Source: Candidatus Nanopelagicus abundans (GTDB lineage Bacteria; Actinomycetota; Actinomycetes; Nanopelagicales; Nanopelagicaceae). From it: DNA of 64,000 nucleotides. Made by a program: the position numbers and the translations under genes. How positions within the stretch are numbered: the first letter of the stretch is position 1; each line of letters opens with the position of its first letter. Below, piece after piece: positions 1 through 64,000 of the stretch. The notes under the pieces are model-generated. The model was not told the origin of the DNA and did not search any database. It saw nothing but the letters and a program-made list of their open reading frames with translations. The DNA is taken from positions 372,001 through 436,000 of the forward strand of contig NZ_CP016779.1 in assembly GCF_002288305.1 (NCBI RefSeq), read 5' to 3'.

Positions 1-975
1 GCAGATCCAGCATTGAATCTAAAAGGTTTCTTCCCAATTCTTCTTGACTCTTTTGGTACTTGGAACAAGACTGTTTACGGACTGCCATTTGATAACTACG
101 CAGGCGTAATGTTCTATAACAAGTGCATGCTAAAAGATGCAGGTTTCTCTGGACCAGCAAAAACTTATCAAGAAATTATTGATACATACGGTCCAAAGAT
201 TTCCAAGGATGGAAAATATGCCTATGCATTACAATCAGCTAGAGGTGAAACTCAATCAGCTGACTCATTTATGCGTATGGTCTGGGCTGGCGGAGGTTCA
301 TTATTAGACTCTTCATTCAAGCCAAATCTTTCATCTGCTAAGTCAATTGCTGGATTACAATTACGCCAGGATTTGATGAAGTTCATGCCAGCAAGCATCG
401 TTGCTGATGATCACTCTGAAGTTGTAAATGCATTTGCTGCCGGAAAAGTAGCAATGATTACTGAGTGGAGTGCGTTTAACGCAACAATTACTGATCCAGC
501 TACCTCTAAGGTAACTCCAGAATGTCTTGGATATGGATTAGAGCCTTCTGGTCCAGTAGGTAAGCCAATGCCAGCACTAGGTGGATTCTCACTAGGAGTT
601 AGCACAAAGACATCTGCAAAGAAGCAAGCTGCTACTTGGCTCTTCATTCAGTGGGTAACTTCAGAGGCTAATGCCAAGACTTACGTCAAGAATGGCGGAG
701 TTTCTGGTCGTCAAGCTGTTTACAAAGATGCTGAAGTTGCTAAGTCAGGACTATTCGGACCAATGGTTCAAACTTGGGAGAAATACGGAAACGCAGTGTT
801 CCGTCCTCGCTTCCCAGAGTGGCCAGCAATGTCTGAAGAAATTGCCGCAGTAGGTACTGATATCCAATCAGGTAAGACTTCTGTAAAAGATGGAGCTGCA
901 AAGCTTGATGCATCATTACTGAAGATCCTTACAGACGGTGGCTATTACTCTGGCAAGAAGCCAAAGCTTCAATAG
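1..975 (+). CDS. Sugar ABC transporter substrate-binding protein, family 1 (5' end cut off by window)
   Basis: The reading frame is open from base 1, so the signal peptide and first part of the mature protein lie outside the window; the TTG at 13 is not a real start. The roughly 320 visible residues look like the middle and C-terminal lobe of a MalE/UgpB-type extracellular solute-binding protein, for example the stretch [13 protein letters not shown] and the aromatic-rich C-terminal third with RPRFPEW. Two MalF/MalG-type permeases follow, which supports the call. The protein would bind a sugar or sugar derivative outside the membrane and hand it to the permeases. The substrate cannot be read from the sequence. 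No ATPase gene is visible, so it is either upstream or a shared MsiK-like ATPase elsewhere. Confidence 0.88.
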
Positions 976-999
976 TAATAGACACAAAGGTTTGATTAG

Positions 1000-1578
1000 G
1001 TGATTACACAGGGGGATCAAGATTCTCCTGTAAACCTAATCAAAAAAGCTATACAGGAAGTAGAGGGTGTATTTACACCCTCTACTTTCTTGAATTTAAA
1101 TCAGTTGTGTGAATCCCTTGCCACGGCAAAAAATATAATTTGTTACGGGGTAGGGCGCGAGGGCTTAATGATGAAATCATTAACAATGCGATTAACACAT
1201 TTAGGGCTTAATGCATATTTTGTAGGGGACATGAATGTTCCACCTGCAACAAAAGAGGATCTACTGCTTGTAAGTGCAGGACCAGGCTTTTTTTCAACTG
1301 TCGATGCGTTAGTTGGTGTTGCTACCAAGACAGATTGCAAAGCCATAGTATTTACAGCAAGGCCGGATAGACTCAATGAGCATACCTACCATCAAGTTGT
1401 CCATATCCCTGCACAAACCATGGCTGATGACTTGAAAAATCCAAATGGTGTTTTGCCAATGGGTAGTCTTTATGAAGCAGCTCTGTTTCTTTTTTTCGAA
1501 ATAGTTATAATCACACTACGTGAAGTACTCCAAGAAAGTGCCGAGTCCATGAGGGCAAGACACACCAACTTAGAATAG
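1000..1578 (+). CDS. SIS-domain protein, 6-phospho-3-hexuloisomerase-like (HxlB family)
   Basis: This 192-residue protein has the single SIS domain and length of HxlB/PHI proteins. Visible hallmarks are GVGREGLMMKSLTMRLTHLG near residue 50, the sugar-phosphate segment LLLVSAGPG near residue 90, and the C-terminal MGSLYEAALFLFF helix typical of the family. HxlB isomerises D-arabino-3-hexulose 6-phosphate to fructose 6-phosphate, so a phosphosugar aldose/ketose isomerase role is likely. The GTG start lies 9 bases after AAAGG. The gene sits 24 bases after the binding protein and 11 before the first permease, an unusual place for such an enzyme, and suggests it works on the imported sugar after phosphorylation. 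No HxlA synthase partner is visible. The exact substrate is uncertain. Confidence 0.75.
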   Translation: MITQGDQDSPVNLIKKAIQEVEGVFTPSTFLNLNQLCESLATAKNIICYGVGREGLMMKSLTMRLTHLGLNAYFVGDMNVPPATKEDLLLVSAGPGFFSTVDALVGVATKTDCKAIVFTARPDRLNEHTYHQVVHIPAQTMADDLKNPNGVLPMGSLYEAALFLFFEIVIITLREVLQESAESMRARHTNLE

Positions 1579-1589
1579 GCAATATTAAA

Positions 1590-2492
1590 ATGAAGTTGAA
1601 AAAAGCTAAACAGCCTAAGTTGCCTACTGCTGCACGTTTATTACTTTATCCGTCGGTTATTACTCTATTTATTATTGGAATTTTTCCATTACTTTTCGCA
1701 GTTTGGGTGAGTACTCGTCAGTATCAACTTTCGAAGGCCTATGAGCCAAAAACTTTTTTAGGACTTGATAATTACGTAACTGTCTTAACTAGCCCTGAAT
1801 TTTGGGAAGCTTTGAGAATTACATTTACGTTTTTGATTATTGCTTTACCCCTGCAATTAATTATGGGAACTTTAATCGCAGTGTATATATACAACCTAAA
1901 ATCGCCTTCGCTTTCATCTTTACTAAGGGTAATTCTAGTTCTACCGATTGCAGTTACTCCTACTATTACCGGGCTATTAGGTAGGCTAATTTTTAATAGT
2001 GAGTTCGGAATTATTAATTATGTTCTTTCATTTATTGGAATTGAACCTGTCCAATGGCTAGCGGATCAGAGAGCAGCATTTATTGCCATAATCATTTTAG
2101 ATACGTGGCAGTGGACACCGTTTGCTGCGCTGGTATTAATTGCTAGTTTGATGGTTATTCCTGCTCAAGTTCTTGAAGCTGGCAAATTAGATGCTGGCAC
2201 AGGATTTAATCTATTTAGATATATGCAATTACCATTTTTGCTACCTGGGTTTACTGCTTTATTAATTTTAAGAACTGCTGACATACTAAAAATGTATGAC
2301 ACTGTTTATGCATTCTCAAAGGGAGGCCCTGGAGTTGCAACTGAATTAGTTAGTTTGTACATAAATAGAATTGGTTTTGGAAAAACCTTTGATATTGGCT
2401 TAGGATCTGCCCAAGCAATTTTGCTTTTGTTTATTTGTATTGGACTTTCTCGAGCATATATTAAGATCTTCTATAGAGAGATCCAGGTATAG
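1590..2492 (+). CDS. Sugar ABC transporter permease, MalF/UgpA type
   Basis: A 300-residue integral membrane protein with about six hydrophobic segments. The binding-protein-dependent transport EAA loop is seen near residue 195 (LEAGKLDAGTGFNLFRYMQL), the contact site for the ABC ATPase. An N-terminal cytoplasmic stretch rich in Lys and Pro (MKLKKAKQPKLP) precedes the first membrane segment, as usual for MalF/UgpA-like proteins of the CUT1 family. It pairs with the second permease two bases downstream and with the binding protein upstream in one transcription unit. Confidence 0.9.
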   Translation: MKLKKAKQPKLPTAARLLLYPSVITLFIIGIFPLLFAVWVSTRQYQLSKAYEPKTFLGLDNYVTVLTSPEFWEALRITFTFLIIALPLQLIMGTLIAVYIYNLKSPSLSSLLRVILVLPIAVTPTITGLLGRLIFNSEFGIINYVLSFIGIEPVQWLADQRAAFIAIIILDTWQWTPFAALVLIASLMVIPAQVLEAGKLDAGTGFNLFRYMQLPFLLPGFTALLILRTADILKMYDTVYAFSKGGPGVATELVSLYINRIGFGKTFDIGLGSAQAILLLFICIGLSRAYIKIFYREIQV

Positions 2493-2494
2493 TC

Positions 2495-3337
2495 ATGAAA
2501 ATAAATCTAAGAAGTTCTCGTAAGCGTTCGAAGGTAAAAGTTTGGGAGATAGTTGTTGGTGGCGGTATTGCTACCACTATTGTGTTCCCTATTTATTGGA
2601 TGATAATTACGGGTTTACGCCCCCAAACGGAAACTTTTTCTTCAACACCTAAATTAATACCAACAATAACCCTTGACCATTACAAAGAAGTTCTTGAAGA
2701 AGGTACCGTGTTACAAGGTCTTTGGAACTCAATAGTTGTTGCCACCTCATCGACATTACTCGCTTTGATTCTTGGAGTTCCTGCTGCGTATGTGCTTGCC
2801 AGATGGGAATTTAAACGTAAATCTGATTTATGGTTTTGGATTATTTCTAACCGTTTTATATCTCCAATTGTAGTAGTTTTACCATTTTTCCTTATTGCAA
2901 TTAACTTACAACTAGTTGATACATATTGGGTAATGATCATTATTTATCAAACTTTCGCAATTCCTTTTGTTGTCTGGCTATCGATTGATCAATTCAGAGC
3001 AATCCCAAAAGAGATAGATGAAGCTGCTGCGGTAGATGGTGCATCAATAATAAAAACTTTTCTTAAAATAGACCTTCCTTTAGTTTTCCCTAGTCTTTCG
3101 GTTAGCGCAGTTCTTATTTTTGTAAGTTGTTGGAATGAATTGTTATTTGCTCAAATCTTAACTAGATCTGATGCTATTACTGGACCTGTTGTTGCGCTGG
3201 GTTACATGTCTGGCTATGACATACGCTGGGGTCCAATGATGGCTACTTCCACATTAGTTGTGCTTCCAATTATTTTATTCACTGCTGCACTGTCGCGTAA
3301 TCTTGTTCGAGGGCTTGCAATGGGAGCAATAAAGTAA
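2495..3337 (+). CDS. Sugar ABC transporter permease, MalG/UgpE type
   Basis: A 280-residue permease with about six membrane segments and the EAA loop IPKEIDEAAAVDGASIIKTF near residue 175, typical of MalG-like CUT1 permeases. It begins two bases after the stop of the MalF-like gene, so the two are surely co-transcribed and form the heterodimeric channel. No gene for the ATPase follows. A 177-base gap separates it from the next gene, so the operon probably ends here. Confidence 0.9.
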   Translation: MKINLRSSRKRSKVKVWEIVVGGGIATTIVFPIYWMIITGLRPQTETFSSTPKLIPTITLDHYKEVLEEGTVLQGLWNSIVVATSSTLLALILGVPAAYVLARWEFKRKSDLWFWIISNRFISPIVVVLPFFLIAINLQLVDTYWVMIIIYQTFAIPFVVWLSIDQFRAIPKEIDEAAAVDGASIIKTFLKIDLPLVFPSLSVSAVLIFVSCWNELLFAQILTRSDAITGPVVALGYMSGYDIRWGPMMATSTLVVLPIILFTAALSRNLVRGLAMGAIK

Positions 3338-3360
3338 GAGGTTTGGTAAATTTTATAGGA

Positions 3361-3424
3361 CAAATAACCGTTTATTACTAATTGCTAGTTAAAGGGGATG
3401 TTTTCAACCACCGCTGGTTATTTG
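3361..3424. repeat. 9-bp inverted repeat in the gap after the ABC operon
   Basis: CAAATAACC (3361-3369) is repeated inverted as GGTTATTTG (3416-3424), with 46 bases between. There is no run of T after it, so it is not a standard intrinsic terminator. It may be a pair of operator half-sites, a weak transcript-end structure, or chance. The rest of the 3338-3514 gap holds only the leaderless promoter of the next gene. Confidence 0.4.
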
Positions 3425-3501
3425 GGCATTATGGAGTACAAATGTTATTAGGCTCACAAAAAAATCAGTCAAGGGCTAACTTTTCTCTCAGCAAGAAATG
3501 G

Positions 3502-3507
3502 TACTTT
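3502..3507 (+). promoter_or_regulatory. -10 box of a leaderless promoter
   Basis: TACTTT lies seven bases before the ATG at 3515 and no Shine-Dalgarno sequence is present. This matches the TAnnnT-N6/7-start pattern seen at many genes of the window, so transcription probably begins at the start codon. Confidence 0.6.
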
Positions 3508-3514
3508 TACCTTT

Positions 3515-4120
3515 ATGAAAATTAGCAAAAATGCTGCCGCAGTACTCGCCGTAGTCTTAGTAGTTACTTCTGGCTTTTTTGCATACGCATTGCTTAATCC
3601 AAATGAATCAAATCAATCAAAGCAAGTGGACTCGATGGATCATGGCGGCTCGCACTCAACTATGAAAGGTGAAAATCTTTCAGCAGATGATGCAATGTTT
3701 CTGCAAATGATGATTCCACATCATAGCCAAGCAGTGATTATTGCTGAGTACGCACTTACAAACTCAAAAAATGAGCAGATTCTAAAAATTGCAAAGCAAA
3801 TAAAAGCAGATCAAGCAGGTGAGATCGCGCAGATGAAGAAGTGGCTTAGCGATGATGGCTTAGGTGAAGATGCTGGACATTCAATGAGTGCTATGGATGG
3901 CATGTTAAGTTCAGATCAACTAGCTACTCTAAAAAACAGTAAGGCCACCGCCTTTGATAAGTTATTTCTAAATAGCATGATTGAACACCACCAAGGCGCG
4001 CTGAAAATGGTCTCTATGATTGAAAATAGTAAAGTGGCAGACCTTCGTGATTTTGCCGCAACTATCGCTGTGGCCCAGCAAGCTGAGATAGATCAAATGA
4101 GGAAAATTTTAGGAAATTAA
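3515..4120 (+). CDS. DUF305 family protein, membrane-anchored or secreted
   Basis: A 201-residue protein with an N-terminal hydrophobic segment (residues 9-27) acting as a signal or anchor, then a His/Met-rich linker, then two copies of the DUF305 helical unit. Each copy carries a His pair: MMIPHHSQA (His 69-70) and MIEHHQGAL (His 158-159). DUF305 proteins are ferritin-like four-helix proteins of the cell exterior, often met next to copper genes, but their activity is not settled. The Met- and His-rich stretch (SMDHGGSHSTM) would suit metal binding; this is an inference. The 3' end overlaps the next, convergent gene by 12 bases. Confidence 0.88.
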   Translation: MKISKNAAAVLAVVLVVTSGFFAYALLNPNESNQSKQVDSMDHGGSHSTMKGENLSADDAMFLQMMIPHHSQAVIIAEYALTNSKNEQILKIAKQIKADQAGEIAQMKKWLSDDGLGEDAGHSMSAMDGMLSSDQLATLKNSKATAFDKLFLNSMIEHHQGALKMVSMIENSKVADLRDFAATIAVAQQAEIDQMRKILGN

Positions 4121-4885
4121 CAGCTTTAAACTCGCACTCATCTGATCAATACTTAACTTATCTTTATCCTTAAAACTACTACTGCAAATAACGCAGCGTA
4201 TGTGCCACTGCCACCAAGAGATATCGTCATAACCTAATTTATAGGTAGTTACAAAAACCTTTGCTGGCAAGATTCTACAAAATTGACATCTACTTGGAGT
4301 GATTAACTCATTTACTACCTGTGTTTCAGCCCGATAGCCTCTGGCATATTTAAATCCAACCCCATATAGATCAACATCTAATAAAAAAGCACCTGGGTTA
4401 ATTGAGCGCTCAAACTTAGCCTCGATCAGATCACTGTATGCATAAAAGCCGCATTCACAATCTGCCACCGGTGGTACATGCTCTTTGTTAATTGTGCACT
4501 TAGCAGAGGCATCAGAAAGATATGCATCCCCTGTTAATCCCGTAAGAGATGGTGGGCGGGCGGTGATTAAAGCTAATTTATAACCATGCATCACCTCACT
4601 GGGCAAATCAAAAGCTTGGTTGTAATTTAATTTACTATGCATATTGTTTTTAAGACCAGCCTTATCACTAGCTTTACCAACTGCAATAAATCCAATAATA
4701 AACATAAGCGGCACTACGCCTACAAATAAATACAAAGCGGTAATAACTACATCTTGTGAAATTATTGGATTTTCCCGATTACTAAAACCACCTAGTAAAT
4801 AGGCAAGAGCTAGAACTGCCAGAGCAATTAAGGGATAGATGCGAATTAATCTAATTAACCTGCGACGATTTTGGGCATAATCCAT
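4109..4885 (-). CDS. Hypothetical membrane protein with Cys-pair motifs
   Basis: I do not recognise a named family. The 258-residue product has two hydrophobic segments near the N-terminus (about residues 15-33 and 48-70), then a soluble domain. That domain has paired cysteines: CECGFYAY near residue 142, CQFC near 199 and a later CVIC, which suggests a zinc-binding or redox fold facing the cytoplasm. The CGFYAY-type motif recurs in uncharacterised actinobacterial proteins. The gene is convergent with DUF305 and overlaps it by 12 bases. Confidence 0.7.
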   Translation of the reverse strand: MDYAQNRRRLIRLIRIYPLIALAVLALAYLLGGFSNRENPIISQDVVITALYLFVGVVPLMFIIGFIAVGKASDKAGLKNNMHSKLNYNQAFDLPSEVMHGYKLALITARPPSLTGLTGDAYLSDASAKCTINKEHVPPVADCECGFYAYSDLIEAKFERSINPGAFLLDVDLYGVGFKYARGYRAETQVVNELITPSRCQFCRILPAKVFVTTYKLGYDDISWWQWHIRCVICSSSFKDKDKLSIDQMSASLKLLIS

Positions 4886-5001
4886 AAAAGTAATTAAACA
4901 CCTACTTATCCCAGTTAGGCAGGTGATCTAGATCTACCTAGCACCTCATTTACATAGGCAAATCTAGGACGTAAGGTTTAGGCACTAGGTGAGGATTTAA
5001 T

Positions 5002-5106
5002 ATGGCTGAAATTGGTGAACCAGATCGCGTGGTGCGGCGTGAGCGCGAGCCGTTAATCTCACCAGCACTTCCTGTGCCAACACCAGAGCTTGAGCCAGCT
5101 AAGTAA
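5002..5106 (+). CDS. Small 34-residue hypothetical protein
   Basis: A short frame from ATG 5002 to TAA 5104-5106, preceded seven bases upstream by GAGG (4991-4994) within GGTGAGGA, a good ribosome site. The product is charged at the start (MAEIGEPDRVVRRERE) and then rich in Pro, Glu and Leu, without cysteines or membrane segments. The last 8 bases overlap the 3' end of the convergent DCC-family gene. It fills what would otherwise be an empty 213-base gap. No function can be assigned, and it could be a chance frame, but ribosome site and composition argue for a real gene. Confidence 0.5.
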   Translation: MAEIGEPDRVVRREREPLISPALPVPTPELEPAK

Positions 5107-5452
5107 TTCTTTTAATAAATCTAGATAAGCCCCTAACAAATAATGATTGCCTATTTGTGGCAATTAATTTGTAGCCAAGGGCTCCAATTGGTCCAGAAGC
5201 TTTAAGAATAAAGGCGCTTACTTTATTACCACGGGCGTTAAGTAAAAAGATAACTGCGCTAACTCCGGCGTATTGCTTCTCACCCACTACGGCATAGACC
5301 TGCTTCTCACACTGCGCTCTAGTTAGATTAAAGCTTGCTAGATCCCCACTTTGAAAAGTTATTGGCGTGAAAGTTAAGCCCTTACTTAGCCAATTAATTG
5401 AGTTCTCACACAACTGGCAATCACCATCATAGATAACAGTTATTTCCCTCAT
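5099..5452 (-). CDS. DCC-family thiol-disulfide oxidoreductase-like protein (DUF393)
   Basis: A 117-residue protein beginning MREITVIYDGDCQLC. The YDGDCxLC motif at residues 8-15 is the signature of the DCC family (PF04134), a thioredoxin-like fold with a CxxC-like redox site. The length fits the family (110-140 residues). The rest, with a hydrophobic FILKASGPIGALGY segment, also fits. Family members are thought to act in thiol redox chemistry, but no physiological partner is known. It is monocistronic; its 3' end overlaps the 34-residue frame on the other strand. Confidence 0.85.
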   Translation of the reverse strand: MREITVIYDGDCQLCENSINWLSKGLTFTPITFQSGDLASFNLTRAQCEKQVYAVVGEKQYAGVSAVIFLLNARGNKVSAFILKASGPIGALGYKLIATNRQSLFVRGLSRFIKRIT

Positions 5453-5561
5453 CTGTGGCTGACCTCATACCTTTTCACATTAAAAGCCTATCTTAAGCAT
5501 CACTACGCCCACGCTTACTAAATAATCTCATCTACAATTAGCAACAGAGAGTGGGGCTATT

Positions 5562-6029
5562 TTGAAGAATTTAGGCGATATTAAAAACTTTAACCTTAAA
5601 GAGTTTGATACTTTACTGATCAACTATTTAAGTAAAATATCACTGCCAGTACTGCGAGTATCACTAGGCATAATATTTATTTGGTTTGGCGCTCTTAAGC
5701 CTTTTGGTGATTCACCAGCAAATGATGTAATAACTAAAACTATCTACTGGTTTGATCCAGATATCTTTATTCCTATCCTTGGTTACTGGGAGATGATTAT
5801 TGGTATCTGCCTTCTCTACACCCCTCTGATTCGAATTGGACTGTTCTTACTAGCACTACAAATGCCAGGCACCTTTCTGCCGCTAGTCCTTCGCCCAGAG
5901 ATCTGCTTTATTGATTTCCCATTTAATCTCACTCTTGAAGGTCAATACATCATTAAGAACCTAGTATTAATTGGCGCCGCCATGGTGGTGGGCAGCAAGC
6001 TGGTGCCGATATTAGAAAAAGATAAATAA
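5562..6029 (+). CDS. DoxX-like/DUF417 family membrane protein
   Basis: A 155-residue protein with four hydrophobic helices (about residues 25-45, 70-90, 94-115 and 130-148) after a short hydrophilic N-terminus. The segment LRVSLGIIFIWFGALKPFG with the following W/F-rich loop is typical of DoxX-like and YkgB/DUF417 inner-membrane proteins. Start is TTG at 5562, with GTGGGG a few bases upstream. The stop codon overlaps the next gene's ATG (TAATG), so the two are translationally coupled. Specific function unknown; DoxX relatives have been linked to redox stress. Confidence 0.75.
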   Translation: MKNLGDIKNFNLKEFDTLLINYLSKISLPVLRVSLGIIFIWFGALKPFGDSPANDVITKTIYWFDPDIFIPILGYWEMIIGICLLYTPLIRIGLFLLALQMPGTFLPLVLRPEICFIDFPFNLTLEGQYIIKNLVLIGAAMVVGSKLVPILEKDK

Positions 6030-6259
6030 TGGCGCCCATTATTTTTGCCCTTGGCGTTGTATTTGGCACAATACTTTTAATTATCTTTACTGAGGTTTTA
6101 GAGAAGCCAGTACTAGGTGAGATTAAGCGGATTAAATACGGAAGTGAGTCTTCTAAGGCATTACCTAAGGGCTGGATTAGAAGTTTTCACACAACAATTG
6201 CCCTTACCAGCTACTTACTTGGGATGGGTATTTCCTACTTCGCTTTATCTGTTTTATAA
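6029..6259 (+). CDS. Small hypothetical membrane protein
   Basis: A 76-residue protein with a hydrophobic segment at each end (about residues 3-22 and 55-75) and a basic middle loop (GEIKRIKYGSESSKALPKG). It overlaps the DoxX-like gene by one base (TAATG) and so should be made with it. No family recognised. The arrangement suggests a small partner subunit of the upstream membrane protein; that is inference only. Confidence 0.65.
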   Translation: MAPIIFALGVVFGTILLIIFTEVLEKPVLGEIKRIKYGSESSKALPKGWIRSFHTTIALTSYLLGMGISYFALSVL

Positions 6260-6261
6260 AT

Positions 6262-6432
6262 CTACCAACTACTCTCACACTTAACACACTTATATATTGG
6301 GTCCCGGCCTGTAACACAGCAGCCACCAACCTCAAAGCGATCAAAGTCAAAGTTATCAAAATCAGGAAAGCCATAGGCAATCTTTTTCACCTCAAAGCTG
6401 CCACAATCTGGGCAGATTAGTTTCACCTTCAT
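6262..6432 (-). CDS. Small zinc-ribbon protein
   Basis: A 56-residue protein starting MKVKLICPDCGS. It has an N-terminal CPDC pair, a GGCCVTGRDP segment in the middle and a C-terminal CVKC pair, the arrangement of small bacterial zinc-ribbon proteins. I chose the ATG at 6432 and not the upstream in-frame ATG at 6456, because the TATTCT box (complement of 6440-6445) sits exactly seven bases before it, as expected of a leaderless transcript, and the upstream extension MAIYILLV has no family counterpart. Function unknown; such ribbons bind nucleic acid or protein. Confidence 0.72.
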   Translation of the reverse strand: MKVKLICPDCGSFEVKKIAYGFPDFDNFDFDRFEVGGCCVTGRDPIYKCVKCESSW

Positions 6433-6439
6433 AACTAAA

Positions 6440-6478
6440 AGAATATATATAGCCACTGACAGTGAGTGGGTCTATATT
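6440..6478. promoter_or_regulatory. Divergent leaderless promoters
   Basis: Minus strand: TATTCT (complement of 6440-6445) seven bases before the ATG at 6432. Plus strand: TATATT (6473-6478) six bases before the ATG at 6485. Neither gene has a Shine-Dalgarno sequence. The two -10 boxes are 27 bases apart, so the two RNA polymerases would compete for overlapping DNA. Confidence 0.6.
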
Positions 6479-6484
6479 TACGCT

Positions 6485-6796
6485 ATGGAAAACAAAGTAA
6501 TGCTTATGATCGATGCTTTAAAAGATGGCTTTAATAGGTTTGCAGATTTCTCTGGTGTCTCAACTAGATCCCAGTACTGGTACTTCATCCTAGGCACAAG
6601 CATTGCCTCAGTAATTGCTCAAGTAGCCTTTGGTGACTTAGGTGGCAACTTAGTATCACTTATTACGCTAATTCCAACCATTGCAGTTGCAGTTAGAAGA
6701 ATGCATGATGTTGGCAAAAGTGGTTGGTTTATCTTAGTTCCAATATATAACTTGGTTTTAGTACTCACACCTTCTAAGGGTCCTACATATAACTAA
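6485..6796 (+). CDS. DUF805 family membrane protein
   Basis: A 103-residue protein with two or three membrane helices. The C-terminal block RRMHDVGKSGWFILVPIYNL is the DUF805 (YhaH/YhaI) signature, where the RR.HD.G.SGW motif is nearly invariant. The N-terminal RSQYWYF motif is also typical. DUF805 proteins are inner-membrane proteins of unknown role. It is followed by a strong terminator shared with the fasciclin gene. Confidence 0.88.
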   Translation: MENKVMLMIDALKDGFNRFADFSGVSTRSQYWYFILGTSIASVIAQVAFGDLGGNLVSLITLIPTIAVAVRRMHDVGKSGWFILVPIYNLVLVLTPSKGPTYN

Positions 6797-6826
6797 GAGT
6801 TAATAGAGCCTAACTAACTACTCATT

Positions 6827-6861
6827 AAGAAAGCCACCCCTTTTTCAGGAGTGGCTTTCTT
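6827..6861. terminator. Bidirectional intrinsic terminator
   Basis: An 11-bp perfect stem, AAGAAAGCCAC (6827-6837) with GTGGCTTTCTT (6851-6861), followed by TCTTTT. The A-rich 5' flank gives a T-run for the other strand, so it can end both DUF805 and the fasciclin gene. Confidence 0.85.
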
Positions 6862-6892
6862 CTTTTACTTCTTTTGTTTATTTACTTCTTTT

Positions 6893-7444
6893 TTACTTCT
6901 TAAGAAGTGATGAAACCTTTACATCCTTTGGCAGGATTACTGCGTCGATGGCATGGATTACGCCATTATCTGCCATTACATCGGCGATAACTACCTTTGC
7001 CTTGTTCACAGTTACGCCACCCATTGTGGAGAGCTTTACAGTTGAACCTTCAACTGTTGCAACATCGCCATCTTTAACATCTGCTGCCATGACCATACCT
7101 GAGACAACATGGTAGGTAAGGATCTTTGCCAGAGTTGCTACGTTCTCAGGAAGGAGAAGTGCATCAAGAACACCAGCTGGTAGGGCTGCAAATGCTTCAT
7201 TAGTTGGTGCAAATACTGTGAATGGACCAGCACCTTGCAGTGTGGTTACTAGATCAGCAGCTGTTAGGGCTGCTACTAATGTAGAGAAATCTGGGTTGCC
7301 AACAGCAACATCAACGATTGTGTTTGTAACAACTGCCTCTTCAGCAGGTGCTGACTCAGTTGCCTCATCGCTGCTACATGCTGAGAGTGTTAATAATAAA
7401 ACAGCAGCAAGTGCTGCGATTGAGCCTTTACGTAGTACCTTCAT
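6893..7444 (-). CDS. Fasciclin-domain lipoprotein
   Basis: A 183-residue protein with a lipoprotein signal peptide: basic start, hydrophobic core and lipobox LSAC with Cys 23 as lipidation site. An acidic linker (about residues 24-40) leads to one fasciclin (FAS1) domain. Visible FAS1 motifs are [19 protein letters not shown] near residue 75, YHVVSGMV near 112 and [13 protein letters not shown] near 160. FAS1 domains mediate adhesion or binding at the cell surface. It stands alone with its own promoter, tail to tail with DUF805. Confidence 0.92.
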
Positions 7445-7663
7445 TTAGATCTCATTGATTGTTAGTGTGATTAAGAGCAAACGAATTTTAAATTACCCGC
7501 AGGCCAAGATCTGCCATGGGAGTTAGTAGTTGGTAATGAGGTAGGTCATAGATGGATTAAATAGGCGTAAAGATTTATAACCATTTGCTGTGAAATCAGT
7601 GAAAAGTGATGGTGACCACAGGTTATATTGGCGCTGATTAATTTTCAAAGGTAGGCGCATCTG

Positions 7664-7675
7664 AGAGAATTCTCT
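7664..7675. promoter_or_regulatory. 12-bp perfect palindrome overlapping the start of the propeller gene
   Basis: AGAGAATTCTCT is perfectly self-complementary and ends one base before the ATG at 7677. GAGAAT inside it lies six bases before the ATG, where a leaderless -10 box is expected. The palindrome may be an operator on the promoter. The rest of the 7445-7676 gap shows nothing clear. Confidence 0.4.
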
Positions 7676-7676
7676 T

Positions 7677-8483
7677 ATGGGAAAAAGTAACTCAGTAATG
7701 TGCAAGTTATTATCACTAACAGTAATTTTCTCATTTATAAATCTACAAAGTGCCACAGCCGCCTCCTTAGGGGAGTTAAGCCATATTCATAATATAAGAG
7801 TGCATCAAAATAAAATTTTTCTTGGCACCCATGAAGGTTTATATCAATACTTTTCCCCGACAAAGGTTGTAAAAATTAAGCCAGATAGCTTTGATGTGAT
7901 GGGCCTGGCCACAAACCAAAGCACACTTTTTGCCAGTGGTCACCCAGGAGTTAATTCAAAGTTTGCCCAACCAGTTGGTGTGCTCTCATCTGCTGATAAT
8001 GGTGTTACTTGGAAGCAGGTGAGTTTAAAAGGTGAGGTTGATTTTCACATGCTAGAGGTGGGTAAGACAGATATGTATGGGGTGGATTCAGGTAAGGGTG
8101 ATCTGATGTACTCAGCAAATCTAGGTAAGAGTTGGTCTAATCAAGGAGTGAATACTTACGGTGATATTGCAATTGATTCTAGTAAGGCTGGCTTAGCCTT
8201 TGGTCTTAAAAAAGGGCAGATATATAAAAGCACAGACGCATTTAAGAGTGAGAAAGTAATTAAAAGTAAGTTAGCTTTCTCAGCTATTGAGTTAGTTGGT
8301 AAGCGCCTTTATGCAGTGAGTGGAAATAATTTATATCTAAGTACCAATGGCGCAGCCTCATGGGCCACCCTTTCTACCTTTGATAAGAGTATTGGAGCAA
8401 TTAGTACATCAGAGAGCATGCTTTTAGTAGCAGCCGGGGATAAAATATTGATCTCAAAGGATCTTGGTAAGAGTTTTAAGTAG
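7677..8483 (+). CDS. Secreted Asp-box (BNR) beta-propeller protein
   Basis: A 268-residue protein with a signal peptide (hydrophobic residues about 10-22, probable cleavage after ATA). It carries repeated Asp-box-like motifs: SSADNGVTWKQV near residue 105, YSANLGKSWS near 148, LSTNGAASW near 220 and ISKDLGKSFK at the C-terminus. This pattern matches the sialidase/photosystem-assembly-like propellers grouped as F510_1955-type glycosyl hydrolase-like proteins. No catalytic residues of a sialidase are evident, so a binding or surface role is as likely as an enzyme. Monocistronic; a later ATG (residue 8) is an alternative start. Confidence 0.72.
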   Translation: MGKSNSVMCKLLSLTVIFSFINLQSATAASLGELSHIHNIRVHQNKIFLGTHEGLYQYFSPTKVVKIKPDSFDVMGLATNQSTLFASGHPGVNSKFAQPVGVLSSADNGVTWKQVSLKGEVDFHMLEVGKTDMYGVDSGKGDLMYSANLGKSWSNQGVNTYGDIAIDSSKAGLAFGLKKGQIYKSTDAFKSEKVIKSKLAFSAIELVGKRLYAVSGNNLYLSTNGAASWATLSTFDKSIGAISTSESMLLVAAGDKILISKDLGKSFK

Positions 8484-8548
8484 TACTTACCTATTACCTT
8501 TTCTTATCTGAGCAAGTGCGATTGATTAGTTCTTTATCTAATTAAGAG

Positions 8549-9049
8549 TTAAAGCTTTTTACTTCCAAAGTCTTTGCGAGAAACCTTCATAGATGGATCC
8601 TTCTTTGTGGCAAAGGCAAAGACGGCAAGGCCAGTTACAAGAGCCCCGGCGCCAACGCCAAAGGCGATCACATCTTGGGAACGATTGATATCAACAAATA
8701 CTCCAACAAAGATCACCGCAATAATTGCAACAACTACGCCAATTAACTTTGACTTTAAATCATCAAGGTCATGAACCTGCAGCCACACCGGCACTTTAAG
8801 ATCCTCATCAATAAATAGCTCATATAGGCCATAACCAATAACTAGTAATACTGTGCCAAGTAATATGGCATCGACTGCAGTTAAAACATCAACAATAGTT
8901 ATTTTTAACTTTGTGCCATTTAAAGCAGCATCGATAATTACCTGAATCATCTCAATTGAGCCCTGCACCATAAGCAAGAGTGCGCCAAGGATTGAGGCAA
9001 TGGCTGGAACAACGACTGCATATCTAGTGGCAGCTAAGATGCGATTCAT
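8549..9049 (-). CDS. YqhA family (UPF0114) membrane protein
   Basis: A 166-residue protein with about four membrane helices. The segment LQVHDLDDLKSKLIGVVVAI near residue 90 is the conserved core of the YqhA/UPF0114 family, and length fits (about 165). The start at 9049 is supported by TACCAT (complement of 9057-9062) seven bases upstream, in the leaderless manner. Function unknown in any organism as far as I know. It ends with a lysine-rich cytoplasmic tail. Confidence 0.85.
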   Translation of the reverse strand: MNRILAATRYAVVVPAIASILGALLLMVQGSIEMIQVIIDAALNGTKLKITIVDVLTAVDAILLGTVLLVIGYGLYELFIDEDLKVPVWLQVHDLDDLKSKLIGVVVAIIAVIFVGVFVDINRSQDVIAFGVGAGALVTGLAVFAFATKKDPSMKVSRKDFGSKKL

Positions 9050-9108
9050 AGCGATAATGGTAGTGCCTGAGTGCTAGGGAGTGGCTGAACTCTTAGGCAC
9101 GGTGATTA

Positions 9109-9864
9109 CTAGATCAGTAAGTTATTCAAAACTTCCAACTTCTCCTTCCCCGCAACCCTCCCCACCACCAACACATTCCCATTCGGGATTTCATCCCACC
9201 CATCTTGATTCCAACCGGATGAGGCCACCACAACCTGGCCATCACGTTTGGTGTATTTAAGGTGGTAGTAATCAGTATCGTCTTTAAACTTTTGTGGGAT
9301 TTTATCTTGGTTATATATGCAAGCTGCCATAAAAGTTGTCTCGTTAATAATCATCATGTTTATGGATGAGAATGCGCAGTTAGCCTTGATATATGTAAGG
9401 CCTGCCTTAACACCTTCGATAAAGCCATGTTTTTCTATCTGGGTTAGTAGGTAGAGGAAGTAACGCTCTGAGTCTGTGTTTCCTTTTGCTAACTCTAGGT
9501 ACTTCTTATCTATTAGAGGATCAAGACAATTAAAAGGTGAGATAGAGCCGTTATGGATAAAAGTAATGTCTTCATATGTGAAGGGATGGGTGTTGTTCTC
9601 ATTAACAGCCATGCCCTCTGTGGCCCACCTAAGGTGAAGAAGTGCTGCATTTGATTTATGAGTTGCTAGCTCCTCTTTTAAATGAGCGCTCTTATTAGCA
9701 GCAACTGGCTCTTTATATAAAGAGGCCTTCTTGTTTTGGGTAGTTGCAATACCCCAACCATCACAGTGATCAGTAGATAGGTTTATAAACTCATCAAAGT
9801 TAGCACCGACAACATCAGTGAAGGTGGTGGCGGTGGGGGCGGTGTAACCAAGTAGGCGGCACAT
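9109..9864 (-). CDS. Class II glutamine amidotransferase (YafJ/EgtC-like)
   Basis: A 251-residue protein starting MCRLLGY, so that after Met removal Cys 2 is the N-terminal nucleophile. Other visible family motifs are HCDGWGIA near residue 33, LLHLRWATEG near 77, HPFTYEDITFIHNG near 92 and a C-terminal VVVASSGWN strand. It should hydrolyse a gamma-glutamyl amide bond, with glutamine or a gamma-glutamyl compound as substrate. It lies 19 bases downstream of the FAD oxidoreductase of the glycerol-type operon and could be its last gene, though a metabolic link is not obvious. Confidence 0.85.
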   Translation of the reverse strand: MCRLLGYTAPTATTFTDVVGANFDEFINLSTDHCDGWGIATTQNKKASLYKEPVAANKSAHLKEELATHKSNAALLHLRWATEGMAVNENNTHPFTYEDITFIHNGSISPFNCLDPLIDKKYLELAKGNTDSERYFLYLLTQIEKHGFIEGVKAGLTYIKANCAFSSINMMIINETTFMAACIYNQDKIPQKFKDDTDYYHLKYTKRDGQVVVASSGWNQDGWDEIPNGNVLVVGRVAGKEKLEVLNNLLI

Positions 9865-9883
9865 ATTAAGGCTAAGGCTATCT

Positions 9884-10831
9884 CTACTTTAATTTCTTTG
9901 CGATCACCTTAGCAATCTTTCTAGCATCTTTTGCACATTTATCTGCTGCTTTTATTGGTAAAACTAAATTACCAACAGCGTAAATCATAGGTTTTGCTAA
10001 CTGCCCATCACTATTTGTAATCGGTGATTTATACTTTTTATCCATCTCAAAGCCAGCTTTTCTAGCTAGCTCATGGTCTGGGATCCAATCACCTGTAAAT
10101 ACGATAGTGTCACAATTAATCACAGACTGCCTACCAGCTATCTCAATTCTGATACCAGTAACTGTTTTATCACCTAACACTTCAATAATTTGGGCAGATT
10201 TAATCAACCTAAATCGATACCAAAGTTGTAATAGCCGTGGCAGTACTGGCACAGTCTCATGTTTTCTTTTATCAGTAATTACAGCAACACACTTAACGCC
10301 AGCATGAGCTAAGGTGATAATTGCCGAGAAACTAACATGTTCTGTACCAACGACTACTGCTTTACTACCAATACTTAAATTCTCTAGATATGTTGCCTGT
10401 TGTAGTGCTCCAGTGGTGTAAATACCAGCTGGACGCTTTCCAGCAACTACTCGATTTGATCTACTTCGCTCTCTAGCACCGGTTGCCAGAATGATTGATT
10501 TTGCGCTCACCGCTTCCAGGCCAGCTGGGGATGTTAGTTGCAATGTGTAATCAGAAATCCAATTTGTGGCTGTGGTGTTGGTATTTATCTCAACTCCGGC
10601 CGATAATGCTTTTTTAATATAAGTATTTGCATACTTAGGACCTGAGATAAATCTTTTTAAATCCCTTACGCCATAGCCAGGATGAAATGAATGCCTAGGC
10701 ACACCGCCAGCAACATTTTCTCTTTCAACTACTCGGACTGTATTAATGCCTTGCTTCTTTAACTCGATGGCAGCGGCAAGACCTGCTGGGCCTGCGCCAA
10801 TGATTAAGACATCAACCTTTGTTTGTTTCAC
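9884..10831 (-). CDS. FAD-dependent pyridine nucleotide-disulfide-type oxidoreductase
   Basis: A 315-residue flavoprotein with the FAD-binding dinucleotide motif GAGPAGLAAA at residue 12, the second motif ATGARERSR near 120 and a C-terminal AVGNLV segment that contacts FAD. GTG start one base after the stop of the GlpA-like gene. It resembles the small oxidoreductase that accompanies GlpA-like dehydrogenases in kinase-GlpA-oxidoreductase operons such as those of Thermotoga, and HcnB/sarcosine oxidase alpha-like proteins. It probably passes electrons from the GlpA-like partner, whose C-terminal BFD-type domain would be the link. The exact acceptor is unknown. Confidence 0.78.
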   Translation of the reverse strand: MKQTKVDVLIIGAGPAGLAAAIELKKQGINTVRVVERENVAGGVPRHSFHPGYGVRDLKRFISGPKYANTYIKKALSAGVEINTNTTATNWISDYTLQLTSPAGLEAVSAKSIILATGARERSRSNRVVAGKRPAGIYTTGALQQATYLENLSIGSKAVVVGTEHVSFSAIITLAHAGVKCVAVITDKRKHETVPVLPRLLQLWYRFRLIKSAQIIEVLGDKTVTGIRIEIAGRQSVINCDTIVFTGDWIPDHELARKAGFEMDKKYKSPITNSDGQLAKPMIYAVGNLVLPIKAADKCAKDARKIAKVIAKKLK

Positions 10832-10832
10832 C

Positions 10833-12215
10833 TTACTTTTCCAGTAATTTTCTTAGCTCAGAGTGACAATAAAAGCCGGCACATCTGCCAATACCTGCTC
10901 TAGTTCGCCTGCCTAAGCCACCTAAGGTAGCTGGTGGCAGAGTTGAAGTGAGTGCATCGACTATTTCTTGGTAGGTGGACTTTTCACAGTGACAAATAAC
11001 TTTGCCATAATCACTATTTGCAGCAATCTTTTGTTCATCTTGATATGGCCTAAGAGATGCCTCACCAATATTATTCATTTTAATATCTGCTAATTGTTTT
11101 TTATTGCCAAGTTGTAAACCACTTTTAGTTAGTAACTCAAATACATACTCCGCAATAGCAAGAGATGCCGTTAGTCCAGTTGATCTAATTCCACCAACGG
11201 TAAGATAATTATTTGGATGCAATTTGATCTGATAATCACTACTTTCTGTAGCGGAGCGAAGCCCGGCATAGGTAGCTGTTATCTCCTCATCTAGTAACTT
11301 AGGTGCAATCTTTGCTCCCTTTTCCATCAGGGATTTAAGGCCTATATTGCTAGACCCAGTAGCGGTTTTATCATCTAGGTTTTCAGCAGTTGGGCCAAGC
11401 ATGATGTTGCCAAAAACAGTAGGTGAGATTAATACCCCTTTGCCCATCGCAGATGGCACCGGCAAAATAACATGATTTATTAAAGTTCTAGCTAACTTAT
11501 CAAAGACTATTAATTCACCTCGTCTTGGCGTAATTGTGAAGTTTTTAATACCAAGAAGATTATCGATTTCATCGGCATATAGCCCAGCTGAATTAATTAG
11601 GTAGGAGGTGCAGATTATCTCGCTCTGGTTAGTAATAGTATTACTGGTAGTAATATTAAAACTTGAATCGGTGTTTTTGATATCAACTACCTTGGTATTT
11701 AAGGAGATTTCAACCCCTGCTAATTTTGCCTGGGTTGCATAGGCAACAATTGGATTCCAAGGATCAATAATCCATTCGCCTGGCACAGTAAGTGCGCCAA
11801 GTGCGCCCTGGCCTAAATTTGGCTCTAATTCATATAGCTGTGCTGGAGTAATAATTTCACACTCTAAGTAGCCATTTTCGATAGCTTTTTGTTTTAACTT
11901 TGGCAGATTCTCTAACTGCTCATCACTCCAGGCGACAAGTAAGCCACCTAATTTTTCAACCGCAATATTGTGATCAGTAGCGTATTTATAAAGCAGATGG
12001 TAACCAGATGAGACTAATTTTGATTCTAATGATCCTGGAGTCATATCAAAGCCAGTATGTAAAATTGCAGTATTAGCTTTTGAAGTTCCCTCACCAACAT
12101 CAGATGCGGCATCAATTAAAACTGTTGTTAAATTATACTTAGCAGCTTCCCTAGCAATTGCGCAGCCGATAACACCGGCGCCAATAATTGCTAGATCATA
12201 CTTTTTGTTCACCAC
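10833..12215 (-). CDS. glpA: GlpA-like FAD-dependent glycerol-3-phosphate dehydrogenase with BFD-like [2Fe-2S] domain
   Basis: A 460-residue protein with two parts. The DAO-type FAD domain starts with IIGAGVIGCAIAREAAKY and continues with GTSKANTAILHTGFD, typical of glycerol-3-phosphate dehydrogenases. The C-terminal part from about residue 405 holds four cysteines: VICHCEKST and then GIGRCAGFYCH, the BFD-like [2Fe-2S] module found at the end of GlpA. It would oxidise glycerol 3-phosphate (or a related polyol phosphate) to the keto form. Start is the GTG at 12215; a second GTG follows directly. It is 17 bases downstream of the FGGY kinase and one base upstream of the oxidoreductase. Confidence 0.8.
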   Translation of the reverse strand: MVNKKYDLAIIGAGVIGCAIAREAAKYNLTTVLIDAASDVGEGTSKANTAILHTGFDMTPGSLESKLVSSGYHLLYKYATDHNIAVEKLGGLLVAWSDEQLENLPKLKQKAIENGYLECEIITPAQLYELEPNLGQGALGALTVPGEWIIDPWNPIVAYATQAKLAGVEISLNTKVVDIKNTDSSFNITTSNTITNQSEIICTSYLINSAGLYADEIDNLLGIKNFTITPRRGELIVFDKLARTLINHVILPVPSAMGKGVLISPTVFGNIMLGPTAENLDDKTATGSSNIGLKSLMEKGAKIAPKLLDEEITATYAGLRSATESSDYQIKLHPNNYLTVGGIRSTGLTASLAIAEYVFELLTKSGLQLGNKKQLADIKMNNIGEASLRPYQDEQKIAANSDYGKVICHCEKSTYQEIVDALTSTLPPATLGGLGRRTRAGIGRCAGFYCHSELRKLLEK

Positions 12216-12232
12216 GTAAGGCTATCTCCAAT

Positions 12233-13693
12233 TTAGGTTAGATCTGATGTTACTAATTGTAGTTTGCGCCACTGCTTCAGGTAATTATTTGCTTGATCAG
12301 TGCTCCATTTAGGTGAGAAGTTTTTAGCACCTTTACTCGCAGGTTTTAAATCAGCAAGAGTTAGCGTTGGATTAATTGCAAGTGTGGCAAGATTTGCTAC
12401 CCCAATTGCAGTTGCATCAGGGTGGGGATATAACTCAACATCTATCTGTGCTAGATCTGCCACCATTTGCATCAAAGTATTTGACTGAGTTAGTCCACCA
12501 TCAACTTTAAGCGTGCTCACACTCACGCCATCTTGAGTAATTGCTGTTAATAAATCCGCCACTTGGGCTGCAATACCATTTACAACTGATCTGGCAATAT
12601 GACTTTTAGTGTGGTGTAGTCCAAGACCTGCAATGGCGGCTTTTGCATTTGGCTTCCAAAGGGGGGCGCCATAGCCAGCAAAGCCGGGTGCGGTAATTAC
12701 CGAGTCAGCATCGGGAAGAGAGTCAATTTGATTAGCATTTGTAATAAATTGATTATCTACCAACCAAGCAATTGCAGTTGCTGCAGTGAAAACTTGTCCA
12801 TCTAAGTAATAAGCAGAACTTACGGTTGATTTTAAATTAATTTGCCAAGCTAGTGAGGTGGCTAAGCCGTTTTTAGATATCTTTGGTTTATCACCAATAT
12901 TTACTAATAAAAATGCCCCAGTACCAAAGGTGCACTTTGCACTACCCTGGGTAAAACATTCCTCAGCCAGTAATGCAGCAGGTTGGTCAACAATGGCTGC
13001 GGCCAAGGGGATATTCTTTAAAAACAAAAGATCTGGATGATTAATCTCACCGATTATCTGATTATTATTAATTAGCGTAGGTAGATTAGCTATATCTAAC
13101 TGCCAAATATTTGCTAACTCTTGACTCCAATCCTTAGTGTGTAGATCAAATAGCAGAGTGCGGCTAGCGGTTGCGCGATCTGTCACATAAGCGCCAGTAA
13201 GGCGACTAATTAGCCAGGTGTCCGTAGTTGTAATCACAGCTTGACTAGAAAGATTAGGCAGAAACTCTTTCAACCAAAGAATCTTTGGCGCTACAAAGTA
13301 TGGATCAATTGCTAGTCCACTTTTGCTAAGTACCAAATCAGATTTATCCTGACGCTTTGTGCAGTACTCACTACTTCTTGAGTCTTGCCAGATTATTACT
13401 TCAGATAAAGCTGTCCCAGTTTTTTTATCCCAGGCTAGAATTGACTCACCCTGATTTGCAAGCCCTACTGCAGATATTTTTTGTTTACTTTTTTTAAAAC
13501 CATCGCTATCTATCGCAGCCTTTGCAGCTGTGATGATTGACTGCCACATATCCTCAGCTTTTGCAGTACTAGCCCCGACTTGGCTATGCGATATTTCTAG
13601 AGGGGCGCTGGCGCTAGCTATTACTTGACCATCATCGCCAACTATTAAAGCCTTGGTGGCTGAGGTGCCTTGATCTAATGCCAAAATGGCCAT
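12233..13693 (-). CDS. FGGY family carbohydrate kinase, glycerol-kinase-like
   Basis: A 486-residue kinase with the phosphate-1 motif LALDQGTSATKALIV at residue 4 and the C-terminal adenosine motif VDGGLTQSNTLMQMVADLAQ near 405, typical of FGGY kinases. Length fits glycerol/xylulose kinases (480-510). The GlpA-like gene downstream points to glycerol or a related polyol as substrate, but the active-site loop is not the textbook glycerol kinase one, so I give no symbol. It is first gene of a minus-strand operon, divergent from the amine permease; the TTAGGC dyad at 13713-13728 is close to its start. Confidence 0.82.
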   Translation of the reverse strand: MAILALDQGTSATKALIVGDDGQVIASASAPLEISHSQVGASTAKAEDMWQSIITAAKAAIDSDGFKKSKQKISAVGLANQGESILAWDKKTGTALSEVIIWQDSRSSEYCTKRQDKSDLVLSKSGLAIDPYFVAPKILWLKEFLPNLSSQAVITTTDTWLISRLTGAYVTDRATASRTLLFDLHTKDWSQELANIWQLDIANLPTLINNNQIIGEINHPDLLFLKNIPLAAAIVDQPAALLAEECFTQGSAKCTFGTGAFLLVNIGDKPKISKNGLATSLAWQINLKSTVSSAYYLDGQVFTAATAIAWLVDNQFITNANQIDSLPDADSVITAPGFAGYGAPLWKPNAKAAIAGLGLHHTKSHIARSVVNGIAAQVADLLTAITQDGVSVSTLKVDGGLTQSNTLMQMVADLAQIDVELYPHPDATAIGVANLATLAINPTLTLADLKPASKGAKNFSPKWSTDQANNYLKQWRKLQLVTSDLT

Positions 13694-13712
13694 GACTTAC
13701 TTTAACTACCAA

Positions 13713-13728
13713 TTAGGCACACGCCTAA
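13713..13728. promoter_or_regulatory. TTAGGC-N4-GCCTAA dyad between divergent operons
   Basis: A perfect 6-bp dyad with a 4-base spacer, 20 bases before the FGGY kinase start and 126 before the permease start. Its position between divergent catabolic operons fits a repressor operator acting on the kinase operon. As RNA on the plus strand it would form a short hairpin. Confidence 0.45.
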
Positions 13729-13760
13729 GGGGTAGGAAAAAAAAGAAAATAATCATGAAA

Positions 13761-13830
13761 TGCCCCAGAATACCCTTCCGTAATCTGGGTCACAGGAGTA
13801 GAAAAGGGGCAAGGCTTTTCACAGAAAGCC
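13761..13830 (+). other. Structured 5' leader candidate upstream of the amine permease
   Basis: Three pairings are seen: TGCCCC (13761-13766) with GGGGCA (13806-13811), CCCAGA (13764-13769) with TCTGGG (13784-13789), and GGCTTT (13813-13818) with AAAGCC (13825-13830). The first two share bases 13764-13766 and so exclude each other in part, as in switching leaders. A ribosome site AGAGGGG follows before the ATG at 13854. It matches no riboswitch class that I recognise. Confidence 0.35.
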
Positions 13831-13853
13831 ACTAAAAGAGGGGTGCTGAAAAT

Positions 13854-15392
13854 ATGTCAATGACTAATGACGAGCGAAAGCTCGCAGAACTTGGCTATAA
13901 ACAGGAGCTAGATCGATCATGGAGTGGGTTCTCAAACTTTGCGATCTCATTTTCGATCATCTCAATCCTGGCTGGATGCTTCACCACATTTGGTCAAGCA
14001 TGGAATAACGGTGGACCGATTGCAATATCAATTGGTTGGCCACTGATCTCCCTATTTATTTTGATTATTGGTTTTTGTATGTCCGAGTTGGTATCTGCTT
14101 ATCCAACTAGCGGTGGTATTTATTGGTGGGCGTCAAAGATGGGTGGAGCCAAAGCTGGCTTCTATACAGGCTGGCTAAATCTGCTTGGATTATTTGGTTG
14201 CGTGGCATCAGTTGCTTATGGTTGCGCTACTTTCTTTGATCTCTCCTTTTCTTCATTTAGTAAGGGTTGGGCAGAAGGGTACTCATTACGAAGAGTATTT
14301 GTAATGTTCCTAGTTATCTTGATAATTATCGCCGCCTTAAACATTGGTAGCGGACATTTCATGGCAACACTAAATAACATTTCAGTGTGGTGGCACGTGG
14401 CCGGCGCTGCATTTATTGTGGGTGCCTTAATTATCCTTCCAGAAAATCACATGTCTGTTTATGACATGTTTAGCATGCGAGTTAATAACTCAGCAGGGCT
14501 AGCTGGTGGAGAAACTAGTGGAACTGCCTTTTGGTTCTATGTTCTACCTCTTGGCTTCCTACTAACTCAGTACACAATTACTGGCTTTGATGCTTGTGCT
14601 CATATGTCAGAGGAGACAAAGGGTGCTGAACATGCTGCTGCTAAAGGTTTGTGGCAGGCAATTTTCTACTCAGCAATTGGTGGATGGATTTTGCTTCTGT
14701 CATTTCTATATGCAGTTCAAGATGCTGATGCAGTCACTGCCGGCGGTGGCGGCGTGGCAGTTATCTTTGCGCAGGCATTAAGCGCTAAGTGGGCTGGATT
14801 AGTTTTATTAATCGCAAGCTTTGGTCAGCTATTCTGCTGCACCTCAGCATTAACTAGCGCATCTCGTATGATGTTTGCATTTAGTCGTGATGGCGCAGTA
14901 CCTGGATCAAAAATGTGGTCTAAGGTTGATAAAAATAAGGTGCCAAAAAATGCGGTTATTGCATGTGCTGTAGTAGCACTTGCAATTACATTGCCAGCAT
15001 TAGTTGAGGTAAACATCGGATCAGCTGATGCACCAATTGTTGTACCAACTGCATTTTATGCAGTGGTATCAATTACGGTTATTGGTCTATATCTTGCATT
15101 CTTAATTCCAATTTATCAGCGCTGGCGGATGGGTGATGCATTCAAACCAGGAAGTTGGACATTAGGTAATAAATATAAGTGGATGGCACCAATTGCCGTT
15201 GTTGAGATAGTTATTATCTGTTTCTACTTCATATTACCAACTACACCAATGGGCTGGCCAAGTAACGAGGGCTTTGATATCAAGTTCGTTAACTACGCAC
15301 CGATATTAGTAGGTACAAGTTTACTTGTGCTTTGGCTCTGGTGGCACGCATCAGTTAAAAAGTGGTTTAAGGGTCCAAAGACTACGGTCTAA
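13854..15392 (+). CDS. APC family amino acid/amine permease
   Basis: A 512-residue protein with about twelve membrane helices. The N-terminal stretch with GFSNFAISFSIISILAGCFT and then YPTSGGIYWWASKMGG is typical of the ACT/GABA-permease branch of the APC superfamily. It likely imports an amino acid, GABA, choline-like or polyamine compound by cation symport. The genes after it (gamma-glutamyl ligase of the glutamine synthetase fold, aldehyde dehydrogenase, SDR) favour an amine or amino alcohol. A strong terminator follows, so it may be a separate transcript from the enzymes, which have their own promoter. Confidence 0.9.
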   Translation: MSMTNDERKLAELGYKQELDRSWSGFSNFAISFSIISILAGCFTTFGQAWNNGGPIAISIGWPLISLFILIIGFCMSELVSAYPTSGGIYWWASKMGGAKAGFYTGWLNLLGLFGCVASVAYGCATFFDLSFSSFSKGWAEGYSLRRVFVMFLVILIIIAALNIGSGHFMATLNNISVWWHVAGAAFIVGALIILPENHMSVYDMFSMRVNNSAGLAGGETSGTAFWFYVLPLGFLLTQYTITGFDACAHMSEETKGAEHAAAKGLWQAIFYSAIGGWILLLSFLYAVQDADAVTAGGGGVAVIFAQALSAKWAGLVLLIASFGQLFCCTSALTSASRMMFAFSRDGAVPGSKMWSKVDKNKVPKNAVIACAVVALAITLPALVEVNIGSADAPIVVPTAFYAVVSITVIGLYLAFLIPIYQRWRMGDAFKPGSWTLGNKYKWMAPIAVVEIVIICFYFILPTTPMGWPSNEGFDIKFVNYAPILVGTSLLVLWLWWHASVKKWFKGPKTTV

Positions 15393-15418
15393 CCTGAACT
15401 CTTTTCACTAGTAATACT

Positions 15419-15460
15419 AAAAGGAACACCTTGCCTTTAAATGCAAGGTGTTCCTTTTTT
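15419..15460 (+). terminator. Strong intrinsic terminator after the permease
   Basis: A 16-bp perfect stem, 15419-15434 with 15443-15458, with an 8-base loop and ending in a run of six T. The core is GGAACACCTTGC / GCAAGGTGTTCC. Confidence 0.92.
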
Positions 15461-15485
15461 ATTTTCAAAAAAGCTGAAGTTGTAA

Positions 15486-15491
15486 TACCCT
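15486..15491 (+). promoter_or_regulatory. -10 box of a leaderless promoter
   Basis: TACCCT lies seven bases before the ATG at 15499, just behind the terminator. It gives the enzyme genes an own promoter. Confidence 0.6.
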
Positions 15492-15498
15492 TATCCCC

Positions 15499-16857
15499 AT
15501 GTTCCCCCTAACCATAGATCAGCTGCGCAAAGATGTGGCAGATAAGAAGATCGACACAGTTGTTGTGGCAATGACTGATATGCAAGGACGCCTGGTTGGA
15601 AAAAGATTAGATGCCAAATACTTTTTATCAGATGTTTTAAAACATGGCACTGAAGGCTGTAATTACCTGTTAGCAGTTGATGTGGACATGAATACCGTGC
15701 CAGGTTATGCGATGAGCTCTTGGGAAAAAGGTTACTCAGATCTTGCAATGATTCCTGATACAAATACTCTGCGTTATATCCCTTGGCAGGATGGGGCAGC
15801 ATTAATGCTGGCTGATGTGCAGTGGCTAGATCACAGCGACGTTGTTGCTTCACCTCGTCAGATACTTAAGAAGCAGATTAAAGCTTTATCTGATGCTGGC
15901 ATGAAGGCAATGGTTGGAACAGAGCTTGAGTTTGTGGTTTATAACAACACATATGAGCAAGCATTTACTAAAGGTTATAAGGATCTGACTCCAAGTAATC
16001 AATACAATGTTGATTATTCAATTCTTGGTGGTTCTCGCATTGAGCCATTACTTCGCGCCATTAGATTAGGTATGACAGGTGCTGGCATGAATGTTGAGTC
16101 GGTAAAGGGTGAGTGCAACTTTGGTCAACATGAGATCGCTTTTAAATACTCTGATGCTTTAAATGCTTGTGATAATCATGTGATTTATAAGAATGGTGCT
16201 AAAGAGATTGCAGCAGCAACAGGGTATGCGCTGACATTTATGGCTAAGCCAAATCAAAAAGAGGGTAACTCATCCCACATCCACCTCTCCTTTAGAGGTC
16301 TTAAGGATGAGATGGTTATGGCCGATGAAAAAGATAAAGAGCACGGTTTATCTGATGTTGGTAGAAGCTTTATTGCAGGACAAATTAAACATCTTCGAGA
16401 GCTTTCACTGTTATTTGCGCCAAACATTAATTCTTATAAGAGATATGTGCCAGGCAGCTTTGCGCCAACTGCAATTAGGTGGGGACGAGATAACAGGACC
16501 TGTGCTCTGCGCCTAGTTGGACATGGACAATCATTGCGCCTTGAAAACCGTGTGCCAGGTGGAGATGTGAATCCATACTTAGCCGTTGCAGGAATTATTG
16601 CAGCAGGCCTTGATGGTGTTAAAAATAACTTAAAGTTAGAGCCTGCATACACAACTAATGCCTATGACTCAGATTCACCAAGAGTTCCAGCAACCATGCT
16701 TGAAGCACAAACATTATGGGCGGGCTCTGCTTGGGTAAAAGAGGTATTTGGTAGTGAGGTTCAAGCTCATTACGCCAATATGGCTCAGGTTGAATTAGAT
16801 GCTTATGGCAAAGCGGTAACTGACTGGGAGTTATTTAGAAACTTTGAAAGGTTTTAA
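15499..16857 (+). CDS. Glutamine synthetase-fold gamma-glutamyl-amine ligase (PuuA/GlnA4-like)
   Basis: A 452-residue protein of the glutamine synthetase fold. Metal and nucleotide residues are seen in GTELEFVVY (near 138), GECNFGQHEI (near 208), NSSHIHLSF (near 257) and RWGRDNRTC (near 330). The N-terminus is of the PuuA/GlnA3/GlnA4 class: VAMTDMQGRLVGKRL takes the place of the usual GlnA start. These enzymes couple glutamate and an amine with ATP to give a gamma-glutamyl amide: putrescine for PuuA, polyamines for GlnA3, ethanolamine for GlnA4 of Streptomyces. With aldehyde dehydrogenase and SDR genes downstream and no FAD amine oxidase, ethanolamine or another amino alcohol seems more likely than putrescine, by inference. 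Confidence 0.85.
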   Translation: MFPLTIDQLRKDVADKKIDTVVVAMTDMQGRLVGKRLDAKYFLSDVLKHGTEGCNYLLAVDVDMNTVPGYAMSSWEKGYSDLAMIPDTNTLRYIPWQDGAALMLADVQWLDHSDVVASPRQILKKQIKALSDAGMKAMVGTELEFVVYNNTYEQAFTKGYKDLTPSNQYNVDYSILGGSRIEPLLRAIRLGMTGAGMNVESVKGECNFGQHEIAFKYSDALNACDNHVIYKNGAKEIAAATGYALTFMAKPNQKEGNSSHIHLSFRGLKDEMVMADEKDKEHGLSDVGRSFIAGQIKHLRELSLLFAPNINSYKRYVPGSFAPTAIRWGRDNRTCALRLVGHGQSLRLENRVPGGDVNPYLAVAGIIAAGLDGVKNNLKLEPAYTTNAYDSDSPRVPATMLEAQTLWAGSAWVKEVFGSEVQAHYANMAQVELDAYGKAVTDWELFRNFERF

Positions 16858-16864
16858 TAAGTAA

Positions 16865-18226
16865 ATGTCTGCTGTGTATGAAGTAATTAACCCTGCCAAC
16901 GAGCAAAGTGTTAAGAAGGTTGACCTAGCAGATTTAGCGGCGACGGATGCGGTAATTGAAAAAGCAGCTAAGGCATTTGAATCTTGGAAGAAAATAGCAC
17001 CCTCTGATCGCGCAAAACTACTGCGCGCATTTGCGCAAGTAGTAAGTGATCATCGTGAGGAGTTAGCAAAACTTGAGGTAACAAACTCTGGTCACACCAT
17101 AGGAAATGCTTTATGGGAGGCCGATAACGTTGCTAATGTTTTAAATTACTACTCAGCAGCTCCTGAGCGTTTATTTGGAAGACAAATTCCGGTAGCAAAT
17201 GGTATTGATATTACATTTAAGGAACCACTTGGCGTAGTTGGCGTTATTGTGCCTTGGAATTTTCCAATGCCAATTGCAGGTTGGGGATTCGCACCCGCCC
17301 TTGCTGCCGGAAATACTGTTGTATTAAAACCTGCTGAATACACGCCTCTCACTGCAGTTAGGTTAGGTGAGTTAGCACTTAAGGCTGGAATCCCAGAAGG
17401 TGTATTTAATGTAATAGTTGGTAAGGGATCTATTGTTGGAAATAGATTTGTCACTCATCCTAAGGTTAGAAAAATTGTATTTACTGGCTCTACCGAGGTT
17501 GGTAAGGGAATCATGGCAGGGTGCGCTGATCAAGTTAAGCGAGTAACACTTGAATTAGGTGGCAAGAGCGCCAATGTTATTTTTGCAGATAGCGATATTG
17601 AAAAGGCTGCGGCGGCTGCGCCAGGGGCGGTATTTGATAACGCAGGACAAGATTGTTGTGCGAGATCTCGAATACTTGTTGAAAAAAGCGCCTTTGATAA
17701 ATTTATGTCTGCCTTTGAGACAGCGGTTAAAAAATTTAGAGTAGAAGAACCTTCCCTTGCAACAGCTGAGATGGGGCCGCTTATAAGTAAGAAGCAATTA
17801 GATGCTGTGCAGGCTTATTTGAATGAGCCAGTTGCCTTTACAGGAAGTGCGCCAACGGGGGCCGGATATTGGATGGCGCCAACCGTATTACTTCCTAAGG
17901 ATACAAAGGCTAAGTCTTGGAATGAAGAAATCTTTGGACCAGTTGTTTCCGTTATGACATTTGATGATGAAGCGGACGCTATTAAAAAAGCTAATGACAC
18001 TGAGTTTGGTTTATCTGGCTCGATCTGGACAAATAATTCAGGAAAAGCTATTCGGGTAGCAAGGGCTGTTGAAAGCGGAAATCTTTCAGTTAACTCAAAC
18101 TCATCCGTTCGCTACTGGACGCCATTTGGTGGATATAAGCAATCAGGCTTAGGACGTGAGCTAGGACCTGATGCGCTAGATTCATTTACTGAAGTAAAAA
18201 ATGTTTTTATTGCAACTGATAACTAA
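16865..18226 (+). CDS. NAD(P)-dependent aldehyde dehydrogenase
   Basis: A 453-residue ALDH superfamily member. Cofactor and catalytic motifs are visible: VPWNFPMPIAGW near residue 128, FTGSTEVGKGIM near 203, the general base Glu in LELGGKSAN near 228 and the nucleophile Cys in NAGQDCCARSR near 265. It is slightly shorter than the usual 475-500 residues because of a compact segment near residue 320 (NEPVAFTGSAPTGAG), but no key residue is missing. It likely oxidises a gamma-glutamyl aminoaldehyde to the acid in the amine pathway. It starts 7 bases after the ligase gene. Confidence 0.92.
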   Translation: MSAVYEVINPANEQSVKKVDLADLAATDAVIEKAAKAFESWKKIAPSDRAKLLRAFAQVVSDHREELAKLEVTNSGHTIGNALWEADNVANVLNYYSAAPERLFGRQIPVANGIDITFKEPLGVVGVIVPWNFPMPIAGWGFAPALAAGNTVVLKPAEYTPLTAVRLGELALKAGIPEGVFNVIVGKGSIVGNRFVTHPKVRKIVFTGSTEVGKGIMAGCADQVKRVTLELGGKSANVIFADSDIEKAAAAAPGAVFDNAGQDCCARSRILVEKSAFDKFMSAFETAVKKFRVEEPSLATAEMGPLISKKQLDAVQAYLNEPVAFTGSAPTGAGYWMAPTVLLPKDTKAKSWNEEIFGPVVSVMTFDDEADAIKKANDTEFGLSGSIWTNNSGKAIRVARAVESGNLSVNSNSSVRYWTPFGGYKQSGLGRELGPDALDSFTEVKNVFIATDN

Positions 18227-18245
18227 TAACTAAAGGGGATAAGTA

Positions 18246-19019
18246 ATGAGTAAAAGACTAGAGGGCAGAGTCGCAGTTATTACCGGTGCAGGAAGTGGTA
18301 TTGGTTATGCCACAGCCGTTCGCTTAGCGGCAGAGGGCGCCAAGGTTGTCGTTGCAGATACAAATGAAGAAAGTGGAAATAAAGTAGCTAAAGAAGTTGG
18401 CGGCCTATTTGTTAAGTGTGATGTCACCAATGAGGCTGCTGTAGCTAATCTTTATAAAGTTGCCTTTGATACATATAACCGAATTGATATTGCTTTTAAT
18501 AATGCTGGTATTTCACCGCCTGATGATGATTCAATTTTAATTACTGGCCTTGATGCTTGGGAGCGAGTACTTAAGGTGAACACAACAAGTGTGTTCCTAT
18601 GTTGTAAAGCGGTTATTCCTTATATGCAAAAGGCTGGTAAAGGTTCAATTATTAATACCGCATCCTTTGTGGCAACAATGGGAGCTGCAACATCACAGAT
18701 TGCATACACCGCATCTAAAGGTGGCGTACTTGCTATGAGCCGCGAACTTGGTGTGCAGTTTGCAAGAGAAGGTATTCGTGTGAATGCGTTATCACCTGGC
18801 CCAGTTAACACTCCGTTACTGCAAGAGTTATTTGCTAAAGATAAAGAGCGCGCAGCTCGCCGCCTTGTTCATATTCCAATGGGTAGATTTGCAGATGCTA
18901 GTGAGATCGCAGGAGCTGTTGCATTTTTAGCCTCTGATGATTCAAGCTTTATTACTGCCGCTAACTTCTTAGTAGATGGTGGTATCTCAGGAGCTTACGT
19001 AACACCTTTGGATAATTAG
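18246..19019 (+). CDS. Short-chain dehydrogenase/reductase (SDR)
   Basis: A 257-residue classical SDR. The NAD(P) motif is GAGSGIGYATAV (residues 14-25), NNAG follows near 87, and the active site is Ser in INTASFVAT with YTASKGG (Tyr/Lys) near 157. The Asp after the second strand (VVVADTN) indicates NAD preference. It sits 19 bases after the aldehyde dehydrogenase with AAAGGGG as ribosome site, so in the same operon, and could oxidise the alcohol group of a gamma-glutamylated amino alcohol to the aldehyde. That role is inferred from context only. Confidence 0.9.
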   Translation: MSKRLEGRVAVITGAGSGIGYATAVRLAAEGAKVVVADTNEESGNKVAKEVGGLFVKCDVTNEAAVANLYKVAFDTYNRIDIAFNNAGISPPDDDSILITGLDAWERVLKVNTTSVFLCCKAVIPYMQKAGKGSIINTASFVATMGAATSQIAYTASKGGVLAMSRELGVQFAREGIRVNALSPGPVNTPLLQELFAKDKERAARRLVHIPMGRFADASEIAGAVAFLASDDSSFITAANFLVDGGISGAYVTPLDN

Positions 19020-19033
19020 TAGTAGTAAGCAAA

Positions 19034-19071
19034 AAAACTGGCGGGCTTTTTAATTAAAGCCCGCCAGTTTT
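19034..19071. terminator. Bidirectional intrinsic terminator
   Basis: A stem of AAAACTGGCGGGCTTT with its complement AAAGCCCGCCAGTTTT around a short TTAATT loop. A-run on one side and T-run on the other serve both convergent operons. Confidence 0.9.
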
Positions 19072-19084
19072 GTTTTAATGCAGA

Positions 19085-20578
19085 TTACTTAGAGTTAGCT
19101 AACTCTTCTCTAAGTTTCTTACCTCCTACATAACCAGCAATGCTGATTAATATAACTACCAACATTGTGCCGGCAGTAAATAGTTGAACATCAGCTCTTG
19201 CCATGCCCCAGATCTCTTGGAAGTTATACTCAATACCAAAGACTGACTCAAGTGTTCCTGGGAATACAACCCCGATAGAGCCAATGCAGATATAGAAAAA
19301 TAGGATTGAACCAATTACTTGGAATCCTCTAACTCCACCTGGCACCTCATATGGGCGAACAACATCACGTCTTGTGCGATTTAGCTTCATTACTGAAGGA
19401 ATGATGATGATGTATGAAACAAGTAAGGTTGAGATTGCGCATACTAAAACCACAGTAAAGATTGAGGCTGCATCTCCGTTAACTAAGGTCATAGCAGCAA
19501 TCAAAAATGTGGAAGACATAGCACCTGATAAAAGGTTTACTCGTACTGGTGTTCCAAACTTAGCGCTGAACTCACCAAACCAACCGCTGAAAAAAGCGCC
19601 ATCAGCTGCTGCAATTGCTTGGATACGATCTGTTGCCATCATCCAGGCACTTCCAAGTGAGAGAAGTCCAAAGATAAATAGCAAGGCAGTTAGGCCAACT
19701 AAGAAATCAGCAGCCCCACCATAAACTGTGTATACCTCTTTAATTGCTCCTAGAAATCCAGTTAATCCTTCAACTTGATCATTTGGCACAATTAAAATAA
19801 TTGCAAGAACAGGAAGAATATAAGCAAGAGTTGCAATAAAACTTCCGCGCCTAATAGCAGGAGCAGTGTCTTTCTTTGCATCAAACATCTCACCGGAGGC
19901 GGCGTTTGGTGCTTCAAAGCCAACGTATGAGAAGAGAATAACTGGCGCTATTGCGATAAAGCCGCCCAGTGTTGGAGTTAAACCATCAAAATCAAATGGT
20001 TGAAAACCATTCTTTATTCCATAAATAGCAGTTGTGATAACCAGTGAGCTAATAACAATTACTTTAGCTATCGCACCTGCGCCAATAAACTTCTTACCTA
20101 GCTTTAGGTTGATAATCGCAAGATAAATTGCAGTCCAGATAAAGGCTAATTTAAAGATCCACTCACCAATTGATCCACCTTTTATCTCAATTACGTAACC
20201 ACTGAAGGCATCAAATGCGATAAAACAGAGTGAGCCACCTAGCCAAAGAGGGTTGGTGATCCAATATAAAACTGAGGCAATTCCTGCAGGTAATCTGCCG
20301 TAGGCATATTTAACCCATTGATAAAGGCCGCCCTCTTCTGCGAATGCAGAACCAGTCTCTGCCATAATCATAGAAATTGGAATTAAAAAAGTAAGGGCTA
20401 CAAATACTGCCCAAAATAATGATTGGGATCCACCTTTTGCGATTGTGGCAATAGTGTCGAGTGAAATAATCGCTGCGACAATAAATAAGGTGATATCAAT
20501 TCGAGCAAGTGATTTAATAAATCGCTTCTCTTGAGATTTTGCCAGTGCTGTTGATTGGGTATTTATGTTTTTCGCCAT
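19085..20578 (-). CDS. APC family amino acid permease (second)
   Basis: A 497-residue protein with about twelve membrane helices. Typical APC features are the early TIATIAKGGSQSLF helix break, MAETGSAFAEEGGLYQWVKYAYG in helix 2-3, and FSYVGFEAPNAASGEMFD near residue 225. It belongs to the GadC/YjeM-like amino acid-polyamine-organocation group, clearly different from the permease at 13854. It is last of four minus-strand genes, 46 bases after hisD, with a possible own -10 (TAAAAT) upstream of the ATG. Substrate unknown. Confidence 0.88.
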   Translation of the reverse strand: MAKNINTQSTALAKSQEKRFIKSLARIDITLFIVAAIISLDTIATIAKGGSQSLFWAVFVALTFLIPISMIMAETGSAFAEEGGLYQWVKYAYGRLPAGIASVLYWITNPLWLGGSLCFIAFDAFSGYVIEIKGGSIGEWIFKLAFIWTAIYLAIINLKLGKKFIGAGAIAKVIVISSLVITTAIYGIKNGFQPFDFDGLTPTLGGFIAIAPVILFSYVGFEAPNAASGEMFDAKKDTAPAIRRGSFIATLAYILPVLAIILIVPNDQVEGLTGFLGAIKEVYTVYGGAADFLVGLTALLFIFGLLSLGSAWMMATDRIQAIAAADGAFFSGWFGEFSAKFGTPVRVNLLSGAMSSTFLIAAMTLVNGDAASIFTVVLVCAISTLLVSYIIIIPSVMKLNRTRRDVVRPYEVPGGVRGFQVIGSILFFYICIGSIGVVFPGTLESVFGIEYNFQEIWGMARADVQLFTAGTMLVVILISIAGYVGGKKLREELANSK

Positions 20579-20624
20579 GGGTTATTTTAAAACAACTTTA
20601 AGTTACTCCCAAGTCACAAAGGCG

Positions 20625-21932
20625 CTATTTCTCAAATCTTATGGATATCGCCGCCCCGTGAGCGGGCAGATCTTCAGCATTGGCCAAGGTAATTACATCA
20701 TTTGCCACCTTGTTAAAGGCGGCCTGATCATAGGTAATCACAGAGATATTTCGCATAAATGTATTTACTGATAACCCACTTGAGTGGCAGGCACATCCAC
20801 CAGTTGGAAGCACATGATTTGAACCAGCTGCGTAATCACCTAGTGAAACAGGGGAGAAGCGATCTAAAAATATTGCACCCGCATTCCTTATCTTCGCTGA
20901 TACCTGCTTAGAGTTTTTAACAATAATCTCAAGGTGCTCTGGGGCGTAAGCATTAATGACATCTACGCCTTGATCAATTGAATCAACTAAAACTATTGCA
21001 GATTGCATCCCAGATAGCGCAGCTTTAATTCTTTCCTGATGTTTAGTTTTGCCAAGTTGAATCTCAAGTTGGGCGTGAACTTTAGTAATTAAATCTTTAG
21101 AGTCAGTTACTAAAAGCGCAGCTGCCATCTCATCATGTTCTGCCTGGCTAATTAAATCAGCGGCCACATCAGATGCGATTGCGCTCTCATCGGCTAATAC
21201 TGCAATCTCAGTTGGACCTGCCTCTGAGTCAATCCCAATTAAGCCGCGCAGTGATCGCTTGGCAGCTGCTACATAAATATTACCTGGCCCAGTTACTAAA
21301 TCAACACTTTCACAAAGATCCTTAACACCGTAGGCAAACATTGCAATCGCTTGCGCTCCGCCAACGGCGTAGACCTCATTAATACCAAGTAGTTCACAGG
21401 TTGCAAGGATTATTGAGTTTGGTAATCCATTATTTTCTTTTTGTGGTGGTGAGGCGAGAGCAATACTGCTAACACCGGCAATTTGTGCGGGCACGACATT
21501 CATAATTACCGAGCTTGGGTAAGAAGCGATTCCACCTGGCACATAAAGACCGACGCGATCTACTGCTCTAAATGTTCGATCAATATTACCGCCAGCAATC
21601 ACTGAAGTTGAGGTATCTGCTGGTACTTGAGTTAGGTGATATTTTTTAACTTGTTCTATTGCAACTTCAAGTGATTTTCTAATCTGCGGATCTAATTTGG
21701 TTAAGGCATTTTTTAATTCAGCAGGGCTTATTGCAATAAACTTAGGTGTAACACCATCAAATTCAGTTGCTAATTTAATTAGCTCAGCTTGTCCGCCATC
21801 TTTAACCCGCTTTAGAATTGGCGCAATTTCCTCCATGGCAGATTCAATTGAGTGATTAGCCCTTGGAACTAGCTTTTTATACTCAGCCTTGGTTAACTTT
21901 TTACCAATTAAATCAAGCTCTCTAATTAACAT
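20625..21932 (-). CDS. hisD: Histidinol dehydrogenase
   Basis: A 435-residue protein with the whole HisD pattern: VGLYVPGG near 130, VTGPGNIYVAAAKR near 225, SEAGPTEIAVLAD, the zinc-binding QAEHDEM, the catalytic Glu-His pair in YAPEHLEI near 325, SLGDYAAGSNHVLPTGG and C-terminal LPAHGAA. HisD carries out the last two oxidations of histidine synthesis, L-histidinol to L-histidine with two NAD. All catalytic and zinc residues are there, so activity is expected. No other his gene is in the window; in many actinobacteria hisD sits with hisC and hisB. A TAAACT box six bases before the ATG suggests an own leaderless promoter. A role on another amino alcohol in this amine locus cannot be excluded. 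Confidence 0.93.
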   Translation of the reverse strand: MLIRELDLIGKKLTKAEYKKLVPRANHSIESAMEEIAPILKRVKDGGQAELIKLATEFDGVTPKFIAISPAELKNALTKLDPQIRKSLEVAIEQVKKYHLTQVPADTSTSVIAGGNIDRTFRAVDRVGLYVPGGIASYPSSVIMNVVPAQIAGVSSIALASPPQKENNGLPNSIILATCELLGINEVYAVGGAQAIAMFAYGVKDLCESVDLVTGPGNIYVAAAKRSLRGLIGIDSEAGPTEIAVLADESAIASDVAADLISQAEHDEMAAALLVTDSKDLITKVHAQLEIQLGKTKHQERIKAALSGMQSAIVLVDSIDQGVDVINAYAPEHLEIIVKNSKQVSAKIRNAGAIFLDRFSPVSLGDYAAGSNHVLPTGGCACHSSGLSVNTFMRNISVITYDQAAFNKVANDVITLANAEDLPAHGAAISIRFEK

Positions 21933-21938
21933 GGGAGT

Positions 21939-21944
21939 AGTTTA
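21939..21944 (-). promoter_or_regulatory. -10 box of a leaderless promoter for hisD
   Basis: TAAACT on the minus strand, six bases before the ATG of hisD at 21932. It lies in the 22-base gap after the amidotransferase and suggests hisD can be transcribed alone. Confidence 0.55.
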
Positions 21945-21954
21945 ACCCTTTACT

Positions 21955-22680
21955 TTAATCAACCTTTTCTACATCAGAGGTAGCTACTCTGCGCAGGAAG
22001 GTGTTAACTAAATCAAAGGCACGTTTATCTGAGGCAATTTTTTCTTTTTTAGTCTGTGCTCGTAGTTGATCAACTACAACTCCTTCACCCTCAACTTCGG
22101 CGCACCCACCATCCATAGCTAGCCATTCTTCAAGAACCTCTGGATCAATCTCAGGATGAAACTGCAAACCTAATGTTCTACCCATAACAAATGCTTGGCT
22201 AGCAATCTCAGTTCTAGCAATTTCAAGGGCGCCTTTAGGTAGTGTCCATCTATCCCAGTGGTATTCAAACCAGGGACCAGTGGGGATTAAAGTTTTATCA
22301 TCAGATTCAATCTCATGCCAACCAAGTTCTGCCTTCGGACTTCTTGCAACTGAGCCACCTAATGCCCGCGCCATTAATTGACCGCCAAAGCAAATACCAA
22401 AGATAGGAATACCATCATTATGAGCCGCTTTTAACTTAGCTAACTCTGGCAGCAGCCACTTACCAATTCGATCATCCTCATATGCTCCATAAGGGGCGCC
22501 CATTGGCACAATCACATCAAAGTCAGAGAAGTTTGGGAAAGCGGCCTCAATATTTGGCGCTGCGTAATCTTTTTCAGGAACAACTAGAAATCTTTCAATC
22601 TCATAGCCATGTTTTTCAAAGGCACGCCAGATTGGGCCGCCCTTAGAGACATGATCATGTTCAATAAATAATGCGCGCAT
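21955..22680 (-). CDS. Class I glutamine amidotransferase (GMP synthase-like GATase1)
   Basis: A 241-residue protein. The nucleophile elbow is GICFGGQLMARALGG near residue 95 with the active Cys, and the His-Glu of the triad is in LQFHPEID near 175, so the triad is complete. It is a stand-alone GATase1 of the GMP synthase-like group. Given the gamma-glutamyl ligase of the facing operon, it could hydrolyse gamma-glutamyl compounds, as PuuD does; this is inference, and PuuD belongs to a different peptidase C26 branch. It directly abuts the SDR upstream. Confidence 0.85.
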   Translation of the reverse strand: MRALFIEHDHVSKGGPIWRAFEKHGYEIERFLVVPEKDYAAPNIEAAFPNFSDFDVIVPMGAPYGAYEDDRIGKWLLPELAKLKAAHNDGIPIFGICFGGQLMARALGGSVARSPKAELGWHEIESDDKTLIPTGPWFEYHWDRWTLPKGALEIARTEIASQAFVMGRTLGLQFHPEIDPEVLEEWLAMDGGCAEVEGEGVVVDQLRAQTKKEKIASDKRAFDLVNTFLRRVATSDVEKVD

Positions 22681-23436
22681 TTATGACTGCTGATTCATCG
22701 ACCAAAGAGTCCAGATAAAAGTTCTAACTGTCTTTGGTTGTTTTAGGATATAAAGAATTTGTTGGGCAACATCTTCAGGTCTCAGATAGGTGGCAAGTTT
22801 TTCCATTCCAGGAGTACGTCCTGTTCCCATTGCAAACTCTGTATCAACTCCGGCCGGGCAAACTAATGCAACTCTTATGCCCTTCTCGCGCAGCTCTCGA
22901 TCAAGGGCAGCTGCAATTCCAACTTGGGCATGTTTTGTTCCTGAGTAAATCGCTTGATTTGCAGCTGCTTGAAAGCCGGCAACGGATGCGGTAATAACTA
23001 TGTCACCAGTTGCAGCCTTAATCATTGCAGGCAGGGCTGCTCTAATAATATGAATTGTTGCATCTATATTTGTTCGAAGCATCAAAGTAATTTGTTCATC
23101 ACTGTAATCAAGAATTGAGCCATACATTCCAATGCCAGCATTGGGGATTACGGCGTCAATTTTGCCAAATTTCTTAAGAGCAGTTGCTGCTATCTCGCGT
23201 GCTACATCTGCCTCTGCGCAATCACCGGCTAGGTAGGTGGCGTTTTCATCACCTAACTCTTTTACTAACTCAGCTAGTTTTTCTTTAGTTCTTGCATTTA
23301 AAACTACCTTACAACCTGCAGCAACTGCTGCATAAGCCGTTTGCCTACCAATACCTGAGGTGGCGCCAGTGATAATTAAAACCTCACCAGTTAGATCTCG
23401 TAATTTATATTCACCGGATTTATCTGCGCTGCTCAT
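22681..23436 (-). CDS. Short-chain dehydrogenase/reductase (SDR)
   Basis: A 251-residue SDR with an N-terminal extension of about 15 residues before the first strand. The NAD(P) motif is GATSGIGRQTAY and a basic residue in LNARTKEK suggests NADP. The NAGIGMYG segment, the Ser in ITASVAG and YSGTKHA (Tyr/Lys) form the active site. First gene of the minus-strand operon, next gene starting at its stop. The start is supported by TATATT (complement of 23443-23448) six bases upstream. Confidence 0.88.
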   Translation of the reverse strand: MSSADKSGEYKLRDLTGEVLIITGATSGIGRQTAYAAVAAGCKVVLNARTKEKLAELVKELGDENATYLAGDCAEADVAREIAATALKKFGKIDAVIPNAGIGMYGSILDYSDEQITLMLRTNIDATIHIIRAALPAMIKAATGDIVITASVAGFQAAANQAIYSGTKHAQVGIAAALDRELREKGIRVALVCPAGVDTEFAMGTGRTPGMEKLATYLRPEDVAQQILYILKQPKTVRTFIWTLWSMNQQS

Positions 23437-23442
23437 GCTTAA

Positions 23443-23507
23443 AATATACAGGCAATCGGTGAAAGCCTTAAATCACACTTCCAATTATTAAACGTGAAAG
23501 ATAGGGT
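23443..23507. promoter_or_regulatory. Divergent leaderless promoters
   Basis: Minus strand: TATATT (complement of 23443-23448), six bases before the SDR ATG at 23436. Plus strand: TAGGGT (23502-23507), six bases before the ATG at 23514. Both lack a ribosome site. Confidence 0.6.
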
Positions 23508-23513
23508 ATTGGT

Positions 23514-24575
23514 ATGAAACTTTTTGGCGTAAGCGGTGATCGAGAAAAATTTAGAAAATTAACCTCTCATCCACAACAAGTACTTGGATGTGAGTTATTT
23601 GAAGCATTAGATGGTGATATGCGCGGTCAGCGCATGCTTCGAATTAGAAATGGTGAGATTGAAATTGAAGTATTAGTTGATCGCGGTTTTGATATCGGTA
23701 GAGTTTTATATCAAGGTATTCCAACGCAATGGGTTTCACCAGCTGGCTTTCGCCACGCTCACACCTTTACACCCTCTGCAATTGAGCCAGATGGTTGGGG
23801 ATGGCTGCGCACATGGCAAGGTGGATTTTTATCAACTATTGGAATTGATCATGTTGGTGGTCCTAAGAGCACACCGAATCGTCACTTACATCCTGGAATA
23901 ACTGCAGAACGTAGATTTACTGGCGGCTTTATCTCACTCTCACCAACCACACTTGAAAAGGTTGATGTTAATTGGAATAAGGGAACTATTGAGGTGGTGG
24001 CAAAGGTTAGACAAGCTGCCGCTTTTGCTGAGCATTTAGTTCTTACGCGCAAGATCAGTATGAACTTTGGAGAATCAACATTTAAATTATCTGATTCAAT
24101 TCAAAATGATGGCTATATCGAGGAGCCAGTGCAATTGCTGTATCACATCAATTTAGGTTGGCCATTTCTAGCACCTGGGACAACACTTAAAACTTCATGT
24201 AATGAGATGTTAGGTTGCATTGATTCAGCAAAGGGTGCTGATCCATCTGTTATGCCGGAGCCAACACCAAAAGATATTGAACAAGTTTGGGACTTTAACG
24301 CTCCTACTGGTTTGCAATGGGCACAGATGCGAAATGAAAATGCAGCCGGACGTGGCCCACTTAGTATGAAAATTGAATGGGATGGAAAACAACTTCCACA
24401 CTTTATGCAGTGGCGAAATGCTTGTGAGGCGCTTTATGTGCAGGGCCTTGAGCCATCAACTACTGGTCTTAAAGGACGAGAGGCAGATGACTCACATGCT
24501 GGTCCTTCGCCAATGCTTGAGCCGGGTGATAGCCGTGACTTTGATTTAAACTTTATCTTTGAAAGCGGAAAGTAA
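23514..24575 (+). CDS. DUF4432 family aldose-1-epimerase-like protein
   Basis: A 353-residue protein of the DUF4432 family, related in fold to galactose mutarotases. Typical stretches are VLVDRGFDIGRVLYQG near residue 53, the aromatic block GWGWLRTWQGGF near 103, LLYHINLGWPFL near 207 and the C-terminal MQWRNACEALYVQGLEPS. The conserved His and Glu residues fit a sugar-ring opening or epimerase site. It begins the carbohydrate locus and the next gene starts directly after its stop. Probable role: supply the right anomer or epimer of the imported sugar. The exact reaction is not known to me. Confidence 0.8.
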   Translation: MKLFGVSGDREKFRKLTSHPQQVLGCELFEALDGDMRGQRMLRIRNGEIEIEVLVDRGFDIGRVLYQGIPTQWVSPAGFRHAHTFTPSAIEPDGWGWLRTWQGGFLSTIGIDHVGGPKSTPNRHLHPGITAERRFTGGFISLSPTTLEKVDVNWNKGTIEVVAKVRQAAAFAEHLVLTRKISMNFGESTFKLSDSIQNDGYIEEPVQLLYHINLGWPFLAPGTTLKTSCNEMLGCIDSAKGADPSVMPEPTPKDIEQVWDFNAPTGLQWAQMRNENAAGRGPLSMKIEWDGKQLPHFMQWRNACEALYVQGLEPSTTGLKGREADDSHAGPSPMLEPGDSRDFDLNFIFESGK

Positions 24576-25079
24576 TTGGCAAAAGCTTATTTTGTAGCTG
24601 GCTTAGCAGGCTCTGGTAAGAGCTATTACTCCAGAAAGATTGCTAAGGAGTTAGAACTTAAGATAATTGATTTTGATGATAATTTTAATGAGTTTATAAA
24701 GGCTCATAAAGATGAGTATGAAGCGCTAGGTAGTGAGAAGTTTTTAGCAAATTATGCCAGTACCCGCTACACAGATTTAATTAATCGCGCAGTACTTGAA
24801 TTAGCTAAAGATATCTCAGTAGTAATTGCTGCGCCTTTTTCAAAGCAGTTGCAAGATCAAACACTTTGGGATGAATTAACTTTGCCAATTAAAAAATTTG
24901 ATTCAAATCCAACTCTTTACTGGGTAGTAATATCAGATGAGCTAAGAAAAAAACGTTTGATAACTCGAGGTGAAATGAGGGATGCTGAGAAGATAAAGAA
25001 AATTGATGAGTACATCAAGTTCTCACCTGCTAAAACGCCGGTAGTTGACCACGTTTTAGTCCAGGGGGATCAAAAGTAA
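24576..25079 (+). CDS. P-loop kinase-like NTPase, small
   Basis: A 167-residue protein with Walker A GLAGSGKSYYSRK at residue 9 and a shikimate/gluconate-kinase-like build: the IIDFDDNF motif near 33 could bind the acceptor, and the lid-type ELRKKRLITRGEMRD lies near 125. TTG start directly after the preceding stop. It may phosphorylate a small molecule or be a regulatory ATPase. Its place between a mutarotase-like protein and a sugar transporter points to a sugar or sugar acid as substrate, but that remains inference. Confidence 0.65.
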   Translation: MAKAYFVAGLAGSGKSYYSRKIAKELELKIIDFDDNFNEFIKAHKDEYEALGSEKFLANYASTRYTDLINRAVLELAKDISVVIAAPFSKQLQDQTLWDELTLPIKKFDSNPTLYWVVISDELRKKRLITRGEMRDAEKIKKIDEYIKFSPAKTPVVDHVLVQGDQK

Positions 25080-25127
25080 CGTTTGGATAAAGATTGCAGT
25101 TTTTAGCCTAAAAATATTGACCGAATT

Positions 25128-25186
25128 AGGCAGTTACTGTTGAATTTGATCGCCCGATAAGCCAAACCCACTACTTACAACTGCCT
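25128..25186. promoter_or_regulatory. 8-bp inverted repeat in front of the ABC operon
   Basis: AGGCAGTT (25128-25135) and AACTGCCT (25179-25186) form a perfect inverted pair, 43 bases apart, in the 128-base gap before the ATPase gene. The spacing between centres is about five helical turns, which would suit a repressor binding both half-sites with DNA looping, or two regulator sites. GAATAT six bases before the ATG at 25208 may be the -10 box. Confidence 0.45.
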
Positions 25187-25207
25187 CAAAGATAGGAATA
25201 TAAATCT

Positions 25208-25966
25208 ATGAGTTATGTGCTTGAGGCGAAAAAAATTATTCGCCACTATGGCCAAGTTGAAGCACTTCGCGGTTGTGATTTTAATGTTAAAGCTGGTGAG
25301 GTAACTGCGTTAATTGGTGACAACGGAGCCGGTAAAAGCACACTGGTTCGAATTCTCTCTGGTACTGAACAACCAGATATGGGCGAAATTATTATTGATG
25401 GCAAGGTGGCAACTTTTAATACACCAGCCGATGCGCGTGAGGCTGGTATTGAAACTGTTTTCCAAGATTTAGCGCTGTGTCCACATTTAAATGCTGTACA
25501 AAATATGTACTTAGGTAGAGAGATCTCTCGTGGCGGATTGCTCGGAAAATTAGGTTTCTTAAATAACAAACAGATGAGTACTGGTAGTGAAGAAGCATTC
25601 CGTGATCTTGGCGCAACTGTTCGATCACTTAAAGCAAGTGTTGGATCTATGTCAGGTGGTCAGAGACAAAGTATTGCTGTTGCTAGATCTGCTGCCTGGG
25701 CAAGTAAAGTTTTATTCTTTGATGAGCCAACTGCAGCGCTGGGTGTTGTGCAGAAGAAAAATGTTTTAAATCTTGTCAGGCGTGTTAGAGATAAAGGTAT
25801 TGGCATCGTATTTATTAGCCACTCAATGCCAGAGGTTTTAGAGATCGCAGATCGTATTCAGGTTATGCGCCACGGCAAGGTAATTGCAGATTACAAATCA
25901 TCTGCCACAAATCTTGAAGAGCTAGTTGGAGCTATGACTGGCCGATTAGATGAGGTGAATAAATAA
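25208..25966 (+). CDS. Sugar ABC transporter ATP-binding protein, FrcA type (single domain)
   Basis: A 252-residue ABC ATPase with Walker A GDNGAGKSTL near residue 37, signature MSGGQRQSIAVARS near 147, Walker B VLFFDEPTAAL near 166 and the switch His in FISHSM near 203. It has only one ATPase domain, like FrcA of the fructose transporter, whereas RbsA, XylG and AraG have two. It shares one base with the permease gene (TAATG). It energises a CUT2-type importer for a monosaccharide or polyol. Confidence 0.92.
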   Translation: MSYVLEAKKIIRHYGQVEALRGCDFNVKAGEVTALIGDNGAGKSTLVRILSGTEQPDMGEIIIDGKVATFNTPADAREAGIETVFQDLALCPHLNAVQNMYLGREISRGGLLGKLGFLNNKQMSTGSEEAFRDLGATVRSLKASVGSMSGGQRQSIAVARSAAWASKVLFFDEPTAALGVVQKKNVLNLVRRVRDKGIGIVFISHSMPEVLEIADRIQVMRHGKVIADYKSSATNLEELVGAMTGRLDEVNK

Positions 25967-27051
25967 TGTCTATTAATGGCAATCCAGTCAGTGATTTTGG
26001 TTTATTAGATGAGCGCCAAAGTTTTTGGCAAAAACTGCGCAAAACTCAAACCGCTCAGATCATGTTGGTTTTGGTAGTAATTACTGCCATATTTAGTCTT
26101 TTAGCACCAGATACATTTTTTACCCTCTTTAACCTTAGAAACATCTTTATCAACATTGCTATGTTTGCCATCTTAGGTATTGGTATGACATTTGTGATTA
26201 TTACCGCTGGTATTGATCTATCTATCGGAAGCATGTTGGTTTTTAGTAGCGTAATTGGTTGTAAGGCAATAGTTGCATCCGGTGGTCAAGGCTGGGGATC
26301 AACCATTGCTGGTTTATTTGCTTGCCTTATCTTAGCTACCCTTTTAGGCGCGATAAATGGTTGGTTAGTTGCAGTTGCTAATGTGCCAGCATTTATTGTG
26401 ACTCTAGGTTCATTTAGTACCGTCTTAGGTCTTGCACAGATAACTACCGGCGGAATTGATCTAAGTGATGCAACTGATGTAATGGTAGATAAAATTGGTT
26501 TTGGTAATGTGATTGGCCAGATTCCTGCCCTTGGTGTGATCGCATTAGTTTGCGTAATTTTCGGTGGTATTTTGTTACACAAAACTAAGTTTGGTCTTAC
26601 AACCTATGCAATTGGTTCAAATATTGAAGGTTGCCGCAGAGTTGGTATCAACGTTAATCGCCACCTAGTTTTGGTTTATGCATTAATGGGTTTTTGTGCT
26701 GGAATAGCAGGATTCTTAAGTCTTGCACTTTATCAACAGACCACAATTGCTGGTCAATCTAATACAGCCCTTACGGTTATCGCAGGTGTGGTAATCGGTG
26801 GAACTAGCCTATTTGGTGGGTATGGTTCCATGTTCGGTACGATGATCGGCTTACTAATACCAATAGTTCTCCAGACTGGCTTCATCATCATCGGCGTTGT
26901 GCCTTTTTGGCAAAATGTTGTGGTTGGAGTCTTTTTGGTTGCAGCTGTATACGTCGACAATGCTCGACGCGCAGCTGCTGAAGGAGGCGGAAGAAGCCTA
27001 AAAAAACGCTCTTCAAAAGAGAGCAACTTAAACGCGAAGGGGAATAAATGA
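25966..27051 (+). CDS. Sugar ABC transporter permease, RbsC/FrcC type
   Basis: A 361-residue permease with eight to ten membrane helices. CUT2 features are FVIITAGIDLSIGSMLVFSS near residue 75 and, near 265, VIAGVVIGGTSLFGGYGSMF. The C-terminus ends in a basic tail (RRAAAEGGGRSLKKRSSKE). It overlaps the ATPase gene by one base and the binding-protein gene by four (ATGA), so the three proteins are coupled. Confidence 0.93.
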   Translation: MSINGNPVSDFGLLDERQSFWQKLRKTQTAQIMLVLVVITAIFSLLAPDTFFTLFNLRNIFINIAMFAILGIGMTFVIITAGIDLSIGSMLVFSSVIGCKAIVASGGQGWGSTIAGLFACLILATLLGAINGWLVAVANVPAFIVTLGSFSTVLGLAQITTGGIDLSDATDVMVDKIGFGNVIGQIPALGVIALVCVIFGGILLHKTKFGLTTYAIGSNIEGCRRVGINVNRHLVLVYALMGFCAGIAGFLSLALYQQTTIAGQSNTALTVIAGVVIGGTSLFGGYGSMFGTMIGLLIPIVLQTGFIIIGVVPFWQNVVVGVFLVAAVYVDNARRAAAEGGGRSLKKRSSKESNLNAKGNK

Positions 27052-28022
27052 AGAAGAATCGCAAGTTAGCTGCGGTTGCTGCAGTATCTGCTGTTGCTCT
27101 TGTTTTCACAGGAGTAGGAGCATCATCTGCTAACGCAGCAGGAGAAAAAATCACGTTCATTCAGGGTGTAGCAGGCGATGCTTTCTACATCACTATGGGT
27201 TGCGGTATTGCTGAGGCAGCTGCTAAAGCTGGCGCAGTAGTTACAACTCAAGGTGGCGCAAAGTGGGATGCAACAGTTCAAAAGCCAGTGCTAGATAGCG
27301 TAATTGCATCAAAGCCACAGGCAATCCTGATTGCAGCTAATGATAAAACAGTTATGCAAAAGCCAATTGAGGCAGCAATTGCAGCCGGAATTAAGGTTGT
27401 TCTAGTTGATACCACAATTGATGATCCATCAACTGCAGTTTCTGAGATTGCATCAGATAACTACGGCGGCGGAAAAGCAGCATTTGATGCTGTTAAGCAA
27501 TTACAACCAAAGGGTGGAAAAGTTCTTGTAGTAAGCACATCTCCTGGAGTTAGCTCTGTAGATGCTCGCGTACTTGGCTTTGCTGATAAGGCAAACGCTG
27601 ACAAGAAGTTCAACTACCTTGGCGTGCAGTACTCAAACAATGAGCCTGCAGTTGCACAACGTATTGTTACTGCAGCACTAGCTAAGAACAGAGATATCGT
27701 TGCAGTATTTGCAACTAACCTATTCTCAGCACAAGGTGTAGCAGCTGGAATCAAGCAAGCTGGTAGAGCTGGCAAGGTTACAGTTGTTGGATTCGATGCA
27801 GGTTCTGATCAGGTTAAGGCGCTTAAGGCTGGAACAGTTCAAGCTCTTATCGCACAACAACCAGGAACAATCGGATCAAAGGGTATTGAAGCAGCTGTAG
27901 CAGCGATCGCAGGAAAAGCTCCTGAGGCAAAGAAGATTGCTACTGGCTTCACAATCTTGACAAAGAAGAATATCGATACTGCTGCTGGTAAGAAGGCACA
28001 GTACCGCGATTCATGCAGCTAA
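27048..28022 (+). CDS. Sugar ABC transporter substrate-binding protein, RbsB/FrcB type
   Basis: A 324-residue protein with a classical signal peptide (KKNRKL, then hydrophobic residues 7-24, cleavage near SANAAG). It has the periplasmic-binding type I fold: ITFIQGVAGDAFYITMGCG at the start of the mature part, AILIAANDKTVMQKPIEAA near 90, and AVFATNLFSAQGVAAGIKQAG near 225. It contains only a few cysteines, one of them near the C-terminus. A strong terminator follows. In other CUT2 systems the last gene is transcribed most stably; here it is also last. Confidence 0.92.
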   Translation: MKKNRKLAAVAAVSAVALVFTGVGASSANAAGEKITFIQGVAGDAFYITMGCGIAEAAAKAGAVVTTQGGAKWDATVQKPVLDSVIASKPQAILIAANDKTVMQKPIEAAIAAGIKVVLVDTTIDDPSTAVSEIASDNYGGGKAAFDAVKQLQPKGGKVLVVSTSPGVSSVDARVLGFADKANADKKFNYLGVQYSNNEPAVAQRIVTAALAKNRDIVAVFATNLFSAQGVAAGIKQAGRAGKVTVVGFDAGSDQVKALKAGTVQALIAQQPGTIGSKGIEAAVAAIAGKAPEAKKIATGFTILTKKNIDTAAGKKAQYRDSCS

Positions 28023-28044
28023 GATTTAATTAACTGCAGAAATT

Positions 28045-28084
28045 AAAGACCTCACCGGTTCTTATGAACTGGTGAGGTCTTTTT
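28045..28084 (+). terminator. Intrinsic terminator after the ABC operon
   Basis: A stem of 17 bp (AAAGACCTCACCGGTTC with GAACTGGTGAGGTCTTT, one G-T pair) with the loop TTAT, followed by TTTT. Confidence 0.9.
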
Positions 28085-28125
28085 AATTGATTTAATTTTA
28101 TTTTACTCGCATTTATTTCATAATA

Positions 28126-28154
28126 TTGACGCAGATGATTTTGATAAATAGAAT
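28126..28154 (+). promoter_or_regulatory. Sigma-A type promoter for the kinase-kinase-aldolase operon
   Basis: TTGACG (28126-28131), 17 bases, TAGAAT (28149-28154). This is close to the consensus of the main sigma factor and lies 27 bases before the PfkB start. It separates the enzymes from the transporter transcript. Confidence 0.7.
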
Positions 28155-28181
28155 TAGTGCAATGAGAGCGATGACATATTC

Positions 28182-29141
28182 ATGTTAATCCTCACTCCTA
28201 ATCCTTGTCTTGATGTAACTCTTTGGGTAAATAGGCTCTCACTAGGCTCAGTTCACCGGGCTAGCAAAAATGAAACAACAGCAGGTGGTAAAGGAATTAA
28301 CGTTGCAAGAGCTAGCGCCTCACTAGGTGCCCCCGGACATTTAATTTTGATGCTGCCAACTGTTCAGGCAGATCTATATAAGCAGCGATTAGAAGCTGAG
28401 AAGATAAAGGTTTCCTATCTAGATATCCCAGGTGAGGTTAGAAAAGCAATAATTATTAATCAAAATGAGGGCACAGAGATCACCGTTGTAAATGGGGCCG
28501 GCCCTGATATCACCGCAAGTGATTGGGATAAATACTGTGACCTAGTTATTAAAAACACCAGTAAAGATGAGCTAGTACTTTTGATGGGAAGTATGCCAAG
28601 TGCATCACCACAGGATGCAATTGAAAAGCTTTCAAAGAAAATACATGCAGTGGGGGCACAATTATTAGTTGACACCGCACCAGCCTCACTTAAATCTAGG
28701 AAATCTGAAATATTAGATTTTATTACCCCAAATCTTGAAGAGGCAGAGGCTTTAATCTCAGGAGATGATGGTTCTTTATTTGTAGTAAATAATGAAAATA
28801 TCGAAGAACGTGCGATGATTGTTGCCCAGAAATTACAAGGCGTAGTTGCAAAGCAGGTATTTATAACAGTTGGTGAGCATGGCTGCGCCTTTAATAATGG
28901 AAGTGAAAAGTGGTTCTTGCCAGCCTTTAAGCTAAATCCCAATCTTTATAAGAGCGCAGTTGGGGCTGGTGATTCATTTGTTGCAGGCCTTGCTAATTAT
29001 CTTAATCAAAACAGCGCAAATATAGATTGGAAAGAGTGCGCAAAATTTGCCATGGCAACCGCTGCTGCCTCATGTGAGAGCTATCTTGCAGGTGGGGTTG
29101 ATAAAGAGCGGGCGCTTTTAATATTGGCAGGTAAATCATGA
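28182..29141 (+). CDS. PfkB-family kinase, 1-phosphofructokinase/tagatose-6-phosphate kinase-like
   Basis: A 319-residue kinase of the FruK/LacC branch of PfkB. It begins LILTPNPCLDVTLWV, as FruK and LacC do (TLNPAxD). The substrate motif GGKGINVARASASLG lies near residue 35 and the catalytic motif VGAGDSFVAGLANYL near 260, with the base Asp. This branch phosphorylates a sugar already carrying one phosphate: fructose 1-phosphate or tagatose 6-phosphate to the 1,6-bisphosphate. With a LacD-like aldolase downstream it fits a ketose-bisphosphate route. It shares four bases (ATGA) with the FGGY kinase. Confidence 0.85.
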   Translation: MLILTPNPCLDVTLWVNRLSLGSVHRASKNETTAGGKGINVARASASLGAPGHLILMLPTVQADLYKQRLEAEKIKVSYLDIPGEVRKAIIINQNEGTEITVVNGAGPDITASDWDKYCDLVIKNTSKDELVLLMGSMPSASPQDAIEKLSKKIHAVGAQLLVDTAPASLKSRKSEILDFITPNLEEAEALISGDDGSLFVVNNENIEERAMIVAQKLQGVVAKQVFITVGEHGCAFNNGSEKWFLPAFKLNPNLYKSAVGAGDSFVAGLANYLNQNSANIDWKECAKFAMATAAASCESYLAGGVDKERALLILAGKS

Positions 29142-30535
29142 GCCAGAGCGTCTATTTTGGCGTAGATCTTGGTACTACTAATACCAAGGTGATCGCAGTA
29201 AAAGAAAGTGGTGAGTTCATTGCATCCGCCAGGCGTGCAACAGATTGGATTGTGTTGCCAAATGGGCGAATCGAGGCAGATGCAGATCTACTCTATAAAA
29301 AAGTTGTTGATTGTATTAATGAATTAGTTACAAGCACCGCTGGGATTCTTGGCCAGTTTAAAGTTGCTGGTATTGGTATTACTGGCATGGCTGAGAGTGG
29401 AGTAATACTAGATAAAGATAATAAAATTTTAAGTCAACCAGTTGCTTGGTTTGATAGTAGGGGTGAGGCTGAGATGAATAGCCTTGGGGAGGAGTTTAGA
29501 AAAGAGTATCAGGCAAAGACTGGCTTGGTATTTAAACCAGAGTCATCTCTTTCATCACTTCTTTCAATGAAGAGTGAAGGCTTTGATTTTAAGCAAAAAG
29601 GAATCGTCTGGCTTAATTTATTAGAGTATGTGGCATTCCTCTTTACTGGGACTAAAGCTACTGAGCCATCCCTTGCCTCCCGCACCGCACTCCTTGACCA
29701 ATCTAATTTAAAGTTTTGGCAGCGGGCTAAGGATCTTTTATCAGTTGATGAATCATTTATTCCAGAGCAGAGATTTTGTGGACAAAGTTGGGGGCCATTA
29801 AATACTAAATCAGTTCCAGATCAATTACAGGGGGCTCAGGTAACTGTTACTGGCCATGATCATTCAGTTGGGGCAATAGGTTCTGGTGCTACTGGAGTTG
29901 ATCAGATATTTAATTCAGCTGGAACTGCTGATGTGATTTATCGAAGCGTGCCGGGCACATTAAGTGATGAACAAAGATTTGCGCTAACTGAGTTAGGTGT
30001 TTCAGCAGGAAGGCATGCTCTGCAAGATGCCACATCACTAATTGGTGGTTCCCGCGGTGGCCTAGTTTTGCGAAGAGCGCTGGATTTATTAGGAGCAAGA
30101 GATGGGCAGAAGTTACTTGAAATTGATAATGCTTGGAGCCCCGCGCATAAATTTAAAGATGTAATTGATATGTCTCAAGGTAAATCGATATCAAATGATA
30201 TAAAAATCGTTCTAACTGGGGATGCTGGCCCAAATGATCTATGGTCAGCCGCCCTTGATTACATGAGCAGTGAGAATAAAAAAATGCTAAATGGAATTTC
30301 AGCAGTTGTCGGTGAGCATAAAACCGCTCTTGGCTCTGGTGGATGGCTAAAATTGCGAAGTGTTCGCGAAATTAAATCTAGTGTCATAGCAAATCTCACC
30401 TTTTCATCAATTGATGAGCCAGGTGCCTTTGGCGCTGCATTTATTGCTTCTTGGACTGCTCAGGGTGGAGATAGTTCATTGGTAGATCATGTAGGTAAGT
30501 TGGTTGCAAAACTAAATTCGGAATACCGGATATAG
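29138..30535 (+). CDS. FGGY family carbohydrate kinase
   Basis: A 465-residue kinase. The N-terminal motif YFGVDLGTTNTKVIAV and GIGITGMAESGVILD near residue 82 show the FGGY/actin-like fold. Near 230 it has TGHDHSVGAIGSGATG, where the Asp is the likely catalytic base, as in xylulose and rhamnulose kinases. The C-terminal part is diverged and short (465 versus about 490). It would phosphorylate a free ketose or polyol brought in by the ABC transporter; the PfkB kinase would then add the second phosphate. Substrate not readable from the sequence. Confidence 0.82.
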   Translation: MSQSVYFGVDLGTTNTKVIAVKESGEFIASARRATDWIVLPNGRIEADADLLYKKVVDCINELVTSTAGILGQFKVAGIGITGMAESGVILDKDNKILSQPVAWFDSRGEAEMNSLGEEFRKEYQAKTGLVFKPESSLSSLLSMKSEGFDFKQKGIVWLNLLEYVAFLFTGTKATEPSLASRTALLDQSNLKFWQRAKDLLSVDESFIPEQRFCGQSWGPLNTKSVPDQLQGAQVTVTGHDHSVGAIGSGATGVDQIFNSAGTADVIYRSVPGTLSDEQRFALTELGVSAGRHALQDATSLIGGSRGGLVLRRALDLLGARDGQKLLEIDNAWSPAHKFKDVIDMSQGKSISNDIKIVLTGDAGPNDLWSAALDYMSSENKKMLNGISAVVGEHKTALGSGGWLKLRSVREIKSSVIANLTFSSIDEPGAFGAAFIASWTAQGGDSSLVDHVGKLVAKLNSEYRI

Positions 30536-30554
30536 CTAAGAGAAACGGAAGAAT

Positions 30555-31475
30555 ATGACAAAGGTAGTAACAAGAGCACTAAATGGCTTATCAAGTATTT
30601 CCAACAGTGAGGGGATTTTCTCAATTGTTGCAATGGATCAACGCAACACATTAAAGAAAATGTTCACAGCAGTTGGTGTTACCGCAACTGATGAAGACAT
30701 GTTCACAGCTAAAATCGCAGTTGCATCCGCTCTTTCTAAGGCAGCATCTGGCATTTTGCTAGATCCAACTTGGGGAGTACCTGCGGTAAATGAGAATGAT
30801 GTTTTGCCTACTACTTGCGGCTTATTAGTTGCAGCCGAAAACCCAGATCGCGGTAACTTTAATGGCGAGCCACGTCCAACAAAAATGATTGGCCAAGATG
30901 CTGCTTGGGTTAAATCACAAGGTGGTCAGGCGGTTAAGGTGCTGGTAAGTATGCACCCAGGACGGCCAATGAAGGCGGGAGAGCCTGATTTAACTAGTGA
31001 AACAGTTGAATTAGTTAGAGCCATCGTTGCAGATTGCAAAGCCCAAGGCATTCCATCTGTAATTGAAAACCTAATATACGCACTTCCTAATGCAGAGCCA
31101 TTAACTGATGAGCAGAAGGAAAACTTAATTGTTGAATCTGCGATTTTACTTAATGAGACAAAGCCTGATCTACTAAAGCTTGAGTTTCCTATGAGTGAGC
31201 GTGGCTGCAAACGCCTTGCTGATTCATTAACTGTGCCATGGGCAGTACTTTCTGCCGGTGTGGCATTTGATCAATTTAAAAAAGTGATCACCATTTCATG
31301 TGATGCAGGGGGCGCCTCTGGTTTCATCGCAGGCCGATCAATCTGGAAAGAGGCAATCGGAATGAATAAGGCTGATCAAGAGAAGTTCTTAAACTCAACT
31401 GCAATCGCTCGCCTGGAAGAGTTAAATGCAACAGTTGTTGGCAGAGCTGTTCCTTGGCAGAAGGCAATTAAATAA
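30555..31475 (+). CDS. Class I aldolase of the LacD/YihT family (tagatose-1,6-bisphosphate aldolase-like)
   Basis: A 306-residue aldolase. It starts with the family motif FSIVAMDQRNTLKKMF near residue 23. The Schiff-base lysine should be the Lys in LLKLEFPMSERG near 205 (KVEMP in YihT). PWAVLSAGV and GASGFIAGRSIWKEA form the phosphate-binding end. LacD splits tagatose 1,6-bisphosphate into DHAP and glyceraldehyde 3-phosphate and also accepts other ketohexose bisphosphates; YihT splits 6-deoxy-6-sulfofructose 1-phosphate. With a PfkB kinase upstream and no sulfo-sugar genes, the bisphosphate reading is preferred. It ends the operon at a terminator. Confidence 0.85.
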   Translation: MTKVVTRALNGLSSISNSEGIFSIVAMDQRNTLKKMFTAVGVTATDEDMFTAKIAVASALSKAASGILLDPTWGVPAVNENDVLPTTCGLLVAAENPDRGNFNGEPRPTKMIGQDAAWVKSQGGQAVKVLVSMHPGRPMKAGEPDLTSETVELVRAIVADCKAQGIPSVIENLIYALPNAEPLTDEQKENLIVESAILLNETKPDLLKLEFPMSERGCKRLADSLTVPWAVLSAGVAFDQFKKVITISCDAGGASGFIAGRSIWKEAIGMNKADQEKFLNSTAIARLEELNATVVGRAVPWQKAIK

Positions 31476-31489
31476 TAAAATAAAGTAAT

Positions 31490-31527
31490 AAAAAATCCGG
31501 CTGATAAATTAATCAGCCGGATTTTTT
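31490..31527. terminator. Bidirectional intrinsic terminator
   Basis: A 16-bp perfect stem, 31490-31505 with 31512-31527 (core ATCCGGCTGAT), with A-run before and T-run after; it ends both the aldolase operon and lexA. Confidence 0.92.
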
Positions 31528-31540
31528 ATTTAAACTTAAA

Positions 31541-32215
31541 TTAAACAGAGCGAAGTACCGCAGTTACCTTACCTAGGATCTGAGCATCATCAGCTGGAAT
31601 TGGCGCATAATCATTATTTGCTGGCAGTAGCCAATAGTGGCCATCTTTTTTAGACCAGGTTTTAACAGTTGCTTCGCCATCAATCATCGCTGCCACGATC
31701 TCACCTTTTTGCGCATCCTTCTGGCTTCTAATAACAACATAATCACCATCACAGATTGCAAGATCAATCATGGAATCACCTTTTACCTGCAACATAAACA
31801 AGTCACCTTTGCCAACAAGTGATTCTGGAAGTGGTAATACTTCTTCAACCTCTTGCTCAGCCAGGATTGGATTACCGGCGGCAATCTTTCCGACCAAAGG
31901 AATTAAGCGAGTCTTACCTTGCGGGGCAGCCTGACCATCTTGACCAGGCAGGGTTATCTCAATGGCCCGTCCTCTGGAGGCATCCCTTCGGATCCAGCTC
32001 TTTTCTTCAAGAATCTGCAGTTGATAGGTGACTGATGCGGTGGAGGATAGGCCGGCCTTCTCGCCTATCTCGCGCATAGAGGGTGGATAGCCCTGGTTCT
32101 CAACTGCGGTTTTGATGACGGATAAAATCTTTAACTGCCTTGGGGTCAGGCCATTGTCATCGGCTGGGCCATCAGGAAGCTCTGAAATCTGCTTTTTACT
32201 CGGGGTTTTAGCCAT
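31541..32215 (-). CDS. lexA: LexA repressor
   Basis: A 224-residue SOS repressor. An N-terminal winged helix domain (LTPRQLKILSVIKTAVENQG, then SMREIGEKAGLSSTASV as recognition helix) is followed by the S24 autoprotease: cleavage site Ala113-Gly114 in KIAAGNP, Ser148 in VKGDSMI and Lys185 in ATVKTWS. The start MAKTPSKK at 32215 is chosen over an in-frame ATG at 32254 that lies within the operator; TACCCT sits six bases upstream of the chosen ATG. A LexA-type box (32249-32260) is where the -35 region would be, so autorepression is expected. It is divergent from the LysM gene, itself behind a perfect box. Confidence 0.96.
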   Translation of the reverse strand: MAKTPSKKQISELPDGPADDNGLTPRQLKILSVIKTAVENQGYPPSMREIGEKAGLSSTASVTYQLQILEEKSWIRRDASRGRAIEITLPGQDGQAAPQGKTRLIPLVGKIAAGNPILAEQEVEEVLPLPESLVGKGDLFMLQVKGDSMIDLAICDGDYVVIRSQKDAQKGEIVAAMIDGEATVKTWSKKDGHYWLLPANNDYAPIPADDAQILGKVTAVLRSV

Positions 32216-32221
32216 ACCTAA

Positions 32222-32260
32222 AGGGTAGCAGGGGAGGAGAAAAAAATCAAACATTTGTTC
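32222..32260 (-). promoter_or_regulatory. lexA promoter with LexA operator
   Basis: On the minus strand, TACCCT (complement of 32222-32227) is six bases before the lexA ATG. A LexA box AAACatttGTTC (32249-32260, one mismatch to GAACnnnnGTTC) covers the -35 region. Confidence 0.7.
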
Positions 32261-32306
32261 GGTTTTAACTAGACAATGTCAGTGGCGTAGTGTTTAATTC
32301 TCTATA

Positions 32307-32318
32307 GAACAGGTGTTC
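32307..32318. promoter_or_regulatory. LexA operator (SOS box) of the LysM gene
   Basis: GAACaggtGTTC is a perfect GAACnnnnGTTC box as used by LexA of Gram-positive bacteria, extended by TA before and GA after. It lies 35 bases before the ATG at 32353, over the likely -10 region (TATAGA). Confidence 0.8.
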
Positions 32319-32352
32319 GAATCCCCTCGAACCCGGTTATCAGGAGAAGAAA

Positions 32353-32655
32353 ATGAAAGCAAGACAGGCCAAGCGATTGGCAAGAACAGGTTTATCAATA
32401 TCGCTATTAGTATTGATTGGCGCTGGTTTTAGCACCATTTCATCAGCTAGTGATAAAAGTAATTCAGCTATTTCAAATAGTGAAAGTAAGTATGTGCAGG
32501 TCGTGGTAACACCAGGTGAGAGCCTTTGGTCAATCGCTGCAATGGTGGCTGGTAACTCCCAGATCCAATCTGTAGTCGCCGATATCGTTGAGGTTAATAA
32601 GCTAAAGAGCGCTGATGTGCCAGCGGGGACAAGGCTGCTAGTTCCTACCTTCTAG
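32353..32655 (+). CDS. LysM-domain membrane protein, SOS-induced division inhibitor candidate (YneA/DivS-like position)
   Basis: A 100-residue protein with a basic N-terminus (MKARQAKRLAR), one hydrophobic segment (about residues 13-33) and a C-terminal LysM domain (about 48-98: VTPGESLWSIAAMVAG up to AGTRLLVPTF). Its ribosome site AGGAGA is 7 bases before the ATG. It is divergent from lexA and has a perfect LexA box. Bacillus YneA has the same build (membrane segment plus LysM), the same place beside lexA, and halts cell division during the SOS response; Corynebacterium DivS and Mycobacterium Rv2719c are comparable. I infer the same job here: delay division while DNA is repaired. Confidence 0.85.
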   Translation: MKARQAKRLARTGLSISLLVLIGAGFSTISSASDKSNSAISNSESKYVQVVVTPGESLWSIAAMVAGNSQIQSVVADIVEVNKLKSADVPAGTRLLVPTF

Positions 32656-32767
32656 AAAGATTGATCAGCTAGCGAAGAACTTCTCTATTTGGCGTGGGCA
32701 AAGTAAAGATTTCACCAAACACGCCGATTCAGGTGCTTTTAAACTCTAAAGGGCGGGTCTATGGTTC

Positions 32768-32783
32768 ACCCAACATATAGGGG
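32768..32783. promoter_or_regulatory. Candidate NrdR box
   Basis: The core CAACATATAG (32771-32780) agrees at nine of ten positions with the NrdR consensus CwAtATaTwG. NrdR boxes usually come in pairs about three helical turns apart; I see no convincing second one. It lies 86 bases before the nrdR start. The surrounding TTCACCC...GGGGTGA dyad strengthens the symmetry. Confidence 0.45.
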
Positions 32784-32865
32784 TGATTACGCTTATGGCT
32801 TCCATAAGTAGTAGTTTTCCGCTAATGTGCACTTCCCCCACTTAGCTAAAAAGGAGAAGCCCCTC

Positions 32866-33363
32866 GTGATCTGCCCATTCTGTCGCTTTGATGATTCAAG
32901 AGTGATTGATTCACGTCCAACGGATGAGGGAAATCAGATCCGCCGCCGGCGCGAGTGCACCAGCTGCGGAAGGCGTTTTAACACCGCAGAGAGCTCCATC
33001 CTTTTAGTTATTAAACGATCAGGTGCAACTGAGCCTTTCTCTCGCGAGAAGGTAATCAGCGGCGTTCGTAAGGCTTGCCAAGGCAGACCAGTAAGTGATG
33101 ATGATTTAGCTCTACTTGCGCAACGAGTAGAAGAGACCCTTCGCTTAGATGGCGCTGCAGAAATTGAGGCCCAAGAGATTGGCCTGGCCCTGCTTGCACC
33201 ACTACGTGAACTCGATGAGGTCGCCTACCTACGTTATGCCTCGGTATACCGTAACTTCGCCTCCTTAGAGGATTTTGAAGCTGAGATCGCACTATTGCGC
33301 GCTGAGCCTTCTAGAAATTTTAAAGTACCAAAAGATTCTCGAAATCAAGCATTAATTAAGTAG
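32866..33363 (+). CDS. nrdR: Transcriptional repressor NrdR
   Basis: A 165-residue protein. The zinc ribbon has Cys3, Cys6, Cys31 and Cys34 (ICPFC, then ECTSCGRRF). The ATP-cone follows with [20 protein letters not shown] near residue 48 and ends with [11 protein letters not shown] near 128. NrdR senses ATP/dATP and represses ribonucleotide reductase genes. Start GTG at 32866 gives the family's usual beginning (M-ICPFC) and lies 9 bases after AAGGAG; an upstream in-frame GTG at 32827 is less likely. The target nrdJ is 103 bases downstream. Confidence 0.95.
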
Positions 33364-33466
33364 CCCCTTAAGTAGATAAGAAGATAAGAAAAGTAAGTAA
33401 GAAAAGCTAGGCAGTAAAGATTTAAATTTAGGAATTTAGTAACAACTAGAGTTAAGGGGCAACAGA

Positions 33467-36256
33467 ATGTCAGTCGTAAATAAGGGCGCAGTGGCAAAGA
33501 CTGATACCAAAAAAGGTCTAACCATAGAACGTATCTACACAACCGCTGGTGTTCACCCTTATGACAGTGTTAAGTGGGAAAGACGTGATGTAGTTCAGAC
33601 CAACTGGAAATCCGGTGAGGTTATCTTTGAACAAAAAAGTGTTGAATACCCTGATTTCTGGTCAGTAAATGCCTCAACTATTGTTACCACAAAATACTTC
33701 AGAGGAGCCCTTGGCGCTGAAAACAGAGAGTACTCACTTAAGCAGGTTATTGATCGCGTAGTTTTAACTTATACAAAAGCTGGTAAAGATAATGGTTATT
33801 TTGCCAGCGATGAAGATGCGCTAGTTTTTGAACATGAATTAACTTATATGTTAATGAATCAAATATTTTCTTATAACTCACCAGTTTGGTTTAATGTTGG
33901 CACAGCTGCCCCACAACAAGTCTCTGCTTGTTTTATTCTTTCAGTTGATGACACGATGGAATCAATTCTTAATTGGTATAAAGAAGAGGGCTTTATTTTC
34001 AAAGGTGGATCAGGAGCTGGTCTTAATCTTTCAAGAATTCGCTCATCTAAAGAGCTTTTAAAATCAGGTGGCACAGCCTCAGGCCCAGTTTCATTTATGC
34101 GAGGTGCTGATTCTTCCGCCGGCACAATTAAATCAGGGGGCGCAACAAGACGCGCTGCCAAGATGGTTGTACTAGATGTTGATCATCCAGATATTGAAGA
34201 ATTCATTGAGACAAAGATAAGAGAAGAAGAGAAGATCAGGGCACTGCGGGACGCCGGCTTTGATATGGATCTTGGCGGAAAAGACATTATTTCTGTGCAG
34301 TATCAAAATGCGAATAACTCAGTTCGGGTATCGGACGCTTTCATGCGTGCATATGAAGCTGGTGAATCTTTTGGTTTAACAGCTCGCTCAACTGGTGAGG
34401 TTATTGAATCAGTGGATGCTAAAAAATTATTCCGTAAGATGGCAGAGGCAGCTTGGGCATGTGCTGATCCTGGAATTCAATACGATGACACGATTAATGA
34501 GTGGCACACCAACCCAGAGACTGGCCGCATTAATGCATCTAATCCATGTTCTGAGTACATGTCATTAGATAACTCATCATGTAACTTGGCATCTTTAAAC
34601 TTAATGAAGTTTCTAAAAGCTGATGGTTCATTTGATGTTAAAAACTTTGTGAAGGTAACTGAGTTAGTTATTACCTCAATGGATATATCAATTTGCTTTG
34701 CAGATTTTCCAACCGAGGCAATTGGTCAAACCACAAGAGATTTTCGTCAATTAGGAATTGGTTATGCAAACCTTGGAGCCCTTCTTATGGCATCAGGTTT
34801 GGCATATGACTCAGAGGGCGGGCGCGCGTTAGCTGGAGCGATTACCTCAGTATTAACTGGTGTTTCATATCGAAGGAGCGCAGAACTTGCCGGCATTGTT
34901 GGTGCGTATAACGGATATGCTCGAAATGCAGCGGCTCATACAAAAGTAATGCGCAAGCACCAGAATGCAACTGAGTCTGCTAAATCTGTTTCAACTTTAG
35001 ATAAAGATGTTTGGGCAGAGGCAATTAAGCAATGGGCGAGTGGTAACGCGTTAGGTGAGAAAAACGGTTGGCGAAACGCGCAAGCATCCGTTCTAGCACC
35101 AACTGGAACTATTGGCTTAATGATGGATTGTGATACCACCGGTATTGAGCCAGATCTAGCACTTGTTAAGTTTAAGAAGATGGTCGGCGGCGGTTCGATG
35201 CAGATCGTTAATCAGACTGTGCCACTTGCACTTAAAAAACTTGGTTATACAGATGAAACAATTGAAGCAATCATTGAATACATCTCAGAGCATGGAAATA
35301 TTATTGATGCTCCAGGATTAAAGCCTGAGCACTACACCGTATTTGATTGCGCAATGGGAGTTAGATCAATTAGCGCGATGGGCCATGTTCATATGATGGC
35401 GGCTTGTCAGCCATTTTTATCAGGTGCGATATCTAAGACAGTTAACTTGCCAGCGGATGCTAGCGTTGAAGAAATTGAAGAGGTTTACTACCAAGGTTGG
35501 AAGTTAGGTATTAAGGCACTTGCTGTATATCGTGATAATTGCAAGGTTGGTCAACCACTATCTGATTCAAAGGGTAAAAAAGCTGAAATAGTAGTTGATA
35601 CACAACCAACTGCAGTTCGACGTCGTCTTCCAAAATCAAGGCCGGCGCAAACTACTTCATTCTCAGTAGCAGGGGCAGAGGGTTATATGACCGCTGGTGC
35701 TTACGCTGATGGCGCACTAGCTGAAGTTTTCCTAAAACTTGGTAAGCAAGGTTCAACTCTTGCTGGTGTGATGGATGCGTTTTCAATTGCAGTATCAGTT
35801 GGATTGCAATATGGCGTTCCACTTGAAACATATGTAGAAAAATTTGCTAACCAAAGATTTGAGCCAGCAGGTATGACTGATGATGCTGATATCAGAATGG
35901 CGCAATCAGTAATGGATTACATCTTCCGCAGATTAGCACTGGATTATTTACCATTTGATGCACGTTCTGCTCTTGGAATTTACTCAGCAGCTGAGCGCGC
36001 TCGCGCCCTTGAAACTGGTGATTACACACCGGATGAGAAGGAATCAATTGGTGAGAGTGTAAAAAATTCTCAATCAGTAAAGATTGAAAAGGCGCCTTTG
36101 GATAACTCACCAGTTGGTTCATCAATGGAGCTCTTTGAAAAGATGGCTGGAGTTAAATCAGATGCACCACTTTGTATGACATGTGGTGTGAAGATGAGAA
36201 TGGCTGGCTCATGTTTCGTCTGTGAGGGTTGCGGAAACACCTCAGGCTGTTCTTAA
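33467..36256 (+). CDS. nrdJ: Vitamin B12-dependent ribonucleotide reductase (class II)
   Basis: A 929-residue class II reductase that makes deoxynucleotides with adenosylcobalamin as radical source. The loop Cys and Glu of the active site are seen in NASNPCSEYMSLDNSSCNL near residue 365. GGSGAGLNLSRIRSS near 180 and the PTGTIGLMMDCDTTGIEPD segment near 545 are typical. The C-terminus has the paired cysteines CMTCG and CEGCG that reduce the active-site disulfide. Length is usual for the actinobacterial type (about 930-960). No class I (nrdAB) gene is in the window. The gap 33364-33466 contains ribosome site AAGGGG but no cobalamin riboswitch. Confidence 0.97.
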   Translation: MSVVNKGAVAKTDTKKGLTIERIYTTAGVHPYDSVKWERRDVVQTNWKSGEVIFEQKSVEYPDFWSVNASTIVTTKYFRGALGAENREYSLKQVIDRVVLTYTKAGKDNGYFASDEDALVFEHELTYMLMNQIFSYNSPVWFNVGTAAPQQVSACFILSVDDTMESILNWYKEEGFIFKGGSGAGLNLSRIRSSKELLKSGGTASGPVSFMRGADSSAGTIKSGGATRRAAKMVVLDVDHPDIEEFIETKIREEEKIRALRDAGFDMDLGGKDIISVQYQNANNSVRVSDAFMRAYEAGESFGLTARSTGEVIESVDAKKLFRKMAEAAWACADPGIQYDDTINEWHTNPETGRINASNPCSEYMSLDNSSCNLASLNLMKFLKADGSFDVKNFVKVTELVITSMDISICFADFPTEAIGQTTRDFRQLGIGYANLGALLMASGLAYDSEGGRALAGAITSVLTGVSYRRSAELAGIVGAYNGYARNAAAHTKVMRKHQNATESAKSVSTLDKDVWAEAIKQWASGNALGEKNGWRNAQASVLAPTGTIGLMMDCDTTGIEPDLALVKFKKMVGGGSMQIVNQTVPLALKKLGYTDETIEAIIEYISEHGNIIDAPGLKPEHYTVFDCAMGVRSISAMGHVHMMAACQPFLSGAISKTVNLPADASVEEIEEVYYQGWKLGIKALAVYRDNCKVGQPLSDSKGKKAEIVVDTQPTAVRRRLPKSRPAQTTSFSVAGAEGYMTAGAYADGALAEVFLKLGKQGSTLAGVMDAFSIAVSVGLQYGVPLETYVEKFANQRFEPAGMTDDADIRMAQSVMDYIFRRLALDYLPFDARSALGIYSAAERARALETGDYTPDEKESIGESVKNSQSVKIEKAPLDNSPVGSSMELFEKMAGVKSDAPLCMTCGVKMRMAGSCFVCEGCGNTSGCS

Positions 36257-36270
36257 TAAATTAAAGTATC

Positions 36271-36307
36271 AGGGCTCGCAGTTAAAACTGCGGGCCCTTA
36301 CTTTTTT
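36271..36307 (+). terminator. Intrinsic terminator after nrdJ
   Basis: AGGGCTCGCAGTT pairs with AACTGCGGGCCCT (one G-T pair) around a two-base loop, followed by TACTTTTTT. Confidence 0.85.
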
Positions 36308-36311
36308 CCAA

Positions 36312-36317
36312 TAACCT
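36312..36317 (+). promoter_or_regulatory. -10 box of a leaderless promoter
   Basis: TAACCT six bases before the GTG at 36324, directly behind the nrdJ terminator. Confidence 0.6.
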
Positions 36318-36323
36318 GCGCTA

Positions 36324-38351
36324 GTGAGTGAGTATTCAAAAAAGGTTAGATCAGCCCTTGATGTTGCAGTTACTGCAATTGGTGGGGAGCCCAGAGCGGG
36401 CCAAATTGAGATGGCAGAGGCGGTTGCTAACGCGTTATCTGATCGCCATCACCTTTTAGTTCAAGCTGGAACTGGCACTGGTAAATCACTCGCTTACTTA
36501 GTACCAGCATTAGTACATGGCAAAAAAGTATTAGTAGCAACCGCCACCTTAGCTTTGCAGCGGCAATTAATTGAGCGAGATTTACCAAAGATAAAAGCAG
36601 CGCTCGATAAAGAATTAAAGCGAGATATTTCATTCGCTATCTATAAAGGCGTTGGTAATTACATTTGCTTGCAGAAAATGAATAACGCAGCAAATGATCC
36701 TGAGGGTGAAATGATTTTAGAGATCTCATCCCTTGAGGCGGATGCAAAAAGATTAAGAGCGTGGGCGCAGTCACCTGGTGCAAGTGGAGATAGAGATGAT
36801 GCCCCTGAGGTTGATAGGCGGGTGTGGGCGGCTAATTCAGTATCAGGGCGGGAGTGCATAGGAGCTGATGATTGCCCATCAGGTTCTAGATGTTTTGCTG
36901 CCCTTGCAAAAGCTAAAGCGCAAACAGCAGATATTGTTGTTACAAACCATACATTGCTAGCAATTGAAATTGTTGACTCTCATCCAATTTTGCCAGAGCG
37001 GGATGCAATTATTTTAGATGAGGCACATGAGTTTATGGATCGCACAACTCAAGCTGTTACCGAGGAGTTAACTGCTGCCAGAGTTTCACGCGCTGCTAAT
37101 ATGGCAAGAAAACATATGCCAGGTAAAGGCAGTGATGCTTTAAATAAGGCGGCTGAAAAATTTGCCGCGGCCATTAATGATTACGCAAATGATTTAAAAA
37201 CAGATCCGCAAAAAGCTGGCAGGTTAGATAAATTACCATCCTCACTTGAAGCACCACTTAGGGCAGTAAAAGAAGCGGTCTCTGCTGTAACAGCGATGAT
37301 TTCAGCCGATGCTGAAATTATTGATCCAAACACAATGGCTGAACGGGCAAGAGTAAAAGGAGCGCTAAATGAGATTAGCCAAACCTGTACTAAGTTATTA
37401 AAACCTGGCCACACACATGTGCTCTGGTTTGAGCCAACTTATTCAACTTTATACCTAGCACCTTTGGCAGTCTCTGATGTGTTGCGCGGTAATTTGCTGA
37501 CTCAAACTCCAGTTATTGCAACTAGTGCGACTTTAACCGTTGGTAAATCATTTGATGCGATTGCTAAAAATATTGGCTTTGTAATTGCAGGTAAAAATGA
37601 TGAGGAAAATGATGAAGAAAGTGAGGATGATGAAAAAAGCTTGATGGATCCAGCAAATCTGCAGATCCTAGATGTTGGTTCTCCATTTGATTTCACTAAT
37701 CAAGGAATGCTTTATTTGCCAAAGGATTTGCCAGAGCCAGGCAGAGATGGACCATCAAAGGAAGTTCTTACTGAATTAGGTGAGTTAATTCAGGCAGCAG
37801 GTGGGCGCACACTAGCTTTATTCTCATCTTGGCGTGGTGTTGAGATGGCTGATGAACATTTAAGAGATGTTTTAGCAGAGCTTAAAATTCCAATAATTAC
37901 TCAACGCCGAGGTGATTCAGTTGGGCCACTAGTTGATAAGTTTGCAAAAGATGAACGATCAATTTTACTTGGCACAATTTCGCTATGGCAGGGCATTGAT
38001 GTGCCAGGAGGGGCCTGCACATTAGTTGTAATAGATCGCATTCCATTTCCAAGACCTGATGAACCAGTTTTATCTGCCAGAGCAGCAGAAGCTGACGCTG
38101 CAGGTGGCTCAGGCTTTATGCAGATATCACTGCCTAGAGCTGCCTTACTACTTGCCCAAGGAACTGGGCGATTAATTAGATCATTAGATGATCGAGGCGT
38201 TGTGGCAATCTTAGATTCTCGAATTGTTAATAAAAGATATGGCTCAATACTTTTAAACTCAATGCCGCCATTTTGGCGCACCAATGATGGTGAAGTTATA
38301 AAAGATGCACTGCGCAGATTAGATGCGCAGTATTTAGAGAGAAAAGATTAA
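36324..38351 (+). CDS. ATP-dependent DNA helicase, DinG/XPD family
   Basis: A 675-residue superfamily 2 helicase. Walker A is VQAGTGTGKSLAYLVP near residue 47 and the DEAH box LDEAHEFMD near 233. Four cysteines between them (NYICLQK near 113; then CIGADDCPSGSRC near 174-186) form the [4Fe-4S] site of DinG/XPD-type enzymes. Motifs V-VI are GTISLWQGIDVPGG and LAQGTGRLIRS in the C-terminal third. An acidic insert (NDEENDEESEDDEKS) near residue 430 is lineage-specific. It unwinds DNA with 5'-3' polarity in repair. Its stop shares TTAA with the Nudix gene. Confidence 0.92.
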   Translation: MSEYSKKVRSALDVAVTAIGGEPRAGQIEMAEAVANALSDRHHLLVQAGTGTGKSLAYLVPALVHGKKVLVATATLALQRQLIERDLPKIKAALDKELKRDISFAIYKGVGNYICLQKMNNAANDPEGEMILEISSLEADAKRLRAWAQSPGASGDRDDAPEVDRRVWAANSVSGRECIGADDCPSGSRCFAALAKAKAQTADIVVTNHTLLAIEIVDSHPILPERDAIILDEAHEFMDRTTQAVTEELTAARVSRAANMARKHMPGKGSDALNKAAEKFAAAINDYANDLKTDPQKAGRLDKLPSSLEAPLRAVKEAVSAVTAMISADAEIIDPNTMAERARVKGALNEISQTCTKLLKPGHTHVLWFEPTYSTLYLAPLAVSDVLRGNLLTQTPVIATSATLTVGKSFDAIAKNIGFVIAGKNDEENDEESEDDEKSLMDPANLQILDVGSPFDFTNQGMLYLPKDLPEPGRDGPSKEVLTELGELIQAAGGRTLALFSSWRGVEMADEHLRDVLAELKIPIITQRRGDSVGPLVDKFAKDERSILLGTISLWQGIDVPGGACTLVVIDRIPFPRPDEPVLSARAAEADAAGGSGFMQISLPRAALLLAQGTGRLIRSLDDRGVVAILDSRIVNKRYGSILLNSMPPFWRTNDGEVIKDALRRLDAQYLERKD

Positions 38352-38803
38352 AGCGCTTTTAATTTAGCAAGGAGCGTGGGCCAAGTATTTGCAAAGCTTG
38401 GGTGAAGATATTTATTTATAACCTCATCAAAGGCTATCCAGGCCACCTCTTTAGATTCATCATTTGCTTCATGAGCTACTAATTCAGGGTGTGCTTTAGC
38501 AATTACAGTGTGATAACTCCAGATTCCATGGTCATCCATAAATATCTCACCCGCTGTTAACTGATCTGCGCTAATTCCAATCTCTTCATGAGCTTCTCTA
38601 ATTGCTGCCTCAATTACGCTCTCATGTGAGTCACGAGCACCACCTGGAATACCCCAAGTGTCGCCATTGTGAACCCAAGGCGCACGATGTTGCATAAGAA
38701 TTGCGCCATCTCTTACTAACAGTAATCCGGCTGCGCCATTTAAACCCCAATGTTTGCCACCACAATTACACTCAATCCATCCATCGCCATCACGGTGCGC
38801 CAT
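38348..38803 (-). CDS. Nudix hydrolase
   Basis: A 151-residue protein with a perfect Nudix box, GARDSHESVIEAAIREAHEE followed by IGI, near residue 67. The start MAHRDGDG at 38803 is chosen over an in-frame GTG at 38821: AAAACT lies six bases before this ATG. The first 20 residues (GWIECNCGGKHWG) precede the LLLVRDG strand and carry a Cys pair. Nudix enzymes hydrolyse nucleoside diphosphate derivatives; this one could clean oxidised dNTPs, but the substrate cannot be told. It is convergent with the helicase, sharing four bases. Confidence 0.9.
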   Translation of the reverse strand: MAHRDGDGWIECNCGGKHWGLNGAAGLLLVRDGAILMQHRAPWVHNGDTWGIPGGARDSHESVIEAAIREAHEEIGISADQLTAGEIFMDDHGIWSYHTVIAKAHPELVAHEANDESKEVAWIAFDEVINKYLHPSFANTWPTLLAKLKAL

Positions 38804-38875
38804 GAGAGTAGTTTTACACACAACTACTTAATTCACAGCCAGGTGAATTAACTCCCAACGGAATCAAAATTTATA

Positions 38876-39124
38876 ATGAATCTTTCGCCAAAAGGTTATA
38901 TCGCACCCGTTGCCTGCATCTTTGCTGCTTGTGCTTATGAATCAGGGGAGTCTGATTTGGCCCATAACGGCATCTTAAGTGCGCTAGCTGATTGCCCAAA
39001 TTACCCGCTAGCACTTCTACTTCGCAGAGTTTTCACAGCCGCCTGGCCAGCTGATAGTTTTGCAATGATGCGCGCCGAGCTTCATCCAAAGATTTGTAGT
39101 TCACTTTTTGGCAGTAGTATTTAA
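38876..39124 (+). CDS. Short DUF4192-like protein (C-terminal part only)
   Basis: An 82-residue protein. YIAPVACIFAACAYESGESD and the following segment up to NYPLALLLRRVFTAAWP resemble the C-terminal end of actinobacterial DUF4192 proteins (usually about 300-400 residues), where a helix pair of the form APVA.LLA..A...G....A precedes a Y.LA.LL motif. The N-terminal body is absent, and the 54 bases between this gene and the divergent Nudix gene cannot hold it. It is either a remnant or a trimmed functional version. Function of the family is unknown. Confidence 0.6.
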   Translation: MNLSPKGYIAPVACIFAACAYESGESDLAHNGILSALADCPNYPLALLLRRVFTAAWPADSFAMMRAELHPKICSSLFGSSI

Positions 39125-39126
39125 TT

Positions 39127-39146
39127 ACTAAGCAGCGTTGCTTAGT
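39127..39146. promoter_or_regulatory. Hairpin/dyad before alanine dehydrogenase
   Basis: ACTAAGCA-GCGT-TGCTTAGT: an 8-bp perfect dyad 13 bases before the ATG of ald. No T-run follows. It may be an operator (Lrp/AldR-like regulators control ald elsewhere) or an RNA hairpin near the ribosome site. Confidence 0.5.
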
Positions 39147-39159
39147 AGAGCGGTGCTTA

Positions 39160-40242
39160 ATGATTATTGGTATTCCTAAAGAGCTCAAGAATAATGAGTT
39201 TAGAGTCGCAGCCACTCCATCTGGTGTACACGCATATGTAGTAGCCGGACACACAGTTTTAGTTGAAAAAAATGCTGGCACAGGCTCTGCTATTTCAGAT
39301 GCTGATTACATTGCAGCTGGCGCAAGCATTATTGACTCTGCCGATGAGATCTGGCAAAAAGCTGATTTAATTCAAAAAGTAAAAGAACCAATTGAAATTG
39401 AGTATAAAAGAATGCGCAAAGGACAAATTCTTTTTACATATCTGCATCTTGCCGCAAACAAATTATGCACGCAGGCGATTATTGACTCTGGCATAACAGC
39501 TATTGCATATGAAACAGTTGAAGTTGATGGGCAATTACCGCTACTAGCGCCAATGAGTGAGGTGGCTGGTCGAATGAGTATTCAAGTAGGAGCAGCAGCA
39601 CTTGAGGCAAGTAAGGGAGGCCGGGGTGTATTACTTGGCGGAGTTCCTGGGGTAAGACCTGGCAAGGTAGTTGTAATTGGCGCAGGAGTAGTAGGCGTTG
39701 CTGCTGCAACTATTGCCCATGGCATGAGAGCTGATGTGACGGTAATGGATTTAGATTTAAAACGTCTGGCCCAGATTGATCAAATATTTGCCGGAAATGT
39801 TAAAACATTAGCCTCTAGTGCGTATGAAATTGAAAAAGAGGTAACCCAGGCTGATTTAGTAATAGGTGCGGTATTAGTTCATGGCGCTAAAGCTCCAAAG
39901 CTTGTAAGTAATGATCTTGTGAAAAAAATGAAGCCAGGATCAGTATTAGTTGATGTGGCAATTGATCAAGGTGGCTGCTTCACTGATTCAAAGGCAACTA
40001 CTCATCAAGAGCCAACATTTAAGGTTCATAACTCAATCTTTTATTGTGTGGCAAATATGCCAGGGGCAGTTCCTGCTACCTCAACATACGCGCTCGCTAA
40101 TGCCACAATTAAATATGGTTTAGCCCTGGCTAATAAGGGGTGGGAAAAGGCGCTCGCCGATGATGAACACCTTGCTAAGGGGCTTAATGCGCACGAGGGA
40201 AAGATTATGTACGCCGCAGTTGCAAAGGCGCACAATCTCTAG
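39160..40242 (+). CDS. ald: Alanine dehydrogenase
   Basis: A 360-residue NAD-dependent enzyme converting L-alanine and pyruvate. It begins MIIGIPKELKNNEFRVAATP as Ald proteins do, with the substrate Arg (residue 15) and Lys (near 75, VKEPIEIEY) in place. The Rossmann motif VVVIGAGVVGVAAA lies near 170, and the C-terminal part has the YCVANMPGAVPATSTYAL stretch with Asn and Pro of the active site. Full length for the family (about 370). It stands between the DUF4192-like gene and the SAM riboswitch. Confidence 0.96.
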   Translation: MIIGIPKELKNNEFRVAATPSGVHAYVVAGHTVLVEKNAGTGSAISDADYIAAGASIIDSADEIWQKADLIQKVKEPIEIEYKRMRKGQILFTYLHLAANKLCTQAIIDSGITAIAYETVEVDGQLPLLAPMSEVAGRMSIQVGAAALEASKGGRGVLLGGVPGVRPGKVVVIGAGVVGVAAATIAHGMRADVTVMDLDLKRLAQIDQIFAGNVKTLASSAYEIEKEVTQADLVIGAVLVHGAKAPKLVSNDLVKKMKPGSVLVDVAIDQGGCFTDSKATTHQEPTFKVHNSIFYCVANMPGAVPATSTYALANATIKYGLALANKGWEKALADDEHLAKGLNAHEGKIMYAAVAKAHNL

Positions 40243-40253
40243 TATTTTTCGCG

Positions 40254-40371
40254 TAGGTCATGAGTCTTAGTGCATAGCCCCGGCTAACTAAGCGGCAACC
40301 CTCCACCACGGTGGGGTGCTCCGGGTGAAGACCAGGTCGATAGCAAGGTGCAATCGGCAAGAGTGGTTCGC
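40254..40371 (+). ncRNA. SAM-IV riboswitch
   Basis: The element starts GGTCATGAG (40256-40264), contains GCCCCGGC and GGCAACCCTCCACC, then GGTGGGGTGCTCCGGGTG and GAAGACCAGG, with GGTC and GACC closing the P1 stem. These blocks match the SAM-IV class known from actinobacteria, including a 3' part with GGCAAG that contributes the pseudoknot. It binds S-adenosylmethionine and, with the terminator just downstream, should switch off metY-metX when SAM is plentiful. The exact 3' border is approximate. Confidence 0.88.
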
Positions 40372-40380
40372 TAAAAAGAT

Positions 40381-40406
40381 TTAGGGGTAATCCCTAATAA
40401 TTTTTT
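40381..40406 (+). terminator. Riboswitch expression-platform terminator
   Basis: TTAGGG (40381-40386) pairs with CCCTAA (40392-40397) and is followed by TAATTTTTT. It lies between the SAM-IV aptamer and the metY start, so it is the likely regulated terminator. Confidence 0.7.
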
Positions 40407-40433
40407 ATCGCCACCTTTAATTGGGAGGTTACT

Positions 40434-41738
40434 TTGTCATATTCATTTGAAACCCAACAAGTTCATGCTGGTCAAGTGCCAGATCCAACAACGGGCGCTC
40501 GCGCACTTCCGCTTTATCAAACAACTGCTTATCAATTCCGTGATACCAAACATGCTGCTGACCTATTTGGTTTAGCAGAAATGGGAAATATCTACACCCG
40601 CATTATGAATCCAACACAGGATGTGGTTGAGCAAAGAATTGCTGCACTAGAAGGTGGCGTTGCCGCTCTTCTTGTCGCCTCAGGATCGGCTGCAACCGCA
40701 TATTCAATTATGAATGTGGCTCAAGCCGGTGATCATGTGGTTTCATCACCTTCACTTTATGGTGGTACTTACAACTTATTTCATTACACATTGCCAAAAT
40801 ATGGCATTGAGGTTACTTTCGTAGAGAATCCAGATGATTTAGATTCTTGGCGCAAGGCAATAAAGCCAAATACCAAGGCATTTTTTGGTGAGACGATTGC
40901 TAATCCAAAAAATGATGTATTAGACATCGAGGGTGTGGCAAAAATTGCTCATGAATTTGGTGCTCCATTAATAGTTGATAACACCGTTGCTACGCCATAT
41001 CTCATTCGCCCAATTGAGTGGGGTGCTGATGTAGTTGTGCACTCAGCAACTAAGTTCCTATCCGGTCATGGAAATGCGATCGTGGGAGCAATTGTTGACT
41101 CTGGAAAGTTTGATTATGCTAAATATCCAGAGCGGTTTAAGGGATTTAATGAGCCTGATCAGTCATATCATGGTCTTGTTTACGGCCAAGCACTAGGTGT
41201 TGGTTCAGCTTTTGGTGCCAACCTTTCTTATATCTTTAAGATCAGATTACAACTTCTTCGCGATATCGGAGCTGCAGTTTCACCATTTAATGCCTGGCTG
41301 CTTTCACATGGTCTTGAGACATTATCACTTCGCATGGAGCGTCATATTGAAAATGCAAAACAAGTTTCAACATGGCTGGAGAAGCACCCTCAGGTTGAAA
41401 AGGTTAACTATGCATCTTTGCCATCATCAAAGTGGAATAAGTTAGCTAACAAGTACTGTCCTAAGGGCAGTAGCTCTGTTCTATCCTTTGAAATTAAAGG
41501 TGGAGTTGAAGCTGGTAAGAAGTTTATTGAGGGACTAAATCTGCACTCACATGTAGCAAACATCGGAGATGTTAGAAGCTTGGCAATTCACCCAGCTTCA
41601 ACTACGCATTCCCAATTAACACCAGCAGAGCAGTTAACTGCAGGTGTTACTCCAGGATTAGTTCGTTTATCTGTTGGTATTGAAAATATCAAAGATATTC
41701 AAGCCGATCTTGAAAAAGCATTTGCTGCTGCTAAATAA
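40434..41738 (+). CDS. metY: O-acetylhomoserine sulfhydrylase
   Basis: A 434-residue PLP enzyme of the Cys/Met metabolism family. [22 protein letters not shown] is the usual MetY start, [14 protein letters not shown] lies near residue 78, and the PLP lysine is in [13 protein letters not shown] near 207. It makes homocysteine from O-acetylhomoserine and sulfide. TTG start five bases after GGGAGG. A SAM-IV riboswitch and terminator precede it, so transcription depends on low SAM. metX, which supplies its substrate, begins 18 bases after the stop. Confidence 0.95.
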
Positions 41739-41756
41739 TAACAGCAAGTAAAAGTA

Positions 41757-42854
41757 ATGAGTGGTTTTAACCCAGCAGTTACCGGGGCATGGCTAGAAAG
41801 TCATGACCCCGGTGATCGCCAATTTCTAAAGATTGGTGATTTGGCGCTGGAGTCAGGTGAGGTTTTAGCTGATATAACAATTGCTTATCAAAGTTGGGGT
41901 AAATTAAATTCTGCTGGTGATAATGCAATATTAGTAAATCATGCACTGACTGGCTGGGCAGATGTTGATGGTTGGTGGCCACAAATGGTTGGCCCAGGCT
42001 TACCATTTGATTCTGATAAGTATTTTATTGTTTGCCCAAATGTAATTGGTGGCTGCCAAGGTTCAACTGGGCCATCATCTATCGCTTCCGATGGAAAAAG
42101 ATGGGGATCTAGATTTCCTGCCCTAACAATTAGAGACATGGTTGAGGCTGAATTAGCTTTTACAAATAAAATTGGCGTTAAGAAATACCAATTAGCGGTT
42201 GGTCCATCCCTTGGCGGCATGCGAAGCCTGGAGTGGGCAATTACCTATCCAGAGTTAGTTAGCGCGATCTGCACAATTGGATCTTGCGCGGTGACAACTG
42301 GGGATCAAATAGGCACTGCTTCAATACAAATCAGAGCAATTAAATCTGATCCAAACTTTAATAATGGTGATTACTATGAACAAGAGATTGGCCCAATTGA
42401 GGGAATGGGAATTGCTCGCAGAATTGCACATTTAACCTATCGAACTGAGTCTGAGATGGATGTCAGGTTTGGGCGCGAGTTACAAGGAGATGAAACTGGT
42501 CGATACGCGGTTGAGTCTTATTTAGATCATCAAGCGCAAAAACTTGCTAAAAGATTTGATGCAAATACTTATATTGCATTAACGGAGGCAATGAACTCTC
42601 ATGATGTTGGCCGCGATCGTGGTGGCGTAGCTGCGGTACTTTCAAAAATAAAGATCCCACTTCATATAGTTGGAATTGATACTGACCGACTTTTCCCACC
42701 TCGCTTGCAACAGGAGATCGCTGAACTGACCCCGCAGGTGAGTACCCTTCACAGCATTTCATCTCCATTCGGCCATGATGGCTTCTTAATTGAGGTGGAA
42801 TCGGTGGGTGCAATCATCAAAAACGCGCTTAATCTGCAAAAAATCTCAAATTAG
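41757..42854 (+). CDS. metX: Homoserine O-acetyltransferase
   Basis: A 365-residue alpha/beta hydrolase-fold acyltransferase. VNHALTGWADVDGWW near residue 60 fits the oxyanion region, GPSLGGMRSLEW near 148 holds the nucleophile Ser, and the Asp (GIDTDRLFPP near 305) and His (FGHDGFL near 338) complete the triad. It acetylates homoserine with acetyl-CoA, the first step towards methionine, feeding the MetY gene before it. Both lie under the SAM riboswitch. Confidence 0.95.
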   Translation: MSGFNPAVTGAWLESHDPGDRQFLKIGDLALESGEVLADITIAYQSWGKLNSAGDNAILVNHALTGWADVDGWWPQMVGPGLPFDSDKYFIVCPNVIGGCQGSTGPSSIASDGKRWGSRFPALTIRDMVEAELAFTNKIGVKKYQLAVGPSLGGMRSLEWAITYPELVSAICTIGSCAVTTGDQIGTASIQIRAIKSDPNFNNGDYYEQEIGPIEGMGIARRIAHLTYRTESEMDVRFGRELQGDETGRYAVESYLDHQAQKLAKRFDANTYIALTEAMNSHDVGRDRGGVAAVLSKIKIPLHIVGIDTDRLFPPRLQQEIAELTPQVSTLHSISSPFGHDGFLIEVESVGAIIKNALNLQKISN

Positions 42855-42963
42855 CCAAAATGGATGTGCATAAAGGGCTGTGGACAATTTATAATATAGT
42901 CAAGGGTTGGGCGGTTTAAATAAAACCGCAAAAGTTTAAAGACCTTAAAACAAAGGATGAATT

Positions 42964-44535
42964 GTGGCTGTAACTCGTGCGCCCAAAAAAGGCGCTAAAG
43001 CAGGTAAGGGTAAGAAAAAACCTGTAACAAAAAAGAGTTCAGTTAAAAAACCCGTTGCTAAAAAAGTAAAACCTGCGAAGAAAGTTGTAAAGATTCCGCA
43101 GAAGGCAGTTTTAGATGCTAAAGACATCGCCCAGATTATTAAGATAAAAGAGTTAGTAATTCAACAAAAGAATGTACTAGCTGAACTACAAGGCCGCGGC
43201 ATCGATAATATTCATAGAATTGTTAAAAAAGCAGATCAAGATTTAGTTTTAATTGCCCGCGAATTAGAGTTAACTGTTCCTAAGCAAGTAGAGAAGCTTC
43301 GCAAGTTAGGTCTTTCACCATTTAGAATGCTTAAGAAGAGTGAGTTGGCGTTAATTACCCCAGTTGCGCCAAAGCCAACTGCTACCCAAAAAGATGGCAA
43401 AATCGCAAAGGTTAAAATTGATGGCGAAGAGGTTGAGTTAGAAGAGGTTGAAATTGAAGACCTTGAGTCATTAATTGAAGATAAAGAAGAGGCGGCTACT
43501 GAGGACGGCACTCCTGAAATAAGAGTTGTAAATGTTGCTGAGGAATCGCAAAATGAAGCAAACTCATTTGTACTTAAAGATTCTGAAGAGGATGACGCAC
43601 CAGCACAAACAGTATTAACTGCGGGCGCGACGGCTGATCCAGTTAAAGATTATCTGAAGTTAATTGGACGAGTTCCGCTATTAAATGCTGAGCTTGAGGT
43701 TTCCCTTGCTCAATCAGTTGAGGCTGGCTTATTTGCTGAAGAGCGGTTAGCAAAAGATAAGAAGATGGATAAGAAATTAAAGCGTGAGTATCAACAAATT
43801 GTGCTTCATGGCCGCCGGGATAAGAATCATCTACTAGAAGCAAACCTTCGTTTAGTAGTTTCTCTCGCAAAGCGTTATACCGGACGAGGAATGTTATTCC
43901 TGGATTTAATTCAAGAAGGAAACCTAGGTTTAATTAGAGCAGTTGAAAAGTTTGATTACACAAAAGGTTATAAGTTCTCAACCTATGCCACCTGGTGGAT
44001 TAGGCAGGCGATCACTAGAGCGATGGCAGATCAGGCTAGAACAATTCGTATTCCAGTACACATGGTTGAAGTTATTAATAAGTTGGCCAGAGTGCAGCGC
44101 CAGATGCTTCAGGATCTGGGAAGAGAACCCACACCTGAGGAGTTAGCTAAAGAATTAGATATGACACCTGAAAAAGTTGTTGAGGTGCAAAAGTATGGCC
44201 GTGAGCCAATCTCACTTCACACCCCACTTGGTGAAGAGGGTGATTCTGAGTTTGGTGATTTAATCGAAGATTCAGAGGCGATCGTGCCAGCTGATGCGGT
44301 TTCCTTCACATTATTACAAGAGCAACTTCATTCAGTTCTTGATACATTATCTGAGCGAGAAGCAGGAGTAGTAGCAATGCGATTTGGTTTAACTGATGGA
44401 CAACCAAAAACACTGGATGAAATTGGCAAGGTTTACGGGGTAACTCGTGAACGTATTCGCCAAATTGAGTCTAAGACCATGTCAAAGCTTCGCCATCCAT
44501 CTCGTTCTCAAGTACTACGCGATTACCTAGATTAA
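42964..44535 (+). CDS. sigA: RNA polymerase principal sigma factor (SigA/HrdB)
   Basis: A 523-residue sigma-70 family group 1 protein. The first 40 residues are very rich in Lys, Ala and Pro (AKKVKPAKK), followed by an acidic part (about 150-200). Conserved regions begin near 225: region 1.2 ([16 protein letters not shown]), 2.3-2.4 ([20 protein letters not shown] near 340), 3 and 4.2 ([20 protein letters not shown] near 490). It directs RNA polymerase to housekeeping promoters. GTG start with AAAGGA upstream. Its neighbour parE is the usual one in actinobacteria. Confidence 0.96.
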
Positions 44536-44549
44536 GGAAGAGTGAAAAA

Positions 44550-44741
44550 ATGAGTGATAAAGTAAAAATGCAGTTTAAGAAAGATGCGTCAATTAGAGTT
44601 ACTGGAACTGTAGATTTTGTTGATGCAGATGGAAATGTTGTTGAAACTAAGACAGATTTCTCACTATGCAGATGCGGTGCATCAAAGGAAAAGCCATTTT
44701 GCGATGGTAGTCACCGCGATGCTGGATTTGCTAGCGAGTAA
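44550..44741 (+). CDS. CDGSH iron-sulfur domain protein
   Basis: A 63-residue protein with the CDGSH signature CRCGASKEKPFCDGSH: Cys40, Cys42, Cys51 and His55 should bind a [2Fe-2S] cluster, as in mitoNEET. It is 14 bases behind sigA with GGAAGAG as ribosome site, so they are likely co-transcribed. Redox or cluster-transfer role, not defined in bacteria. Its stop codon abuts the stop of the next, convergent gene (TAATTA). Confidence 0.9.
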   Translation: MSDKVKMQFKKDASIRVTGTVDFVDADGNVVETKTDFSLCRCGASKEKPFCDGSHRDAGFASE

Positions 44742-44957
44742 TTATTTAGCTGCTTGATTAGCTAATTTCTGGGTTTCATCCTGGATTACAGCCGCTACTG
44801 GCTTTAATCCTTCGGCATAAGATTTAGCGTGGTGTGAACAAAATAGTAATTGACCACCGGAGATAAGGATTGCGCGCACATAAGCTTGCGCACCACAACG
44901 GTCACAACGGTCTAATGAATTTAATGGAGTTTGTTCCATCGTGATCTGGTTAGTCAT
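44742..44957 (-). CDS. DUF7455-like small zinc protein of actinobacteria
   Basis: A 71-residue protein with two Cys/His clusters: DRCDRCGAQAYVR near residue 17 and LLFCSHHAKSYA near 38. These make a rubredoxin-like or zinc-ribbon site. The pattern is common in small proteins found close to sigma factor and gyrase/topoisomerase genes in actinobacteria. Function unknown. GGAG precedes the ATG. The 182-base gap to parE upstream holds promoters but nothing I can name with confidence. Confidence 0.78.
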   Translation of the reverse strand: MTNQITMEQTPLNSLDRCDRCGAQAYVRAILISGGQLLFCSHHAKSYAEGLKPVAAVIQDETQKLANQAAK

Positions 44958-45139
44958 CGCCTGCTCCGTTTCTTCTTCCCTAGGGGAACATCAAACCATG
45001 AATACTTTATTCCCCGCTTGATATTTGGTTTCAATTAAGTAAATTTTTGCGCTTAAATGCTGTGAATATGTGTAAATAATCTCATTTTGATATCGATTAG
45101 CAATAAATATGGGTCAATCGCGGCGAGGGTTAACTATAT

Positions 45140-47260
45140 GTGGTATCACCGCCGATAACCTTTGCACCCGTGGCGACTAAGAGTGTGAAACCTGAAGATG
45201 GCACCTCTGCGGCAATTATTAGCAGCTACACCGCCAAAGATTTATCTGTCCTTGAAGGATTAGATGCTGTTAGAAAACGCCCCGGTATGTATATCGGTAC
45301 TACGGATTCACGTGGCCTTATGCATTGCCTTTGGGAAATAATTGATAACGCAGTTGATGAAGCTTTAGCAGGTCATTGCAAAACAATTGAAATTAATTTA
45401 GAAGCAGATGGTTCAGTTGAAGTCCACGATGATGGTCGTGGTATTCCAGTAGATAAAGAACCAAAGACTGGACTTACTGGTGTTGAAGTTGTTATGACAA
45501 AACTTCATGCCGGTGGAAAGTTTGGTGGTGGCTCCTACGCTGCCTCTGGCGGATTACATGGAGTTGGTGCATCAGTTGTTAACGCACTTGCCTCTCGCCT
45601 TGATGTTGAAGTTGATCGAGATAGCAAAATTTATTGGATGTCATTTAAACGCGGCCATGCTGGTATTTTTGAAGGAGATGGACCGAATGCTAGTTTTAGT
45701 GAAAAATCAGGACTTAGAGTTATTGGAAAAGTATCGGCCAAAGTAACTGGCACAAGAATTAAGTGGTGGTTTGATAAGCAGATCTTCTTAAAAGAGGCAG
45801 AGTTAGAAATTCAAGATATTTATGCAAGAGCTAGGCAAACCTCTTACTTAGTACCTGGAATTACCTTGGTGGTTAATGATCGGCGAACTAAAACAAAAAC
45901 TACTGAAACTTTTTTCCATAAAGGTGGTATCTCAGAGTTTTGTACATTCCTGCGACCTGATGACCCGGTCGGTGAGGTAATTAGAATTTCTGGGCAAGGA
46001 GCTTATAGTGAAAATGTTCCAGTATTAGATGAGAAGGGTCATATGACCCCAACAGAAGTTGAGCGCGAGATGGGCGTTGATATTGCAATGCAGTGGGGTA
46101 ATGGTTATGAAGCAACTATTCCCTCTTTTGTAAATATTATTTCTACCCCAAAAGGTGGCACACATGTTGCAGGTTTTGAAAAATCAATTACTAAAGCAGT
46201 AAATGATGCACTGCGGGCTACAAAAACTTTAAAAAATAATGAAGCTGATGTAATTAAAGATGATGTTCAAGAGGGCTTAACCGCTGTCGTAACTGTGCGT
46301 ATGTCTGAGCCGCAATTTGAGGGACAGACTAAAGAAGTATTAGGAACAGCTGCTGCTGCCAAAATTGTTGGACAGGTAGTAGCTGATGAAATGAAAGCGT
46401 TTTTTAATACGACTAAGAGAATTGATAAAGCAACTGGGCGTTTGATATTAGAGAAGATTGCAAATGCCTCAAGAACTAGAATTTCAGCAAGGGCGCATAA
46501 GGATCTACAACGGCGAAAGAATGCGCTAGAGAGTTCATCTCTGCCAACAAAATTATCTGATTGCAGATCTGATGAGGCAGCTAGGACTGAATTATTTATC
46601 GTTGAGGGAGATTCCGCTCTTGGCACAACTAAGGCCGCTAGAAACTCTGAGTTTCAAGCAATCTTGCCAATTAGAGGAAAGATTTTAAATGTACAAAAAG
46701 CATCACTATCGCAGATGCTTGAAAACAATGAGTGTGCATCAATTATTCAAGTCATTGGTGCTGGTAGTGGAAAGTCCTTTGATATTAATGACGCTAGATA
46801 TGGCCGAGTTATTTTGATGTCAGATGCTGATGTTGATGGTGCCCATATTCGTTGCTTACTCCTTACTTTATTTAACTCATATATGAGACCACTTGTTGAA
46901 GCGGGCAGAGTATTTGCAGCTATTCCACCACTTCACCGAATTGATGTTATTGGTGGCAAGAAAGGGGAGGTTCACTACACCTACTCAGATGATGAGATGA
47001 AGAAAGTTATCGCAGGATTAAAGAAAGATGGCAAGAGATGGAAGGAACCAATTCAGCGTTATAAAGGATTAGGTGAGATGGATGCGGATCAATTACGTGA
47101 GACCACAATGGATCCAGAACATCGAACTCTTCGAAGAATTACTATGAAGGATGTTACAAAGGCTGAGGCAATGTTTGAATTATTAATGGGTAATGAAGTG
47201 GCGCCCCGTAAGGACTTTATTTCATCAGCTGATATTGATCGAGAGCGGATTGACGCTTAA
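45140..47260 (+). CDS. parE: DNA topoisomerase (ATP-hydrolysing) subunit B, ParE type
   Basis: A 706-residue type IIA topoisomerase B subunit. The GHKL ATPase has IIDNAVDEALAGHC near residue 68, HDDGRGIPV near 95 and GLHGVGASVVNALA near 140; the Toprim part has FIVEGDSALGTTK near 490 and MSDADVDGAHIR near 570, then QRYKGLGEMDADQL near 635. Subunit assignment to topoisomerase IV rests on its place beside sigA and near parC, as in Streptomyces. It decatenates and relaxes DNA with ParC. GTG start. Its stop shares TTAA with the ABC-F gene. Confidence 0.9.
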   Translation: MVSPPITFAPVATKSVKPEDGTSAAIISSYTAKDLSVLEGLDAVRKRPGMYIGTTDSRGLMHCLWEIIDNAVDEALAGHCKTIEINLEADGSVEVHDDGRGIPVDKEPKTGLTGVEVVMTKLHAGGKFGGGSYAASGGLHGVGASVVNALASRLDVEVDRDSKIYWMSFKRGHAGIFEGDGPNASFSEKSGLRVIGKVSAKVTGTRIKWWFDKQIFLKEAELEIQDIYARARQTSYLVPGITLVVNDRRTKTKTTETFFHKGGISEFCTFLRPDDPVGEVIRISGQGAYSENVPVLDEKGHMTPTEVEREMGVDIAMQWGNGYEATIPSFVNIISTPKGGTHVAGFEKSITKAVNDALRATKTLKNNEADVIKDDVQEGLTAVVTVRMSEPQFEGQTKEVLGTAAAAKIVGQVVADEMKAFFNTTKRIDKATGRLILEKIANASRTRISARAHKDLQRRKNALESSSLPTKLSDCRSDEAARTELFIVEGDSALGTTKAARNSEFQAILPIRGKILNVQKASLSQMLENNECASIIQVIGAGSGKSFDINDARYGRVILMSDADVDGAHIRCLLLTLFNSYMRPLVEAGRVFAAIPPLHRIDVIGGKKGEVHYTYSDDEMKKVIAGLKKDGKRWKEPIQRYKGLGEMDADQLRETTMDPEHRTLRRITMKDVTKAEAMFELLMGNEVAPRKDFISSADIDRERIDA

Positions 47261-48855
47261 TCAATACTGATTAGATCAAAATAATCTTCTTTCCATAAAT
47301 CTTCATCACCATCTGGCAACAAAATCACTCGCTCTGGTTTTAATGCAGCTACTGCGCCTTCATCATGAGATACCAAAATTACTGCGCCTTGATATTCACT
47401 TAACGCCGCCAAAATCTCATCACGAGATGCTGGATCTAAGTTATTTGTTGGCTCATCCAATAGAAGCACATTTGCAGCGCTTACTACCAGAGTGGCAAGT
47501 GCTAACCTGGTTCGCTCCCCACCGCTTAAAACCTTAACTAGTTTATGTACATCATCACCGACAAACAAAAAAGATCCAAGCACATTACGAGCTTCAGGTT
47601 CTCTAATATCTGCAGTAGCTGACATCATGTTTTCCAGGACTGATCTTTCAAAATCAAGTGATTCATGCTCCTGGGCGTAGTAACCGATTTTTAAACCATG
47701 ACCACCAACTACTTCACCAGTATCTGATTCAAGCTCGCCAGCTAAAATTCGAAGTAGCGTTGTTTTACCGGCGCCATTTAATCCTAAAATTACTACTCTG
47801 GAACCTTTATCAATAATTACGCCAACATCAGTAAAGATTTCAAGTGAGCCATAAGATTTTGATAAGTCATGAGCAGAGATTGGCGTCTTCCCACATGGTG
47901 ATGGAGTTGGAAAGCGAAGCTTTGCCACCTTATCTTTAACTCGCACATCATCTAAGCTACTGCGCAGTTTTTCAGCGCGACGAAGCATTCCTTGCGCTGC
48001 AGTTGCTTTAGATGCTTTAGCTCGCATCTTCTCACCCTGTTTCTGCAAGATTTCAGCTTTCTTCTCAGCATTTGCGCGCTCTCGCTTACGGCGATGCTCA
48101 TCCTGCTCACGTTGTAGTAAGTATTGCTTCCAGCCCATGTTATAGACATCAATTACATTTCTATTTCCATCGATATAAAAAACCTTATTAACTACTGTTT
48201 CAATCAGGTTTACATCGTGGGAGATAATTACTAAACCACCTGCATATTTAAATAAGTACTCCCGCAGCCAAATAATAGAATCAGCATCTAAATGGTTAGT
48301 TGGTTCATCTAGAAGCAAAGTTTCTGCCCCAGAAAATAAAATCCTGGCAAGCTCAATTCTTCTGCGTTGTCCACCAGATAGGGCGTTTAGTTCTTGATCA
48401 AAAAGATTATTTGGAACACCTAAGGATGAGGCAATTGCTTCTGCTTCAGCAGATGCTGCATAGCCACCCGCTGCTGAAAAATCATGTTCAACTCTGGTGT
48501 AGCGCTCCATTGCTTTTTCAAGTTCCGCACCTTGCGAGGTTGCCATTTCTTCTTCAACTGCGCGCATACGTTTAGCAATCTGATCTAATTCACGAACTGA
48601 AAGAATTCGATCGATCACAGTTCCTTGATCTTCACCAGTTCTTGGATCCTGCGGCAAGTAACCAATTTTTCCACTTCGGTTTACAACACCACCAGCAGGC
48701 ATAACTTCACCCGCTAAAACCTTTGCCAGAGTTGATTTACCAGCGCCATTTCTACCAACAAATCCAATTCGATCACCACGGTTAATTCTTACCGTTACAT
48801 CTTTGACCAGAAGTCTTGCGGCAGCGCGAAGTTCTAGGGCGTTAGTTGATATCAA
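47257..48855 (-). CDS. ABC-F family ATPase
   Basis: A 532-residue soluble protein with two ABC domains: Walker A GRNGAGKSTLAKVLAG near residue 34 and GLNGAGKTTLLRILAG near 345; signatures LSGGQRRRIELAR near 160 and LSGGERTRLALAT near 435; Walker B ETLLLDEPTNHLD and NVLLLDEPTNNLD. No membrane segment. The linker with many Arg/Lys (EQDEHRRKRERANAEKK) is the P-site tRNA interaction motif region of ABC-F translation factors. It acts at the ribosome, possibly against stalling or an antibiotic. TTG start, six bases after the parC stop, so in an operon with it. Confidence 0.93.
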   Translation of the reverse strand: MISTNALELRAAARLLVKDVTVRINRGDRIGFVGRNGAGKSTLAKVLAGEVMPAGGVVNRSGKIGYLPQDPRTGEDQGTVIDRILSVRELDQIAKRMRAVEEEMATSQGAELEKAMERYTRVEHDFSAAGGYAASAEAEAIASSLGVPNNLFDQELNALSGGQRRRIELARILFSGAETLLLDEPTNHLDADSIIWLREYLFKYAGGLVIISHDVNLIETVVNKVFYIDGNRNVIDVYNMGWKQYLLQREQDEHRRKRERANAEKKAEILQKQGEKMRAKASKATAAQGMLRRAEKLRSSLDDVRVKDKVAKLRFPTPSPCGKTPISAHDLSKSYGSLEIFTDVGVIIDKGSRVVILGLNGAGKTTLLRILAGELESDTGEVVGGHGLKIGYYAQEHESLDFERSVLENMMSATADIREPEARNVLGSFLFVGDDVHKLVKVLSGGERTRLALATLVVSAANVLLLDEPTNNLDPASRDEILAALSEYQGAVILVSHDEGAVAALKPERVILLPDGDEDLWKEDYFDLISID

Positions 48856-48861
48856 AGTTGC

Positions 48862-50361
48862 TTAGGCAACAAGGCGGGTGCGGCGAGGAGAGGCATACTT
48901 TTTCTCAATTTCAGATAGCTCCTCAGACACTTTAGCTTTGATGCTCTCCTCAGTTTTTAGGATTGCAGTTAAGGAGGAGATTGTAGCCTTTAATTCTTTG
49001 GCTTCAGATTCAAGTTCAATTTTGCTCATCTTGGTCAATCTACGCAGTGGCATATCTAAAATATAGGTAACTTGTTCATCACTTAACTTAAATGTTTTGA
49101 TCAGGCCTGCCTTAGCAATGGTGGCATCCTCACTTGCTCTAATTATTTTAATTACCTTATCAATATCAACAATTGCCTTCAGTAAGCCATCAACCAGATT
49201 TAATCTAGATTGTGCTTTAGCCTTTCTAAAAGCTGAGCGGCGCTTTACTACCTCAATGCGATGATCAATAAATACCTGCAAAAGATCCTTAAGACCAAGG
49301 GTCAGCGGTTTACCATCAACTAAGGCAACTGCATTTATTGAGAATGCATCCTCCATTGGAGTTAAGCGATAGAGATTTTCTAATACTTCAGCTGGCTCAT
49401 AACCATTTTTAATTTCAACGACAACTTTTGTGCCAGATTGGCCATCGGATAAATCAACGATATCTGAGATTCCCTGCACTTTCTTAGCCTTAACGAGATC
49501 AGCAATTTTTTCAACAATTTTCTCAGGACCTATATTATATGGAAGTTCAGTAATAATGATTCCCTGCTTACGAGATGAAATCTTCTCAAACACAGTTGTT
49601 GCTCGCACCTTAAATGAGCCGCGGCCATTGGCATAAGCATCAGATATTCCCTCAGTTGCAACTAGGTAACCACCAGTTGGAAAATCAGGACCTGGAACTA
49701 ACTTCATCAATTGTTTTAATGTTGCTTTGGGATTTTCCATTAACAATTTAGCCGCAGCAATAACTTCACCTAGATTATGGGGCGCCATATTTGTGGCCAT
49801 ACCAACTGCAATACCAGTTGCACCATTTACCAAAAGGTTAGGAAAGGCGGCAGGTAGTACTTGTGGCTCAAGTATCTGACCGTCATAGTTTGAACCAAAA
49901 TTAACCGTATCTTCATCTGATTCATCAACCATCATCATTGCCGATAGTGCAAGGCGTGATTCGGTGTAACGCATAGCAGCTGGGCCTGAATCTAATGAAC
50001 CAAAATTTCCATGACCATCAATTAATGGCAACCGCATTGAAAAGGATTGCGCCATTCGAACCATTGCATCATAAATTGCGCCATCACCATGGGGGTGAAG
50101 CTTTCCCATTACATCTCCAACAACTCTTGCACATTTCACATGACCCTTATCAGGACGAAGTCCCATCTCATTCATCTGATGCAAAATACGGCGTTGTACT
50201 GGCTTTAAACCATCACGAGCATCTGGAAGAGCTCGAGAATAAATTACTGAGTATGCATACTCTAAAAATGATTCTGACATCTCAGAGGCAACATCGATAT
50301 CAATTATTCGGCCAGGATTTTCCCCTGCTTTAGGTGCAACTACTTTAGGTGTTTTGGCCAT
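48862..50361 (-). CDS. parC: DNA topoisomerase subunit A, ParC type, lacking the C-terminal domain
   Basis: A 499-residue protein. The breakage-reunion domain is complete: [20 protein letters not shown] near residue 42, [19 protein letters not shown] near 88 and the active Tyr in [10 protein letters not shown] near 130. The tower and coiled coil follow ([12 protein letters not shown] to [16 protein letters not shown]). There it ends, where ParC/GyrA proteins normally go on for 300 or more residues of beta-pinwheel. The next gene begins six bases later, so no remnant is left. The start MAKTPKV at 50361 is preferred over the in-frame start at 50388. It would form topoisomerase IV with ParE. Confidence 0.9.
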
Positions 50362-50435
50362 GCGCCTATCTTGCCAATATTTCCTCACTTTCTTGTCAGC
50401 GACAAGCCCATTACTTACTAATTTCTTAAGATAGG

Positions 50436-50441
50436 TATCCT
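50436..50441 (+). promoter_or_regulatory. -10 box of a leaderless promoter
   Basis: TATCCT six bases before the ATG at 50448; no ribosome site. Confidence 0.6.
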
Positions 50442-50447
50442 TGCGCT

Positions 50448-51554
50448 ATGAATAGTGGGAAAATTAATCAACAATTTGGTTTATCCCACCTTACTAACTC
50501 GATATTTTCCGCATTAAATGTTGCCGATACAACTGATTATTTAGCACTTAAGCAAGCAAATATGCGAGAGTGCTTGATACTAATTGATGGCATGGGTCAA
50601 GATGCAGTAAATAAATATGGTGATCAATTCCCAATCTTTGAAGAGTTAAAGAATGTGAGAACAATTTATACAAATTTTCCATCAACTACCGCAACAAGTC
50701 TTTCAACTTTAGGAACTGGGGTACTTCCTGGTGTTCACGGCATGCTTGGTTACACAGTCAGAGTTCCTAGAAGTGATAATCGATTATTAAACGCCCTTAA
50801 ATGGGATGAGCGAGTAGATCCAGTAATGTGGCAAAAAGTTCCTACTTTATTTGAACGCGCGGTTTTAGCAGGTGTATCTGTTACACATGTGGCAGCTAAA
50901 AGGTATGAAGGAAGTGGTTTTACACAAGCAGCACTACGTGGTGCTAAATATGTTGGAGCAAATGGTATTGATGAAATGGTTACAGCAGTTAGCAATGCAT
51001 TAGTGCCACAACCATCATTTGTTTATACATATTTAAATACCTTAGATTCAGCCGGACACAGTGATGGAGTTGGCTCTGATAAATGGCTAACTGCACTTGC
51101 TCAAATAAGTGAATTTATAACAAAAGTTAAAGAATCTGTGCCTACTGGAACTCGCATTTGGATTACATCAGATCATGGAATGGTAAATAGCACCAAGCAG
51201 ATTATTTTAGGTCAGGATAATGATTTATTAGAGAATGTCTTATTAATTGGTGGTGAGCCAAGAGCAAGGCATATTTATATTAATGAAGGTGCTCAGGAAG
51301 AAACCGTTGCCAAGTGGCGAGAATTTTTAGGTGATAGTACGAAAGTTTTTAGTAAATCAGAGGCAATTGCTGATGGATTATTTGGCCCAGTTGTAAGTGA
51401 AGATGCATCTGATCGAATGGGAGATTTAATTGCCATTGCAAATGATGATTTAATTATTATTGATCCAGCTAGAGTAAAAGAGGAGAGTTCAATGGTGGGC
51501 CACCATGGTGGTATTACTGATATCGAAGTGGAAATCCCGCTCTTACTTACTTAG
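50448..51554 (+). CDS. Alkaline phosphatase-superfamily phosphodiesterase (PF01663 type)
   Basis: A 368-residue protein of the type I phosphodiesterase/nucleotide pyrophosphatase family. Metal-binding and nucleophile motifs: LILIDGMGQDAV near residue 43, TNFPSTTATSLSTLGTG near 84 (Thr nucleophile), TYLNTLDSAGHSDGVGS near 193, WITSDHGMV near 238 and HHGG near 354. No signal peptide is evident, so it acts in the cytoplasm or at the inner membrane face. It would split a phosphodiester or pyrophosphate bond; the substrate is unknown. Stop shared (TTAG) with sepH. Confidence 0.9.
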   Translation: MNSGKINQQFGLSHLTNSIFSALNVADTTDYLALKQANMRECLILIDGMGQDAVNKYGDQFPIFEELKNVRTIYTNFPSTTATSLSTLGTGVLPGVHGMLGYTVRVPRSDNRLLNALKWDERVDPVMWQKVPTLFERAVLAGVSVTHVAAKRYEGSGFTQAALRGAKYVGANGIDEMVTAVSNALVPQPSFVYTYLNTLDSAGHSDGVGSDKWLTALAQISEFITKVKESVPTGTRIWITSDHGMVNSTKQIILGQDNDLLENVLLIGGEPRARHIYINEGAQEETVAKWREFLGDSTKVFSKSEAIADGLFGPVVSEDASDRMGDLIAIANDDLIIIDPARVKEESSMVGHHGGITDIEVEIPLLLT

Positions 51555-52355
51555 TCTTCATCTTTTTTACCAAACATAATGTCATCCCATGATGGAATTT
51601 TAATTCTTCTAGTCACACCATCACGCTTTGCTTCATCATCAACCTCATTAACTTCATCAACTGAAGCTAATTTAGTTGGTGCATATGGTGTTACATCCTC
51701 TTTAATTGAAACTAATCTTGGGGCATCAGTTTGTGGAATATTTCCATACGTTTGAACTGGTGGCTTAACCTTTGCCTCGCCACCAATCCATCTAGCGCCA
51801 TCATCATGTGCTGATAGTGCACGTCGACCTAAATTAAATAACCAAACTGCTTCACCTTTGGTATCACTTGGTGAATCATCGCGAAGTGGATAATAAAGTG
51901 TTAAGTTCCAATTTCCATCAGGTTGGCGAAATGTGTTCCACTCAACTGAATTCATATCAACACCTCTAGGAGTTAGTTGATTAGCAACAGCTGTTTCAAG
52001 GTATGGTGCATGAGGTTCACGGCGTATTTGAGTGGCGAGAGCTTGAGAAATAATAAAAGCTCGTTCCTGCAAGATTGGACCTGCGTAATTTTCAATCTTC
52101 TCAATCGACCAATCAGTGGTGCGAGAGATGGCATCGATACTCTCACCAGATCTTAATCTTGCCTGCACCTCTTTAACTGATGTGGTAATTACTTCTTCAA
52201 TATTTGAAACTGCAGAAAGTCTTGGTTGGCTTATATTTGCTCGCAAAGTATCGCTAATTCTTAAGTTAAATTGATTTCCATCTAAATCTACTAATTCCAA
52301 CTCACTGCCATCGGCGGAACGCCCGATTAAGCGTAGATCAGTTGGTTCACTCATG
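51551..52355 (-). CDS. sepH: SepH, FtsZ-binding cell division protein (DUF3071)
   Basis: A 267-residue protein. The N-terminal DUF3071 domain (about residues 5-165) shows DLRLIGRSADGSELELVD and, near 78, a helix-turn-helix like IDAISRTTDWSIEKIENYAG. A disordered linker follows and ends with RRIKIPSWDDIMFGKKDED, the conserved C-terminal motif of SepH. In Streptomyces and Mycobacterium SepH binds FtsZ and stimulates its assembly. Start MSEPTDL at 52355 is taken instead of the in-frame start at 52372, because the family begins there and CAATCT lies six bases upstream. Actinobacteria-specific. Confidence 0.93.
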
Positions 52356-52436
52356 AGAGTAGATTGCCACAAGTAATCAGCGGGTTAAATCTGCCACACA
52401 CGAAACTGGCTTTACTTTTCATGCTTAGATAACCCG

Positions 52437-53195
52437 GTGAGCACAGAATTGTTGAAGTTAGCACATACGGTGGCAAAGTTGGCCGGTTCTCATTTAATGA
52501 ACCGTCCTAGCAGCTTTACCTTTACTGAGAAAAGCTCGGCAGTTGATTTTGCCACTCAAATGGATCAGCAAGCTGAGGAGTTAATTGTTAGAGAAATTCT
52601 CAACTCTCGCCCAGATGATGGAATCATCGCCGAAGAGGGAGCAGCAAGGGCAAGTAAATCTGGAATAACTTGGGTAATTGATCCATTAGATGGCACAGTG
52701 AATTATCTATATGGCCTACCAGGTTGGAATGTTTCAATTGCAGCAAAAGACAAAGACGGCGTATTAGTTGGTGTGGTTTACGCACCCAGCATTAATGGAT
52801 TATGGAGTGCGGTTAGAGGCGGTGATGCAACTTATAACGGAGAAAAAATTAAATGTAATGATCCAGTTACATTAGATAAAGCATTACTTTCTACCGGCTT
52901 TGCATATGATTTAGATCTAAGAAGTACACAAGGACAAGTGATATCAAATCTCTTGCCACGAATTCGTGATTTGCGAAGAAACGGGGCAGCAGCAGTTGAT
53001 CTTTGTTATGTAGCAATGGGATCCCTTGATGGATTTTTTGAAGCATCATTAAATGAATGGGATCATGCAGCTGGTGGTTTGATTGCAACACAGGCCGGCG
53101 CTGTAATCTCAGGCCGGGCAGGTGGGCCGGCAAATAAGGATCTAGTTGTATGCGCAGGTCCAGCCCTGCACGCACAACTTTTACCTCTAATTTGA
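52437..53195 (+). CDS. suhB: Inositol monophosphatase family protein (SuhB-like)
   Basis: A 252-residue Mg-dependent phosphatase. Metal motifs: EEGA near residue 62, WVIDPLDGTVNYLYGLP near 81 and WDHAAGGLIATQAGA near 205, the two signatures of the inositol monophosphatase family. Length fits. GTG start. It dephosphorylates inositol 1-phosphate or a related compound; in actinobacteria this serves inositol lipids or mycothiol. Substrate not proved. Confidence 0.92.
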   Translation: MSTELLKLAHTVAKLAGSHLMNRPSSFTFTEKSSAVDFATQMDQQAEELIVREILNSRPDDGIIAEEGAARASKSGITWVIDPLDGTVNYLYGLPGWNVSIAAKDKDGVLVGVVYAPSINGLWSAVRGGDATYNGEKIKCNDPVTLDKALLSTGFAYDLDLRSTQGQVISNLLPRIRDLRRNGAAAVDLCYVAMGSLDGFFEASLNEWDHAAGGLIATQAGAVISGRAGGPANKDLVVCAGPALHAQLLPLI

Positions 53196-53274
53196 TCTAA
53201 TCACCCCTAGCGTGGCAAGATACGGGTTCATTCAAAATAATTGATTGACATAAATTTAGCGATTAGGACAAATA

Positions 53275-53814
53275 ATGAACGTGTTAGATGCTGTTGATGC
53301 CGCCTCACTTCGCACAGACATCCCATCTTTTCGTTCCGGCGATGAGCTGAAGGTTCACGTTCGAGTTATTGAAGGAAGCAAAAGTCGTATTCAGATTTTC
53401 CAAGGTGTAGTCATCGCACGTTCTGGTGCTGGAATTCGTGAGTCATTTACTATTCGTAAGATTTCATACGGTGTTGGTGTTGAGCGAACATTCCCAGTTC
53501 ACACTCCAGTTATTGAAAGAATTGAAATTGTTCGGCATGGTTCAGCACGTAGAGCAAAGCTTTACTACCTACGTAAATTAACTGGTAAAGCAACCAAGAT
53601 TAAAGAGCGTCGTGGCGCTGATGGTGAAATTATTGTTGAGCCAGCATATGTACCACCAGTAGTTTCGAAAAAGGTTGCAGTTCCTGAAGTTGGCGAAGCT
53701 GTTGCCAGTGCTCAAGTTGTGGCTGCAGTAGTTGAAGCAGCTCCTGAGGTTGTAGAGCAAGCACCTGCTGCGAAGGCTGATGAGGTGCCAACTGATGCAC
53801 CTGCAAAAGAGTAA
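53275..53814 (+). CDS. rplS: 50S ribosomal protein L19 with C-terminal extension
   Basis: Residues 1-115 are a standard L19: [54 protein letters not shown] and [15 protein letters not shown]. After it come about 64 residues rich in Ala, Val, Pro and Glu (such as [20 protein letters not shown]). L19 is usually about 115 residues; similar tails occur on rpsP (S16) of actinobacteria. It bridges 30S and 50S subunits. The gene sits just before khpA, the place normally held by rpsP, and starts the khpA-rimM-trmD run. AGGA precedes the ATG. Confidence 0.95.
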
Positions 53815-53816
53815 TA

Positions 53817-54056
53817 ATGATTGATGAAGCATTAGAGCATTTAGTAAAAGGAATTGTTGATAATCCTGCTGAGGTTGTAATTACTGAAAAAAGTTCTCGC
53901 GGCGGAACAACTCTTGAAGTTCGTGTTCACCCAGAAGATATTGGCAAAGTAATTGGCCGCAATGGTCGCACTGCAAAAGCACTTCGCACTGTAGTCAGCG
54001 CAATCGCTGGTCGCTCAGTTCGAGTTGATCTAATTGAGGCAGACGAGGTTCGTTAA
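53817..54056 (+). CDS. khpA: KH-domain RNA-binding protein KhpA
   Basis: A 79-residue protein made of one KH domain. The GxxG loop is in GKVIGRNGRTAKALRTVV near residue 43. Binds RNA, usually as a KhpA-KhpB complex, and sits between rpsP and rimM in many Gram-positive genomes; here rplS takes the rpsP place. It starts two bases after the rplS stop. Confidence 0.95.
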   Translation: MIDEALEHLVKGIVDNPAEVVITEKSSRGGTTLEVRVHPEDIGKVIGRNGRTAKALRTVVSAIAGRSVRVDLIEADEVR

Positions 54057-54057
54057 T

Positions 54058-54558
54058 TTGCAACTTGTCGTAGGTCGTATTGGCCGCGCACATGGAGTTT
54101 TAGGTGAAGCCACAATCGAGGTTAGAACCGATGATGCAGATCAAAGATTTTCAATCGGAAATAAATTAACTCTCGATAACGGTAAAGAACTAGAGATCAA
54201 ATCATCTCGTTGGCATAATCAAGTTTTACTTCTTTCATTCATCGGAATTAATGATCGTAATCAAATAGAAGAATTACGTGATCAATTAATGTCGGCTGAT
54301 GTTGATATTAATCAGCTAGCACCAGGGGAGTATCACTACCAACAACTAATTGGGTGTGAAGTATTTTTAGAAAAAGGTGATTTAGTAGGAGTAGTTACTG
54401 AGATTGTTAAACTACCTGGGCAAGATCTTTTATCAATTGAGCGTAATGGCAAAGAGGTATTAGTTCCCATGGTGGCTGCGATAATTATTTCAATAGATGT
54501 GGAAAAGAAAAAGATTGTGATTAATCCACCGGAGGGGCTATTAGATGTTGCGCTTTGA
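54058..54558 (+). CDS. rimM: Ribosome maturation factor RimM
   Basis: A 166-residue protein with LQLVVGRIGRAHGVLGEATI at the start, the RimM N-terminal barrel, and a PRC-barrel from about residue 95 (YHYQQLIGCEVF to PEGLLDVAL). It aids maturation of the 30S head. Start TTG at 54058, one base after the khpA stop, gives the family's normal beginning; an ATG at 54034 inside khpA would add eight foreign residues. Its 3' end overlaps trmD by 14 bases. Confidence 0.94.
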   Translation: MQLVVGRIGRAHGVLGEATIEVRTDDADQRFSIGNKLTLDNGKELEIKSSRWHNQVLLLSFIGINDRNQIEELRDQLMSADVDINQLAPGEYHYQQLIGCEVFLEKGDLVGVVTEIVKLPGQDLLSIERNGKEVLVPMVAAIIISIDVEKKKIVINPPEGLLDVAL

Positions 54559-55246
54559 TCTAATTTCAATCTTTCCAGAGTATTTACAACCTCTTAAATT
54601 ATCCCTATTGGGTAAGGCAGCTGATAAAGGCTTACTGTCAATTAATATTCATGATCTTAGGGATCAGACAACTGATGTTCACCACAGCGTAGATGACACT
54701 CCATATGGTGGTGGGGCTGGCATGGTGATGCTTGCTGATCCATGGGCAGATGCTATTGATGCTATTGCTGATGATAAATCTGAGGTTGATTTAATTATTC
54801 TTACACCAGCAGGTAAAAAATTTGATCAAAAGATGGCCACTCTTTTTTCATCGAAAAAACAATTAATCTTTGCTTGCGGTAGGTATGAAGGAATCGATGC
54901 AAGAGTCGGTGAGTACTATCGTGCTAAATCAAATTTTAAAGTTCATGAGGTTTCAATTGGTGATTATGTTTTAGGTGGTGGTGAGGTTGCGGCAATGGTA
55001 ATTATTGAAGCAACTGCTCGATTACTACCTGGTGTGTTAGGAAATCCTGACTCATTAAAAGAGGAATCACATTCAATCTCTGGTAATAATGATGAACAAT
55101 TAGTTGAATATCCAAACTACACAAAGCCTGCAATTTGGCGGGGATTAGAAGTTCCACCAGTTTTGTTATCTGGAAACCATGGTGAGATCGCAAAATGGCG
55201 AAAAGCTGAGGCTGAGCGTCGTACTCGTCAGTTAAATCAGGAATAA
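54545..55246 (+). CDS. trmD: tRNA (guanine37-N1)-methyltransferase
   Basis: A 233-residue SPOUT methyltransferase. MLRFDLISIFPEYLQPL is the TrmD start; VDDTPYGGGAGMVML near residue 50, CGRYEGIDARVGEYY near 112 and SIGDYVLGGGEVAAMVIIEA near 138 form the trefoil-knot SAM site. It methylates G37 of tRNAs to prevent frameshifting. Overlaps rimM by 14 bases. Confidence 0.96.
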   Translation: MLRFDLISIFPEYLQPLKLSLLGKAADKGLLSINIHDLRDQTTDVHHSVDDTPYGGGAGMVMLADPWADAIDAIADDKSEVDLIILTPAGKKFDQKMATLFSSKKQLIFACGRYEGIDARVGEYYRAKSNFKVHEVSIGDYVLGGGEVAAMVIIEATARLLPGVLGNPDSLKEESHSISGNNDEQLVEYPNYTKPAIWRGLEVPPVLLSGNHGEIAKWRKAEAERRTRQLNQE

Positions 55247-55370
55247 TTCCGACACGCCTACTGTTAATTAGGTACAACTATCACTTTTAGGGGATTATCC
55301 GCCCAGTTGGAGTAATTAATACTCTAGTAAAGAAGATAGAAAGATTTACTTATTTAGAAGGAGGTGACTG

Positions 55371-55667
55371 ATGGCAACTGATTACGACACCCCCAGAAAA
55401 ACCGATGAAGAGTTACATGAAGAATCACTTGAAGAGTTAAAAGCACAACGAGCTGATGCTCAATCTGGCCAAGTTGATATTGATGAAGCAGAGGCTGCTG
55501 AAAATCTAGAACTTCCTGGCGCTGATTTATCTGGTGAAGAGCTATCGGTAAAGGTTGTTCCTAAGCAAGAGGATGAATTTACTTGTAGTCGTTGCTTTTT
55601 AGTTAAACATGTTAATCAACGAGTTCGCGGTGAGGGTCCTAAAGCAGTATGTCGAGATTGCGATTAA
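55371..55667 (+). CDS. DUF4193 family protein
   Basis: A 98-residue acidic protein, MATDYDTPRKTDEELHEESL at the N-terminus, with a C-terminal zinc-ribbon-like part: FTCSRCFLVKHVNQ and AVCRDCD. DUF4193 is restricted to actinobacteria and conserved there, role unknown (an RNA polymerase- or ribosome-linked role is a guess). A strong ribosome site GGAGG lies 7 bases before the ATG. The 124-base gap upstream should hold its promoter. Stop shares TTAA with DUF3093. Confidence 0.92.
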   Translation: MATDYDTPRKTDEELHEESLEELKAQRADAQSGQVDIDEAEAAENLELPGADLSGEELSVKVVPKQEDEFTCSRCFLVKHVNQRVRGEGPKAVCRDCD

Positions 55668-56113
55668 TTAAGACAAGCAGCTAACGCTTTCCCTTTACGG
55701 CTAGAGATTAACCAATATGGAGTTGGATCTGATTTATCCATAATTTCAACCTTAACACCGGTGGATACCCAAAACCTAGTTGCATTAAAACAGGCTGGAT
55801 CTGCCTGCACACCACGTAACTTAAGGTAAGCATTTTTATCAAGAGCTGTAGCTTTTTTAATATATTTACTTTCAATTTTAGCGTTTCCAACATAAAGCCA
55901 ATTATTAATTACCACTATATCTAATCGTGTTTTTTGGCTGCTATAGATAATAGCGAAAGTAGCGAGTAGGCAAATAATTACCGCAGTCATAGTATTAAAT
56001 GGTGCCCAGATAGTCAGGTAAAGTGAGGCGATCATCATGGCGATAAATAGCCAAAGCCAGATCGGCCAATTAATTCGCTCAGCGAACTCAGATTTAGAAT
56101 TAGATCTTGCCAT
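55664..56113 (-). CDS. DUF3093 family membrane protein
   Basis: A 149-residue protein with two membrane helices (about residues 15-35 and 38-57) and a soluble C-terminal domain: WLYVGNAKIE, PACFNATRFWVSTGVKVEI and PTPYWLISSRKG. This is the DUF3093 pattern, actinobacterial and usually found between DUF4193 and dut. Start MARSNSK at 56113 is chosen because TATCCT lies seven bases upstream; an in-frame start at 56167 would overlap the divergent thioesterase. Function unknown. Confidence 0.9.
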   Translation of the reverse strand: MARSNSKSEFAERINWPIWLWLFIAMMIASLYLTIWAPFNTMTAVIICLLATFAIIYSSQKTRLDIVVINNWLYVGNAKIESKYIKKATALDKNAYLKLRGVQADPACFNATRFWVSTGVKVEIMDKSDPTPYWLISSRKGKALAACLN

Positions 56114-56120
56114 GAGATAA

Positions 56121-56130
56121 AGGATACGCT
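56121..56130. promoter_or_regulatory. Overlapping divergent -10 boxes
   Basis: AGGATACGCT: on the minus strand TATCCT (complement of 56121-56126) is seven bases from the ATG at 56113; on the plus strand TACGCT (56125-56130) is six bases from the ATG at 56137. The two boxes share the TA at 56125-56126. Only 23 bases separate the two start codons. Confidence 0.65.
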
Positions 56131-56136
56131 CTGCCA

Positions 56137-56721
56137 ATGACCAGAATTGCCAGTACCGTTGCCCCACCTGATGCAGTTATGCCAGAGCGACATCTAAAGG
56201 CGCCGGCTGCTAAATCACAAATTCCATCTCACTTCGGTCACTGCTTTGGTTGTGGTGAGTTGCATATAACAGGTCTGCACTTCACAGCTATTGCTGGTGA
56301 AAATTTAGATTTGACTGGAAATTTTACGGTAACTGTAAATCATCAAGGTGCTCCTGGTCTTGCTCATGGCGGATTATTATCGCTAGCTTTTGATGAAGCA
56401 TTAGGAAAATTGATGTGGTTAATTAGAACTCCTGCAGTGACCGGCAGATTAGAAACCGATTTCTTATTACCTGTGCCAATGGGTCGAACACTTTATATTG
56501 ATGCCAGAATTACTGGACAAGCAGGTCGAAAGATCTATACTCAAGCAGAAGGAAGGTTAGATTCACCTACCGGTGAAATAGCCGTAAAAGCAGCAGCGTT
56601 ATTTATTTCAGTACCAATGGAGCACTTTATTAAAAATCTTACTGAGCAATATAAAGATCATCTAACGCAGCATCCAGAGTTAATGGCATTTGTTGACCCA
56701 GATTTTGACATAAACCCATGA
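56137..56721 (+). CDS. PaaI/hotdog-fold thioesterase
   Basis: A 194-residue protein with a hotdog domain from about residue 35 to 165. FGHCFGCGELHITGLHF near 40 has the Cys pair often seen in this group, APGLAHGGLLSLAFDEALG near 85 holds the active Asp/Glu, and TGRLETDFLLPVPMG near 110 the second strand pair. It should hydrolyse an acyl-CoA; substrate unknown. It overlaps dut by four bases (ATGA). Confidence 0.88.
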   Translation: MTRIASTVAPPDAVMPERHLKAPAAKSQIPSHFGHCFGCGELHITGLHFTAIAGENLDLTGNFTVTVNHQGAPGLAHGGLLSLAFDEALGKLMWLIRTPAVTGRLETDFLLPVPMGRTLYIDARITGQAGRKIYTQAEGRLDSPTGEIAVKAAALFISVPMEHFIKNLTEQYKDHLTQHPELMAFVDPDFDINP

Positions 56722-57152
56722 CTAAAATCTTAATTAAGCGCTTAGATCCAACTGTGCCACTGCCTTCATATGCAAAGGCGGGCGATGCTGGAGCAGATTT
56801 GGCCACTCGAATTGATTTCACAATTAATCCAGGGGAGCGGATGTTAGTTCCAACTGGCATAAGCATTGCTCTACCAAATGGCTATGTTGCCTTAGTACAC
56901 CCAAGATCTGGACTTGCAATTAAGCATGGAATTTCTATGGTTAATACGCCAGGCACCGTTGATGCTGGATACCGCGGTGAATTACAGGTTATTTTAATTA
57001 ATCATGATTTAACACAACCTGTCTCATTTAAAAAGGGTGATCGAATTGCGCAATTAGTTATTCAAAAAGTTGAGCGAGCAGATTTTGTTGAAGTTAGTGA
57101 TTTACCTGGCTCAGATAGATCAAGTGGCGGGTTTGGATCAACTGGTTCATGA
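56718..57152 (+). CDS. dut: dUTP diphosphatase
   Basis: A 144-residue trimeric dUTPase with all five motifs: AGDAGADLATR, HPRSGLAIKHG, NTPGTVDAGYRGE, GDRIAQLVIQKV and RSSGGFGSTG at the end. It removes dUTP and supplies dUMP for thymidylate. Overlaps the gene before and after by four bases each. Confidence 0.97.
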   Translation: MTKILIKRLDPTVPLPSYAKAGDAGADLATRIDFTINPGERMLVPTGISIALPNGYVALVHPRSGLAIKHGISMVNTPGTVDAGYRGELQVILINHDLTQPVSFKKGDRIAQLVIQKVERADFVEVSDLPGSDRSSGGFGSTGS

Positions 57153-57772
57153 GTTATCAGGGAAATAATGAGGATAAAGATAAGGTTGTTTCAGCACTCG
57201 GTGGCAAGCGCGGATTAATTGATTCAGGATTACCTGCCTTATTTTTTCTAATAGTTTTTAACGTATCTGGCAGAAATACAAATGCTGCAATTTGGGCAGC
57301 AGTCACGCTTTCAATTATTTTAACAATTCTTAGATTAGTAAAGCGGGAGACAATCCAGCACGCATTTTCAGGCTTGGTAGGAGTTGGGATCTGCGCTCTA
57401 TTTTCAAAGCGAAGTGGTAATGCTGCTGACTTTTATTTACCTGGTTTATATATAAATGCTGGCTATGGACTTTTATATGCGCTAACAAATTTAGCAAAAT
57501 GGCCAATCTTAGGTTTAATGCTCGGGCCAATTCTGGGTGAGAATTTAATGTGGCGAAAAGATCCAGCTCGACTTAAAGCATATATAAATGCTGGTTGGCT
57601 TTGGGTGGCAATGTTTACCGCCAGATTACTTATTCAATACCCACTTTATAAGAGTGGAAATATAAACGCCCTTGGAAGTGCTCGAATAATTATGGGCTAT
57701 CCATTATTTCTTGCAACCGCCTGGGGTACATGGCAGATTTTAAGAAAGACACCGACTACTAAAGTAGTTTAA
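57149..57772 (+). CDS. DUF3159 family membrane protein
   Basis: A 207-residue protein with five or six membrane helices. SALGGKRGLIDSGLPALFFL near residue 12 and the later GLMLGPILGENLMWRKDPARL near 120 mark DUF3159, an actinobacteria-specific family usually found after dut. Role unknown. Shares its stop TTAA with the ceoC gene on the other strand. Confidence 0.92.
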   Translation: MSYQGNNEDKDKVVSALGGKRGLIDSGLPALFFLIVFNVSGRNTNAAIWAAVTLSIILTILRLVKRETIQHAFSGLVGVGICALFSKRSGNAADFYLPGLYINAGYGLLYALTNLAKWPILGLMLGPILGENLMWRKDPARLKAYINAGWLWVAMFTARLLIQYPLYKSGNINALGSARIIMGYPLFLATAWGTWQILRKTPTTKVV

Positions 57773-58422
57773 ATAAAGCAGGACTTTAATTTTTCTTCAG
57801 CAACTGAAGATGCTACAAATAACAGCTCATCACCGGCTGTGAAAACATCATGATCTTTTGGTGTGATTACATGAGTATCGCGAACGATCGCAGCAAGTGC
57901 GGCATTTTCAGGTAGTTCAACTTCACCAACAGTTTTGCCACAACAAGATGCGGTATCTGGCAAAGTAATTTCAACCAAGTTTGCTTCACCCTTTCGGAAT
58001 GAAAATAACCTAACAACATCACCAATACTGACCGCTTCTTCAACTAAAGCAGAGATTATTCGAGGTGTTGATACTGAAACATCTATTCCCCAAGAAGAAT
58101 CAAACATCCACTCATTTTTTGGGTGATTTACCCGAGCGACAACTCTTGGAACGCCATACTCAGTTTTTCCAAGCAGTGAAGCGACTAAATTAACCTTGTC
58201 ATCACCAGTTGCAGCTACTAATACCTGACAGCCATCTAATTTGGCTTGATCTAGTGCAGCAATTTCACAGGCATCTGCAAGTAACCATTCTGCATTTGGA
58301 ACAGAGTCTAGTTTTAAGGCTTTTGGGTCTTTATCGATTAGTAAAACTTGATGACCGTTTCCTAATAACTCACGAGCAATAGCTCTACCAACATTTCCAG
58401 CACCTGCAATTGCAATTCTCAT
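57769..58422 (-). CDS. ceoC: TrkA-type potassium channel RCK protein (CeoC-like)
   Basis: A 217-residue RCK protein. TrkA-N part begins MRIAIAGAGNVGRAIARELL and binds NAD(H); the TrkA-C domain starts near residue 135 (VVRLFSFRKGEANLVEI). It should gate a Trk/Ktr potassium channel with its partner encoded just before it; one base overlap (TAATG). The membrane subunit is not in the window. Confidence 0.9.
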   Translation of the reverse strand: MRIAIAGAGNVGRAIARELLGNGHQVLLIDKDPKALKLDSVPNAEWLLADACEIAALDQAKLDGCQVLVAATGDDKVNLVASLLGKTEYGVPRVVARVNHPKNEWMFDSSWGIDVSVSTPRIISALVEEAVSIGDVVRLFSFRKGEANLVEITLPDTASCCGKTVGEVELPENAALAAIVRDTHVITPKDHDVFTAGDELLFVASSVAEEKLKSCFI

Positions 58423-59084
58423 TAATTCACCTCTATAGCTGCTGCTAAAGTTTTTTCCACTGATGAGATCTTTTTTTCTTCAATCAATAAATGAACTAGA
58501 TCTCCTTCTTGCAAAACAGTGTGCTCATCAGGCAATAAAGCTTCACCTAATCTTGTTATAAAGGCGACTCTGGCTGAGGTGTTTTTTTCAATTAGTGAAA
58601 ATGCTTCGCCATACCAACTTTTATGAAGGCTAACTTCAACTAATAAAACTTTTCCAGTTGCATCGCGCCACTCTGATTTAGTTCCGTCTGGAGTTAGTCG
58701 GCGCATAATTTGATCAGTTGTCCAAAGCACAGTCGCAACAGTTGGAATACCAAGGCGCTGATAAATTTCAGCTCTACCTGGATCATAAATACGAGCAACT
58801 ACATTTTTAACACCAAAATTTTCTCTAGCAACTCTTGCAGCTAATATATTTGAGTTATCACCATTTGAAACAGCGGCAAATGCATCAGCTTTTTCGATGC
58901 CAGCTTCCAGCAGAGTGTCTCGATCAAAGCCAACTCCTGCAATAGTGCGACCATTAAAGTCAGCGCCTAATCTGCGGAATGCTTCTCGGTTTTGATCAAT
59001 TACCGCAACGGTGTGACCAGATTTTTCAAGATCTACGGCTAGGGTGGATCCAACGCGCCCACAACCCATAATTACTACATGCAC
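58422..59084 (-). CDS. ceoB: TrkA-type potassium channel RCK protein (CeoB-like)
   Basis: A 220-residue RCK protein. It begins (V)HVVIMGCGRVGSTLAVDLEK and has the acidic residue for NAD near VIDQNREAF; TrkA-C domain from about residue 135. The GTG at 59084 is chosen as start because it gives the family's N-terminus and has TAAGTT seven bases before it; the TTG at 59093 would add three residues. Pairs with CeoC, as in other actinobacteria. Confidence 0.9.
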   Translation of the reverse strand: MHVVIMGCGRVGSTLAVDLEKSGHTVAVIDQNREAFRRLGADFNGRTIAGVGFDRDTLLEAGIEKADAFAAVSNGDNSNILAARVARENFGVKNVVARIYDPGRAEIYQRLGIPTVATVLWTTDQIMRRLTPDGTKSEWRDATGKVLLVEVSLHKSWYGEAFSLIEKNTSARVAFITRLGEALLPDEHTVLQEGDLVHLLIEEKKISSVEKTLAAAIEVN

Positions 59085-59091
59085 AAAGCAC

Positions 59092-59109
59092 AACTTACAC
59101 CCATAGGCT
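59092..59109. promoter_or_regulatory. Divergent leaderless promoters
   Basis: Minus strand TAAGTT (complement of 59092-59097), seven bases before the GTG at 59084. Plus strand TAGGCT (59104-59109), seven bases before the ATG at 59117. The boxes lie only 6 bases apart and just 32 bases separate the start codons. Confidence 0.6.
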
Positions 59110-59116
59110 CACTCCT

Positions 59117-60322
59117 ATGGAATTGAACGCTCAAGAGCGGTTAGAAGTTGGGCAGGTCATCGAGCTGGTTATTGGTCCCGTCGCACATGGTGGACATTTT
59201 GTTGCGCGCCATAACGGACAAGTTATTTTTGTTCGCCATGGCATAACTAATGAGTTAGTAAAAATTAAAATAACAGCAGTTAGTTCAAAGATTGCTCATG
59301 CTGATGTTATTGAAGTATTAACAGCTGCGCCATCTCGAGTTAGCGCCCCTTGTCAGTATGCCGGAAAGTGTGGTGGCTGCGACTTTCAGCATATTGATTT
59401 ACTAACGCAGCGGAAATTAAAGGTTGAGATTATAAAAGAGCAGTTTGTGCGAATTGGGAAAATAGATTTACCTGCACTCGGATTTAATCTAGAGGTGATT
59501 GAAGTTGAACCTAGTGATGGATTGCACTGGCGAACCCGAATGGATTTTGCAGTTTCTCCAAATGGAAAAATAGGATTTTTTGGTGCTAGAAGTAATGAGG
59601 TAGTTGAAATTTCTCAGTGTTTAATTGCAGATGAACGAATGAACGTTAGTGAATTAGCTGCTCGAACCTGGAAATCAGATGCCAGGGTTGAGGTAGCAGT
59701 TTCTAGCACTAGTGAGGTTTCAGTTATGAGATCTGGTCGAAGCATTAGTGGGCCAACTCAAATTGTTGAGCAAGTCGGTGGCAATTCATTTAAAATTTCA
59801 CCTGAGGTGTTTTGGCAAAGTCATAAATCAGCACCTGTAACATTAGTTAAAGCTGCCCTTGCCCAACTTGGTGTTAAAAGCAATGATCATGTATGTGATC
59901 TATATTCAGGTGTTGGCTTATTTGCAGCAGCAATTTTAAAGGAGCTTGGCGAACAAGGTTTCATCACCCTAATTGAAAGTGATAAGAGTGCAGTAGCAGA
60001 TGCTCGAAAAGTATTTCTAAATAAGAGTAATGTTAAAATACTTCAAGGATTAGTTGCACAACAATTGCCAATAGTTAAGCGAGCAGATTTAGTTTTACTT
60101 GATCCACCTAGAACTGGTGCTGGTGAGGTAGTAATTAAACAATTGATAAAATTAAAGCCAAGAAAAATTGTTTATGTTGCTTGCGATCCAGCTGCTCTTG
60201 CGAGAGATTCAAAAACTTTAATCGACGCGGGCTATAAGTTGGATCACATATCTGCCTATGATCTTTTTCCGATGACTCAGCACATTGAGTGCGTGGCTGG
60301 ATTTTCACCAGTAAAGAGATAG
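59117..60322 (+). CDS. 23S rRNA (uracil-5-)-methyltransferase-like enzyme with TRAM domain
   Basis: A 401-residue RlmD/RlmC/TrmA-type methyltransferase. The N-terminal TRAM domain (about residues 8-70) is followed by the [4Fe-4S] cysteines [14 protein letters not shown] near 82-93, the SAM motif [16 protein letters not shown] near 260, [14 protein letters not shown] near 328 and the catalytic Cys in [13 protein letters not shown] near 353. It methylates C5 of a uridine in rRNA or tRNA; the exact base is uncertain. Start ATG fits the TAGGCT box. Confidence 0.9.
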
Positions 60323-60359
60323 GATTAGCGTATTAGAAGGTGGAAAGAGGTGTGGGGCG

Positions 60360-63020
60360 TTGAGTAAGAACTCATTTAAGACCAAAACCACACTTGATGT
60401 CGCAGGTAAAAGTTATGAAGTATTTGATATTACTAGCTTTAAAGAAGCGGTTGATCTTCCATTTAGTTTAAAAGTTTTATTAGAAAACTTACTGCGCACC
60501 GAAGATGGTGCAAATATAACTGCTGAGCAGATAAAGAAATTAGCAGCCTGGGATCCAAATGCTGAGCCAGATACTGAAATTCAATTTACGCCAGCTCGAG
60601 TTATTATGCAGGACTTTACTGGCGTGCCATGCATTGTTGATCTTGCCACAATGCGAGAAGCGATCGCTGATCTAGGTGGAGATCCTGCAAAAGTTAATCC
60701 ACTTTCCCCTGCTGAATTGGTAATTGATCACTCAGTTATTGCAGATCTATTTGGAACTAAAGATGCGTTTGAGAAAAATGTTGATATTGAGTATCAACGC
60801 AATAAAGAGCGGTATCGCTTCCTGCGTTGGGGACAAACTGCTTTTGATGAGTTTAAAGTTGTTCCACCTGGAACTGGAATTGTCCATCAAGTAAATATTG
60901 AATATTTAGCAAGAGTAGTAATGAGTCGAGAAGTTGATGGAAAACTTCGTGCATATCCTGACACCGTAGTAGGTACAGATTCTCACACCACAATGGTTAA
61001 TGGTTTAGGTGTCCTTGGTTGGGGAGTTGGTGGCATAGAGGCTGAGGCAGCTCTACTTGGCCAACCGGTTTCAATGTTAATACCAAAAGTTGTCGGATTT
61101 AAATTAAATGGCCAACTACCGGTAGGAACAACGGCAACTGATCTGGTTTTAACAATTACCCAAATGCTTAGAAAGCATGGCGTAGTTGGAAAGTTTGTAG
61201 AATTTTATGGACCAGGAGTTAGTGCGCTACCAATGGCTAATCGAGCAACGATTGGAAATATGTCACCAGAGTATGGATCTACTTGCGCCATTTTTCCAAT
61301 AGATGAAGAAACAATTCGCTATCTAAAATTTACTGGGCGTACTAATGACCAATTAGAACTTGTAGAAAAATACGCAAAATTTAATAACCTCTGGCATGAT
61401 CCAAAAGCTGAACCAAGATTTTCTGAAAAGCTTGAACTCGATCTTGCAAAAGTTGTGCCATCAATTGCAGGCCCTAAACGACCACAGGATCGGATTTCAT
61501 TAAGTGATGCTAAGAGTTCTTATGAAAAAATTGCGCCAACTTACTTCAGTGATAAAACCACAAAAAATAAGATTGATGTGAAGGTAAATGGTAAGCCAAC
61601 TACTGTTACAAATGGCGATGTCGTAATCGCTTCAATTACCTCATGTACCAATACCTCTAACCCATCGGTAATGATTGGCGCTGCACTACTTGCAAAAAAA
61701 GCGGTTGAAAAAGGATTAACTAGTAAGCCTTGGGTTAAAACCACATTAGCACCAGGTTCTAAAGTTGTTACTGATTACTATGACCGATCTGGACTTACTC
61801 CATATATGGAAAAGCTTGGATTTAACCTTGTTGGCTATGGCTGCGTTACCTGCATTGGTAACTCAGGTCCACTACCGCTGGAGATTAGCAAAGCGATTAA
61901 TGAGAATGACCTAGCAGTCTCTGCAGTTCTATCTGGAAACCGTAACTTTGAAGGAAGAATTTCACCTGATGTAAAGATGAATTACTTGGCATCACCACCA
62001 CTTGTAGTTGCTTACGCATTAACTGGCACGATGGATCATGATTTTGAAAATGATCCGATTGGTGTAGGTAGCGATGGTAAACCTGTATTTTTAAAAGATA
62101 TTTGGCCAACAACAGCTGAGATTGATTCCGTGATCACATCTTCAATCTCCTCAGATATGTTTACAAAAGATTACGCCTCAGTTTTTGATGGCGATAAAAG
62201 GTGGAAATCACTCGATACGCCGACAGGTAATACCTTTGAATGGGATAGTGCTTCAACATATGTTAGAAAGCCGCCTTACTTTGATGCCATGCCACGGAAT
62301 CCAAAACCAGTAACAAATATTTCAGGTGCGCGTGTACTTGCAGTATTAGGTGATTCAGTGACAACTGATCACATATCTCCTGCTGGAAATATTAAAGTTG
62401 ATTCACCAGCTGGAAAGTATTTAGCCGAACATAATATTGATCGAGCAGATTTTAACTCTTATGGATCAAGGCGTGGAAATCATGAGGTAATGATTAGAGG
62501 TACTTTTGCCAATATTCGCCTTAAAAATCTTTTACTTGACGGAGTTGAAGGTGGATTTACTAAAAACTTCTTAGCAAATGGGGAGCAGACAACAATCTAT
62601 GATGCTTCTCGGGCATACATTGCAGAAAATATTCCATTAGTAATTTTGGCAGGAAAAGAGTACGGCTCAGGATCATCCCGAGATTGGGCTGCAAAAGGAA
62701 CTGCGCTACTAGGTGTTAGAGCAGTGATTGCAGAATCATTTGAAAGAATTCACCGATCTAATTTAATTGGCATGGGTGTATTGCCATTGCAATATTTAAA
62801 TGGCGCCAATGCTTCCTCACTTGGATTAGATGGCAGTGAGATTTTCTCAATCACTGGTGTAGAAGAATTAAATAATGGACAAACGCCAAAAGAGGTGACG
62901 GTCACAGCAGGGGATAAGAGCTTTAAAGTTAGCCTACGTATCGATACCCCAGGTGAGGCAGATTACTATCGCCACGGTGGAATCATGCAGTATGTATTAC
63001 GCTCACTTTTGAGTAAATAG
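60360..63020 (+). CDS. acnA: Aconitate hydratase
   Basis: An 886-residue AcnA/IRP-type aconitase. The [4Fe-4S] ligands are Cys in [14 protein letters not shown] near residue 430 and the pair in [12 protein letters not shown] near 497. [22 protein letters not shown] near 210 and the swivel-domain [15 protein letters not shown] near 765 complete the active site. It isomerises citrate to isocitrate in the TCA cycle. TTG start; AGAGG lies about nine bases upstream. Full length. Confidence 0.96.
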
Positions 63021-63044
63021 ATCGCTTTAATAAGTATCAGGCTT

Positions 63045-63050
63045 TAAACT
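63045..63050 (+). promoter_or_regulatory. -10 box of a leaderless promoter for dxs
   Basis: TAAACT six bases before the ATG at 63057; same form as in front of hisD. Confidence 0.6.
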
Positions 63051-63056
63051 ATCACC

Positions 63057-64000
63057 ATGCTTTCAGAGATTAAATCACCGGCTGATCTAAAAGGCTTATC
63101 AAATACACAATTAGATCAATTATCTACTGAGATTAGATCTTTTTTAATTGAGCAGGTATCAAAATCTGGCGGTCACTTAGGGCCAAACCTTGGTGTTGTT
63201 GAGTTAACAATCGCACTACATAGAATTTTTCAATCACCAAAGGATGTAATTGTCTTTGATACAGGTCATCAAAGTTATGTTCATAAGTTATTAACGGGGC
63301 GAATAGCTGGATTTGAAAAGCTGCGTCAACGCGGTGGATTAGCTGGATATCCAAATCGTAGTGAGAGTGAGCATGATGTTGTTGAGAATTCACATGCTTC
63401 AACCGCACTTTCTTGGAGTGATGGAATTGCAAAAGGATTTGCATTAACAAATCAGCATGATAGAACTGTAATTTGTGTAGTTGGTGATGGCGCTTTAACA
63501 GGTGGTATGAGTTGGGAAGCACTTAATAACATAGCGGCAAATAAAAAAGAAAAATTAGTAATAGTTGTAAATGATAATGAAAGATCCTATTCACCAACAA
63601 TTGGCGGCCTTGCTACATATTTATCAACTCTTCGAACAACTCGTGGTTATGAGAAGTTTTTAGATTGGGGTAAAGGTGTTTTAGAAAAAACACCGGTAGT
63701 AGGTCAACCAATTTATGAAACCCTACACGGAATGAAAAAAGGTATTAAAGATATTGTTGCACCACAAGGAATGTTTGAGGATTTAGGAATAAAGTATTTT
63801 GGACCAGTTGATGGCCATGATATCTCTGCGATCGAGCATGCATTGTTATCGGCTAAAGATTTTGGTGGTCCAGTACTCGTTCATGTTATTACTGAAAAAG
63901 GTAGAGGACATGCTCCAGCAGTTAATGATGAGGCTGAGAAATTTCATGCAGTTGGTGTAGTTGATGCTGAGACCGGACAACCACTTAGTAAAGCTGGCCA
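63057..64000 (+). CDS. dxs: 1-deoxy-D-xylulose-5-phosphate synthase (3' end beyond window)
   Basis: The first 314 residues of Dxs, running off the right edge. The start [15 protein letters not shown] is typical; [19 protein letters not shown] near residue 38 binds substrate and TPP, and [19 protein letters not shown] near 145 is the TPP/Mg motif. It condenses pyruvate and glyceraldehyde 3-phosphate, the first step of the MEP isoprenoid route. The gene is leaderless by its TAAACT box and follows acnA after 36 bases. Confidence 0.95.

Follow-up and report, generated by a model that had tools for sequence, protein, structure and literature searches.

Which sugar is taken up through the carbohydrate locus at 23514-31475 of the window, and by what route would it be broken down? 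The window is the whole stretch of DNA analysed here, 64,000 nucleotides from Candidatus Nanopelagicus abundans (Nanopelagicaceae, acI), whose genome is 1.16 Mb on one contig. The ORF listing gave eight co-directional reading frames over this interval, all on the + strand, as originally predicted. The ORFs and profiles also agree with the description of the locus as an FGGY kinase, a LacC/FruK-type PfkB kinase and a LacD-like aldolase together with a Frc-type ABC importer.

Family calls were made with Pfam and NCBIfam profiles at their curated cut-offs. Gene A (23514..24575) encodes a DUF4432 mutarotase-like protein of 353 aa (PF14486, 215 bits against a cut-off of 32.5), with a weak relative in PDB 3ty1, a 'hypothetical aldose 1-epimerase'. 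Gene B (24576..25079) abuts A, begins with TTG and encodes a small P-loop kinase of 167 aa (AAA_33, PF13671, 31.8 bits against 27). The importer genes are C (25208..25966), for a single-domain CUT2 ATPase of 252 aa, D (25966..27051), for a permease of 361 aa (BPD_transp_2, 109 bits), and E (27048..28022), for a sugar-binding protein of 324 aa with a signal-peptide-like N-terminus (Peripla_BP_4, 180 bits). They are followed by F (28182..29141; PfkB kinase of the 1-PFK/LacC type, 319 aa), G (29138..30535; FGGY carbohydrate kinase, 465 aa) and H (30555..31475; LacD-like class I ketose-bisphosphate aldolase, 306 aa).

The spacing of the genes is operon-like. A and B are separated by 0 bp, C overlaps D and D overlaps E, F shares 4 bp with G, and a 19-bp gap lies between G and H. 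An intrinsic terminator hairpin on the + strand at 28045..28084 (17-bp stem followed by a T run; z of -9.8 against shuffles) marks the boundary between the importer and the catabolic genes. This spacing, with a strong hairpin 3' of the binding-protein gene, suggests three transcription units, A-B, C-D-E and F-G-H, the last ending at a convergent terminator shared with lexA (31487..31530; 19-pair stem with a T tail). A weak promoter-like site 5' of the kinase-aldolase unit (TTGACG-17-TAGAAT, 28126..28154, + strand) is a consensus match only, with no enrichment relative to shuffled sequences. A palindromic LacI operator was not found in the intergenic stretches beside the window genes, and neither GC content nor tRNAs gave a hint of recent transfer.

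With Pfam and NCBIfam no isomerase or dehydrogenase of known type was found among the eight genes. To this extent the claim that none is present stood, but a short-chain dehydrogenase (SDR) gene lies 77 bp upstream of the cassette and a ManA-like isomerase is encoded elsewhere in the genome. The SDR gene is divergent (22681-23436, - strand) and is kept beside the cassette in genome G024, not in G114. It is an unlikely pathway dehydrogenase: the related module of another genus (L039) does not have it as a neighbour, and it shares only 27% identity with the SDR found close to module L075. It is probably unrelated to the cassette.

The best model for F, which carries a GAGD motif, was the 1-PFK 'hexose kinase' TIGR03168 (179.0 bits), under the cut-off of 216.4 that the PfkB protein of the L095 relative passed with 281.8 bits; the top PDB chain for F was 2awd, a tagatose-6-phosphate kinase. 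G has the FGGY_N domain (PF00370, 108.5 bits), yet missed every FGGY equivalog, the best being XylB (101.5 against 380 bits). H has the DeoC/LacD family domain (PF01791, 73.6 bits) and passed the 'tagatose 1,6-diphosphate aldolase' model NF009498 marginally (185.0 against 184 bits), a subfamily that itself covers several functions and that H barely enters, while it failed the lacD equivalog TIGR01232 by far (81.5 against 432 bits). The Lys of the H motif PDLLKLEFP aligns with the presumed Schiff-base Lys of the YihT-type motif DLYK, and this residue is conserved in all aligned aldolases. On its family domain and the conserved Lys, H is classed as a class I DeoC/LacD aldolase.

The single ABC_tran domain in the 252-aa ATPase, together with a BPD_transp_2 permease and a Peripla_BP_4 binding protein, identifies the importer as Frc-type CUT2, as had been read from the sequence. 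C is 54-84% identical to the ATPases of the other modules described below. The closest PDB chain to E in a sequence search was 5dkv from Agrobacterium vitis (E value 1.5e-49), whose ligand we take to be alpha-D-tagatopyranose. A structure model of E (pLDDT 89, from a 12-sequence alignment) likewise had 5dkv as its top solved match (Z 37.5, 40% identity). E is nearer in sequence to 5dkv than to 4wut, which we take to be a fructose-bound binding protein. At 11 presumed sugar-contact positions (44, 46, 47, 99, 121, 122, 174, 224, 225, 250 and 270), picked from knowledge of RbsB and not from coordinates, E equals 5dkv in 11 of 11 and 4wut in 7 of 11. A literature search found no paper describing 5dkv, and 40% identity to it does not settle the specificity of E.

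When the same set was looked for in other genomes, as the original prediction had proposed, it was found in several. A close aldolase (82% identity or more) is encoded in 5 of the 201 family genomes, in three genera. A 96% identical aldolase is encoded in a relative that is a Nanopelagicaceae (acI) metagenome bin. The complete order A B C D E F LacI G H occurs in another genus (L039), where the DUF4432 protein is a 79% orthologue of A; L038, at a contig end, has F LacI G H. In another family (L073) the order is B F LacI G H C D E, with an aldolase 60% and a binding protein 61% identical to those of the window. Two loci belong to another class-level lineage of the phylum: L122 reads C D E H F LacI G, and L123 reads DUF4432 H' B C D E H F LacI G, H' being a second aldolase. 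Every component is present in that lineage. Recurrence across genera and in a second class marks the eight genes as a real module and not chance neighbours. PfkB is present in most modules that keep ABC, FGGY and aldolase genes, from acI to the other class-level lineage; it was not found, by profile or annotation, near L075, L078 or the annotated Rhizobiales loci. The LacD-like aldolase was not found in L095 or L096, and L096 has the orthologous ABC, FGGY and PfkB genes with a class II FBA/GatY-type aldolase.

In the window and in L004, F and G overlap directly at the point where LacI sits in the relatives, and therefore the LacI-type regulator of the module appears to have been lost in the genus of the window. 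A search of the source genome gave no match to the LacI gene of the module.

The module aldolases form their own clade of nine members (support 98/97), all of them module members. An FGGY gene adjoins the aldolase gene in every readable neighbourhood of this clade, and ABC genes do so too wherever the contig extends far enough. YihT and the aldolases of acI sulfoquinovose-type loci fall in a separate clade (100/100), a third clade (100/99) comprises Rhizobiales loci with L075 and L078, and Lactococcus LacD lies elsewhere on a long branch. H, first labelled 'LacD/YihT-like', lies outside the YihT clade. The FGGY kinases of LacD-linked loci mostly form one cluster (85/98), separate from the kinases of other loci; the exceptions, L097 and L071, have long branches and their placement is unsure. 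The source genome carries a second FGGY locus at 255-263 kb (L082), where the kinase is accompanied by a class I aldolase of the DhnA type, a ribokinase-like PfkB protein and a Gfo/Idh/MocA-like protein, and a related set occurs in L083 and adjoining the module in L123.

The recurrence of the set, the position of the aldolase apart from YihT and the proximity of the binding protein to 5dkv lend genomic support to the predicted series of ketohexose import, FGGY kinase, PfkB kinase and LacD-like cleavage. We consider the locus to be, with moderate confidence, a cassette for the use of a free ketohexose, most likely D-tagatose. E and the C/D transporter would take up the unphosphorylated ketohexose. 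FGGY enzymes are natural first kinases for free sugars, and G would phosphorylate one terminal hydroxyl. F, as a 1-PFK/LacC-type kinase, would add the second phosphate to give a ketohexose 1,6-bisphosphate, which for tagatose would be tagatose 1,6-bisphosphate. H would then split the bisphosphate into dihydroxyacetone phosphate and glyceraldehyde 3-phosphate, to be used in lower glycolysis. Such an intermediate fits because F is nearest to 1-phosphofructokinase/LacC and because L096 carries a class II FBA/GatY-type aldolase, with no LacD-like one found. A may serve as an accessory mutarotase-like protein and B as an additional small-molecule kinase; with B, the kinases exceed the need of the scheme by one. 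We infer the enzyme activities, the order of phosphorylation and the identity of the sugar from gene families and context.

The same pathway logic may apply to another ketohexose (D-fructose, D-psicose or L-sorbose), or to an aldose or polyol that the cell first converts elsewhere, perhaps with a ManA-like protein; we regard this as possible but rather unlikely. Frc-type ABC importers are known for fructose, and the window importer is like FrcBCA of rhizobia in being a CUT2 system with a single-domain ATPase, a likeness of type. The closest solved binding protein to E is A. vitis 5dkv and not the presumably fructose-bound 4wut, and both sequence and the assumed contact positions place E closer to the former. 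A ManA-like gene lies inside L122 and L123 and beside L073, the protein beside L073 being 74% identical to the ManA-like isomerase of the source genome (497687-498697, L145), but there is none within the acI modules. SDR genes occur near the ABC genes of L075, L095 and L096. Where ManA-like isomerases or SDRs lie near a module, the host may be using an aldose or polyol instead. A polyol is less likely, because no dehydrogenase belongs to the set in the window lineage.

The proposed tagatose route resembles the LacABCD system of Lactococcus and Streptococcus, in which a PfkB-family ketohexose 6-phosphate kinase precedes a LacD-family class I aldolase that yields triose phosphates. The lac system, however, delivers tagatose 6-phosphate through a lactose PTS and LacAB, whereas the window has an ABC importer and an FGGY kinase; neither the LacAB galactose-6-phosphate isomerase nor a lactose PTS was found within the eight-gene set or directly next to it, and H is only 26% identical to Lactococcus LacD, with a separate position in the tree. 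In evolved E. coli, tagatose is used via a PTS and fru/aga genes with involvement of 1-phosphofructokinase (PMC10101011). There, as proposed here, tagatose is taken up, phosphorylated and cleaved, but import is by a PTS and cleavage by a class II aldolase, where the window has an ABC importer, an FGGY kinase and a class I aldolase (PMC10101011). The parts of the module are familiar; their combination, conserved across the phylum, differs from known tagatose pathways.

It is improbable that the locus serves two parallel routes behind a shared importer, with the FGGY kinase and another enzyme acting on one sugar and PfkB or the P-loop kinase with the aldolase acting on another. Three kinases in one set would suit such an arrangement, as would the modules in which PfkB (L075, L078) or the LacD-like aldolase (L095, L096) was not found. 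The 4-bp overlap of F with G and the 19-bp gap before H speak against it, as does the persistence of ABC, FGGY and aldolase genes together from acI to the other class-level lineage.

A sulfosugar or related substrate, cleaved by a YihT-like aldolase in a variant of sulfoglycolysis, is very improbable. By sequence, the solved proteins closest to H include YihT-type sulfofructosephosphate aldolases, and about 28 other family genomes have a YihT-clade aldolase, in sulfoquinovose-type loci where the context was examined, but H lies outside that clade, genes for sulfoquinovose isomerase, sulfolactate and sulfolactaldehyde steps are absent from the window set, and the acI sulfoquinovose-type loci have a different importer and lack FGGY. 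Like the window, the YihOSVT pathway has a PfkB kinase and a class I aldolase, here YihT, the sulfofructose-1-phosphate aldolase, which belongs to the superfamily of H; it differs in that the window aldolase has its own clade, with no SQ isomerase or sulfonate genes and an extra FGGY kinase. On the aldolase tree and the gene context, a YihT/sulfoglycolysis identity for the locus was rejected.

The YihT-like aldolases are themselves encoded in approximately 28 of the 201 family genomes (L040 and L041-L048 among the loci). The loci examined contain genes for an SftI-like sulfoquinovose isomerase, a PfkB kinase, an L-sulfolactate dehydrogenase-like protein and a YeiH-type exporter, together with galactarate-dehydratase-like genes that we presume to be SuyAB-like. 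These acI loci probably specify a sulfoquinovose-to-sulfite pathway.

It had also been suggested that DUF4432 might carry out the isomerisation. DUF4432 is encoded in the acI modules and weakly matched in L123, and it is absent from L073 and L075, both of which have readable flanks and contain ABC, FGGY and aldolase genes. The idea of a required isomerase was therefore abandoned. Because otherwise intact modules lack DUF4432, A is best described as a predicted accessory mutarotase-like protein. A literature search found nothing on its function.

The small P-loop kinase had been said simply to start the locus. It is indeed present and abuts A, but it is a recurrent part of the module and not an incidental neighbour, with homologues in the window, L008, L039, L073, L075, L078 and L123. 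In L075 and L078, where PfkB was not found, it occurs with FGGY and aldolase genes, whereas the window has both B and PfkB. In Rhizobiales (L069 and L148-L151, plasmids) an AAA_33 P-loop domain is fused to a ROK kinase annotated just as 'ROK family protein', and the fusion adjoins a LacD-superfamily aldolase in the annotated loci; the arrangement is found also in A. salinitolerans and Aureimonas. In Rhizobium tumorigenes, genes for a 'tagatose-bisphosphate aldolase' and such a ROK-AAA_33 fusion lie near the gene for a binding protein that shares 85% identity with 5dkv. The Rhizobiales locus (L069, L149, L151), which combines a 5dkv-type binding protein and ABC genes with a sugar-binding regulator, is thus like the window in its related importer, LacD-superfamily aldolase and AAA_33 kinase domain, and unlike it in having ROK instead of FGGY, no PfkB found and an aldolase of a different clade.

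An HMM of B built without rhizobial sequences matched the ROK-fused domain weakly (E values of 1e-6 to 1e-3 in 1105 ORFs) and matched an Amycolatopsis protein of unrelated setting more strongly, and the kinship of B and the ROK-fused domain is therefore placed at superfamily level. B accompanies the module, and in Rhizobiales a related domain forms part of a ROK fusion protein encoded beside the aldolase where PfkB was not found. This suggests a second sugar-phosphate kinase, which is our best guess, of modest probability. In the scheme above B would be a further small-molecule kinase, perhaps a second one for ketose phosphates. Rather doubtful is the bolder reading that B represents a new family of small AAA_33 ketose-phosphate kinases making the 1,6-bisphosphate for LacD-like aldolases; the Rhizobiales ROK-AAA_33 protein as a two-step kinase beside its aldolase belongs to that reading and is equally doubtful.

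The proposed route would be a PTS-free path for ketohexoses that relies on FGGY and PfkB kinases and on LacD-like aldolases forming a clade of their own. It would be common to distant Actinomycetota, among them a bacterial group that ranks with the most abundant in fresh water. Testable functions follow for an unassigned FGGY clade, for an aldolase clade labelled just 'tagatose 1,6-diphosphate aldolase', for DUF4432 and for the small P-loop kinase. The slot that the cassette occupies beside lexA (window 23437-31540; L161-L165) varies among sister genomes. It is a swap site at which a streamlined genome exchanges entire carbon-source cassettes, the present one being among several that can take each other's place. 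In G019 the slot has no cassette, and in G004 it contains a CoA-ester set (CoA-transferase/crotonase). In G006 it holds an L-rhamnose cassette, in which the RhaI and RhaD-ADH models were passed; ORFs similar to this rhamnose cassette occupy the slot in G013, and part of it is found in G020.
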